A stretch of 37,054 nucleotides of DNA, taken from the IMG/VR virus record IMGVR_UViG_3300049479_000172, positions 1-37,054 of that record. One strand, 5' to 3'. A model generated the notes under the pieces. That model did not search any database and was not told where the DNA came from. It saw only the letters and a list, made by a program, of their open reading frames with translations. Positions within the stretch are counted from its first letter, which is position 1; each line of letters opens with the position of its first letter. The stretch comes from a virus. Positions 1-37,054 of this stretch are shown piece after piece. A program made the translations under genes and the position numbers.

Positions 1-816
1 GAGCGCAAGGCCAACGACAAGGCGAGCAACCTGCCGGCGTTGTCCCTCGAGATCAAGCCCAAGGCTCCGCCTGTGCGGCATGAGGTCGGCGAGGTCCAGT
101 GGCGCAAGCACTACAAGACCGGCGACGACACGGCGCCTCCGACGCTGCGCATGGACTACTACCCGCCAGGTGGGCCGTTCGGTCTTGGGCGCAAGATTGC
201 CTCGGAGTGGGTCTGCGTCGAGCACGAGGAAGGCGGCTTTGCGTGGCGCAAAGCGATGCGGTGGTGGGAGGAGCACGCCGGTTGTCGCCTGCCTGAGAGC
301 GTCGACGACGCGATCGCGTTGCTCGACGAGGGGCACCTGCGTCCGGTCGTCGCGATTGAGACGGAGAAAGAAGGCAAGTGGGATCGCGTCGTCGCCATCC
401 ATCATGGCGAGCGCCGCGAGCCCGGCGACGAGGGCGACTTGACCCCGGTCATGGCCCCATGCTGCAAGGAGACGATCGCGCGGCTTGGGTTCAGACCGAC
501 CGTCGCCAACGGGCCGCACACGCACTTCTGCAACACCTGTGGCGCGTGTCTGATCGAGAACGAGGCGGACCGCGTGTGCGCCGAGCGTCTGGGCGAGATG
601 TGCGCGGCGTGCTCGACACAGGACGCACAGGTTCAGATCACATGGAAGGAAGACAGCCTCGGGCGTCGGCTCTACTTTCTGCAGTGCTCGTCGTGCCTTG
701 GGAACCATCTCGGTTCCAGCAAGTGGCTTGCGCACAGCAGCGAGATCGTGGAAGCCGCGCAGCCCGCGTGGACAACGCCACAGATCTTTTCCTCTGACGA
801 CGATCTTCCCTGGTGA
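1..816 (+). CDS. Phage helicase, C-terminal part (partial at left edge)
   Basis: The reading frame is open from the first base, so this is the last 271 residues of a longer protein; the in-frame TTG at 40 is probably internal. The stretch DYYPPGG...SEWVCVEH followed by a Trp-Trp-Glu-Glu segment resembles the tail end of phage DEAD/DEAH-box (superfamily II) helicases, which carry a conserved 'SEWVCFEH...KA..WW' region after the helicase core. After it comes a Cys-rich part (CC, HTHFCNTCGAC, CAAC, CSSC) that probably binds one or two zinc ions. The helicase motifs themselves would lie outside the window, so unwinding activity is inferred from the C-terminal signature only. It ends 9 bases before the primase gene, in the same direction, consistent with one replication operon. 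Confidence 0.6.
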   Translation, partial: ERKANDKASNLPALSLEIKPKAPPVRHEVGEVQWRKHYKTGDDTAPPTLRMDYYPPGGPFGLGRKIASEWVCVEHEEGGFAWRKAMRWWEEHAGCRLPESVDDAIALLDEGHLRPVVAIETEKEGKWDRVVAIHHGERREPGDEGDLTPVMAPCCKETIARLGFRPTVANGPHTHFCNTCGACLIENEADRVCAERLGEMCAACSTQDAQVQITWKEDSLGRRLYFLQCSSCLGNHLGSSKWLAHSSEIVEAAQPAWTTPQIFSSDDDLPW

Positions 817-825
817 GGTGGCAAC

Positions 826-3057
826 GTGACGATGACCAATCTTGAAGCTGCTCTCATGTACGCAGAGCGCGGGCTTGCGGTGTTTCCATGCAGCCCCGGC
901 ACGAAGATCCCTTTTGCGGGTAGCGCCGGGTGCAAGGACGCAACGACGGACGAGGTTACGATCCGGTCGTGGTGGGAGAAGACGCCGGGTGCCAACGTGG
1001 CGATCGCCACGGGGTCGGTGTCTGGCATCTACGTCGTCGACATCGACGCGGCCTCGTCGGAGGTGATGCCGCGCCTGCCGGAGACGTGGATCGCGCGGAC
1101 GAGGGGCGGCGGGTGGCACTACGTCTACGCGCTGCCGGATGGTGTGCGGCTGCCCAACACTGCCAAGTCAAGCCGCAACGCGATAAGCCCTGATGCCGAC
1201 ACGCGCGGCGAGGGTGGCTACATCGTGGCTTATCCGTCGGTGGTTGACGGCAAGGGCTACACATGGACGAACGACATTGACCCGACGCCGTTGCCGTCGT
1301 GGATTGTGGACCGTGTGCGGCCTCGACAGCAGGCGATCACACTGACGCGCCAGACCTTTGCCATGACGGCGACGTCGTGGGCGGAGACGGCTCTGCGGCA
1401 GGAAGTCGACGAAGTGGCGCGGACAGGCAAGGGCGGGCGCAACCACGCGCTCGTGCGTGCGGCGTTCAAGCTCGGCCAGATTTGCGGCGCCGGGCATCTG
1501 TCGTTCGGTGTGGCTGCGGACGCGCTCTACAGCGTGGCCCGTGGATGGGAGGGCGAGAGCGAGCGCAAGTCGAGGGGTACCATCGAGCGCGGCTTGAAGG
1601 CTGGCGCGGAGCACCCTCGGAGCCCGGCAGACAAGGCGATCGTGCAGTCTGACAGCGGCTACTACGTCGACGAGATCAACGCGCTGGCCGTGGAGCCGGA
1701 GATCATGGAGCCGGAGAAGGCCAAGCACAAGGGACCGACGCCTGCCGAGCAGGACGCGGCGCGCTGGCGCATGCTGGCCGACGTGCGGGCGCTCGGAGGG
1801 CTCTGCGACACGTTCTGTGGGTGGGTGATCCGTGGCGCCGACCATCCGCAGCCTGGGCTCACGATCGCGGCGCTTCTGGCGCTGGGTTCGGCGATGGCGG
1901 GCCGGCGGTTGGTCTATCGCCGGTCGACCTCGAGCCTGTACGTCGTGTCGATGGCGTCGTCTGGCGAGGGCAAGAATCGTCCGCAGTCCTGCCTGTCGAG
2001 GGTGATCGACGAGTGCTGGCCGGCGCTGCGCGGGCCGAACAGCTTTAGCAGCGGTCCTGCCTTTGTCGACGGCGTGCGGAAGGCCGTCGGTGCTGGCGTG
2101 GCGACTTGCCTTGTGCTGGACGAGTATGGAATGCAACTCGGGAACATGATGGGGCCTCGAGCGGCGACGCACCGGCAGGACATCAAACAGAGCCTGACGG
2201 AGCTGTCGACCAAGGGCACCGACAAGTGGTCCCCGGCGGTGTCGCTTGTGAAGGGCGGCGGCAAGCTGGACCTGATCGCGCCTGTCGTGACGGTGCTCGG
2301 CTCGACGACTCCGGAAAGCCTTCACAGCGTGCTGACGTCGGTCGACGTGGCGGACGGCTTTGTCGGGCGTCATGTGTGGATGCGCTCACAGTGGGTGCTG
2401 CCGGACTGGCAGCCGCCGGAGACAAGGCCGGATGACGATCTGCCGCTGGACATCCGGTCGGCGGTGCTGGCGGTGCGCGAGCGCCACGAGCAGTGGCACC
2501 TGGCCCTCCCTGTGACGGTTGACACGGGCGTGGATCAGCTTCGACTCTACGACCCGGTCACGATGCCGGAAGATGACGCGGCGCGTGACTTGCTGACGAA
2601 GTGCAAGCACGACGCGGATAAGGCTCGGCGCGAGGGCACCCGGCAGGATGTGCCCCCGGCAGTGCTGGCGCGTCTGCCTGAGTTTGCGGGCCGGCTGGCG
2701 ATGGTGCTGGCTGCGCTGGCGCAACCCGAGGCGGACGTGCCTGTCGTAACTGGCGAGTGCGCTCGGGTGGCGATCGCGCTGGCGGAAGAGTCTGCGCGGG
2801 TCTTCTCCGGCAGCCTGGCTGCCAACCGCCGGGCATCGTGGGATGACCACGCGGCGCAGTGTGAGCTCGTTCTGGGCGCGATCAGGGCCGCAGGCGGGCC
2901 GATGGGTAGGTCCGAGCTGTTGCGGGCCTGTAGGGCGCTTCCAGCGCGTCTCGTGGGCGAGATTGTCGATCGGCTTGCCGATGAGGGGACGATCGTGCTA
3001 GCAAAGGAGCCTACAGGGGGGCGCCCACGTGAGATCTACGCACTGAAGACCAAGTAG
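826..3057 (+). CDS. Bifunctional primase-polymerase / DUF3987-like helicase fusion
   Basis: The N-terminal domain (about residues 6-165) is a primase-polymerase of the archaeo-eukaryotic primase type: it has the acidic pair in VVDIDAA (D72, D74), a conserved histidine in WHYVY (H98) and the glycine-rich RGEGGYIVAYPS segment. The middle part (about 320-680) looks like the helicase-like DUF3987/YfjI region, with a P-loop-like SSGEGKN near residue 380 and an acidic VLDEYG near 430. The C-terminus resembles a winged helix. It probably primes and unwinds phage DNA at the fork. The start is GTG at 826, chosen because GAGGTGG precedes it at a suitable distance; a second in-frame ATG lies two codons on. 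The 743-residue length fits other phage primase-helicase fusions. Confidence 0.8.
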   Translation: MTMTNLEAALMYAERGLAVFPCSPGTKIPFAGSAGCKDATTDEVTIRSWWEKTPGANVAIATGSVSGIYVVDIDAASSEVMPRLPETWIARTRGGGWHYVYALPDGVRLPNTAKSSRNAISPDADTRGEGGYIVAYPSVVDGKGYTWTNDIDPTPLPSWIVDRVRPRQQAITLTRQTFAMTATSWAETALRQEVDEVARTGKGGRNHALVRAAFKLGQICGAGHLSFGVAADALYSVARGWEGESERKSRGTIERGLKAGAEHPRSPADKAIVQSDSGYYVDEINALAVEPEIMEPEKAKHKGPTPAEQDAARWRMLADVRALGGLCDTFCGWVIRGADHPQPGLTIAALLALGSAMAGRRLVYRRSTSSLYVVSMASSGEGKNRPQSCLSRVIDECWPALRGPNSFSSGPAFVDGVRKAVGAGVATCLVLDEYGMQLGNMMGPRAATHRQDIKQSLTELSTKGTDKWSPAVSLVKGGGKLDLIAPVVTVLGSTTPESLHSVLTSVDVADGFVGRHVWMRSQWVLPDWQPPETRPDDDLPLDIRSAVLAVRERHEQWHLALPVTVDTGVDQLRLYDPVTMPEDDAARDLLTKCKHDADKARREGTRQDVPPAVLARLPEFAGRLAMVLAALAQPEADVPVVTGECARVAIALAEESARVFSGSLAANRRASWDDHAAQCELVLGAIRAAGGPMGRSELLRACRALPARLVGEIVDRLADEGTIVLAKEPTGGRPREIYALKTK

Positions 3058-3084
3058 GGTTCTTCTTTCACGGGAAAAAAGGGT

Positions 3085-3122
3085 AGCGGGTTCGGCGAAA
3101 GTCGGACCCGCTGCTGCGTTTT
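3085..3122. terminator. Stem-loop with T tracts on both strands
   Basis: AGCGGGTTCG (3085-3094) pairs with CGGACCCGCT (3103-3112), ten base pairs with one G-T wobble and an 8-base loop. On the plus strand TTTT follows at 3119-3122; on the minus strand a run of six T follows four bases after the stem (AAAAAA at 3075-3080). It would end the primase transcript and could also stop minus-strand transcripts. Confidence 0.55.
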
Positions 3123-3231
3123 GGGAAAGAAGGATCTAAAACAACGGAAGCCCCTATATATAAGGAGTTTTCTTAGGAGATCTCTCTGATCTCTGATCAA
3201 TACATCTAGAAGGGGTCCGACCTCTCAGCCC

Positions 3232-3260
3232 TTGACCCACCGACCGGCCTGCCCTAGACT
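3232..3260 (+). promoter_or_regulatory. Sigma70-like promoter
   Basis: TTGACC (3232-3237) and TAGACT (3255-3260) are separated by 17 bases, so transcription would begin near 3267. The next gene starts at 3368, leaving a leader of about 100 bases that contains the hairpin at 3323-3346. Confidence 0.6.
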
Positions 3261-3322
3261 GCCCCCACCACCGCCGTTGCTCCCCTCCAGCGGTGCAGCT
3301 CAAGTCCCCCCTGGAGCGGTCG

Positions 3323-3354
3323 AGCCCCACCTAGCGCGGTGGGGCTTGGCTTTT
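3323..3354 (+). terminator. Terminator-like hairpin just before the ribosome binding site
   Basis: AGCCCCACC (3323-3331) pairs perfectly with GGTGGGGCT (3338-3346) around a 6-base loop, and TTTT lies at 3351-3354. It sits between the promoter at 3232-3260 and the SD of the gene at 3368, so it would either end a short transcript of roughly 85-90 bases or act as an attenuator. Confidence 0.6.
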
Positions 3355-3367
3355 GTGGGGAGGTCAT

Positions 3368-3535
3368 ATGTGCAGCTGCAACCCCGTAGCCGACGACTGG
3401 GAAGCCCGCCTCGAGGGCAGGCAACCTGACCCGCCAGCGGTGGAGGTGGATGGCCCAGCGCACCTCGCGGGATCGGACCCGTGGGGGCATGTCGTGGTCT
3501 GCACCGGGTGCGCGGAGATCAGACAGATCGACTAG
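3368..3535 (+). CDS. Small Cys-containing hypothetical protein (55 aa)
   Basis: I do not recognise this protein. It begins MCSCNPVADDW and ends with HVVVCTGCAEIRQID; the CxC and CxxC pairs at the two ends could bind one zinc ion. ATG at 3368 is chosen because GGGGAGG (3357-3363) lies 4 bases upstream; an in-frame GTG at 3353 has no such site. It is the first gene after the promoter at 3232-3260 and is separated from the next gene by a second promoter. The size and position fit an early phage protein that acts on the host, but nothing in the sequence shows a function. Confidence 0.55.
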   Translation: MCSCNPVADDWEARLEGRQPDPPAVEVDGPAHLAGSDPWGHVVVCTGCAEIRQID

Positions 3536-3569
3536 ATCCGGCTTCCCAATGCGGCCACGCACTAGACGC

Positions 3570-3597
3570 TTGACACTTCTGTGCGTGCGTGTAGAAT
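3570..3597 (+). promoter_or_regulatory. Strong promoter, plus-arm copy of a repeated phage promoter
   Basis: TTGACA (3570-3575), a 16-base spacer and TAGAAT (3592-3597). The surrounding 35 bases, from GACGCTTGAC to TGTAGAATGG, are almost the same as those of the minus-strand promoter at 35977-36004. It would drive the genes at 3637-4455. Confidence 0.75.
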
Positions 3598-3604
3598 GGG
3601 ATCA

Positions 3605-3620
3605 CCGGCAGGGACGCCGG
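3605..3620 (+). promoter_or_regulatory. Leader hairpin with AGGGAC loop
   Basis: CCGGC (3605-3609) and GCCGG (3616-3620) enclose the loop AGGGAC in the 5' leader of the gene at 3637. The start-associated sequence GAGGAGAGAC follows at 3624-3633. Hairpins with the same loop but different stems occur on the minus strand at 35950-35967 and 35146-35160. Confidence 0.6.
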
Positions 3621-3636
3621 GTTGAGGAGAGACAAG

Positions 3637-3786
3637 ATGGACAAGAAGACGATCAAGGTCAGCACGCTCACCGGGATGCAGTCGCAGGGCGAGTACCGGA
3701 AGATGCTCAAGGAGGCGCGCAAGCGCCTGAAGGAGCGTGCGCAGGCCGAGGAACTTGCCGAGGCCATGGCGGCGGGGATGAACTGA
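3637..3786 (+). CDS. Small basic hypothetical protein (49 aa)
   Basis: Starts MDKKTIKVSTLTGMQSQ and continues as a Lys/Arg/Glu-rich helix (REYRK-type, with KEARKRLKERAQAEELAEAMA), probably a short coiled coil. The start is set by GAGGAGAGAC 3 bases upstream, a sequence shared with three minus-strand genes. Its stop overlaps the next start (TGATG), so the two are probably translated together. It is the first gene behind the repeated promoter and is therefore likely early. Function is unknown. Confidence 0.6.
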   Translation: MDKKTIKVSTLTGMQSQGEYRKMLKEARKRLKERAQAEELAEAMAAGMN

Positions 3787-4163
3787 TGGGGGCCAATGCC
3801 GAGAAGGAATGGGACCGCGTCAAGCACTACGGCGCCAACGAACTTGGCGACGTGTTGCGCGAAGCGCTGTCGATGTCCGACGACCTCGCAGATGAGTGCG
3901 AGGCCCTGCGCGCGAAGGTAGCCGCGATGGAGGCGTGCATCCAGGCTGGCGACAAGCTGACCGAGGCCGTCGACGAGAGCGAGGAAGAAGGCTTCGAGTG
4001 CGGGGCCGGCGTGTTCTTCGCCTGCGAGGCGTACTTTGCCGCCCGGCGGTGTGTCGACCTGCCGGTGGCTCCGCCAGCGCCGGACGACGAACTCACCGAT
4101 GAGCAGGTTGCGGCCGCAACCGAGCGGTTCCGGGAGCGCCTGCGCCGCATGCGCCGCGCCTGA
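3786..4163 (+). CDS. Hypothetical protein (125 aa), acidic, helical
   Basis: Begins MGANAEKEWDRVKHYG. The first 60 residues contain heptad-like spacing (LADECEALRAKVAAMEA) suggestive of a coiled coil, followed by an acidic DESEEEGFECGAGVF segment, and the C-terminus is an Arg-rich helix (ATERFRERLRRMRRA). The ATG overlaps the stop of the preceding gene, which decides the start among several upstream in-frame candidates. It sits in the early cluster and ends just before a UUCG-loop terminator. I do not recognise a family. Confidence 0.6.
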   Translation: MGANAEKEWDRVKHYGANELGDVLREALSMSDDLADECEALRAKVAAMEACIQAGDKLTEAVDESEEEGFECGAGVFFACEAYFAARRCVDLPVAPPAPDDELTDEQVAAATERFRERLRRMRRA

Positions 4164-4175
4164 ACCACCCACACC

Positions 4176-4197
4176 GCCCCGGTTCGCCGGGGCTTTT
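4176..4197 (+). terminator. Rho-independent terminator with TTCG loop
   Basis: GCCCCGG (4176-4182), loop TTCG, CCGGGGC (4187-4193), then TTTT (4194-4197). The stable tetraloop, perfect stem and T run are a classic terminator. The SD GGGGAGAGAG of the next gene follows within 10 bases, so read-through may be allowed and expression of the next gene attenuated. Confidence 0.8.
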
Positions 4198-4212
4198 CGA
4201 CAGGGGAGAGAG

Positions 4213-4455
4213 ATGGACATCGAAACCGCCCAAAACGCCTGCTACGCCGCGATCGCCCGCCTCGCCGATGCGGGACACCGGCTCGCCAACGAACACGCCT
4301 ACGCGCTGGACCAGCTGCGTGCGGAGGTGGAAAGCCTGCGCCGGCAGAACCAGGCGCTGCGGGAGCGCGTGGCGGAGCTCGAGCACCGCTGCGAGCACAC
4401 GGCGGAGGTGCTGGCGAACGTCCAGCCGGTGGACACGGAGGCCGTGACCGAGTAG
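4213..4455 (+). CDS. Coiled-coil hypothetical protein (80 aa)
   Basis: MDIETAQNACYAAIARLADAG is followed by a long helix with clear heptads (LDQLRAEVESLRRQNQALRE, then RVAELEHRCEHTAEVLANV), so the protein is very probably a coiled coil that forms dimers or higher oligomers. ATG at 4213 is preceded by GGGGAGAGAG. It is flanked by two terminators, at 4176-4197 and 4483-4524. Similar short coiled-coil proteins occur in the minus-strand cluster (31705-31995). Function is unknown. Confidence 0.6.
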   Translation: MDIETAQNACYAAIARLADAGHRLANEHAYALDQLRAEVESLRRQNQALRERVAELEHRCEHTAEVLANVQPVDTEAVTE

Positions 4456-4482
4456 GCTCACCCAGCGGCACAGCAGCGCGAC

Positions 4483-4524
4483 AAGCCCCCTTCTCACATG
4501 GTGTGGGTGGGGGGTTTGGTTTTT
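4483..4524 (+). terminator. Terminator after the early plus-strand genes
   Basis: AAGCCCCC (4483-4490) can pair with the GGGGGG-TTT at 4509-4517 around an inner CACA/TGTG stem (4495-4498 and 4502-4505); TTTTT follows at 4520-4524. It separates the early genes from the terminase genes. Confidence 0.6.
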
Positions 4525-4548
4525 GTGCCAAGTTGCACGGTCTAACGG

Positions 4549-4577
4549 TTGTGTACCGGTGACGTGGTCTGTACCAT
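4549..4577 (+). promoter_or_regulatory. Candidate promoter before the terminase genes
   Basis: TTGTGT (4549-4554), a 17-base spacer and TACCAT (4572-4577). Predicted initiation falls at the ATG at 4585, and no SD is visible there, so the transcript may be leaderless. The boxes are weak matches to the consensus. Confidence 0.4.
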
Positions 4578-4584
4578 GGGTGGT

Positions 4585-4932
4585 ATGACCAACCCCACCG
4601 AAGGCGCAAGCCGAGACGGGGGAGGCAAGTTCCTCGCCGGCAACAAGCTCGGCGGGCGCAAGCCCCTCCCACAATGGTTCAAGGACAAGGGCGAGCCCGC
4701 GCTGCGGGTGCTGTGCGCAGCCGCGACTGGCATCGCGGAGGAGGGCGACCCGCCTGCCGCGCTGGAGCTTGCGGCGTCGTGCTCCGACCGCGTGCGCAAG
4801 GATGCGGCAAAGGAGATCGTCGATCGGCTGTATGGCAAGGTCCAGGACAGCGTCGAAGTCTCCGGCGACATGGCCGTTGGCATGATCCGCCGCCTCGTCG
4901 TCGACAAGCCGGCGGGCGATGCGGACACTTGA
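4585..4932 (+). CDS. Terminase small subunit-like protein
   Basis: Residues GGGKFLAGNKLGGRKPLPQW near the N-terminus, followed by a helical region (ALRVLCAAATG, ALELAASCSDRVRKDAAKEI) and VDRLYGKVQDSVEVSGDM, match the pattern of small phage proteins encoded just upstream of the large terminase and thought to recognise packaging DNA. The protein has 115 residues from ATG 4585; an in-frame ATG at 4576 is also possible, and neither has a clear SD. It overlaps the large-terminase start by 14 bases, which supports a packaging complex. The family assignment rests on pattern and position. Confidence 0.65.
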   Translation: MTNPTEGASRDGGGKFLAGNKLGGRKPLPQWFKDKGEPALRVLCAAATGIAEEGDPPAALELAASCSDRVRKDAAKEIVDRLYGKVQDSVEVSGDMAVGMIRRLVVDKPAGDADT

Positions 4933-6241
4933 TATCCCGACCCCCCGATGGTCGCTGCCGTTCCGTAGACGTGCCCGGTACAAAGGCGCATACGGCGGAC
5001 GCGGTAGCGGAAAGTCGCATGAGTTCGCGACGATGGTCGTCGAGGAGCACGTCGCCGACCCCAACACGTCGACGGTGTGTGTCCGCGAGGTGCAGAAGAG
5101 CCTCGACCAGTCGGTGAAGCGGCTGATCGAGGCCAAGATCGCTGCGCTTGGCGTCGACGACTACTTTGAGATTCAGAAGACGGCGATCCTGTCCCGCTAC
5201 GGCGAGGGCCGGATCATCTTCGTCGGCATGCAAGACCACACGGCGGATTCGGTGAAGTCCCTCGAGGGCTACGATCGCGCGTGGGTCGAGGAGGCGCAGA
5301 GCCTGTCGGTGAAGTCGCTACGGCTACTGCGCCCGACCATCCGCAAGCCCGGAAGCGAACTGTGGTTCACATGGAACCCGTTCCACCCAGAGGACGCGGT
5401 CGACACCCTGCTGCGGGGCAAGACGCCACCACCGGACAGCATCGTCGTGCCGGTGAACTACGACGACAACCCGTGGTTTCCCGACGAGTTGCGCAAGGAA
5501 ATGGAGTTCGACCGCGAGAACAACCCGCAGACGTTCGACCACGTTTGGCGCGGTGGCTACTTCGTCGGCGGCGAGGGCCGCGTCTACTCCCGCTTTGACC
5601 GCAAGATCAACGGCGTTCCCGTCGTCAAGGCGGGCCGCATCGTCATCGGCTGCGACTTCAACGTCCGCAACATGCAGTGGATCATCGCCGAGGTCGACGA
5701 CGAGGCCCGCCGCATCCACGTTGTGGGCGAGGTGGTCAAGGAAGGTGGCACGACGACGGACGAGCACGCTGAGCGTGCAGCGCGGGCCATCATGGCGCAC
5801 ATCGCCAGGACCCGTGGCCGGCAGGTGTCGCGGGAGGACGTCTTCAGCATGAAGATCCGCGCCTACCCCGATGCCAGCGGGCAGAGCCTGCATACGACGT
5901 CGACGCTGTCCGACGTCCACCTGCTGCTACAGGCTGGTTTCCGGCCTGACCCGCCGACGCGGAACCCCCCGATCATGGAGCGCGTCAACACCGTCAACGT
6001 GCTCTTTCGCGATCGGCGCCTGTCCGTCGACGTGGACGCTTGTCCGGTGCTGGCGCGTGCGTTGGAGACGCAGGCCCTCGACGCCAACGGCGAGCCCGAA
6101 AAGAAGACGGGCGCAAGCGACGTGAGCCACATCCTCGACGCGCTGGGCTACGTCTGCCATCGGCTCTACCCGGTGCAGCGCCGGCCCGGATCTGACCCGA
6201 CGCCGACGTCCGTCATGGACGAGTGGGGACCGGTGGCGTAG
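4919..6241 (+). CDS. terL: Terminase large subunit (PBSX/Terminase_3 type)
   Basis: This is the DNA-packaging motor ATPase and nuclease. The ATPase domain has the Walker A motif GGRGSGKS (residues 26-33) and a Walker B-like segment YDRAWVEEA (118-126) with the catalytic Glu pair. The C-terminal RNase H-like nuclease shows acidic residues in GCDFNV (D246), DASGQS (D318) and DVSHILDALGY (D401, D407), as expected in the family. Length (440 aa) is normal. ATG 4919 overlaps the small-subunit gene. The motor docks on the portal encoded at 6591. The residue pattern leaves little doubt. Confidence 0.93.
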   Translation: MRTLDIPTPRWSLPFRRRARYKGAYGGRGSGKSHEFATMVVEEHVADPNTSTVCVREVQKSLDQSVKRLIEAKIAALGVDDYFEIQKTAILSRYGEGRIIFVGMQDHTADSVKSLEGYDRAWVEEAQSLSVKSLRLLRPTIRKPGSELWFTWNPFHPEDAVDTLLRGKTPPPDSIVVPVNYDDNPWFPDELRKEMEFDRENNPQTFDHVWRGGYFVGGEGRVYSRFDRKINGVPVVKAGRIVIGCDFNVRNMQWIIAEVDDEARRIHVVGEVVKEGGTTTDEHAERAARAIMAHIARTRGRQVSREDVFSMKIRAYPDASGQSLHTTSTLSDVHLLLQAGFRPDPPTRNPPIMERVNTVNVLFRDRRLSVDVDACPVLARALETQALDANGEPEKKTGASDVSHILDALGYVCHRLYPVQRRPGSDPTPTSVMDEWGPVA

Positions 6242-6249
6242 CTTGAAGC

Positions 6250-6537
6250 ATGCGCTGCGCCGCCCTCACCCTGCTCACCCTCGCCGCCTGCGCCAGCCCG
6301 GAGCCCTACGAGCCTCCCGCGCCGTCGGGGCCCGAGGAACCGCTGCCGCCACAGTGCAAGGTGCCTGACGACGTGGGAAACCAGATCCCGCGCACCGATT
6401 TCCCGTCCTACTGCGAAGGCGCCGACGTCGACAACCAATATTGCGCCGGCTACACGGGCCGGTGTCTGGAGTGCCGCTTGATGCGGCCTGACGTCGTGGA
6501 GTGGGTGCTGACGTCGGAGTGCTACGAGTCGGCGTGA
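6250..6537 (+). CDS. Phage-encoded lipoprotein, Cys-rich (95 aa)
   Basis: The N-terminus MRCAALTLLTLAAC is a short signal peptide ending in a lipobox (L11-A12-A13-C14), so the product should be lipidated at Cys14 and anchored in a membrane. A Pro/Glu-rich linker follows, then a compact domain with six cysteines (QCKVPDD, SYCEG, QYCAG, RCLECRL, SECYESA) that could form disulphides outside the cytoplasm. It lies between terminase and portal, an odd place for a host-surface protein. Phage lipoproteins are known to act in superinfection exclusion or as outer-membrane spanins, but neither can be assigned here. The SD is weak. Confidence 0.7.
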   Translation: MRCAALTLLTLAACASPEPYEPPAPSGPEEPLPPQCKVPDDVGNQIPRTDFPSYCEGADVDNQYCAGYTGRCLECRLMRPDVVEWVLTSECYESA

Positions 6538-6590
6538 AACCGCGCCACATGGCACTGTTTCGCTTTGGGCTTGACGTGATAGGGTGAGAC

Positions 6591-8102
6591 ATGCTCAACG
6601 CCCAAGCCGCAAGCGACGCCCTCATTGACCAGATCCGCGACGACGCTGGCGTGTGGTCGCCGGAGCAACTGAAAGACCTCCTGACCATCGGGCGTCGACA
6701 GCGTGCGCCGGACTACGACACCGTCGTCCGCGCCATCGCCGTGCGCTATGCCGGTGACCAGCAGGGCGTCGTCAAAGACGCGCTGCGCAAGCGGTACCCG
6801 AAGACGGCGGACAACCTGCCGATCGATCCGGTCAACTGGCTGCGGTTCTTCGCGCGGCAGGACAGCGGCGTCTACGAGGTGCCGCCAAAGCGCGAGCTTG
6901 TCGAGGGCGATGAAGGAGAGGGCGAGCCCCTCGACGAGAACGACCCGCGCGCCATCGCCTTCCGCGACGCCCTCGACGACGTGGGCGCCGATGTGCTCAT
7001 GCCCGAGGTGGAGCGCCGGGCCAACGCGGGCGCCCGCTGCGTCTTCGTGCTGCTGGGCTTCCGGATGAGTGAGCCGGTGGCCCACGTCTACTGGCCCCAC
7101 GACGTCGTCACGATCTGCCACCACAGCGCCCCCGACGACGAGCGCGCCATGTGGTTCTGCGCCATCCGCCAGGCTCGCGAACAGTCCGAGGCCGCTGCCG
7201 ATGTGTGGTGGGTGTGGTCGCGTGAGTTCTCCGAGGCCGACGACGGCACCGTGACGTTCGGGGCGTGGTCACATCGGCGGGTGTCGGAGGACGGCAAGAT
7301 CGCGACGCCGTCCGAGGTCTATGAGGGCCTCTTCCCCGGCGCGTTCCTGCGCACGGAGGCGCCGCAGGGTGGCATGTGGCCGGAGCCTGACCGCGACGTC
7401 ATCGTCAACGTCGACGCCCTCAACGTGGCGCGCTCCAACCGCCAGCACGTCATCGACATGCAGGCCCACGCGACGACGGTCTACACGGGCAGCTTGCGCG
7501 ACACCAACGAACTGGTGGGAGGCCCCGGCAGCGTCTTGCAGATCGGCTCCAGCGAGACGATTCAATACCTCGTCCCCGGCGCCGACCACACCGCCATCGA
7601 GGCCAGCGCCACCCGCGACCTGCAAGAGCTGGGCGTCTCGCGCGGCAACAGCCCCGACGCCTACGCCGTCGAGCCCGGTGCGCCGCAGTCGGGTGTGTCC
7701 CGCATCATCGCCAACGCCCCTCATGAGCAGCGGATCGCCGAGATGCGCCCGATCTTCCGGCGCTTCGAGGAATACAGGTTGTGGCCCATCCTCGTCGACA
7801 TTCTCGCCCGATTCGACGCGGACAGCCCGTCCGACTTCGGCGGGGCCATGCCGCGCGTCACCATGTCGACGGGCAAGACCTACGAAGACGACAAGGCCAA
7901 GGTTGACCGGGTGCTTGCACTCAAGGATGCCGGCATCATCGACGACGCCGACGCCCGCGTCATGCTGGGCATGGACAAGGACCGCGCCTCGGCGCTGGCC
8001 TACCTTGAAAGCATCCGCACGACGGCGCAACCTCGGGTGAGCCTGCCCGGCGCGCTGGCTGGCTCGCCGTTCACGGCGCCACGGGAGACGACTGAGCAAT
8101 GA
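6591..8102 (+). CDS. Portal protein
   Basis: A 503-residue protein directly between the terminase and the Mu gpF-like head gene. The first half is mixed alpha/beta with an acidic insertion (EGDEGEGEPLDENDP). The second half has the helical stretch ASATRDLQELGVSRGNSP, a Gln/Ser-rich loop and a conserved-looking helix (EQRIAEMRPIFRRFEEYRLW) typical of the portal stem and clip region. It would form the dodecameric ring through which DNA enters and leaves the head. The start has GGGTGAGA just upstream. The call rests on size, position and pattern; no single diagnostic motif is present. Confidence 0.72.
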   Translation: MLNAQAASDALIDQIRDDAGVWSPEQLKDLLTIGRRQRAPDYDTVVRAIAVRYAGDQQGVVKDALRKRYPKTADNLPIDPVNWLRFFARQDSGVYEVPPKRELVEGDEGEGEPLDENDPRAIAFRDALDDVGADVLMPEVERRANAGARCVFVLLGFRMSEPVAHVYWPHDVVTICHHSAPDDERAMWFCAIRQAREQSEAAADVWWVWSREFSEADDGTVTFGAWSHRRVSEDGKIATPSEVYEGLFPGAFLRTEAPQGGMWPEPDRDVIVNVDALNVARSNRQHVIDMQAHATTVYTGSLRDTNELVGGPGSVLQIGSSETIQYLVPGADHTAIEASATRDLQELGVSRGNSPDAYAVEPGAPQSGVSRIIANAPHEQRIAEMRPIFRRFEEYRLWPILVDILARFDADSPSDFGGAMPRVTMSTGKTYEDDKAKVDRVLALKDAGIIDDADARVMLGMDKDRASALAYLESIRTTAQPRVSLPGALAGSPFTAPRETTEQ

Positions 8103-8896
8103 GCGGCGCCGCTGCCGCCGGTGTGGTCGCAGACGCAGCCGTCGAGGATCTGCGACGTCTCGAGGTGACCATTGAGCGTGACCTGCTCCGCATCATGCTT
8201 TCCCTCGACACGCTCCCCGGCGAGGACAGCCTCGTCCGTCGGCAGGCCCAGACGTCGGCCGCTGTGCTCTCCCAGGTGCGCCGTCGTTTGGAGCAGGAAG
8301 GGGAGACGCTGGCGTCTGTCGTCGGTCAGCGTGCCATCGAGGCCGTCGGCGCTGTGTTGGGTGCTCCCCCTGCGACGCTACCTCTGAGCGTTCGGGAGGA
8401 GTTGGACGGCATCGTCAACGGCCAACTCGCCGAGGTGGTGTCCACGTTCCGCGCCGCCATCCCCGAGATGCGTGAGGCTGTGGCGCGCGGTATCGCGTCT
8501 GGCGGCTCGCTGGCGGACGTGGTGGAGGATGTACGCGCCCGGCTCGCCACGACTTACCAGCGGGCGTCTGCGGCGGTCGACGCGGCCATCATGGCGGCGG
8601 GCCGTCACAGCGTCATGGCAGCGGCCAAGGCAGTCGAGGGCGACCTTGACCTCGTGTACGTCTACGTCGGTCCACGCGACGCCAAAAACCGGCCCTTCTG
8701 CCGAGCGTGGGTGGGGAAGGCCGTCACCGACCCGGCGCGCTTGGACAACGGGCAGGGTTTGCCGGCGGACGACTACTGCGGCGGCTACAACTGCCGGCAC
8801 TCATGGGCGCCGACCCCGGTGGAGACGGCGGTAAGGGAGGGCATCCCGATCTACAGGCCGGATGGGTCGCGGCTGGTGGTGGACGCCCCCGCCTGA
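8099..8896 (+). CDS. Minor head protein, Mu gpF-like
   Basis: A helical N-terminal part of about 180 residues is followed by the C-terminal signature VYVGPRDAKNRPFCRAWVGK and NGQGLPADDYCGGYNCRHSW, which is the conserved Cys/His region of the phage Mu gpF / SPP1 gp7 head morphogenesis family. These proteins sit inside the head next to the portal and help DNA ejection or assembly. ATG 8099 overlaps the portal stop by 4 bases. Its stop codon abuts the palindrome at 8897. Confidence 0.8.
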   Translation: MSGAAAAGVVADAAVEDLRRLEVTIERDLLRIMLSLDTLPGEDSLVRRQAQTSAAVLSQVRRRLEQEGETLASVVGQRAIEAVGAVLGAPPATLPLSVREELDGIVNGQLAEVVSTFRAAIPEMREAVARGIASGGSLADVVEDVRARLATTYQRASAAVDAAIMAAGRHSVMAAAKAVEGDLDLVYVYVGPRDAKNRPFCRAWVGKAVTDPARLDNGQGLPADDYCGGYNCRHSWAPTPVETAVREGIPIYRPDGSRLVVDAPA

Positions 8897-8912
8897 CTGC
8901 ATTATAGTGCAG
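8880..8912 (+). promoter_or_regulatory. Palindromic operator/promoter before the connector gene
   Basis: CTGCATTATAGTGCAG (8897-8912) is a near-perfect palindrome immediately after the stop codon of the gpF-like gene. TATAGT (8903-8908) inside it is a good -10 box, and TGGACG (8880-8885) lies 17 bases upstream. Predicted initiation is at the ATG at 8916. Two related palindromes stand before the scaffold gene at 22922 and 22954. Confidence 0.6.
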
Positions 8913-8915
8913 GCC

Positions 8916-9821
8916 ATGCAGCGCGTGCTGGTCGGCTCCACAGACACGATCCTGTCGTATCCGCGCCTGTCGACGGATGGCGGTGTGTCGACCGGCGTTC
9001 CCTCGTCGGCGACGGCGCGACGCATCCCGTCGCAGTCTCCCGACGCTCTGGGAGCCTACATCGCCGCTACGGTCGACCCGCTGTCGACGACGACACAAGG
9101 CGCGGTGCCAGAGGGCGCGGACAGTCTGCCCCTTGCGGCGTCGGTCGCCATCGTCGCCGGCCGGCGCTACCTCGTCACCGATTCGTCAAGCGCCCGCCCG
9201 GTTGTGGTTGTCGCGGCCCGTAGTGGCACCCTGTCGACTCTGTGGCTTGCCGAGCCCCTGCCCTGCGACATCGGACATGCGTCGACTGTGAGCGGTCTGG
9301 CGGTGTCTGTGGCCCTGACGGCAGCACAGACGATTGAGCCCGGCGCGGGCTATGTCTTGTTTCGCGCCACGGTCGACGGCGTCGTGCGTGAGTGGGACGA
9401 GTCGTTTCGCGTTGTCAGGCGCATCACGTCCATTGCGCTGACGCCGACAGAACTGACGCAGTCCTATCCCGTCGTCCGGCAGATTGCGTCGTCAAGCGAC
9501 CTCACCCTCGAGGAGGCCATTCAGGCATCGTGGCGGATGGTTCTCGTCCCGGCGCTTGCGGCGCGTGGCATCCTCGACGAGGACGTGCTCACCGACGACG
9601 TGCTTGTGCCGATGCACGCTGCCGCCACGGTGGTCCACCTCGCTCGCCAGTGGCCAGCCGCCCCGTCTGAATTCGTGTCGCGGCTTGAGGCCAGCTACGA
9701 GCAGATCAAGCAAACGACCTACGACCGGATCGATTTGATCACCCGCTCGCAGGACGAGGTCACGCCGGAGATTCCGACGCCGGGTTCGCAGGGTCCGCGC
9801 TTCATGAGGATTTCACGTTGA
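8916..9821 (+). CDS. Head-tail connector region protein (301 aa)
   Basis: The first 170 residues are beta-rich and Ser/Thr/Val-rich. From about residue 175 the protein is helical (EEAIQASWRMVLVPALAARG, then DDVLVPMHAAATVVHLARQW and YEQIKQTTYDRI), which resembles the helical head-tail adaptor proteins of siphoviruses. It stands between the gpF-like head gene and a small gene typical of tail-terminator positions. ATG 8916 directly follows a palindromic promoter and lacks an SD. The adaptor role is inferred from position and the helical C-terminus. Confidence 0.5.
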   Translation: MQRVLVGSTDTILSYPRLSTDGGVSTGVPSSATARRIPSQSPDALGAYIAATVDPLSTTTQGAVPEGADSLPLAASVAIVAGRRYLVTDSSSARPVVVVAARSGTLSTLWLAEPLPCDIGHASTVSGLAVSVALTAAQTIEPGAGYVLFRATVDGVVREWDESFRVVRRITSIALTPTELTQSYPVVRQIASSSDLTLEEAIQASWRMVLVPALAARGILDEDVLTDDVLVPMHAAATVVHLARQWPAAPSEFVSRLEASYEQIKQTTYDRIDLITRSQDEVTPEIPTPGSQGPRFMRISR

Positions 9822-10270
9822 CGTGGCAGGATGCCCGCCGCGCCCTTGTGGCGATCCCCGGCGGCATCACCCCTGCCGTCGTCTCGCGTGGGCTCCCGTC
9901 GCGCTTTACGCACGACGTCGCAGGCCATGATGAGACGGTCGGGACGCAGTCGCGCCGATGGTGGGGGCGTGTGCTGTCGGGTGCGGCCGAAGGGCCGTAC
10001 CAGGTGCAGCAGACCCGGCACCGGCTGACGTGGGGGATCGTTGTCGAGTATGTCGACAGCGTCGGCAACACCTCGGCTATTGACGAGGCCATCCCGACCG
10101 ACGCCGCGCAACTTGCGGCGGCATTCGCCCTCGGGTCCAACTGGGACCGCGCCACGAGCGGCATCGTCGCTGTCACGCCAGCAGGGACCGACGTAGCGCC
10201 CTACACTGTGGAGCAGGTGAGCGGTGCTCGCCGTCTCCGGATGACTCTTGAAGTGAGGTACAGCACATGA
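9818..10270 (+). CDS. Putative tail terminator / neck protein (150 aa)
   Basis: Starts with TTG at 9818, overlapping the previous stop (TTGA), and reads MTWQDARRALVAIPGGITP. The centre contains beta strands with aromatic residues (QVQQTRHRLTWGIVVEYVD), and the C-terminus is also beta (TVEQVSGARRLRMTLEVRY). The position just before the major tail protein and the size of 150 residues match tail-terminator or tail-completion proteins, but there is no sequence signature I can name. Translation is probably coupled to both neighbours (ATGA overlap downstream). Confidence 0.45.
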   Translation: MTWQDARRALVAIPGGITPAVVSRGLPSRFTHDVAGHDETVGTQSRRWWGRVLSGAAEGPYQVQQTRHRLTWGIVVEYVDSVGNTSAIDEAIPTDAAQLAAAFALGSNWDRATSGIVAVTPAGTDVAPYTVEQVSGARRLRMTLEVRYST

Positions 10271-11496
10271 CCGACGTCGCCAGACTCTCTACCCTGCGCT
10301 ACGGCCTCCACACGAACGCCTTCACGTTCAGCGGTACGCCGACGCTGGTGCCGCTCCGTCTCACCGACGACGGCGCATCGTTCCTCCCTCGCAACCGTGC
10401 GCCGATTGCACGGCCGCTGCGGAGCCTGTCGGGCCGGCGCTACTCGCATGTCCGTGGTGTGCAGGACCTCGCCGATATCTCCGTCGCCACCGAGATGCGC
10501 GGCGTCAACAGCAACACCGGCGCGGCTGTCACCGACTGGGAGGCGAAGATGGAGCAGGGCTATCTGCTTGCCTCGCTCTTCGGCGCTGTGGCCCCTCAGA
10601 CGTCGGGCGTCGCGCCCACGGTCGCTGCAAGCGGTCACACGCCAGCGTCGGGCATCGTTGCTGTCGTCGGCACGACCACGGCGAATGGACAGGTCATCGC
10701 CTTCGCTTCGTCGGCGGGCTTGCAGATGGGCCGCATCGCCAGCGGTGGCGGCACGACGACGCTGACGCTGGACCATCCCTACAGCGGCACCCCGACGACT
10801 GGCGCGACCGTCTTCCGCAACGCGGTCTACACCGTCGCCGACGCCGTCACGCACCACGTTCATGCGATGTTCGCCGCCGAGGGTGAGGACTGGCGGCGCG
10901 ACTACTTCGGCTGTATGCCGATGTCGATGGCGCTTGCCCTGCCGAATGCCGGCCTTGTCGGCATGACCTCGGTCTTCTCTCCGACGTCGTTCGCCGATGT
11001 CGCAGAGAGCAACCCGGCGCACGCTGAGCCGACGTCGGGTAACCCCATCGTCGTCGACGCTTGCCGCATGTGGTTCGCCGGCAACGACGTCATCGCCCGC
11101 GACCTCACGATCAACTACAGCGCAGCGACGACGCCACGTGTTGCGTCGACGCGCACGAACGGGCGCGTTGGTGGCGTGAGCGGCACTGGCGACGGCAAGA
11201 CGTTCACGATGGAGTTCAGCGTCTACCTCGGCGACGCCAACCTCGCTGGCGAACTGCAAGACGGCGCGGGAAGCCCGACGCTGAACGACCTCATCGGCGA
11301 CAGCGACGCCGCTGGCGACGTGTCGGTGACCCGCAAGGTGTCACTTCAGGTCGGCACCGAGATCGGGGCCGTCATGTATGCCTACATGCCCGAGGCTGAT
11401 TGCGTGGTCACCACGCAGCACGTCGACGGCCTCACCGTTGCTCGCGTCGTTGCCACCGGCACCGGCGCTCTTCCTGCTATCCTCTCTGTGGGGTGA
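10267..11496 (+). CDS. Major tail (tube) protein
   Basis: A 409-residue protein, beta-rich with many Gly/Thr/Ala repeats. It has an N-terminal beta region, an Ig-like or loop-rich middle (about 110-180: TVAASGHTPASGIVAVVG, then VIAFASSAGLQMGRIASGGG) and a C-terminal part (VSVTRKVSLQVGTEIGAVMY) like phage tail-tube proteins. It comes after the connector and terminator genes and before the chaperones and tape measure, the canonical place for the tube protein. ATG overlaps the previous stop. The longer than usual size suggests an extra surface domain. Confidence 0.65.
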   Translation: MTDVARLSTLRYGLHTNAFTFSGTPTLVPLRLTDDGASFLPRNRAPIARPLRSLSGRRYSHVRGVQDLADISVATEMRGVNSNTGAAVTDWEAKMEQGYLLASLFGAVAPQTSGVAPTVAASGHTPASGIVAVVGTTTANGQVIAFASSAGLQMGRIASGGGTTTLTLDHPYSGTPTTGATVFRNAVYTVADAVTHHVHAMFAAEGEDWRRDYFGCMPMSMALALPNAGLVGMTSVFSPTSFADVAESNPAHAEPTSGNPIVVDACRMWFAGNDVIARDLTINYSAATTPRVASTRTNGRVGGVSGTGDGKTFTMEFSVYLGDANLAGELQDGAGSPTLNDLIGDSDAAGDVSVTRKVSLQVGTEIGAVMYAYMPEADCVVTTQHVDGLTVARVVATGTGALPAILSVG

Positions 11497-11499
11497 CCT

Positions 11500-11904
11500 A
11501 TGGCCGTCCGAATCGCAAACACCGTCCGAAATCTTCGTGTCGATGAAATCCGTATCGCCGTCGACGCTGGCGCTGGCGCTGGCCTGCTTCGCATCTACAG
11601 CGGCAGCAAGCCCGGCACGAAGGGCGCGACGCCTGCGGGCACGTTGCTCGCTGAGTTGACGTGCGCCGATCCCTGCGGTTCGTCGTCGTCGGGTGTGCTG
11701 ACGTTCACGACGCCGTTCTCCGACACGTCGGCGAACGCGACCGGCACGGCGGCGTTCTTCTATCTGGTCGACAGCACGGGCACCTTCGTGTGCGACGGCG
11801 ACTGCGGCACGTCGGGGTCAGACCTCAACTTGACGACGCTGTCCATCGTCTCGGGCCAGCCTGTGCAGGTGACGTCGCTCACCATCACCGACGGAAATAA
11901 CTGA
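11500..11904 (+). CDS. Small virion-associated protein (134 aa)
   Basis: Begins MAVRIANTVRNLRVDEIRIA and contains LLRIYSGSKPGTKGATPAGT, a segment commonly seen in small phage structural proteins of unknown function that lie near major tail or head proteins. The rest is beta-rich with four cysteines (TCADPCGS, VCDGDCGTSG) that may pair. It follows the tube gene by 3 bases and overlaps the next start (TGATG). It may decorate the tail or head. Confidence 0.5.
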   Translation: MAVRIANTVRNLRVDEIRIAVDAGAGAGLLRIYSGSKPGTKGATPAGTLLAELTCADPCGSSSSGVLTFTTPFSDTSANATGTAAFFYLVDSTGTFVCDGDCGTSGSDLNLTTLSIVSGQPVQVTSLTITDGNN

Positions 11905-12125
11905 TGCACGACGTCGACCCGGCGCTCAACCTCGGTCACGCGCAATGGGAGTCGGCGACGGCTCCCGCTGGCGAGGCCGACGTCGAGAGCAAAGCGTTCT
12001 GGCGTTGCGTGCGATGCGGTTCCGTCGTCGGGTTCTGGCGCGATGGTCATGGATCAAGCCCCACGTCGACGACGACAGAGCCGCCCGCTAACGTCGGCAT
12101 CTACGCCGGCCAATTCTGCACCTGA
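11904..12125 (+). CDS. Small hypothetical protein with CxxC (73 aa)
   Basis: MHDVDPALNLGHAQWESATA, then FWRCVRCGSVVGFW and a Ser/Thr/Pro-rich tail. The single CxxC between aromatic residues resembles half of a zinc ribbon. It is translationally linked to its neighbour upstream (TGATG) and is followed 12 bases later by the next gene. I recognise no family. Confidence 0.5.
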   Translation: MHDVDPALNLGHAQWESATAPAGEADVESKAFWRCVRCGSVVGFWRDGHGSSPTSTTTEPPANVGIYAGQFCT

Positions 12126-12137
12126 GAGGACGACGAC

Positions 12138-13262
12138 ATGGCCAACGTGATCGCACGACGTAGCACGAACGCGAGCAAGCTGGAACGGTGGCTCGGCCGC
12201 GACGAGGTCGAGCACCTCTCGTCGTCGATGCGAACGTGGCACGGCAAGCGTCCGATCCTCGTCGGCGGCGTGCCCGGTGCCGGCGGTGTCTGGGTCGGGC
12301 GTGGCGGCGACTTCGTCGGCAAGATTGACGGGGGCGACTTCGTCGGCCTCGCCGAACGCTGCGTCGAGAGGTTCGACCACGCCGTCGCGAAGATCGCCGG
12401 GCGTCATCGGATGCACGGCTTCTCGTCGCTCTCCGACTTGATCAACGAGGTCTCAAACTTCGGGAAGCGGAAGGATTTCACGTTCAACAAAGCGGGCACA
12501 ACCGCCGTCGTCGGCGGCACGAACTCCTTGTGGCGCGTGGGCGCCTATCCGGCGGCAGCGGCGTTGTCGAGCAACGCGCCGACGGGCAACGCAACCGACG
12601 ACGCGACGCAGGGCGCTTTCTTCTTCGTCAACCCGACCAGCCCAGACACGCAGCACTTCGTGCGCGCCGACATCATGTCGTCGATCGGTCCTCGGTCGAT
12701 CTTGCTCTACGACCGTCTCTTTCAAGTCAACAAGACCATGGCATCGACGGCTACCGAGTCGGTCACCGGCACGCCGACGCGCTACCAGAACACCGCCGAC
12801 GATCAGCCCGACTCGATCGACGGGAACTTTCTGATGGTCGAGATTCAAGCGGCGCTAAGCAACACCGCGCACAACTGGACGACGTGCACCTACGTCGACC
12901 ACAACGGCAACGCGGCGACGCTCCCGTCGTTGACGGGTAATGCGAGCGGCATCATCAACCGCCTTGACCATCCGCTGAACCAATGGTTCGCGCCGCTCGC
13001 TACCGGCGACAACGGAATCAAGGCGCTGACGCAGATGCAATGCTCGGCCTCGGTGACAGGAAACGTATCCTTCGTCATCGGACACCCGATTGCGTGGCTG
13101 CCGTGCATCGTCACGAACATGATCACGATCGTCGACGGCATCAACACCGCATTCAACCTGACGCGCATTTTCGACGACGCCTGCTTGGCGTTCCTCGACG
13201 TCAACACGCCCGCGACGACGGCTGCCACGATCAACGGGATGTTTGCCACGGCGTCGGGCTGA
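12138..13262 (+). CDS. Virion structural protein (374 aa), function unknown
   Basis: Begins MANVIARRSTNASKLERWLG. The N-terminal 110 residues are helical with a Gly-rich GGVPGAGGVWVGRGG loop. The rest is Thr/Asn/Ala-rich beta sequence with aromatic stretches (GAFFFVNPTSPDTQHFVRAD, then SILLYDRLFQVNKTM and TWTTCTYVD-like strands). The general pattern agrees with large phage structural proteins encoded among the tail genes, perhaps a second tail or decoration protein. SD GAGGACGACGAC precedes the ATG. The glycine-rich loop resembles a P-loop only superficially. Confidence 0.55.
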   Translation: MANVIARRSTNASKLERWLGRDEVEHLSSSMRTWHGKRPILVGGVPGAGGVWVGRGGDFVGKIDGGDFVGLAERCVERFDHAVAKIAGRHRMHGFSSLSDLINEVSNFGKRKDFTFNKAGTTAVVGGTNSLWRVGAYPAAAALSSNAPTGNATDDATQGAFFFVNPTSPDTQHFVRADIMSSIGPRSILLYDRLFQVNKTMASTATESVTGTPTRYQNTADDQPDSIDGNFLMVEIQAALSNTAHNWTTCTYVDHNGNAATLPSLTGNASGIINRLDHPLNQWFAPLATGDNGIKALTQMQCSASVTGNVSFVIGHPIAWLPCIVTNMITIVDGINTAFNLTRIFDDACLAFLDVNTPATTAATINGMFATASG

Positions 13263-13285
13263 TCACGACGTAGGAGGTCGCTGCC

Positions 13286-14530
13286 GTGCATCGCATCTCT
13301 GGCAACGGCCTCAAGGTCCAGTCGTGGGCGCAGACGCAATGGGCGACGACGCCCATCGGTCACGACCCGAATCCCCCGATCAACCTTGAAGAGTCGAGCG
13401 ACATCACGCTCGCCGATGCCGTCGTCAGCGGTAGCGCAACGGTAGGGTCAGGTAGCGGCGTTGACGCAACCGGCGCAATCACCCTCGACACCGTCGCCGT
13501 CTCGGGCGATGGTGAACAGACTCACGTTGCGACAGGTGCAGTCACCCTCGACACCGTCGTCTCGGCTGGTAACGGATCGCAGACACACGTCGCGACCGGC
13601 GCTGTCACGCTCGACACGGTGGCCGTTGCCGCAAGTGGTTCGCCCGTCATCGTCGCCAGCGGGGGCGTCACCCTCGACACGGTGGCGTTCGCTGGTAGTG
13701 GCCAGCAGACCCACGTTGCCACCGGGGCAATCACCCTGGACGACGTCGCTTGTACTGGCGTCGTCTCTGACGTCGTCTTCGGCACAAGCGCGGTCACTCT
13801 CGACAACGTCACCGTTGCGGGATCGGGCGACGTCGGCGCGTCATCCGTCGATGGCACTGGCGCTATCACGCTAAACGCCGTCACGGTCGCCGGTAGCGCC
13901 TCCCCGGTGGTTGTCGGGTCCGGCGCTGTTACCCTCGACAGTGTCACGAGCACAGGCACCGTCGCCGCTGTCGTGTTTGGTACGGGTGCTGTCAGCCTCG
14001 ACACCGTCACGGTAGCAGGCGCGGGCTCGCCTGTCGTCGCCGGCACGGGCGCAATCACACTCGACGCCGTCACAAGCACGGGCACCGTCGCAGCCGTGGT
14101 GTTCGGCACGGGCGCTATCACCCTCGACAGCGTAACGGCGGCGGGCGCAGGCACACAGACTCACGTTGCGTCGGGCGCTATCACCCTCGATGCTGTCTCC
14201 TGCACTGGCGACGTCGCGGCGGTGGTCTTTGCCTCCGGCGTCGTCACCATCGACGATGCGGCCGTCGATGGTGCCGGTACCGTCCCAGCCAATAGCGGTA
14301 TCGGCGCAATCACCCTTGACGGCGTCGGCGTCTGGGCGACGAACAAGCCGGCGATGATCCTCGGCACCGTGCCTGCGGTGTTGCCTGTTGTAGGCAACAT
14401 CACCGGACCCCTGTCGGCGATGGGCACCGTGCCTGCTACGCTGGCGGCCGGCGGCGTCATCCCCGCCGCGCAATCTCTCACCGGCTCCGTCCCAGCCGGC
14501 CTCACTCTCACCGGACAGGTGTCGACATGA
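13286..14530 (+). CDS. Repetitive beta-structured fibre-like protein (414 aa)
   Basis: From about residue 55 to 345 the protein consists of some 14 imperfect repeats of about 21 residues with the core TGAITLDTVTVAGSGSPVV, giving alternating Val/Ile/Leu and Gly/Ser/Thr suited to a beta-solenoid or beta-prism shaft. Some neighbouring pairs form larger 42-residue units that are nearly identical. The C-terminal 60 residues hold three GTVPA-like repeats of another kind. GTG 13286 is preceded by AGGAGG (13272-13277). It is probably an extended fibre or tail-surface protein. No enzyme motif is seen. Confidence 0.6.
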   Translation: MHRISGNGLKVQSWAQTQWATTPIGHDPNPPINLEESSDITLADAVVSGSATVGSGSGVDATGAITLDTVAVSGDGEQTHVATGAVTLDTVVSAGNGSQTHVATGAVTLDTVAVAASGSPVIVASGGVTLDTVAFAGSGQQTHVATGAITLDDVACTGVVSDVVFGTSAVTLDNVTVAGSGDVGASSVDGTGAITLNAVTVAGSASPVVVGSGAVTLDSVTSTGTVAAVVFGTGAVSLDTVTVAGAGSPVVAGTGAITLDAVTSTGTVAAVVFGTGAITLDSVTAAGAGTQTHVASGAITLDAVSCTGDVAAVVFASGVVTIDDAAVDGAGTVPANSGIGAITLDGVGVWATNKPAMILGTVPAVLPVVGNITGPLSAMGTVPATLAAGGVIPAAQSLTGSVPAGLTLTGQVST

Positions 14531-14841
14531 CGTCGCTCAGCATCAAGCAAGGCCACACCCAGACAGTAACGCTCCAAATCAACGCCAGCGGCGGCGGAGC
14601 GTTCAACCTGACCGGATACACGGTCACGATGGTTGTTCGCGCCCAAGGCCAACTGGCGAAGTCTGGGACGGTCGTCTCCCCGGCGACGGGCGAGGCCACG
14701 TTCACGTTCGCAGCGGCGGACTACGCTGGCGCACTTCAACCCGGCCGATGGGTCTATGAGGTGTGGGTCAGCGACGTCGACGAGAATCTGCCCGTCCTGT
14801 CGGGCACCCTGACGATTGTCGACGTCCCGCAGCGCGTGTGA
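14527..14841 (+). CDS. BppU-N/Ig-like baseplate or fibre adaptor (104 aa)
   Basis: A compact all-beta protein: SIKQGHTQTVTLQINASG, LTGYTVTMVVRAQG, GEATFTFAAADYAGALQPG, then RWVYEVWVSDVDE and PVLSGTLTIVD. This order of strands and the 'G.Y.yev.v.d..g....GtltI' end resemble the N-terminal domain of phage baseplate upper proteins (BppU family), which attach fibres to the tail. ATG overlaps the stop of the repeat protein, so it may link that protein to the particle. Confidence 0.55.
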   Translation: MTSLSIKQGHTQTVTLQINASGGGAFNLTGYTVTMVVRAQGQLAKSGTVVSPATGEATFTFAAADYAGALQPGRWVYEVWVSDVDENLPVLSGTLTIVDVPQRV

Positions 14842-14875
14842 TATCGCCGCGCAAACCCCCTCACATGAGGCGCAC

Positions 14876-15526
14876 ATGCCAGCTCTGCTCATCTATCCCG
14901 GCACCCGTGGCACACCCGTTCCGCTGCAAGACGTCTTGCGCGAGGCGCACGACGCCTATCGCGAGGCCCGCAAGGCGCAGATCGAGGGACGTCGCAAACG
15001 GCGTGTGCCTCTCGACGACAGCACGGACTGGAAGCAGGTCACGGAATCAGTCGCTGGCGTCTCTCTGGCACTCACAGACCGCGACAGCGCCAAGCTGGCT
15101 CGCGAGGCGCGGCTGCTTGCAGAGCTCACCGAGGGCAACGCCCTCGAAGAGGTCGGCCCCTACGAACCAGACCCGGCGCTGGAGGGTATCGTCGTCACGA
15201 TGCAGGTAGTCGCTGACGCCGATAGACGTCTTTGGAATGCCGAGACGCAGGCGCAATGGGCGCGTGTTCGGGAGTGTCGCGTCTCTGGCGACCTCGTCGG
15301 CGCACAAGCCGCCCTGAACGCGCTGGACGCCATCGCGGCCCGTGTCGTGTCCGCCATCGTCGTCGAGGTGTCGGGCATCGAGGGCCTGAAGCCGACGATT
15401 GCTGAGTCGATGCCGGGCTTGACCCTCGCCGGCTTGCTGGCTCCGCTGTACCAGGCTGCCCGACATTTCCTCGAGTTGCCCGTGGGAAAAGCCGTGCGCT
15501 GTGGGCTGCCACCGCTGTCGACCTGA
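14876..15526 (+). CDS. Tail assembly chaperone, G-like product (216 aa)
   Basis: MPALLIYPGTRGTPVPLQDV is followed by a mostly helical, charged protein without enzyme motifs. It ends shortly before the tape measure gene, where siphoviruses encode the lambda G-like chaperone. The slippery heptamer GGGAAAA at 15484-15490, in the X XXY YYZ phase, lies 12 codons before its stop, and the -1 frame is open from there to 15867. The start at 14876 is the first good ATG after GAGG; longer in-frame options overlap the preceding gene. It would keep the tape measure soluble during tail assembly. Confidence 0.7.
   Translation: MPALLIYPGTRGTPVPLQDVLREAHDAYREARKAQIEGRRKRRVPLDDSTDWKQVTESVAGVSLALTDRDSAKLAREARLLAELTEGNALEEVGPYEPDPALEGIVVTMQVVADADRRLWNAETQAQWARVRECRVSGDLVGAQAALNALDAIAARVVSAIVVEVSGIEGLKPTIAESMPGLTLAGLLAPLYQAARHFLELPVGKAVRCGLPPLST
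15484..15490 (+). promoter_or_regulatory. Programmed -1 frameshift site GGGAAAA
   Basis: In the zero frame the bases read GTG GGA AAA GCC, so G GGA AAA fits the X XXY YYZ rule; lambda uses GGGAAAG in the same gene pair. Downstream, CCGTG (15492-15496) can pair with CACGG (15527-15531) around an inner GTGG/CCAC stem, a possible weak stimulator. Confidence 0.75.
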
Positions 15527-15867
15527 CACGGTACGACTGCGACGACTGCCCCACGGCGCGACGATCACAGCAGGGCTGCACCCGCGACGGGCCGACCCTC
15601 TTTTTTGCGGGCACGGAGTACGCCACACGGCGCTGTCCGCGCAGGCATGTACGGGACAATCCCGACGTGACCGCCGCGCTGACGCTGTGGCGCGCTTGCG
15701 ACGGCAAGCCTGGTGTGGAGGCCCTGCGGCAGTTGTCGACGCACACCGTCGACGCTTTGGCTGTCATCGACGCCGGCAGGGCTGCTAAGATGGAGTCGGA
15801 CGCGGCGCAGGACCGCGCCGAGCGACTGGCACACGACGCGGCGAGGCCGACGAAGGGCAGACGATGA
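15490..15867 (+). CDS. T extension of tail chaperone GT (125 codons by -1 frameshift)
   Basis: This frame has no suitable start with an SD but is open from before the slippery site to the TGA at 15865-15867. A -1 shift at GGGAAAA joins 205 residues of the G-like protein to 125 more, giving a GT fusion of about 330 residues. The extension reads SRALWAATAVDLTRYDCDDC and contains four cysteines (YDCDDC, QGCTRD, RRCPRRH) that could bind zinc, then a helical end (VEALRQLSTHTVDALAVIDA). In lambda the T part binds the tape measure protein. A GTG at 15667 could give a 66-residue product, but it would lose the Cys region. Confidence 0.72.
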   Translation, partial: SRALWAATAVDLTRYDCDDCPTARRSQQGCTRDGPTLFFAGTEYATRRCPRRHVRDNPDVTAALTLWRACDGKPGVEALRQLSTHTVDALAVIDAGRAAKMESDAAQDRAERLAHDAARPTKGRR

Positions 15868-17369
15868 CGCAGACCATCTCTTATGTCGTCGACGTCAAGG
15901 GCGCGCAGGCCGCTGCCGGGCAGGTCGAGAAGGTCGAGGCGGCGTTCCATAAGACCGAGGTCGCCGCGACGCAAGCCGGCCGTGCGATGGATGTCGCCGC
16001 CAAGCCGACGCGCAATCTCGGGCAGGCTGGGCTTGAAGCGTCGCGCGCGCTTGAAGACCTCCAGTACGGGATCGGCGGCATCGTCAACAACATCCCGTCG
16101 CTGGTGATGTCGCTTGGCGGTGGCGCTGGACTGACCGCTGCCATTTCCCTCGCTGCTGTCGGCGTGAACCAACTCTATAAGGAGTTCAGCGCCGTCCCCG
16201 ACGCCACAAAGACGGCAGTCGACACCGCAAAGAGTTACATCGACGACCTCCAGAAGGAGATCGCTGACCTCGGGCGGGATCTTCGTCTTGTGCAGATCGG
16301 CGCCACCGGCGTCGCCATGGAAGAGCAGCGCAAGCGCATTCAGGTCGCCATGGTGGAGGCCCGCGCCGTCATCGACGCAGTCGGTGGGCCGGAGCGCCTC
16401 GCACGGCTGCGGGAGCTGACTGGCGACCGCGCCGAAATGCTGCCGTCTCGCGGATTCGGGCCGCTGGCGTCGCGCAACTACGTCAGCCCGGAGGCGTTCA
16501 ACGCGGCGATCGAAGCACAGAAGAAACTCGACCTCGAGATCAAGAAGATGCAGCAGATCCAGCTTATCGAGCTGGAGAAGTCAGAGAAGGAAGCCGCCAC
16601 GACGCGCGGCGAGAAGGCCGGCCGCGCCTACATCGAAGGCGTCATCACGGCGATGGCCGACCCTCGCAGCGAAGCGATGGCGGGCATGTTCTCGCAGGCT
16701 GGCTTGCGCGGCACCGTCGCCGGCAACATCGCGGAAGCAGAGATGGAAGCCGAGATCACGGCGGCAGCCGAGCGCAAAAGCCTGCAACTGCGCAGCCTCG
16801 AAACGGACCAGATGATCCAGCGTCTTCGCACTGAGGTCGCCGAGGAGGAGTCCAAAAAGCGCGAGGCCATCGCCAAGCATGAGGGCGAGACGTTGTCGCG
16901 CGCCATCTCGACGACGGCCACCACCGTGGTTGACGGCCTCGTCGGCATCGCTGCCGGGCAAGAGGGTGCCGTCGAGGCCATGATTACGTCGCTGTCCCGG
17001 CAGGCTGGCGGGTTCATCACACTGGAAGGCGGTAAGGCGCTGTCTGCCGGCATCGCCGGGGCGAGCCTCGGCAACCCGATGGCACCCGGCCAGATCGCCA
17101 CCGGCATCGGGTTGATTGCCGCTGGCGCTGCCGTCGCCGCTGGTGGCCCTGCGGCTGTCTCTGCACTCATGGGCAAGGGTCAGACCGGCTCCACCTCCCC
17201 ATCCGGCGCCATGCGCGACCCTGGCGCCTCCCCGCGCACGTCCGGCGGCGGCACCGGTGGCCCCCTTGTGCTGAACGTGACATACGGTGTCGCGGGTCCG
17301 CTGCCAGAGGACACGGCGCGGGCCATCCACCGCGAGCTTCGCAGCGGGGACCGGAGGTCGGGACGATGA
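15864..17369 (+). CDS. Tape measure protein (501 aa)
   Basis: MTQTISYVVDVKGAQAAAGQ begins a long helical protein rich in Ala, Glu, Lys and Gln, with two hydrophobic patches (NIPSLVMSLGGGAGLTAAIS near residue 80 and GQIATGIGLIAAGAAVAAGG near 420) and a central coiled coil (about 250-360). The family threads the tail tube and sets its length; at roughly 0.15 nm per residue, 501 residues would give a tail of about 75 nm, which is short for a siphovirus. It overlaps the GT frame by 4 bases (ATGA), matching the usual order G-GT-tape measure. Confidence 0.82.
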   Translation: MTQTISYVVDVKGAQAAAGQVEKVEAAFHKTEVAATQAGRAMDVAAKPTRNLGQAGLEASRALEDLQYGIGGIVNNIPSLVMSLGGGAGLTAAISLAAVGVNQLYKEFSAVPDATKTAVDTAKSYIDDLQKEIADLGRDLRLVQIGATGVAMEEQRKRIQVAMVEARAVIDAVGGPERLARLRELTGDRAEMLPSRGFGPLASRNYVSPEAFNAAIEAQKKLDLEIKKMQQIQLIELEKSEKEAATTRGEKAGRAYIEGVITAMADPRSEAMAGMFSQAGLRGTVAGNIAEAEMEAEITAAAERKSLQLRSLETDQMIQRLRTEVAEEESKKREAIAKHEGETLSRAISTTATTVVDGLVGIAAGQEGAVEAMITSLSRQAGGFITLEGGKALSAGIAGASLGNPMAPGQIATGIGLIAAGAAVAAGGPAAVSALMGKGQTGSTSPSGAMRDPGASPRTSGGGTGGPLVLNVTYGVAGPLPEDTARAIHRELRSGDRRSGR

Positions 17370-18172
17370 GCTACCCCTGTTTGCGCGGCGCCATCGTTCT
17401 GACGTCCAGCAACAACCGCCTGCGGTTCAAGGAGGGCGCTGGCGCAGTCGGCAACGTCGACCTTGCGGCGGGCACCTACTACTTGCGCACCGACGGGACC
17501 GCGAGCCTGTCAGCCGAGATCCAGAGCAAGCTGAATGCGTTTGGCGCTGGAGGTAACACCTACACCGTCGAAGTTACCGGCGACATCGACCCGGCAAACC
17601 CCGGCGTGACCGTCACGATCACCCGCGCGACAGGCACCGACACGTTCCAGCTTGTGGTCGACGGGTCCGAGACGTTCGACATGGACTTGATCGGATTCCC
17701 ATCGTCGACGGCGAACGATGGCAACCCCAAGACGTCCAGCGTCTCGGCTGCCGGCGCGTGGGTGGGCAACGACATCCTGCGGGAGCGTGAGCCGTTCGGC
17801 GACCGCGTCGCCGAGGTGGCCCGGCGTGGCAACGGCAGCGTCGTCGGCGTGTCGATGTCGGCGCACATGGTGTCGTGGGCGCTCGGGTTCGCTTTCGTGA
17901 ACGAGGCCCGCATGCTTCTGCGGGCCAACCCCAACGACGTCGACGCCACACTTGAGGCGTTCGTGCGACGCTTCGGCGCTGGTGCTGCTTTCGAGGCTGA
18001 GGAGATCGCGCTGACGTCGGGGACGACGTTCGACACCGGCGACGGCACAAATGCGTTTGCCGTGCTGCACTGGTCGTCGGAGTCGGTGCAGTCATTCCGC
18101 CCTCGCCGCATCGGTCCGGGCGTGCCGCTCTATGACCTCGACATGGTGGCCCATGAGCAGGTGACGACGTGA
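17366..18172 (+). CDS. Distal tail (Dit-like) protein (268 aa)
   Basis: It directly follows the tape measure gene and precedes the large hub gene, where siphoviruses encode the distal tail protein. The N-terminal half is beta-rich (NRLRFKEGAGAVGNVDLAAG, NTYTVEVTGDIDPANPG, then TVTITRATGTDTFQLVVDG). The C-terminal half holds mixed segments (SWALGFAFVNEARMLLRANP, then a beta end). ATG overlaps the previous stop, and its own stop overlaps the next start. The role is inferred from position. Confidence 0.5.
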   Translation: MSYPCLRGAIVLTSSNNRLRFKEGAGAVGNVDLAAGTYYLRTDGTASLSAEIQSKLNAFGAGGNTYTVEVTGDIDPANPGVTVTITRATGTDTFQLVVDGSETFDMDLIGFPSSTANDGNPKTSSVSAAGAWVGNDILREREPFGDRVAEVARRGNGSVVGVSMSAHMVSWALGFAFVNEARMLLRANPNDVDATLEAFVRRFGAGAAFEAEEIALTSGTTFDTGDGTNAFAVLHWSSESVQSFRPRRIGPGVPLYDLDMVAHEQVTT

Positions 18173-20406
18173 CCTACTACGGGCGTGCGGCAAGCGAACA
18201 CGTCGACCTCCACCTCGCGCTGCGCGTCGAGGGCATCCCCTATGCGTTCGTCACGCGCACGATCCCAGGCTCTCCGTCGGCGCTGTCGGGCTACACGCAA
18301 GTGGTGTGCATGACCGGCGTGACCGAGGGAGAGGCCGTGCTGGACCTCGTCGAACGGCGCGAGATGGCTGCCACCCTTGACGTCGAGATGCTGGACACCG
18401 ATGCCGACTTGTTCCGCACGCTCTTTGCGTCGGCATCGAGGCCTGTGACGTGGATTCAAACGGCATTTACATCCGGCGACACCGACCTTGAGGTGACGGA
18501 CGCGGCTGCGGTCTCCAGCGGCGACGTTGTCTACATCGGCGACGAGACGATCGTGGTCGGCACCGTGAGCGGCGCCAACGACTGGCTCGGCTGCACGCGC
18601 GGTGCGTTCGGCTCGACGGCTCGTGCGCTCTTTGGTGACACCTCGACTGGTGACAACGCCTACACCACACCGCCACATTGGCGAGGCCGGCGCGCACGAC
18701 TGTACGGCTACGCCCCCGACGGCGCGGGCACCTACACGGAGACGCTGCTGGGCGTCTACCTCGTCGACGAGTCGCCGCGTCACACCGGCGGCAAGGCGTG
18801 GTCCCTGCGGCTGGCTGGCATCGTCCAGGAATACTGGGAGCGCGTCTGCGGGCTCGGCATCGAGGCCGCAACGTTCACCGGCACCGGTACATGGGATTTC
18901 ACCGGCGCGTCTCCCGTCATCGAGCACCCCGTCACCGACGCCAGCAAGTTCAGGCTTTCGCAAACGGTGGACTCCTACGTCATCGCGCAAACGGAGTTCG
19001 GCAGCGGCATCCACAAACTGACCGCCATCGACCTCGCTGGGAGCATCACGCTTGCCTATGAGCCCAGCTTCCAGACGACGCGGGCGATGCAGGCCACGTC
19101 GTCGGTCGGCGACGTGCGCCAGATTGCGGTCGTGCAGTTGCCCGGCGCTGCCAGCATCCTGTCCGTGCTGCTGTCCGACGAGGGGCAGGCGCTGTCCGGC
19201 GGCGACTACCTGCCGGGCCGACCGCCGTCGGAGTCGTCCGACCTCGGCTGGCGCTTCGGTGCTGCGTTCGCGTCGTCGGAGGTGGACTCCACGGCGTTCG
19301 ATGCGATCACGGCTGTCCCGCCGATGACCATGATCATCGACGGCGAACGCAAGGTGACGGACATCCTGAGGGAGTGGTGCTTTCTCACCGGGACCGCTGT
19401 CGTCACGACGGTGGACGGCAAGATCAAGCCCGTGCCCATCGGCGCGACGCGGTCGACCAACGCCACGAACATCGGCGCGGCGGACATCATTCCCGAGGGT
19501 CCGATCGAGGTCATCCACGACGAGGGGACGGTGTTCCCGATCCTCAAGGCGCAGGCCGGCTACAGCCCGATCACGGGTGAGTTTCACGATGAGGTCAACC
19601 TCGTCGACGCCGACCTCGCCAAGAGGTACCGCCGTGCGCCGCAGGTTTTCGACATCGAGTTGCGCAGCATCGACGTGTGGGAGCCGCCGAACAGCGGACC
19701 CGCGCGGCAGTCGTCGGGCTGGCGTCACCCGACACGCCAGCGGGCATCGGCCATCATCACCATGCTGGCGGACCTCATGCGCAGTGCTGGCGGTGCGCGG
19801 CGTCTTGTGCGCCTGTCGCTGTCGCATGAGCACCTGAGCCTCCGTCTCGGTGACGTCGTCACGCTTGGCACGGACTTGCCGGAGGCGTTCGACGAGTTGC
19901 CCGACATGCGCGGGTCCACGTTGCGCGGCGCTACCTGTCGCGTCGTGGCTCGTCGCCCGCGCTACGATCAGGCGCGCGTCGACGTGCAGCTTGAAGTCAT
20001 GGACCGCCTGCTCCACGTCTGTCCTGCGGCGGTCATCACGTCGGCGGCTGGCGCGGTGCTCACCATCGACACCACAACGCCGGAGGTGCCTGCCAGTGGC
20101 TTCCCATCGAACGGCTTCTACGTCGGCGCAGCGGTGAAGGTCTTTGACCGCTCCAGCCTGTCTGGCGTCGCCGTGGTTGACTCTCTGACAGTGACAGCCA
20201 TCCCGGCGACGAATCAAATCACGCTGTCAGGTGCGCCGTCATTTGCGGTGCAGTCTGGTGTCGACTATGTCGTGCTCGATCCTGAGAACAGCGCTGACGG
20301 CACGAACGGCGACGGCTACCAACTGATCGAGATGGCGAAGCTCGCCGACGTCGACGGGACCGCCGGTGTCAACGCCAGCACCGACAACGAACCGAGGTGG
20401 CGCTGA
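18169..20406 (+). CDS. Tail hub / tail-associated protein (745 aa)
   Basis: A large, beta-rich protein that starts with GTG 18169 inside the previous stop. The first 200 residues (VTEGEAVLDLVERREMAATL, then LEVTDAAAVSSGDVVYIGDE) resemble hub-domain barrels, and the middle (ITAVPPMTMIIDGERKVTDI, FLTGTAVVTTVDGKIKPVPI) has the alternating pattern of baseplate hub proteins. No hydrolase motif is obvious. It would cap the tail tip below the distal tail ring and touch the cell first. The name rests on size, order and pattern. Confidence 0.55.
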   Translation: MTYYGRAASEHVDLHLALRVEGIPYAFVTRTIPGSPSALSGYTQVVCMTGVTEGEAVLDLVERREMAATLDVEMLDTDADLFRTLFASASRPVTWIQTAFTSGDTDLEVTDAAAVSSGDVVYIGDETIVVGTVSGANDWLGCTRGAFGSTARALFGDTSTGDNAYTTPPHWRGRRARLYGYAPDGAGTYTETLLGVYLVDESPRHTGGKAWSLRLAGIVQEYWERVCGLGIEAATFTGTGTWDFTGASPVIEHPVTDASKFRLSQTVDSYVIAQTEFGSGIHKLTAIDLAGSITLAYEPSFQTTRAMQATSSVGDVRQIAVVQLPGAASILSVLLSDEGQALSGGDYLPGRPPSESSDLGWRFGAAFASSEVDSTAFDAITAVPPMTMIIDGERKVTDILREWCFLTGTAVVTTVDGKIKPVPIGATRSTNATNIGAADIIPEGPIEVIHDEGTVFPILKAQAGYSPITGEFHDEVNLVDADLAKRYRRAPQVFDIELRSIDVWEPPNSGPARQSSGWRHPTRQRASAIITMLADLMRSAGGARRLVRLSLSHEHLSLRLGDVVTLGTDLPEAFDELPDMRGSTLRGATCRVVARRPRYDQARVDVQLEVMDRLLHVCPAAVITSAAGAVLTIDTTTPEVPASGFPSNGFYVGAAVKVFDRSSLSGVAVVDSLTVTAIPATNQITLSGAPSFAVQSGVDYVVLDPENSADGTNGDGYQLIEMAKLADVDGTAGVNASTDNEPRWR

Positions 20407-21755
20407 TGGCCCGCATCAAAAACGCGACGTTTCAGGGTGCCGTGCCTCGCTCCGTCGTGGCCGACGCCAGCATCCGACAGGACTGGCTCGCCAACGTGGC
20501 CGGCGACGTGGCGCTGGTTTCCGACAAGGCCACCGGCGAGAACGGCCAGACGCCGAGCACACACACCGGCAACGGCGATGGGTGTCCGCTGCGGCTGCCC
20601 CTCGCGGCGCAGCATCTCGACAGGTCGCTGATCATCTACGGGACAACCATCGCCGAGGACGACTTCTACGTCCTCGCGGTGCCGGTCTTCGTGCCGGCTG
20701 GCGAGGCAGACATCTACCGCCTTGACGTCGATATGCGCGCACTGGCTGGCGCTGTCGTGACCCTCGAGGTGCTAGACAGCACCGGCGCCAACGTGTGGGG
20801 GCCATACCCTGGGACGGCGCGCGGCACCGACGATGACCTGCCCGGTGCATCCAACGTGTCGCAGGCGCAGCGTTGGCGCTGGGACTTTGAGGTGGCTGCG
20901 GCGGGCGTCTTCTATCTGCTCGTCAAGCGGCCTTGCTACTTCATCGACGCCGACCCGGACGCGCGCATCGTCTCCTGGACGCTCGACCATGTGCGGGCGA
21001 CTGCCGGCGAGGCCAACGGCCTCACGGCTGGCGACGGCGGCACGGCGGTGAGCGACCCCTACGACGCGCATGCGACGTTCACGCCGTCGACGGACCATGA
21101 CACCTACGACGAGGAAGTGGCGACCGACGGGCCGCTGTCGGCGTATGTGCTGACGCGCATCAACCGCCAAATCAACACGCTGTGGGAATACATCACCGGC
21201 GCGCTCATCCCCGGCAACAGCACCTATCAGTGCTCCACGACGTGGGACAACAACCGCTCGTCGTTCACGGCCGAGGGGTTGCTGGACTTCCCGTTGCAGG
21301 TGGTGGCGCTTGGCGCTTGCCACGGCGACACCGGCAAGCCCGCCGTCGGCGATTACACCGACGCCACGCCGTCCGATGGCCTGATCGGATGGACGACGCA
21401 TCCGCTGTCGGAGTCGGCAACGAACGACAACGTGTCGTCGCTGGTGATGACGCTGCCGTCGTTCCGCACGTCGACGAGTGACCTCAAGTGCCTCGTCTTC
21501 GTGCATGCGCCAAACGGTGCAGCGTCGGCAGCCGACTGGCGCTTCCGGGTCAACAACGGCACCACTGGCACCTCGTCGTCAGCGGTGGCGCTTGTGCAGG
21601 TGGGAACGAGCAACTTCCTCGTCGCCACGATCACCGGCATCCCGTTTAGCGCGTCCGCCGACAACCTGCTGAACATCCAGATCGCACACAACGCGGCGGG
21701 CGCTGGCGTCGACCAGCTCGACATCCTCGGCGCGTGTCTCTACTTCGATCCGTGA
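20406..21755 (+). CDS. Tail tip / fibre-region protein (449 aa)
   Basis: ATG 20406 overlaps the preceding stop (TGATG), and GAGG lies 8 bases upstream, so it is preferred over an in-frame GTG three codons earlier. The protein begins MARIKNATFQGAVPRSVVAD. It contains a beta-sandwich-like part (about 70-200: SLIIYGTTIAEDDFYVLAVP, VVTLEVLDSTGANVWGPYPG), a linker with the helix ILTRINRQINTLWEYITGAL-like, and a C-terminal beta domain. It looks like a tail-tip surface protein. I do not recognise a named family. Confidence 0.5.
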   Translation: MARIKNATFQGAVPRSVVADASIRQDWLANVAGDVALVSDKATGENGQTPSTHTGNGDGCPLRLPLAAQHLDRSLIIYGTTIAEDDFYVLAVPVFVPAGEADIYRLDVDMRALAGAVVTLEVLDSTGANVWGPYPGTARGTDDDLPGASNVSQAQRWRWDFEVAAAGVFYLLVKRPCYFIDADPDARIVSWTLDHVRATAGEANGLTAGDGGTAVSDPYDAHATFTPSTDHDTYDEEVATDGPLSAYVLTRINRQINTLWEYITGALIPGNSTYQCSTTWDNNRSSFTAEGLLDFPLQVVALGACHGDTGKPAVGDYTDATPSDGLIGWTTHPLSESATNDNVSSLVMTLPSFRTSTSDLKCLVFVHAPNGAASAADWRFRVNNGTTGTSSSAVALVQVGTSNFLVATITGIPFSASADNLLNIQIAHNAAGAGVDQLDILGACLYFDP

Positions 21756-21761
21756 GGCCCT

Positions 21762-22433
21762 ATGTCCATCACCCGCGTCGTCTCCCATGAGCCGCTGACC
21801 GACGCCGAGTGTCGGAGCCTTGCACCTGCGCGCGCCAAGCGGCTCGCCTACAGCCTGTCGGGCCGGGCGCGGTACCTCCTCGAGATGTTGACCGGCGAGC
21901 CCGCTGTCGACGATGGTGGTGCCACCCCTCTCAATCCGCAGGGGCGCATGGGTATCGACCGCAGCGGCCCACCGTGGGGGGATGCGCACCTGCACCCGAT
22001 GTGGTCTTTCGCGGCGACGTTGTCTCAGATCGGCAATGTCTATCCAAACGTCGGCAACGCCCATCAAGCCGCAATCGAGATGAGCGGCGGGCAAGGCACA
22101 TTCAAGCGCATCACGGCGCGCTTTTGGGTGCGGCCCCACTACGGTGCGCCGGGCATGCCGTACACGCGCGCCTACCTGCGGGCGCGGGCGACGCGCATCG
22201 GTGGTGCCGGCACGGCGACGGCCACGATCCGGGTCTACGGCGCCGAGGGCGACAGCGGGCCGTCCACATCGGCCACGGTGTCGACGACGACATCGGCGGA
22301 CTTCGGCACCGGCGCATGGTGCCCCGTCTCGCCCGGCTGGAACGAGCGAATCATCGAGATTGAGCAGACGTCGACGGTGGGCTGCTACGTTGGCCCCATC
22401 TCGCTCAACCAGGTGGTGCGCAGGAGTCATTGA
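21762..22433 (+). CDS. Virion-associated hypothetical protein (223 aa)
   Basis: MSITRVVSHEPLTDAECRSL is followed by a short helix, then a Gly/Thr/Ser-rich beta domain (GTFKRITARFWVRPHYGAPG, GGAGTATATIRVYGAEGDSG, NERIIEIEQTSTVGCYVGPI). It probably belongs to the tail tip or fibres, as the last gene before the head genes. Its stop overlaps the next ATG. No family is recognised. Confidence 0.5.
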   Translation: MSITRVVSHEPLTDAECRSLAPARAKRLAYSLSGRARYLLEMLTGEPAVDDGGATPLNPQGRMGIDRSGPPWGDAHLHPMWSFAATLSQIGNVYPNVGNAHQAAIEMSGGQGTFKRITARFWVRPHYGAPGMPYTRAYLRARATRIGGAGTATATIRVYGAEGDSGPSTSATVSTTTSADFGTGAWCPVSPGWNERIIEIEQTSTVGCYVGPISLNQVVRRSH

Positions 22434-22921
22434 TGGGAGTCACGACGAAGCGCACCGGAACCCCGGCCAAGTTCGACGGCGCCAAGGCTGGCAAGTTGAT
22501 TGCCGGCTATGTCCCCGGCGCCATCCTCCGGCGGACGGATCAGGGGCTGGACGCCAAGGGCGACCCATTCGCGCCATACCGGCCCTCCTACCGCGACACC
22601 CTCGCCGCCATGGGTGAGGACGGGAAGGTCGACCTGCGGCTGACTGGCGGGCTCATGAACAGCGTCAAGGCCCGCAGCATCGAGACGACCGCCGATGGCG
22701 TGCGGGTCACGATTGCGCCGGACACCGGCACGTCGCCGCAGGTCTACGCCAGCGACGGCAAGGCCAAGCGCAGCGGGCGCCGTGGCCCACCCCACAACGT
22801 CCTCGGCTACTGGCTCCACCACGGCACGCCGACGATGCAGGCCCGCCCGTTCATGGGCCTCACACCAGAGCAGGAGCGGGAACTTTTGGCCCTGCTGACC
22901 CGGGCGCGCGTTTTCGGGTGA
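22433..22921 (+). CDS. Virion morphogenesis / tail completion protein (Mu gpG or HK97 gp10-like)
   Basis: The sequence GDPFAPYRPSYRDTLAAMG, then DLRLTGGLMNSV and the C-terminal PTMQARPFMGLTPEQEREL, are typical of the gpG/gp10-like head-tail joining family: a 'G.pf.pys..Y' segment, an 'L..tG.L..s' strand and an 'ar.f.gls..d...l' end. The protein has 162 residues, with ATG 22433 after AGGAG. In most phages it stands among the connector genes; here it comes after the tail-tip genes and before the scaffold. Its stop is immediately followed by the second palindrome. Confidence 0.7.
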   Translation: MGVTTKRTGTPAKFDGAKAGKLIAGYVPGAILRRTDQGLDAKGDPFAPYRPSYRDTLAAMGEDGKVDLRLTGGLMNSVKARSIETTADGVRVTIAPDTGTSPQVYASDGKAKRSGRRGPPHNVLGYWLHHGTPTMQARPFMGLTPEQERELLALLTRARVFG

Positions 22922-22937
22922 CTGCACTATGATGCAG
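22922..22937. promoter_or_regulatory. Palindromic operator-like site, copy 2
   Basis: CTGCACTATGATGCAG follows the stop codon of the gpG-like gene, in the same context (TGA-CTGCA) as the copy at 8897. It contains a -10-like TATGAT but no matching -35. Confidence 0.55.
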
Positions 22938-22945
22938 TCCACCGC

Positions 22946-22975
22946 TTGCGCGGTTGCACTCTAGTGCAGTAGACT
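22946..22975 (+). promoter_or_regulatory. Promoter overlapping the third palindrome, before scaffold and capsid genes
   Basis: TTGCGC (22946-22951), an 18-base spacer and TAGACT (22970-22975). The palindrome TTGCACTCTAGTGCAG (22954-22969) fills the spacer, so a bound protein would block or activate the polymerase. Predicted initiation falls on the ATG at 22982. Confidence 0.55.
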
Positions 22976-22981
22976 GCCGGC

Positions 22982-23653
22982 ATGACCACTAATCCGGCCC
23001 CCGCCGCGCCTCCGGAAGCGTCCGCCGACGCCTCCGCGCCCTCGTCGTCTCCTGCCACCTCCACCGACGTCGTCGACGTCGAGTCGCTCAAGGCCAAGGC
23101 TGCCGAGTATGACGCCCTTAAGGCGAAGATCGACGACCAGAAGAAGGCCGAGCGGGAGGAGCGCAAGCGCCTCCAGGCTGAAGCGGAGAAGGCCGGCGAG
23201 GTGAGCAAGGCCTACGAGGCTGCCAAAGCCCGTCTGGCGGAACTCGAGGGGCTGGAACCGCTGGCGCAGAAGTGGCGCGCCTACGAAGCCGAGGAAGCCA
23301 AGCGCCTCGACGCCGAGGCCGCTGCCATGCCCGACGCCGTGCGTGACCTCTACGCGACTGCCGTCGACATCGACGCCAAGCGCAAGGTGCTTGCGGCTTT
23401 CCGTGCTGCCTCTCCTGCGTCTGCCCCGGCCAAGGGTGCCGCGCCTGCCATGGGTGCGCCGCCTGCCGTCAGCGGTGCCGACTTCGAGGCCGCCTTGCAG
23501 GACAAGAGCGGCAAGAAGGCAGCCGAGATGAAGGCGCGCGATCCGCAGGGCTTTGCCGCGTGGATGCGGGACAAGATTTCTGGCGGCAAGCCCGCCTCCT
23601 CCTCCCTCGGGTTCGGACGATTCTCGTCGTCACCCAAGGCGCCCAACGCATGA
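22982..23653 (+). CDS. Scaffold protein (223 aa)
   Basis: An unstructured Pro/Ala/Ser-rich N-terminus (about 1-30) is followed by a long charged coiled coil (about 35-100: SLKAKAAEYDALKAKIDDQK and on), a second helix and a basic C-terminus. This composition and its place just before the major capsid gene are typical of phage scaffolds, which direct shell assembly and leave before or during packaging. There is no SD before ATG 22982, and the promoter -10 ends 7 bases upstream, so the transcript may begin at the start codon. No protease gene is seen nearby. Confidence 0.72.
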   Translation: MTTNPAPAAPPEASADASAPSSSPATSTDVVDVESLKAKAAEYDALKAKIDDQKKAEREERKRLQAEAEKAGEVSKAYEAAKARLAELEGLEPLAQKWRAYEAEEAKRLDAEAAAMPDAVRDLYATAVDIDAKRKVLAAFRAASPASAPAKGAAPAMGAPPAVSGADFEAALQDKSGKKAAEMKARDPQGFAAWMRDKISGGKPASSSLGFGRFSSSPKAPNA

Positions 23654-23682
23654 TGCGGCCACAGCGCCGCTAGGAGCCCATC

Positions 23683-24678
23683 ATGGGTGTCAGCTCGTCC
23701 ACCACCGTCGCAAACTGGATTCTCACCGAGGTCATGTCGCAGGAGGCCCTCGCGCCTCTCCGTGGCAAGACCGGCGTTCTGCTTCAGTTCCTCAATTTCG
23801 CCGACATCTCGGGCCGCTCGTCCAAGGTGCGCAAGATCCGGAAGAAGACCGCGATCGCCGCCGCCGTCGACGACACCGAGGCGCTGGCCTTCTCGACGCC
23901 CGCCACCCTCGGTGTCGCGGCGAATATCAGCATCACGCCGACGACCAAGGTGCAGGGCATCCAGGTCACTACCGACGCCATCGAGCTGTCGCTGCCCGGC
24001 GTCAGCCGCGCGCAGGTGATCGCCGCCATCGAGTCGGGCAACCCAGCCAGCCTCGCCTTCGTCCGCGATGTCATGCTGGAGATCATGGAGGCCCACTACC
24101 TCCGCGCCGAAGAGGACAGCCTCGCCCTCTTCAGCGGCCTGTCGGAGAGCGCCGGCACGACCAACACGTCGCTGAGCTTCGCCACCCTCCTCGACGCGCT
24201 CATGAAGGTGCTGGACAACAACCCGTCGTCGGAAGACCTCGTCTTCGTGCTCGAGGAGCAGGGCATCGCCGATCTCCGCACCCTCGCGGCCTCGGGCTCC
24301 GGCGCGGCGCTGTCGTCCATCTTCACCGGCAACGGTGCGGGTGATGTCAGCTTCTTCAACCACCGCCCCGACGTCTCGCGTATGGGCTTCCGTGGCACCT
24401 TCGCCGGCATCCCGCTCTACGCCGCGAACAAGGCCGTGATGGCGACGGCCAATGCCGGTGTGGACCGCGTCGCGGCCCTCATCGTCGCCGGTCGTGGCGA
24501 GACGGGCACCCCCGGCAGCGTGCGCGGCTTCGCCGAGATGGTCGAGCGCTACGAGCCGTCGTTGGGCTTCCAGTACGACCTCGCCGACGACACCCTCCTC
24601 GCGGTGGGCCGCTCGTGCTGGGCCGTCGGTGAGCACACCGACGAGCACGGCTGCAAGATCATCTACGACCTCGACTGA
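23683..24678 (+). CDS. Major capsid protein (331 aa, HK97-fold expected)
   Basis: MGVSSSTTVANWILTEVMSQ opens an alpha/beta protein with an early basic segment (KVRKIRKKTAIA), a long spine-like helix (ASLAFVRDVMLEIMEAHYLR) and a C-terminal DRVAALIVAGRGETGTPG region, in the pattern of HK97-fold capsid proteins of about 330 residues. It follows the scaffold gene by 29 bases, with TAGGAG before the ATG, and is closed by a strong terminator-like hairpin. The good SD and isolated position suit a highly made protein. Confidence 0.75.
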   Translation: MGVSSSTTVANWILTEVMSQEALAPLRGKTGVLLQFLNFADISGRSSKVRKIRKKTAIAAAVDDTEALAFSTPATLGVAANISITPTTKVQGIQVTTDAIELSLPGVSRAQVIAAIESGNPASLAFVRDVMLEIMEAHYLRAEEDSLALFSGLSESAGTTNTSLSFATLLDALMKVLDNNPSSEDLVFVLEEQGIADLRTLAASGSGAALSSIFTGNGAGDVSFFNHRPDVSRMGFRGTFAGIPLYAANKAVMATANAGVDRVAALIVAGRGETGTPGSVRGFAEMVERYEPSLGFQYDLADDTLLAVGRSCWAVGEHTDEHGCKIIYDLD

Positions 24679-24687
24679 GGTCACACG

Positions 24688-24717
24688 GGAGGGGCCTCGC
24701 GGTGAGGCCCCTCCTTT
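24688..24717 (+). terminator. Strong terminator after the major capsid gene
   Basis: GGAGGGGCCTC (24688-24698) and GAGGCCCCTCC (24704-24714) form a perfect 11-base-pair stem with a 5-base loop, followed by TTT. The short T run suggests partial termination, which would make capsid protein more abundant than the products of the genes that follow. Confidence 0.75.
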
Positions 24718-24741
24718 CATCCCCGACAAAGGGCGTCCAGC

Positions 24742-25185
24742 GTGAAGCGCAAGATCCGTCTGAAGAGCATCAAGGACCCGCACATCGTCGAGTTCGTCGA
24801 CGGCGGCGTGACCAAGGAAGGCGAGCCCACCTCGCAGCGGCAGGCGCTCACGCGCTATTTGCAAAAGCGTGTCGCCGTTGACGGCAAGCAGATGCCCGTC
24901 TTCCTCGTCGAAGGCATCGGCGAGTGGAAGCTGGCGCCCGGCGAGGTGCTGCCGACGGGTGACGATTTCGTCGCCTTCGACGAGGACGTGATCAAGCGCG
25001 AGCACCCCGAGCACATGCTGGCCGCGTGGAACAAGGCCCGTGACGGATTCATCGCCAAATCGGTGGAGGCCAAGCGCGCCGCCGAAGTGCAGATGGAACA
25101 GCAGATGGGCGGCGAGGTCGCAAAGAGCATTCAGGCGATGGTGAAGAGCGTCGCGGCGTCGACGAAGGGGGCTGCCCGTGTCTGA
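24742..25185 (+). CDS. Hypothetical head-module protein (147 aa)
   Basis: GTG 24742 has only a weak AAGGG upstream. The protein begins MKRKIRLKSIKDPHIVEFVD, has a beta-rich first half (GKQMPVFLVEGIGEWKLAPG) and ends in a charged helix (SVEAKRAAEVQMEQQMGGEV). It lies between capsid and decoration-like genes, so it may be an accessory head protein. No family is recognised. Confidence 0.5.
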   Translation: MKRKIRLKSIKDPHIVEFVDGGVTKEGEPTSQRQALTRYLQKRVAVDGKQMPVFLVEGIGEWKLAPGEVLPTGDDFVAFDEDVIKREHPEHMLAAWNKARDGFIAKSVEAKRAAEVQMEQQMGGEVAKSIQAMVKSVAASTKGAARV

Positions 25186-25327
25186 GAAGGACATCAAGCC
25201 GGCCACCGTCGACCGCGCTGCCGAGCAGATCAAGAAGTCAAACCCCTCTCTCTCCTCGGAGAAGGCCCGCCAGATCGCGCGGGAGACTGCCGAGCGCATC
25301 AACCGTCAGCGCCGCGAACGCGGTTAA
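25178..25327 (+). CDS. Small helical hypothetical protein (49 aa)
   Basis: It starts with GTG 25178 inside the end of the preceding gene, with AGGGGG about 6 bases upstream, and reads MSEKDIKPATVDRAAEQIKK, then SSEKARQIARETAERINRQR. It is basic and helical throughout. The next gene has its own SD (AAGGAG) right after the stop. Coding is supported by the SD, the overlap and the composition; function is unknown. Confidence 0.55.
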   Translation: MSEKDIKPATVDRAAEQIKKSNPSLSSEKARQIARETAERINRQRRERG

Positions 25328-25336
25328 GGAGTCTCC

Positions 25337-25840
25337 ATGTCCCTCGCAGGTCTCAATACCGGCGGCAAGCCGCTCATGCTCGTCGCCGGCATCAACGATG
25401 GCAGCGGCGCCACCATCACGGTCGCCGCCGCCGCCACGCCGCAGGCGATCCTCCACGCCAGCCTCTACACTGCCGTCCTCGACCAGACCGGCGGCCTGAT
25501 CACGTTCGACGGCACGACCGGCGTCGCGACCGTCGCCAACGAGAACGCGATCGGCTCCTACGAGGTCGAGGCCATCGTGGGTGACGGCATCGCCACCAAC
25601 AGCGCCGTGATCGACATCGAGATCTGGGCCAGCATCGGTGGCGCGGCGAAGGCACAGATCGGCCGTGGCGCGCGCAAGACCGAGCTCGCGACCGCCGCCC
25701 GCAACGGCATCGCTCCGGCCTACGCCGTGTGGTCGCCGACCGCCGTCAGCGACACCGTCGAGGCCCGCGTGCGCGTCGGCACCGACGGTCACGCCCTGAC
25801 CATCCGCGACTTCACGCTCCGCATCAAGCGCGTGGCCTGA
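25337..25840 (+). CDS. Putative head decoration or fibre protein (167 aa)
   Basis: MSLAGLNTGGKPLMLVAGIN is followed by all-beta sequence (GATITVAAAATPQAILHASL, TFDGTTGVATVANENAIGSY, AVIDIEIWASIGGAAKAQIG) and a final strand (TIRDFTLRIKRVA). Small beta-rich proteins in the head module often coat the shell. AAGGAG precedes the ATG. The role is inferred from location and composition only. Confidence 0.45.
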   Translation: MSLAGLNTGGKPLMLVAGINDGSGATITVAAAATPQAILHASLYTAVLDQTGGLITFDGTTGVATVANENAIGSYEVEAIVGDGIATNSAVIDIEIWASIGGAAKAQIGRGARKTELATAARNGIAPAYAVWSPTAVSDTVEARVRVGTDGHALTIRDFTLRIKRVA

Positions 25841-25869
25841 GACACCCAAGCAGCCCGAGGACATGCACC

Positions 25870-26271
25870 ATGAAGTCCACCCACCTCGTCGTCGTGGCCC
25901 TCGGGCTGCTCTTTGCCGCTGGCTTGTCCGCATTCGGCGGGCCAGCGGTCGTCGCTGCTGACGCGTGGCGCGCAAACGCCACCGCCGTCGGCCCGTCCTT
26001 CCCGCTCCATGAGCGCATCACCTGCGACACCACGGCTGGCGGCGTCGAGATCAAGCCCACCGGCTCGTGGCAGCTCGTGTCCTACGAGTGCACGGCCAAG
26101 GGCGCTGTCTCCGTCGGCTACAAGGAAGGCGACGGCGACGCGCTCACCTTCGCCAACGGCGTCGAGTACGCCAGCGGTGACCGCTTCGGCGCCAACGTGC
26201 AGCGCCCTGAGCGATGCATCTCGGCGGGCTCCGTCGTCATCCAGTGCCGCTTCCTGGTGACCGCGCCGTGA
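25870..26271 (+). CDS. Secreted hypothetical protein (133 aa)
   Basis: A typical signal peptide (MKSTHLVVVALGLLFAAGLS, with probable cleavage after AVVAADA) precedes a mature beta-rich domain with four cysteines (ITCDTT, SYECTA, RCISAG, QCRFL), probably two disulphides. It would act in the periplasm or at the cell surface. Its stop overlaps the GTG of the SGNH-hydrolase gene, linking the two. A structural protein with an export signal is unusual for a virion, so it may be an infection-stage surface protein. Confidence 0.55.
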   Translation: MKSTHLVVVALGLLFAAGLSAFGGPAVVAADAWRANATAVGPSFPLHERITCDTTAGGVEIKPTGSWQLVSYECTAKGAVSVGYKEGDGDALTFANGVEYASGDRFGANVQRPERCISAGSVVIQCRFLVTAP

Positions 26272-27983
26272 TCACCCATCTCCGCGCACTGTGGCTTGCG
26301 TGGGGCGCCGTTGTGGCGCTCCTCGCCTATCCGTCGCACGCCCGCGTTCTCGGGCAACAGACGGGCATCATGGGCAGCGACGATGGCGTCTGGCGACCGG
26401 CGACGACCGGCCCCACCGTCATCATCGCCGCCCTGCCCTACGCTCGCACGGTGACGTGCTCGTCGTACACGTTGACCGGCACCGCACCAGGCGCTGGTGC
26501 AGTGACGTGGTCGGCCTCGCCGTCGGGTGCCTCGGGTGCATGCACTGGCACGTCGTCGTGGTCGTGCGTCGTCGACGTCGACCCCGACGCGGTCGGCGAA
26601 GGCGTCGAGACCATCACGGTGGCGCAATCCGGCGCAACGTCGGCGACCGCCACCATCGGATTCTACGTCGAGGGGGAGCACAGCTGCTTTCTGCGGCAGT
26701 CGGTGAACGGGCTTTATAACAGCGGCCTCGTCGACGCTGCGGCCGTGGCGACGTGGGAGAACCTCGGATCCAGCGCCCTCGACATCACGCAGGCGACAGG
26801 CACGGCGCAACCCTCGTTCCGCACGTCGTGTCAGGGCGGCGGGCCGTGTGTGCGCTTCGACGGGACCGACGTGCTCAAGGCGGCGACGGCGTCAGACTGG
26901 ACTTTTCTCAACACCGGCGCCGATGCAACGGTGATGATGGAGGCGCGCACGACGTCGAGCAACCCAAACGCGCTCTTCTATGTGCTCGCGACTGCCGCTG
27001 TTGGCGCGTCGACGACGTCGCGTGGCATCACGCTCTACTACGACGACCGCAGCGGTTCAAGCCGCAATGACTTCGTGGGCTGGGCCATCAGCAAGGGGTC
27101 CGCACCGCTCGCCGTGTCGGTGACGTCGGCGAATGACGATTTCACGTCGGCGACATGGCACATGTGGGCCGCTGTCCTCGACGACGACGGCAGCACCGGA
27201 AACGACGGCTTCCAGTTCGTCGACGGTGCCGCTGTCGGCGCTGCCGCTGCGACCACCTACTCCGCGTCCGCTCCGACGTCAGCGTTGGCGCTCGGCGACG
27301 AAGGCACCGCGCGCACGTTCGCTTTTATCGGCGACGTCGGCGACGTGCTCATCTACTCATCCGCGCTCACCGAAACGCAACGCAACATCAACGACGCCGT
27401 CGCGGCGTGGGCGTCCAGTGGCGACATTGTCGCGTCGACAGAGACGTGGCTCTTTGTTGGCGATAGCCTCACGGCTGGCAGCGGCGGCGTGACGACGTGG
27501 CCCGCGAAGCTTGTTGCCGATGCGCCGTCGACGGTCCACTTCACCAACAGGGCCGCGTCCTCGAACACCAGCGCACAGATCCTCGCGCAATGGCGCGCGG
27601 CTGGCGTGCCGGACAAAATCTTCGTGCTCGGCGGCGTCAACGATATCGCCGTGGGCACGTCGGCGGCGACGGCGCTTACGTCGCTGTCGACGATCTACAG
27701 CGAAGCGTCTGCGCTCGGGGTTCAAGTAATCGCGATGCCGACGTTGCCCTTCGGCAACGCCGCGTCGTGGTCGGCGGCAGACCAGACACAGCTGCTGCTT
27801 CTCGAGGACAGCATCATCGCCGACGCAAACGTCGACGTGCTCGTGAACTTCTATGACCTCATGGGCCAGCCGGGCACACCGGAGGATCTCGCCGCCATCT
27901 ACGACATCGGCGACGGCGTGCATCCCAACGAGGCTGGGACCACCTTCATGGCGGCGGAAGTCGCCACCGCTCTGGGGCTCTGA
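26268..27983 (+). CDS. Secreted LamG-like / SGNH-hydrolase protein (571 aa)
   Basis: Three parts are seen. Residues 1-26 look like a signal peptide. About 120-385 resembles a concanavalin/LamG sandwich (VDAAAVATWENLGSSALDIT, CVRFDGTDVLKAA, then DVGDVLIYSSALTETQRNIN). About 390-571 is an SGNH/GDSL hydrolase: FVGDSLT with Ser400, FVLGGVNDIA with Asn458, and DGVHPNEAG with Asp549 and His552. Such enzymes remove acyl groups from polysaccharides or lipids, so it may modify the host envelope or capsule. GTG 26268 overlaps the previous stop (GTGA). An N-terminal export signal is unusual for a tail-borne depolymerase. Confidence 0.75.
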   Translation: MITHLRALWLAWGAVVALLAYPSHARVLGQQTGIMGSDDGVWRPATTGPTVIIAALPYARTVTCSSYTLTGTAPGAGAVTWSASPSGASGACTGTSSWSCVVDVDPDAVGEGVETITVAQSGATSATATIGFYVEGEHSCFLRQSVNGLYNSGLVDAAAVATWENLGSSALDITQATGTAQPSFRTSCQGGGPCVRFDGTDVLKAATASDWTFLNTGADATVMMEARTTSSNPNALFYVLATAAVGASTTSRGITLYYDDRSGSSRNDFVGWAISKGSAPLAVSVTSANDDFTSATWHMWAAVLDDDGSTGNDGFQFVDGAAVGAAAATTYSASAPTSALALGDEGTARTFAFIGDVGDVLIYSSALTETQRNINDAVAAWASSGDIVASTETWLFVGDSLTAGSGGVTTWPAKLVADAPSTVHFTNRAASSNTSAQILAQWRAAGVPDKIFVLGGVNDIAVGTSAATALTSLSTIYSEASALGVQVIAMPTLPFGNAASWSAADQTQLLLLEDSIIADANVDVLVNFYDLMGQPGTPEDLAAIYDIGDGVHPNEAGTTFMAAEVATALGL

Positions 27984-28333
27984 TGGATCGCCGCACCCTC
28001 GCCGCTCTCGTTCTCGCAGGCCTCGTCGGCGCCGGCGCCCTCACAATCGACGGGCCCGCGCCGCCGCATGTGCCCGGCGAGGCCCGCACGGTGACGCTCA
28101 CGCCGTGCGCGTCGGACTGGTCGGCGTGGGCGCAGGCGTGGTGCCCCGACGATGACGTCCAGTGCATCGACGTCAACGACGACCGGCAGGGGCGCCCCTA
28201 CTGTGTCGACGGCGTCGAGGTGGGACAGTGCGCGTCGACGCCGGCCACACCGTCGCAGGAGGCGAGGGCGCTGCACTTCGGCGTGGCCCTCGACGTGCCG
28301 CCGGGCTGGGAGGCGTGTCCCGATGCGCCCTGA
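27983..28333 (+). CDS. Secreted or membrane-anchored small protein (116 aa)
   Basis: MDRRTLAALVLAGLVGAGAL is a signal peptide or membrane anchor. The mature part has six cysteines in pairs (TPCASDWSAWAQAWCPDDDV, QCIDVND, YCVDG, GQCAS, WEACPD). It overlaps the previous stop (TGATG), and its end overlaps the patatin gene by 11 bases. It belongs to a run of three exported products (25870-28333). No family is recognised. Confidence 0.5.
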   Translation: MDRRTLAALVLAGLVGAGALTIDGPAPPHVPGEARTVTLTPCASDWSAWAQAWCPDDDVQCIDVNDDRQGRPYCVDGVEVGQCASTPATPSQEARALHFGVALDVPPGWEACPDAP

Positions 28334-29195
28334 CGTCTACGGCTCAATCTCCGGCGGCGGACCCGCGATCACCTACCTCGCTGGCGCAGCGGACGCCCTC
28401 GACGCCCGTTGCCGCGTGCTGGGCTGGTCGGGTGCATCGGCGGGCGCCATCGGCGCGACGTGCAAGGCGTTTGGCGTGCCGTCCGAGGTGGTGCTGACGC
28501 TGCTTGTCGACATCCTCGAGTCGGGGCAAGCGTTGACGCCCGGCGCTGGCAACCTGCCGCGCGGCGGGGTCTTTAGCCTCGACGTGATCGGCGACGCCAT
28601 CGACAAGCACATCGGCAAGGGTGCCAAGCTGGGAGACGCAACGTCCGGCCTCGTCGTGTGCGTCACCGACCTCGACAGGGCGCGCCCGGTCTACCTGAGC
28701 AAGGTCGCCACGCCGAAGGTGCTCGTGCGAGAGGCCGTCATCGCGTCGTGCTCGTTCATGTGCGGCGTGACGCCGGCGGCGGTCATCGGGTCGCTGGGGA
28801 CGGCGCTGTCCCCCGACATCCGCCTGTGGGGCGACGGTGGCTTGAGCGACAACACCGTGGATGGCGCATGGGACCACAAGCGCGAGCCCCGCGTGGGCCT
28901 GCGTCTGTCCCGCCACGACGGAGACACCACCGACCCCGACCAGCGGCTCCGTCCTGGTGACGTGCCCGGCATCCTCGCCGCGTTGCCGCGTGCCCTCATG
29001 TGGGGCGCGAGCTGCTGGAAGTCCCGCCGCATGGACGGGTGCGACGTCGAGGTCGACGGGGTCAACGACTGGGCTTTCCGCAAGAACAGCGTCCGCGTCC
29101 ACCGCGAATGGGGCGAGGGCTACGACAGCACCGCCCGGCAGGTGGATGCGTGGCTTGCCCGGCGGGCGCCACAGTGCAAAGGTGGTGAGCCATGA
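28323..29195 (+). CDS. Patatin-like phospholipase (290 aa)
   Basis: The oxyanion-hole glycines GGG (residues 11-13), the nucleophile elbow GASAG with Ser39 and the DGG motif with Asp171 form the complete patatin Ser-Asp dyad in the right order. The family cleaves acyl chains from phospholipids. There is no signal peptide, so the enzyme would act from the cytoplasm on the inner membrane, or reach the outer layers after holin action. It stands between secreted proteins and holin-like genes, which suggests a part in lysis. ATG 28323 is chosen because patatins begin close to the GGG motif; ATGA links it to the next gene. Confidence 0.8.
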   Translation: MRPDVYGSISGGGPAITYLAGAADALDARCRVLGWSGASAGAIGATCKAFGVPSEVVLTLLVDILESGQALTPGAGNLPRGGVFSLDVIGDAIDKHIGKGAKLGDATSGLVVCVTDLDRARPVYLSKVATPKVLVREAVIASCSFMCGVTPAAVIGSLGTALSPDIRLWGDGGLSDNTVDGAWDHKREPRVGLRLSRHDGDTTDPDQRLRPGDVPGILAALPRALMWGASCWKSRRMDGCDVEVDGVNDWAFRKNSVRVHREWGEGYDSTARQVDAWLARRAPQCKGGEP

Positions 29196-29524
29196 CGCTT
29201 GACCTCTCGACCACTCTCGCCGTGCTGTCATTGGTCGGCGTCATCCTTGGCGCCGGGCGGGTCTTCTTCGTCGTCGAGGCCAAGATGGCACAACACGCGA
29301 CCGCAATCACCAAACTGGAAGCCGTCGCCGACGCATTCAACGGGCCGGCCCGCGCGGAGCACATGCGCCTCGTCGGGCGTGTCGACAGCCTTGAAAAGGA
29401 CGTCTCCAAGCTGGCGACGGTGGAACGTGTCGACGCCATCCTTGTCGAGATGCGGCAGGGGTTCGCGCACCTCGCCGACCTCATCGCAGCCGACCGCCGA
29501 CACCGAAAGGACGACGACGCATGA
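29192..29524 (+). CDS. Membrane-anchored coiled-coil protein (110 aa)
   Basis: One transmembrane segment near the N-terminus (TLAVLSLVGVILGAGRVFFV) is followed by a helical, charged cytoplasmic or periplasmic part (ITKLEAVADAFNG, RVDSLEKDVSKLATVERVDA). It resembles small membrane proteins with a coiled coil found near phage holins (XhlA- or DUF2730-like). It overlaps the patatin stop by 4 bases, and its own stop overlaps the next gene. It may be part of the lysis machinery. Confidence 0.6.
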   Translation: MTLDLSTTLAVLSLVGVILGAGRVFFVVEAKMAQHATAITKLEAVADAFNGPARAEHMRLVGRVDSLEKDVSKLATVERVDAILVEMRQGFAHLADLIAADRRHRKDDDA

Positions 29525-29766
29525 CTGACGCCCCCGACCCCACCCACGACGACGGCGGCGCCGTTGGTCGCTTCCTCAGCCGTGTCTTCGGGCGCAGCTA
29601 CCGCACGACCCTTGCCGGCCTCGTCGCCACCGTGGCGCAGGGCGTGGCGCTCGCTCCGGGCGTCGACCCCGCCGTTCAGCATTGGGCGCAGGTGGTTGCC
29701 GGGTTCGCGTCGGGTGCGGGCTTGCTGATCGCGAAGGACAGCCGGGTTTCGGGGCAGCCCCGGTGA
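29521..29766 (+). CDS. Holin-like small membrane protein (81 aa)
   Basis: After a hydrophilic N-terminus there are two moderately hydrophobic segments (TTLAGLVATVAQGVALAPGV and WAQVVAGFASGAGLLIAKDS), ending with the AKDSRVSG motif. The 'GLL.AKD..VSG' end is common in small phage membrane proteins placed beside endolysins and usually named holins. It precedes two small genes and the peptidase at 30106. The holin role is inferred. Confidence 0.6.
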   Translation: MTDAPDPTHDDGGAVGRFLSRVFGRSYRTTLAGLVATVAQGVALAPGVDPAVQHWAQVVAGFASGAGLLIAKDSRVSGQPR

Positions 29767-29936
29767 GCGTCCTCCAAGCCGCGCACAGTTGGCGCCGCCG
29801 GTTCGCGCGGGCGCTGACCGCTGTCCACCTCGACAAGCACGGCCACACCCGTCTGCGTCGCATGCACCGCACGCTGATGCAGGCCACCTACGCACGCCAC
29901 GGCAATCGGCGCGTGAACTGGACCCACCTCAGATGA
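29763..29936 (+). CDS. Small basic protein (57 aa)
   Basis: GTG 29763 overlaps the previous stop (GTGA), and the stop overlaps the next ATG. MSVLQAAHSWRRRFARALTA is followed by more Arg/His-rich sequence, giving a very basic helical protein. Both neighbours are linked by 4-base overlaps, which supports translation. Function is unknown. Confidence 0.5.
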   Translation: MSVLQAAHSWRRRFARALTAVHLDKHGHTRLRRMHRTLMQATYARHGNRRVNWTHLR

Positions 29937-30109
29937 GCAAACCCTACCCCTCCGGCTTCCGCGCCCCACCACAACACCTCACCCGCTGGCGTGTGTCGTT
30001 CGCCGACGGCCACAGCGTCGTCGTCATGGCGACGGACCCCGATGCGGCGCGACGTGCTGGCGCGTTCTTCTCGTTTGGGGCAATCACTGACGTCGAGGTG
30101 GTCTCTTGA
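29933..30109 (+). CDS. Small hypothetical protein (58 aa)
   Basis: MSKPYPSGFRAPPQHLTRWR is followed by RVSFADGHSVVVMATDPDAA and a short helix, giving a compact beta-beta-alpha pattern. It overlaps both neighbours by 4 bases. Its place between the holin-like gene and the peptidase may be accidental. No family is recognised. Confidence 0.5.
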   Translation: MSKPYPSGFRAPPQHLTRWRVSFADGHSVVVMATDPDAARRAGAFFSFGAITDVEVVS

Positions 30110-30699
30110 CCCGCCACGGCTGGCCCGATCCCGGTCGCGTCTTCTGGCAGAACGCCGCCCCATGGGGTCCGCTCCCATACGGTCACGGCGGCAAAACGAT
30201 CGGCCAATGGGGCTGCACCGCTGCCTCTCTCAGCCAAGCGCAGCGCCTCTCGGGCGTGCGGGCCGGTGCGACCCCCGGCACCGTGGTCGCCGACGCTCTG
30301 CGGGCGTCTCCGGCGGTTTGGCAGCCTGGTTCGTCGCTGGCGGTCCTGCCGCACCTCGCGCGCAGTGCCTACTTCCAGTGCCCCGACACGGAAGAGGCGT
30401 GGGACGTCAGGCGGGGCATGACGGTCCGGCAGATGTCGATCGCCATCTGCGACGCCATCGACCGCCACGGGCTGGCTCCGCGCCACGGTTTCGGGTGGCT
30501 GCATGTCGACTACACCGGCGACGACGTGGGCGAGCATTGGATCTTGGCCTACGCCTACGACGACGACGTGATCTATTGCACGGACAGCGCGCCGGCCAAG
30601 GTTGTGGAACTTGACCGGCGCACGCTGAAGGGCCGCGCGAAGTGGGGCGCCATGTGGAAGGACTACACCGTCGTCAGAGGGTATCCGTTGACGGTGTGA
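30106..30699 (+). CDS. C39-like cysteine peptidase, probable endolysin (197 aa)
   Basis: The N-terminal motif TIGQWGCTAASLSQAQRL gives the oxyanion Gln34 and nucleophile Cys37; GEHWILAYAYDDD supplies His144 and YCTDSAP supplies Asp160, matching the C39-like/papain-fold triad order. It has no signal peptide, so it would need a holin to reach the cell wall. Start TTG 30106 overlaps the previous stop (TTGA). As the last gene of the rightward late cluster, behind the holin-like gene, it is probably the peptidoglycan-cleaving endolysin, although a role as a virion or injection peptidase cannot be ruled out. Confidence 0.65.
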   Translation: MTRHGWPDPGRVFWQNAAPWGPLPYGHGGKTIGQWGCTAASLSQAQRLSGVRAGATPGTVVADALRASPAVWQPGSSLAVLPHLARSAYFQCPDTEEAWDVRRGMTVRQMSIAICDAIDRHGLAPRHGFGWLHVDYTGDDVGEHWILAYAYDDDVIYCTDSAPAKVVELDRRTLKGRAKWGAMWKDYTVVRGYPLTV

Positions 30700-30745
30700 G
30701 GACGATCAACACGCCAGCGGCGCTTTGATGTTTGACGGTGTGAGG
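30688..30745. repeat. 14-base direct repeat across the convergent gene junction
   Basis: TTGACGGTGTGAGG occurs at 30688-30701 and again at 30732-30745. The first copy encodes the end of the plus-strand peptidase and the second lies inside the end of the minus-strand zinc protein. No terminator hairpin is seen at this junction. Confidence 0.7.
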
Positions 30746-31353
30746 GCAGCAGTCTTTCGTTGTCGTTCTCGCATCTTCCTCGCGCGGTGCTTGCACCCTG
30801 CGCCGCAGTAAACCTGCGTCGAGTCGCACGCCACGAAGGCAGCGCCACAGCACCCGCATTGGCGGTCAATGTTTGTGCTCGCCAACTGCTGCGCGATGCG
30901 TTCGGATCTTTTGCGCGCAGCGGCTGATCTCATCGACCTGATCCTGCGGAAGCATTCTGCGTCGCCGCAGCATCGCATCTTGGCATCGCCGCGACCATGA
31001 CCACTGGCGGGCTTCCCGCACCATGCACACGGAAAGGCGCTGTACCTTGGCGCGACCTTGGCCCGCTTTCTGTCGAGGTATCGCGCATCGATGGCGCGCT
31101 TGTGGGCGCGCTGGCACTTTACCGCGATGCACCACGTCACCCCCGTCGCTCTCGCCGCTCCATGCAGCCTCGTGGGCGTGCCGCAGTGCTGGCACATGGC
31201 GGCGGGGTAGGCTTTCCCGCCGGGGCCAACCCTGCCATTGCACAGGCGCGTCACAGGCAGGTCGTCCATGTCGCAGCACGGCGCATCCGCCTCCGCGCCG
31301 CACTCGTCGCACCGGTGCCAGCCGAGGAACGGGTTGGTGATGGGGGCGGTCAT
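30706..31353 (-). CDS. Multi-zinc-ribbon protein (215 aa)
   Basis: From ATG 31353 (GGGGGA upstream) the protein reads MTAPITNPFLGWHRCDECGA. Cys motifs follow one another: CDEC...CC, CQHCGTP, CIAVKC, CAWCGKP, CCGDAEC, CGCCGAAF and YCGAGCKHRARKMRERQRK. That is enough for three or four zinc sites, ending in a basic helix. The last motif resembles the zinc module seen in small phage nucleic-acid-binding proteins. It may bind DNA or RNA. It is the last gene of the minus-strand cluster. Confidence 0.6.
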   Translation of the reverse strand: MTAPITNPFLGWHRCDECGAEADAPCCDMDDLPVTRLCNGRVGPGGKAYPAAMCQHCGTPTRLHGAARATGVTWCIAVKCQRAHKRAIDARYLDRKRAKVAPRYSAFPCAWCGKPASGHGRGDAKMRCCGDAECFRRIRSMRSAAARKRSERIAQQLASTNIDRQCGCCGAAFVACDSTQVYCGAGCKHRARKMRERQRKTAALTPSNIKAPLAC

Positions 31354-31469
31354 CGCTGCTTCCCCCGCCCGCCGCAGAGGTGGCAGATGGCGCCGCCCCA
31401 GTTGCCCTTGACCTTGCAGTTCGGGCACGGCATCCGCGACGGGCGCTGCTTCTTCGTCTTGCGCTTCAC
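31350..31469 (-). CDS. Tiny zinc-ribbon protein (39 aa)
   Basis: GTG 31469 overlaps the stop of the upstream gene (GTGA), and the stop overlaps the ATG of the multi-zinc protein (ATGA). The peptide MKRKTKKQRPSRMPCPNCKV ends with CHLCGGRGKQR, so CPNC and CHLC can hold one zinc as in DnaJ-type or rubredoxin-like knuckles. The basic N-terminus suggests nucleic-acid binding. The tight overlaps on both sides and the paired CxxC motifs support it despite its size. Confidence 0.6.
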   Translation of the reverse strand: MKRKTKKQRPSRMPCPNCKVKGNWGGAICHLCGGRGKQR

Positions 31470-31708
31470 TTCCGCACCCCCAGCCACTCGTCGACGATGT
31501 CGCAGGCGGAACGAAGGTCCATTTTGCTCCAGCCAGCGTCGGGGTGAAGCGTGTACCCGTCGTCGTCGCGAACGGCGTCATACGAGAACAGCACCATAGC
31601 GGCCGCCCACTGCATCCCCACCACTAGGCGGATGAGGTCGTCGCGGGTGACGTCGGGGATGACCTCGCCGTCGAACCTGTAGTCAACTCCACTGAAAAGT
31701 CGCTTCAT
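31466..31708 (-). CDS. Hypothetical protein (80 aa)
   Basis: MKRLFSGVDYRFDGEVIPDV is followed by a helical middle (LIRLVVGMQWAAAMVLFSYD) and an acidic end with DLRSACDIVDEWLGVRK. ATG 31708 follows GGAGGTGGAGGG and overlaps the upstream stop. It is one of several small cluster proteins with no recognisable family. Confidence 0.55.
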   Translation of the reverse strand: MKRLFSGVDYRFDGEVIPDVTRDDLIRLVVGMQWAAAMVLFSYDAVRDDDGYTLHPDAGWSKMDLRSACDIVDEWLGVRK

Positions 31709-31995
31709 CCCTCCACCTCCGTCGACGGCACGGCGATGGCGTCGAGGCGTTCAATCGCCTCCCGGATGGGGAGGTTCATCGACTGCCACATCTCGCGGCG
31801 CGCCGCCTCCACCACCTCCCTCATCGCCTCCACCTGCCTCCGCGCCTCGTCACGCTCGGCCACCGCCTGCGCATGCAGCGCCTGCACCGCGTTGAGGGCC
31901 TCCACGTCGGCGGCGCGCTGGCGGATGAGGGTGTCGCGTTCGGTGCGGAGTTCGTCGACGGTGGCCATCAGGAACTCGTCCATGTTCTGGCCCAT
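31705..31995 (-). CDS. Coiled-coil hypothetical protein (96 aa)
   Basis: The protein is almost entirely one charged helix (ATVDELRTERDTLIRQRAAD, then AQAVAERDEARRQVEAMREV). ATG 31995 overlaps the stop of the large coiled-coil gene (TGATG); a GTG one codon earlier is possible. The composition is like the neighbour at 31995-33218, so the two may interact. Confidence 0.55.
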   Translation of the reverse strand: MGQNMDEFLMATVDELRTERDTLIRQRAADVEALNAVQALHAQAVAERDEARRQVEAMREVVEAARREMWQSMNLPIREAIERLDAIAVPSTEVEG

Positions 31996-33218
31996 CACTC
32001 TACCCCCTTCACGCCGTTCTGCGGCTCGTCGAACGGAGCACCCGTCACCACCCCGCTGGCCTCGTGGGCGCGGTCGAGGGCGGGGCCGATGTCGAACTTG
32101 TAAGCGGCGCTTACAGGTTGCAGCGCGTCACCTGGGACGGCGTCGAGGGCGGCGAGGGCGTCGTCGCTCTCATCCCACAGGCGCTCAAGGTCGAGCGCGA
32201 TGCTTCGCAGGCTGTGGACGCCACGGTCCTCGTCCACCTTGAACGTGATGCCGTCGCGGAATGCCTTCAGCTTCCTCACGGCGTCCATCGCCAACCGCAG
32301 CCGCTCCTGACACGCCGCGAGCTGGATGCCCAGCTCGTCGCGGGCGGCTTTCTCGACGCACACCACGCACGCCGTCGGCCCGCCCCACACCCAGCGGTTG
32401 CAGTGGCGGCATCGACGCCCGGTCCACCCGCCCATTGCGACGAAGCATTCGCCCGTCGCGAGTTCAGGCCCCATGCTCTGGTGCTGCTTGTCCTCGTGGG
32501 CGTCGCCTTCCTCTTGCGTCGGCTCGCGACGGTAGGCGATGTCGCAGCCGAGTTCGGCGCTCTCCGCGCGGGCCTTCCACTCGTCGCGTTCCCGCACGAC
32601 GGCGGCGGTGCCGCTGTAGCCGATGGTCGATCCCATCGAGCACTTCTCTGCAGTCATGCCGCACTCGGCCATGATGGCGCGGACTTCCATGACGCGCGCG
32701 CTCGGCTCCTCGCCGAAGTCGCGGTCCATTTCCTCAGACACGAGCACGTCGACTGCTCGCCTTGTCAGCGCCTCCGCCTTCTCCTTCGCAGCGATGGCGG
32801 CGTCGCGCTGCTCGGCTGCGTGCGCACATGCCTCGATGGTGCGGGCGTGGTCCGCGTTCTCGGCCTCCATCAGCCGTTCGTGCTCTTCCACGCTCACCCA
32901 CCTCCCCCGCTCGGCGGCGACGCCGGGGCGGGAGAGGATGGCGTCGATGCGAGCCTGCCACTCGTCGCCCCAGAACGGCGACGGCGGGCCGTCGTCCTCG
33001 CGGCAACTCCACTCCGCGCGCTTCACGTCGTCGAGAAGGGCGGTGCATTCCGCCACCATGCGGGACAGGTCGTCCGCGCGGGCCTTCTCGGCGGCGCACT
33101 CCTTCTCTACGTCGGTCAGCCGCGCGAGCGTCGCACGGTACGCGCTGATGGCCCCGGCGGCGTGCTCCTTCTCGGCGGCGAGCTGTTCACGGATGCCAGA
33201 AATCGAATCGTTGTCCAT
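31995..33218 (-). CDS. Large coiled-coil protein with central zinc finger (407 aa)
   Basis: Residues 1-170 are coiled-coil-like (QLAAEKEHAAGAISAYRATL, SVEEHERLMEAENADHARTI), interrupted by the short tryptophan-containing segment SPFWGDEWQARIDAI. About residues 255-300 carry a Cys-rich unit (GECFVAMGGWTGRRCRHCNR followed by ACVVCVEKA), probably a zinc finger. The C-terminus is again helical. ATG 33218 follows GAGGGAG; a GTG one codon earlier is possible. Function is unknown. Confidence 0.55.
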   Translation of the reverse strand: MDNDSISGIREQLAAEKEHAAGAISAYRATLARLTDVEKECAAEKARADDLSRMVAECTALLDDVKRAEWSCREDDGPPSPFWGDEWQARIDAILSRPGVAAERGRWVSVEEHERLMEAENADHARTIEACAHAAEQRDAAIAAKEKAEALTRRAVDVLVSEEMDRDFGEEPSARVMEVRAIMAECGMTAEKCSMGSTIGYSGTAAVVRERDEWKARAESAELGCDIAYRREPTQEEGDAHEDKQHQSMGPELATGECFVAMGGWTGRRCRHCNRWVWGGPTACVVCVEKAARDELGIQLAACQERLRLAMDAVRKLKAFRDGITFKVDEDRGVHSLRSIALDLERLWDESDDALAALDAVPGDALQPVSAAYKFDIGPALDRAHEASGVVTGAPFDEPQNGVKGVE

Positions 33219-33221
33219 CAC

Positions 33222-33356
33222 TCACTCCCTCTCATAAAACGACCGCAGCGCACGGTGCTGGCGGTCCAGTTGACGTCGGCGGTCCCACCCGACGTGCAGT
33301 GTGCCTAGCAGTAGCCCGACAGCACCCACGACGGCAAGCAAGATCACATCAGACAT
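33222..33356 (-). CDS. Small single-span membrane protein (44 aa)
   Basis: MSDVILLAVVGAVGLLLGTL is a transmembrane helix, followed by the basic tail GWDRRRQLDRQHRALRSFYE. ATG 33356 lies 13 bases inside the end of the methyltransferase gene. Small proteins of this shape can be holins, antiholins or membrane anchors; in this early-type cluster none of these can be chosen. Confidence 0.5.
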   Translation of the reverse strand: MSDVILLAVVGAVGLLLGTLHVGWDRRRQLDRQHRALRSFYERE

Positions 33357-34042
33357 GGCTGATACCCACGTTCCAGGCGCTTGCGCGCAATCTCGTAGTG
33401 CTCGGGCTTCTCTTCCGACGTGATGCAGCGCCGGCCTTCCATCGCGGCGGCGAGGGCGGTTGTGCCGCTGCCGCAGAAGGGGTCGACGATCAGGTCGCCG
33501 GGGCGGCTGTAGTCGCGGACGATGGCGCGCATGCCTTTGATGCACTTGCTGCCGGTGACGCCGTGGTAGTCGTTGCCAGCACGTGGCGTGTCGACGAGAT
33601 ACCAGCCGGGGCGCGAGCCCATGTCCTGCTCTTCGAGGTTCTTCCGTGGGCGAGCAACCATGATGTGGTCGACCTGCGACGCCGGGCCGTCGGCGCGAAA
33701 CCTCGGGGCGGCTCCGCGCTTCACCCAGACGACCGGCGCGAAGACGTACCAGCCTTGAGCCTCCCACGCCGTTGCGTGCCATTCGCGGCTGATGTGGTCG
33801 CCGAAGATGACAGCCCACCGACGAGTCCGTGGGGCCAGAAACGCAGCGAGGGCGTCGGCGTCGGCCTGCCCAATGGGGCGATAGCCGATGTCCGTCGTCA
33901 TGGCGACCTCGTGCGTGCCGTGACTCATGTAGCCCTCGTCGGTCCTCGCGCTATACGGCGGATCACAGATCACCGCATCACACGTCGTGACATCCGACAG
34001 CACGTCCTGCCAGCGCCCGAGGCGCAGATCGATGGGGCTCAC
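33344..34042 (-). CDS. DNA methyltransferase, DPPY type (232 aa)
   Basis: The catalytic motif CDAVICDPPYS near residue 30 precedes the AdoMet-binding motif DLIVDPFCGSGTTALAAAME near 185, the beta-class order of amino-methyltransferases that make N6-methyladenine or N4-methylcytosine. A WVKRG segment lies between. GTG 34042 overlaps the upstream stop (GTGA) and places the start just before the first motif. No restriction enzyme gene is next to it, so it is probably a solitary phage enzyme that protects phage DNA or marks it for regulation. The target site is not predictable by eye. Confidence 0.85.
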   Translation of the reverse strand: MSPIDLRLGRWQDVLSDVTTCDAVICDPPYSARTDEGYMSHGTHEVAMTTDIGYRPIGQADADALAAFLAPRTRRWAVIFGDHISREWHATAWEAQGWYVFAPVVWVKRGAAPRFRADGPASQVDHIMVARPRKNLEEQDMGSRPGWYLVDTPRAGNDYHGVTGSKCIKGMRAIVRDYSRPGDLIVDPFCGSGTTALAAAMEGRRCITSEEKPEHYEIARKRLERGYQPCLM

Positions 34043-34200
34043 ACACCCTCCCTCACAAGGCGCCGCAGCCTTTCTACCTCGGCGCGCAGTTGATTTCTCT
34101 CGTCGATGATCAGGTGCCACTTCTCGACGGGCACAATCACGACGTCGTCGACCTCGACGACCATCCACGAGTCCAGCCACCGGCGGATGCGGGCGATCAC
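34039..34200 (-). CDS. Small hypothetical protein (53 aa)
   Basis: GTG 34200 is preceded by GGGGGGAG and overlaps the upstream stop. The peptide begins MIARIRRWLDSWMVVEVDDV and ends with a leucine-zipper-like helix (IIDERNQLRAEVERLRRLVR). It is linked to the methyltransferase by GTGA. Function is unknown. Confidence 0.5.
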   Translation of the reverse strand: MIARIRRWLDSWMVVEVDDVVIVPVEKWHLIIDERNQLRAEVERLRRLVREGV

Positions 34201-34370
34201 CGCTCCCCCCTCGCCACCGCGAGCAGCACGCCACGGGCCCACGTGCCGCACTTCGCGATGCGTCCGCCGCTGTCCACGGTCTGCGAGGCAGCCGCACGCA
34301 GCGTGGCGAGTTCTTCGGGGGTGAGCGCGATGTTCAGGCACACGCGCTTGTCGTCCTTGGTCTTCTTCAT
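34197..34370 (-). CDS. Ribbon-helix-helix-like small protein (57 aa)
   Basis: MKKTKDDKRVCLNIALTPEE has the strand-then-helix opening of ribbon-helix-helix DNA-binding proteins ('.k.v.l.lt.eE...L...a'), continued by ATLRAAASQTVDSGG and TWARGVLLAVARGER. It is the right size for an Arc/CopG-type regulator. It is linked on both sides by 4-base overlaps, between two methyltransferase-like genes, and could regulate the cluster. The family call is tentative. Confidence 0.45.
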   Translation of the reverse strand: MKKTKDDKRVCLNIALTPEELATLRAAASQTVDSGGRIAKCGTWARGVLLAVARGER

Positions 34371-34915
34371 CGGGTCTTCGTCTCCTTGATCTCAACGGTG
34401 CAGATCGTGTCGTTGTGAGCGCCGCCGTGTGCCACGATCAGCACCTCGACGAGTCGGAAGCCGTTGGCCTTGCCAAAGCCTCCAGAGTTCCAGCCGAAAC
34501 ACAGCGCCTTGCCGCCGACCTTGATGGCGCGCGCTGCCAGCCGCTTGCGGTCACCGTAGAACGCCGACGTGGTGTTCTCGCCGTGGACAACGCGACCAAC
34601 ACCCTTGTACGCCTCCGCGATCTGGCGCGGAGAGTACGGCGGATCGAACAGCACGCCGTCGACGTTGGCGCCGTCGAAGCGGGCGAGAAAGTCGGCGGCT
34701 TCCTCGTGGTAGTCGGCATGGAAGTCCGGGTTCAGGTCGTTGGTGACGCAGCGATGCGCAAACGGCGACGCGCGCGAGAACGGGTCCAGCCACACGCCGT
34801 CGGTGAGGTGGCGAGCAATCAGCGCGCGGATTGGCGGCACGCTGAAGGTGTTGGCGTTGGGCATCGCCCACGCTCGCGACATGGCGAGCGGGGTGAGAAA
34901 GAGGTCAGCGGTCAC
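34367..34915 (-). CDS. Second DPPY methyltransferase-like protein (182 aa)
   Basis: GVLFDPPYSPRQIAEAYKGV contains the catalytic DPPY motif of adenine/cytosine amino-methyltransferases. The AdoMet-site equivalent appears to be WLDPFSRASPFAHRCVTNDL near residue 45, which lacks the usual FxGxG. The N-terminus MTADLFLTPLAMSRAWAMPN is like that of small phage proteins annotated as DNA methylases. GTG 34915 overlaps the upstream stop (GTGA) and follows AGGAGTG. Whether it still binds AdoMet is open because of the changed glycine motif. Confidence 0.65.
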   Translation of the reverse strand: MTADLFLTPLAMSRAWAMPNANTFSVPPIRALIARHLTDGVWLDPFSRASPFAHRCVTNDLNPDFHADYHEEAADFLARFDGANVDGVLFDPPYSPRQIAEAYKGVGRVVHGENTTSAFYGDRKRLAARAIKVGGKALCFGWNSGGFGKANGFRLVEVLIVAHGGAHNDTICTVEIKETKTR

Positions 34916-35127
34916 GCGGAGCACTCCTCACAGGAGCACGGCACAACCGTCTTCATCGCTTCACGCAGGTCTGCGATCGTCCATTCGTGGACCTCGTGTG
35001 TCCCTGTCGACTCAGCAACCCAGCCGACGTGTAGCGACACAAACACGCCGTCACCATTCTGTCCTGTGCCTTCGTTGCTGATGCTTGCAACGCGCGGGTC
35101 TGACTTGAGCTTGTCGAGGTATTTCAT
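34912..35127 (-). CDS. Small hypothetical protein (71 aa)
   Basis: MKYLDKLKSDPRVASISNEG continues with a beta strand (DGVFVSLHVGWVAES), a helix (EWTIADLREAMKTVV) and a Cys-rich end (PCSCEECSA). The start follows GAGGAGAGAGAC, a variant of the start-associated sequence, and the AGGGAC hairpin at 35146-35160. Function is unknown. Confidence 0.55.
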   Translation of the reverse strand: MKYLDKLKSDPRVASISNEGTGQNGDGVFVSLHVGWVAESTGTHEVHEWTIADLREAMKTVVPCSCEECSA

Positions 35128-35231
35128 CGTCTCTCTCCTCTTTGGCCGGCGTCCCTGCCGTCCTTTCGCAGCACCGCCATCCGGCGCTGCACATCTTCCA
35201 TGGCGGCGATCACGTCAGTGGGACTGCTCAC
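35124..35231 (-). CDS. Possible tiny gene (35 aa), or structured leader
   Basis: GTG 35231 opens a frame reading MSSPTDVIAAMEDVQRRMAV and ending in RGERR, whose stop overlaps the next ATG (ATGA). It starts 17 bases inside the end of the upstream gene. The AGGGAC hairpin lies within it, so the stretch may be mainly an RNA leader. The ATGA overlap, the habit of this cluster, favours translation. Confidence 0.35.
   Translation of the reverse strand: MSSPTDVIAAMEDVQRRMAVLRKDGRDAGQRGERR
35146..35160 (-). promoter_or_regulatory. Leader hairpin with AGGGAC loop, third copy
   Basis: On the minus strand CGGC, loop AGGGAC, GCCG, then CCAAAGAGGAGAGAGAC before the ATG at 35127. The 15 bases CGGCAGGGACGCCGG are identical to the plus-arm copy near 3606. 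Confidence 0.5.
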
Positions 35232-35445
35232 GGGCCACCGCCTCTCTGTGGCGCTCCACGGCGGCCAGCACCTCGCGGTAACAGTCCTGCGCCCACCGCA
35301 GCAGGTAGCGGTCGTCGCCGCCGGTGTTGCCGAGGTCCAGCACCCACTCGGTCACGTCGACGTTGTCGGCGGCCTGCGCAAGCTCCTTGTCGGTGGGCGA
35401 GTCGTCGATGCCGGGGTCGGGCAGGTGGCGGTCGGGGTCAATCAC
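35215..35445 (-). CDS. Hypothetical protein (76 aa)
   Basis: GTG 35445 follows GGAGG by 7 bases and lies in the last bases of the tiny upstream gene. MIDPDRHLPDPGIDDSPTDK is acidic, followed by a helical end (RYLLRWAQDCYREVLAAVER). No family is recognised. Confidence 0.5.
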   Translation of the reverse strand: MIDPDRHLPDPGIDDSPTDKELAQAADNVDVTEWVLDLGNTGGDDRYLLRWAQDCYREVLAAVERHREAVAREQSH

Positions 35446-35545
35446 GGAAAGCCTCCAGGCTCAAGAGAAACGCCCACACGGGCAGACGACGGCGCTTTGC
35501 CTCGCGCACGATGGCGCGGCGGACGGTGGGGCACAGCGGTTTCAC
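35438..35545 (-). CDS. Tiny basic protein (35 aa)
   Basis: GTG 35545 overlaps the upstream stop (GTGA). The peptide MKPLCPTVRRAIVREAKRRR ends LPVWAFLLSLEAFRD and is a basic amphipathic helix with a hydrophobic end. It overlaps the next start by 8 bases. Support comes from overlaps and composition only. Confidence 0.45.
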   Translation of the reverse strand: MKPLCPTVRRAIVREAKRRRLPVWAFLLSLEAFRD

Positions 35546-35748
35546 ACCGGCACCCCATAGATTTCAGCGAGTTCGGCCAGAACGTCCTCGAGCGGGCGCT
35601 CGTCCTCCCCCATCTCCCGCGCCCACTGCTCGGCGCGCTCGTCGGTGATCTCGTGGTCGTCCTCTGGCGGGTCGTCGCGGTGGTCGACGGGGTCCACGCG
35701 GGACTCCCAGTAGTGGTCGGCGCCGCGCGGGGTGTTGTCGTCGTTCAT
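35542..35748 (-). CDS. Acidic hypothetical protein (68 aa)
   Basis: MNDDNTPRGADHYWESRVDP is followed by Asp/Glu-rich sequence (DHRDDPPEDDHEITDERAEQ) and a helix (PLEDVLAELAEIYGVPV). The strongly acidic character could mimic DNA, but nothing proves it. The start is set by GAGGAGAGAC (35752-35761), 3 bases upstream, and a terminator-like hairpin lies just before. Confidence 0.55.
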   Translation of the reverse strand: MNDDNTPRGADHYWESRVDPVDHRDDPPEDDHEITDERAEQWAREMGEDERPLEDVLAELAEIYGVPV

Positions 35749-35769
35749 GGTGTCTCTCCTCTGACGCGC

Positions 35770-35789
35770 AAAGCCCGGGCTGACCGGGC
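35770..35789 (-). terminator. Terminator-like hairpin between two minus-strand genes
   Basis: On the minus strand GCCCGG, loop TCAGC, CCGGGC, TTT. It follows the 37-residue gene and stands before the SD of the next gene, like the plus-strand hairpins at 3323 and 4176. The T run is short, so termination would be partial. Confidence 0.5.
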
Positions 35790-35816
35790 GATGCGGGGTC
35801 GGTTGTAGGGGTGGGG

Positions 35817-35930
35817 TCAGGCAAAGATGATGCTGACCACAAGGTCAACCTTTGAATCGCTGACTTCACAGCCAGAGCGAAAGTCGCAAAAGAGCTTGGC
35901 AATCCAGTTGTTTTCGGTGTTGCGCAGCAT
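35817..35930 (-). CDS. Tiny hypothetical protein (37 aa), first gene of the promoter unit
   Basis: From ATG 35930 the peptide reads MLRNTENNWIAKLFCDFRSG and ends SDSKVDLVVSIIFA. GAGGAGAGAC (35933-35942) lies 2 bases upstream, behind the AGGGAC hairpin and the repeated promoter, so this is the first gene transcribed from it. It is less GC-rich than its neighbours. Function is unknown; a longer frame upstream is excluded because it would run through the promoter. Confidence 0.55.
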   Translation of the reverse strand: MLRNTENNWIAKLFCDFRSGCEVSDSKVDLVVSIIFA

Positions 35931-35949
35931 CTGTCTCTCCTCTGTGTGA

Positions 35950-35967
35950 GGCAGCGTCCCTGCTGCC
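35950..35967 (-). promoter_or_regulatory. Leader hairpin with AGGGAC loop, second copy
   Basis: On the minus strand GGCAGC, loop AGGGAC, GCTGCC, ten bases behind the -10 box of the promoter. The stem differs from the copy at 3605-3620 but still pairs, while the loop is the same. Confidence 0.6.
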
Positions 35968-35976
35968 CATGAGTCC

Positions 35977-36004
35977 ATTCTACACACGCGCACAGAAACG
36001 TCAA
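35977..36004 (-). promoter_or_regulatory. Strong promoter, minus-arm copy of the repeated phage promoter
   Basis: On the minus strand TTGACG (36004-35999), 16 bases, TAGAAT (35982-35977). It matches the plus promoter at 3570-3597 at about 31 of 35 positions, including the flanks GACGC and GTG before the -10. It would drive the small-gene cluster from 35930 downward. Confidence 0.75.
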
Positions 36005-36028
36005 GCGTCTGCCTCACGTTTCTGTGCG
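35989..36028. promoter_or_regulatory. 13-base perfect inverted repeat around the -35 box
   Basis: CGCACAGAAACGT (35989-36001) and ACGTTTCTGTGCG (36016-36028) are exact inverted copies with 14 bases between them. The arms flank the -35 box, so this may be an operator. No T run follows in either direction, so a terminator is less likely. The plus-arm promoter lacks the second arm. Confidence 0.55.
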
Positions 36029-36050
36029 GTGGCTTTGGGATGCGGTGGCG

Positions 36051-36728
36051 TTACAGATCAGGCCGGCGGGCGGACATGATCCGCTGGTAGATCGCACGCA
36101 CGCGCCTCACGTCGTCGGCGCAGTAGGACGCCACGCGGTCGAGGTGGCCGGCACAGATCAGGGCCCACACCTGATCTCCCGTGATCCCGTCGGCGCCTTT
36201 GACCGGCGCGTCCACCGCGAGGGCGAGCGCCAGATCCTCGAGCGAGACGCGCTGGCGGGCGTCGCCGGTCCACGACTCCATCGTGCAGACCCACCGATTC
36301 GCGCGGTCCCAGGGGCGCAGGCCCCACGCGGTGATCGCAGACGGCAGATAGACCCCGTGTGCCGTCGCGCGCTGGCGCAGCATCCCACGGTCGAAGTCCG
36401 CGCCGTGGGCCACGATGGCGTCGAGGTTGCGGGCAAACTGGACATCATGGTCGAGGTCGATCATGTCGCGCGCGAACCGGCGCAGCATGGCTCCCTCGCC
36501 GTCGGGGTCGGCGCGGTCGCGGACGTAGGTGATCGGCTCGTCGTTGTCGGTGGCGACGCTGATCACCCACAGCTCGCCGAAGGTGCCCGACAGGGACGTG
36601 CGCTTGTACGCCTCGTCTGCCTTGCGGGCGTGCTCTGGGTCGCGCAAGGCGTCGTGCTTTGCGGCGAGGTGGGCGATCACGTCTGGGCGCGTCGACGGGC
36701 CGGTTTCGGTGTCGATGTAGAGGATCAT
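36051..36728 (-). CDS. 3'-5' exonuclease, RNase H-fold DEDD type (225 aa)
   Basis: MILYIDTETGPSTRPDVIAH gives the first acidic pair (D6, E8), IVAHGADFDRGML the second motif, and VASYCADDVRRVRAIYQ the third, in the order of DnaQ/PolB-like exonucleases. The region LSGTFGELWVISVATDNDEP is the expected beta strand after motif I. It probably trims or proofreads DNA during phage replication or recombination. ATG 36728 overlaps the RusA stop (ATGA), tying the two together. Confidence 0.75.
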   Translation of the reverse strand: MILYIDTETGPSTRPDVIAHLAAKHDALRDPEHARKADEAYKRTSLSGTFGELWVISVATDNDEPITYVRDRADPDGEGAMLRRFARDMIDLDHDVQFARNLDAIVAHGADFDRGMLRQRATAHGVYLPSAITAWGLRPWDRANRWVCTMESWTGDARQRVSLEDLALALAVDAPVKGADGITGDQVWALICAGHLDRVASYCADDVRRVRAIYQRIMSARRPDL

Positions 36729-37054
36729 GCCTGCCTTTCAATCTCGATCGTGAATCCGACACGCGCCGTCTCGTCGGGGCGCGCGCGGCGTTGCTGGTAG
36801 CGCCAGGTGATCGGCGCCGTGGTCCCATCGTGCGTCCCGTAGTGCGCGGCGATGGTGTCGCGGACATACTTGAACGCGCTGGGCAGGTTGTCGTCGTCGA
36901 GGTCACGCGGTGAGATGCGCGTGAAAGTGACCACGACGGGAAGGTCCGGCAGCACACGCGAGCGCAGGAGCCACGCGGTCGTCTGCTTCTCGCGGTCTTT
37001 GCGCTTCTGCGTCGTCTTCCAGTGGCCGCGCACGTTGGTCCATGCGTCGACCTT
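36725..37054 (-). CDS. RusA-type Holliday junction resolvase (partial at right edge)
   Basis: The frame is open to the window edge, so the N-terminus is missing; the visible part starts KVDAWTNVRGHWKTTQKRKD, like the 'N.r.HW..r.k.k' opening of RusA proteins. The segment SPRDLDDDNLPSAFKYVRDT carries the conserved aspartates of the metal site. RusA cuts four-way junctions and may resolve replication concatemers before packaging. A GTG at 37033 is in frame but would remove the conserved N-terminal Asn, so the true start is probably beyond the edge. Confidence 0.8.
   Translation of the reverse strand, partial: KVDAWTNVRGHWKTTQKRKDREKQTTAWLLRSRVLPDLPVVVTFTRISPRDLDDDNLPSAFKYVRDTIAAHYGTHDGTTAPITWRYQQRRARPDETARVGFTIEIERQA

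Follow-up and report, generated by a model that had tools for sequence, protein, structure and literature searches.

The patatin-like gene of an uncultivated tailed phage may encode a cytoplasmic lipid acyl hydrolase that is an accessory member of the lysis block, is translationally coupled to a membrane coiled-coil protein and helps to break down envelope lipids at lysis. We favour this reading tentatively. Membership of the patatin in the lysis block, alongside a transmembrane (TM) coiled-coil protein, a small TM protein and a C39-like peptidase, is itself well supported. The window (the whole stretch of DNA analysed, an IMG/VR record of 37,054 bases) includes terminase, primase-polymerase, minor head, tail and capsid-type genes. 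The relevant features are as follows.

26268–27983, plus strand: signal-peptide-like protein ending in a GDSL esterase domain (PF13472, E = 1.3e-17)
27983–28333, plus strand: Cys-rich small protein, secreted or anchored, with an N-terminal hydrophobic segment and homologues in L002, L003, L025 and L060
28323–29195, plus strand: patatin-like acyl hydrolase gene (PF01734), 290 aa, ATG to TGA
29192–29524, plus strand: N-terminal TM and coiled-coil protein, holin-, releasin- or i-spanin-like, 110 aa, TM window 10–28
29521–29766, plus strand: small membrane protein, holin-like, 81 aa, hydrophobic segment 29–45, position conserved
30106–30699, plus strand: probable endolysin of 197 aa, a cysteine peptidase of C39-like papain fold carrying Q15, C37, H144 and D160

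The reading frame at 28323–29195 matches the Pfam Patatin profile PF01734 over residues 8–178 (E = 1.5e-13; 51.9 bits, where the gathering score is 27.7), and the more distant patatins of L030 (50.0 bits) and L037 (55.6 bits) also lie above the gathering score. The putative nucleophile motif GxSxG is present as G37-A-S-A-G41 (GASAG) containing S39. Both S39 and D171 of the DGG motif are unchanged in a 12-row alignment, and also in L030 and L037, while the glycine loop G11–G13 (GGG) is invariant among the aligned members. The original prediction of an intact patatin-like reading frame is borne out as a predicted domain. Among pairs whose dS lies under about 0.6, where synonymous sites are unsaturated, dN/dS is 0.08–0.28, so the frame is judged from its substitutions to encode a real protein under purifying selection and is no chance ORF. 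No signal peptide is seen on the protein. It differs from the Pfam family in a C-terminal region of about 110 residues beyond the domain.

Sequence searches with the patatin gave no relative in INPHARED, none among cultured phages and plasmids, and nothing real in the PDB. An AF2 model with 12 near relatives as input had a pLDDT of 37, and was left out of the fold search. Two further identities were considered and rejected. For a defence effector (CBASS-type and others) no PADLOC model matched at E up to 1, and a partial NCBIfam match to VpdC, scoring 15 against a cut-off of 1000 bits, is taken as generic patatin similarity.

The Gly-rich oxyanion motif of the patatin family has the consensus GGGxR/KG. 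All members of the window's patatin group share the motif I reading SGGGPAITYLAG, and the R/K and the next G of the consensus are missing. It had been predicted that GGG, GASAG and DGG are all kept, which is correct, but the missing R/K of motif I went unmentioned. The altered motif, GGGPAIT in every member against DGGGIRG in the patatin of phage WO, could denote a fold that is catalytically weak or that has been repurposed, for example as a regulator of the TM partner. We think this unlikely, as S39, D171, the GGG loop and the stretch ASxSFMCG(V/I)xPA are invariant among the members, and would be unneeded in an inactive protein. For this motif a review (PMC12871566) asks for no more than a Gly-rich region.

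At its 3′ end the patatin gene passes directly into the TM coiled-coil gene. The patatin stop codon overlaps the start of 29192–29524, by 4 nt, so that the two are probably translationally coupled. This overlap had been predicted, as had the holin-like and peptidase genes nearby, and all are found. The TM coiled-coil protein matches the holin family phrog_1296 weakly (E = 1.3e-4), and the small membrane protein that follows matches phrog_24719 (E = 3e-4), a PHROG of unknown function. The former could be a holin, could be i-spanin-like or could resemble the releasin Mu gp25. It has in common with Mu gp25 releasin/DUF2730 and with i-spanins a size of about 100 aa, a single N-terminal TM segment and a lysis neighbourhood, and the versions occupying this slot in L025 and L031 match Rz-like spanin PHROGs weakly (1.3e-4 and 7.9e-4 respectively). 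It differs from these in having no DUF2730 match, no o-spanin partner and a neighbouring peptidase with no visible SAR domain. Mu gp25 has an N-out/C-in topology (PMC9239132); charges flanking the TM segment leave the topology of the window's protein unsettled.

The peptidase at 30106–30699 is most likely a phage endolysin, with peptidoglycan as its probable substrate. Its residues Q15, C37, H144 and D160 are invariant in a 19-member alignment at 26–94% identity. The AF2 model (pLDDT 89, pTM 0.88) has as its best solved Foldseek matches the C39 domains of PCAT1 and ComA, and also staphopain, with a probability of 1.00 but E about 6e-3 (5.6e-3), and among its best viral matches are a siphovirus peptidase and a cyanophage endolysin. 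The window's own protein has no Pfam match; a weak one was obtained for the L030 homologue only. The corresponding peptidase of L002 (9748–10326) keeps the active-site residues, yet is only 37% identical to that of the window compared with about 89–95% for the patatin and membrane genes, so the endolysin slot has been exchanged or is evolving very fast.

On the 5′ side the gene for the Cys-rich protein overlaps the start of the patatin by 11 nt. It is the last of three genes in a row, beginning at 25870, 26268 and 27983 (spanning 25870–28333), that have N-terminal signal-like segments; the three phage-encoded proteins are apparently exported, and several relatives have them too. The homologues of 26268–27983 in L030, L039 and L060 stop before the GDSL part, as judged by length, so this enzyme domain comes and goes between relatives.

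Comparison of related phages shows that the connection to the TM coiled-coil gene is constant while much else changes. In all nine of the patatin-plus loci checked the patatin lies directly 5′ of, and overlaps, this gene, by 4 nt in eight of them and by 11 nt in L030. Its upstream neighbour is of three kinds, namely the Cys-rich signal-peptide protein (window, L002, L003 and L030), an 86-aa TM protein (L004-type) or a gene linked to the MCP/capsid (L037). The TM coiled-coil genes of the window type and the L004 type are not alignable beyond their topology, and the slot is filled in all relatives whose cassette was read. A pair comprising a metallophosphatase and an 80–86-aa membrane protein (5174–5944 in L004, 10831–11628 in L042) occurs in two positions: L004-type phages have it ahead of the lysis block, and patatin-minus phages, L042–L044 among them, have it behind the C39 gene. 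The patatin thus stays with the TM coiled-coil, TM and C39 genes under changed gene order.

This constant association also bears upon a role in the virion. The patatin could be a tail- or capsid-associated lipase acting at entry, given that a structural gene cluster lies just upstream and that in L037 the gene directly follows MCP-linked genes. We regard this as very unlikely. The patatin is always coupled to the lysis block, has no PHROG match, and is missing from relatives with closely similar capsids. The window's capsid-like gene (23683–24678) comes after the tail genes, an unusual genome order; there is a group of about 35 related IMG/VR contigs, for which tblastn gave no cultured relative.

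Sixteen contigs carry the patatin, the window included, and scans with capsid and peptidase gave a further 16 with the peptidase in which a profile search found no patatin. The gene tables examined were those of the patatin-minus phages L025, L060, L039, L041, L042, L043, L044, L048, L055, L057 and L031. In these the TM coiled-coil/TM/C39 block is intact and the place of the patatin is empty. The gene is missing from about half of the relatives whose cassette is intact, which argues that it is dispensable for lysis in the group and, like the altered motif I, counts against the favoured reading. From this distribution the patatin is classed as an accessory gene. When its presence is placed on the capsid tree three changes result, at least two of which are forced by starred branches, and on this tree the gene has been gained or lost at least twice. 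Among the patatin-minus relatives read, L025 (2153–2509) and L060 (7648–8004), and only these, have an extra gene immediately 5′ of the Cys-rich one; its product is a small lipoprotein containing the HExxH-like motif VHEGAH and is possibly a secreted metallopeptidase.

Patchiness of this kind, the outcome of two or more gains or losses, is like that of accessory cargo, and would fit a late enzyme unrelated to lysis that remodels or digests host membrane lipids (for fatty-acid supply, exclusion of competitors or an effect on the host's surroundings), the lysis block being simply a permissive late site. Other optional and apparently secreted enzymes lie upstream, such as the GDSL protein, and a megaphage patatin (PMC9723777) and Arctic lake patatins (PMC9469726) were called auxiliary genes by their authors. 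Against this, the overlap with the TM coiled-coil gene occurs in every context examined, and the patatin was not seen elsewhere in these genomes. We consider an enzyme unrelated to lysis to be somewhat improbable, and prefer an accessory role within lysis.

The nearest terminase relatives of the window are spread over phages of Gram-negative hosts and environmental records. INPHARED contains no match for its capsid, tail protein or peptidase, and a search of cellular genome contigs with the patatin and capsid found no carrier. Three relatives of 36.9–37.8 kb, two of them patatin-minus and one patatin-plus, have direct terminal repeats of 116–127 bases, so a length of about 37 kb probably represents a whole genome; the window has no such repeats.

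The distribution of spanins is informative about a more specific role. It had been proposed that the phospholipase could replace spanins, here taken as an obligatory step of outer-membrane disruption, and that its presence might coincide with spanin loss in related phages. This is chemically feasible for a phospholipase, and about 13% of 677 surveyed Gram-negative phage genomes have no recognisable spanin (PMC6139136). Heuristic lipobox scans of ten near-complete genomes (using looser rules, a stricter first pass having given nothing) and of the lysis block of 17 loci in all three forward frames revealed neither an o-spanin nor a u-spanin lipoprotein within this block or close to it, either in patatin-plus or in patatin-minus phages. 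The window has a single o-spanin-like candidate.

6250–6537, plus strand: lone putative lipoprotein with a Pro-rich stretch and the lipobox LAAC

This gene sits between the terminase and portal genes, far from the lysis block, and no match to it was found in 16 related records, in a search that had no positive control. The earlier statement that no spanin pair is seen therefore stands, with this lipoprotein and the Rz-like matches of some TM coiled-coil versions as caveats. Replacement of spanins does not fare as well. Patatin-minus relatives with the same TM coiled-coil/TM/C39 block are equally without an o-spanin and have no substitute gene in the patatin's place, so the patatin does not track spanin loss. 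Within the limits of the heuristic lipobox scan the whole phage group is without recognisable spanins, and the presence of the patatin is uncoupled from their loss. The Pro-rich lipoprotein also counts against an obligatory replacement, which would require a Gram-negative host. We therefore consider it distinctly unlikely that the patatin serves as an obligatory substitute for spanins.

An accessory role in lysis suggests the following sequence of events. A cytoplasmic Ser-Asp enzyme of the patatin family would have become an optional part of the lysis block in a group of uncultivated tailed phages. It is probably made late and translated in step with the TM coiled-coil protein, and the two may act together at the inner membrane. 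Once the holin step has opened or disturbed that membrane, the patatin would hydrolyse envelope phospholipids, those of the inner membrane from within and, after its release, those of the inner leaflet of the outer membrane if the host has one. Cutting of the wall by the C39-like endolysin would come first, and the patatin would then speed the collapse of the envelope.

The closest parallel is with phage WO, for which a patatin lytic cassette with a holin-like N-terminal TM coiled-coil protein alongside has been proposed (PMC9203015, and earlier PMC3173496). In both WO and the window a patatin adjoins a small holin-like protein having an N-terminal TM segment and a C-terminal coiled coil, a role in lysis has been proposed, and there are no canonical spanins. 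The two patatins have no BLAST similarity although both belong to PF01734, and WO has the motif DGGGIRG (containing the canonical GGGIRG) where the window has GGGPAIT. The order of the neighbours is reversed in WO, which in addition has an ankyrin protein; no ankyrin gene is seen in the window's block. Lastly, WO is without a canonical or conserved endolysin, and peptidoglycan is undetected in its endosymbiont host Wolbachia (PMC9203015), while the window has the C39-like peptidase after its patatin block. In INPHARED the WO patatin has its relatives in WO phages and in two huge-phage records. The megaphage patatin was presented as the first in a phage (PMC9723777), a claim that overlooks WO. 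A looser analogy is provided by mycobacteriophage LysB, a lysis-cassette serine hydrolase whose target is a lipid layer of the envelope outside the wall (PMC5707550); it is a mycolyl-arabinogalactan esterase of another family.

The window may thus hold a second, independently assembled patatin lysis cassette, in which a phospholipase translationally coupled to a membrane coiled-coil protein makes up a membrane-disrupting module that can be added to an ordinary holin/endolysin block. This would be an enzymatic way of collapsing the envelope, distinct from both spanin fusion and disruptin peptides. We put this forward as possible but doubtful. The means by which spanin-less phages get through the outer membrane is stated to be an open question that needs experiments (PMC6139136). 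As far as the papers searched show, a lysis role for a patatin was previously proposed for Wolbachia phage WO alone, and neither that phage nor its host is easily manipulated. The window's patatin is unrelated to that of WO, and the phages that have it in their lysis block have sister phages that naturally do without it, so comparing the two sorts of phage offers a simple test of what it contributes.
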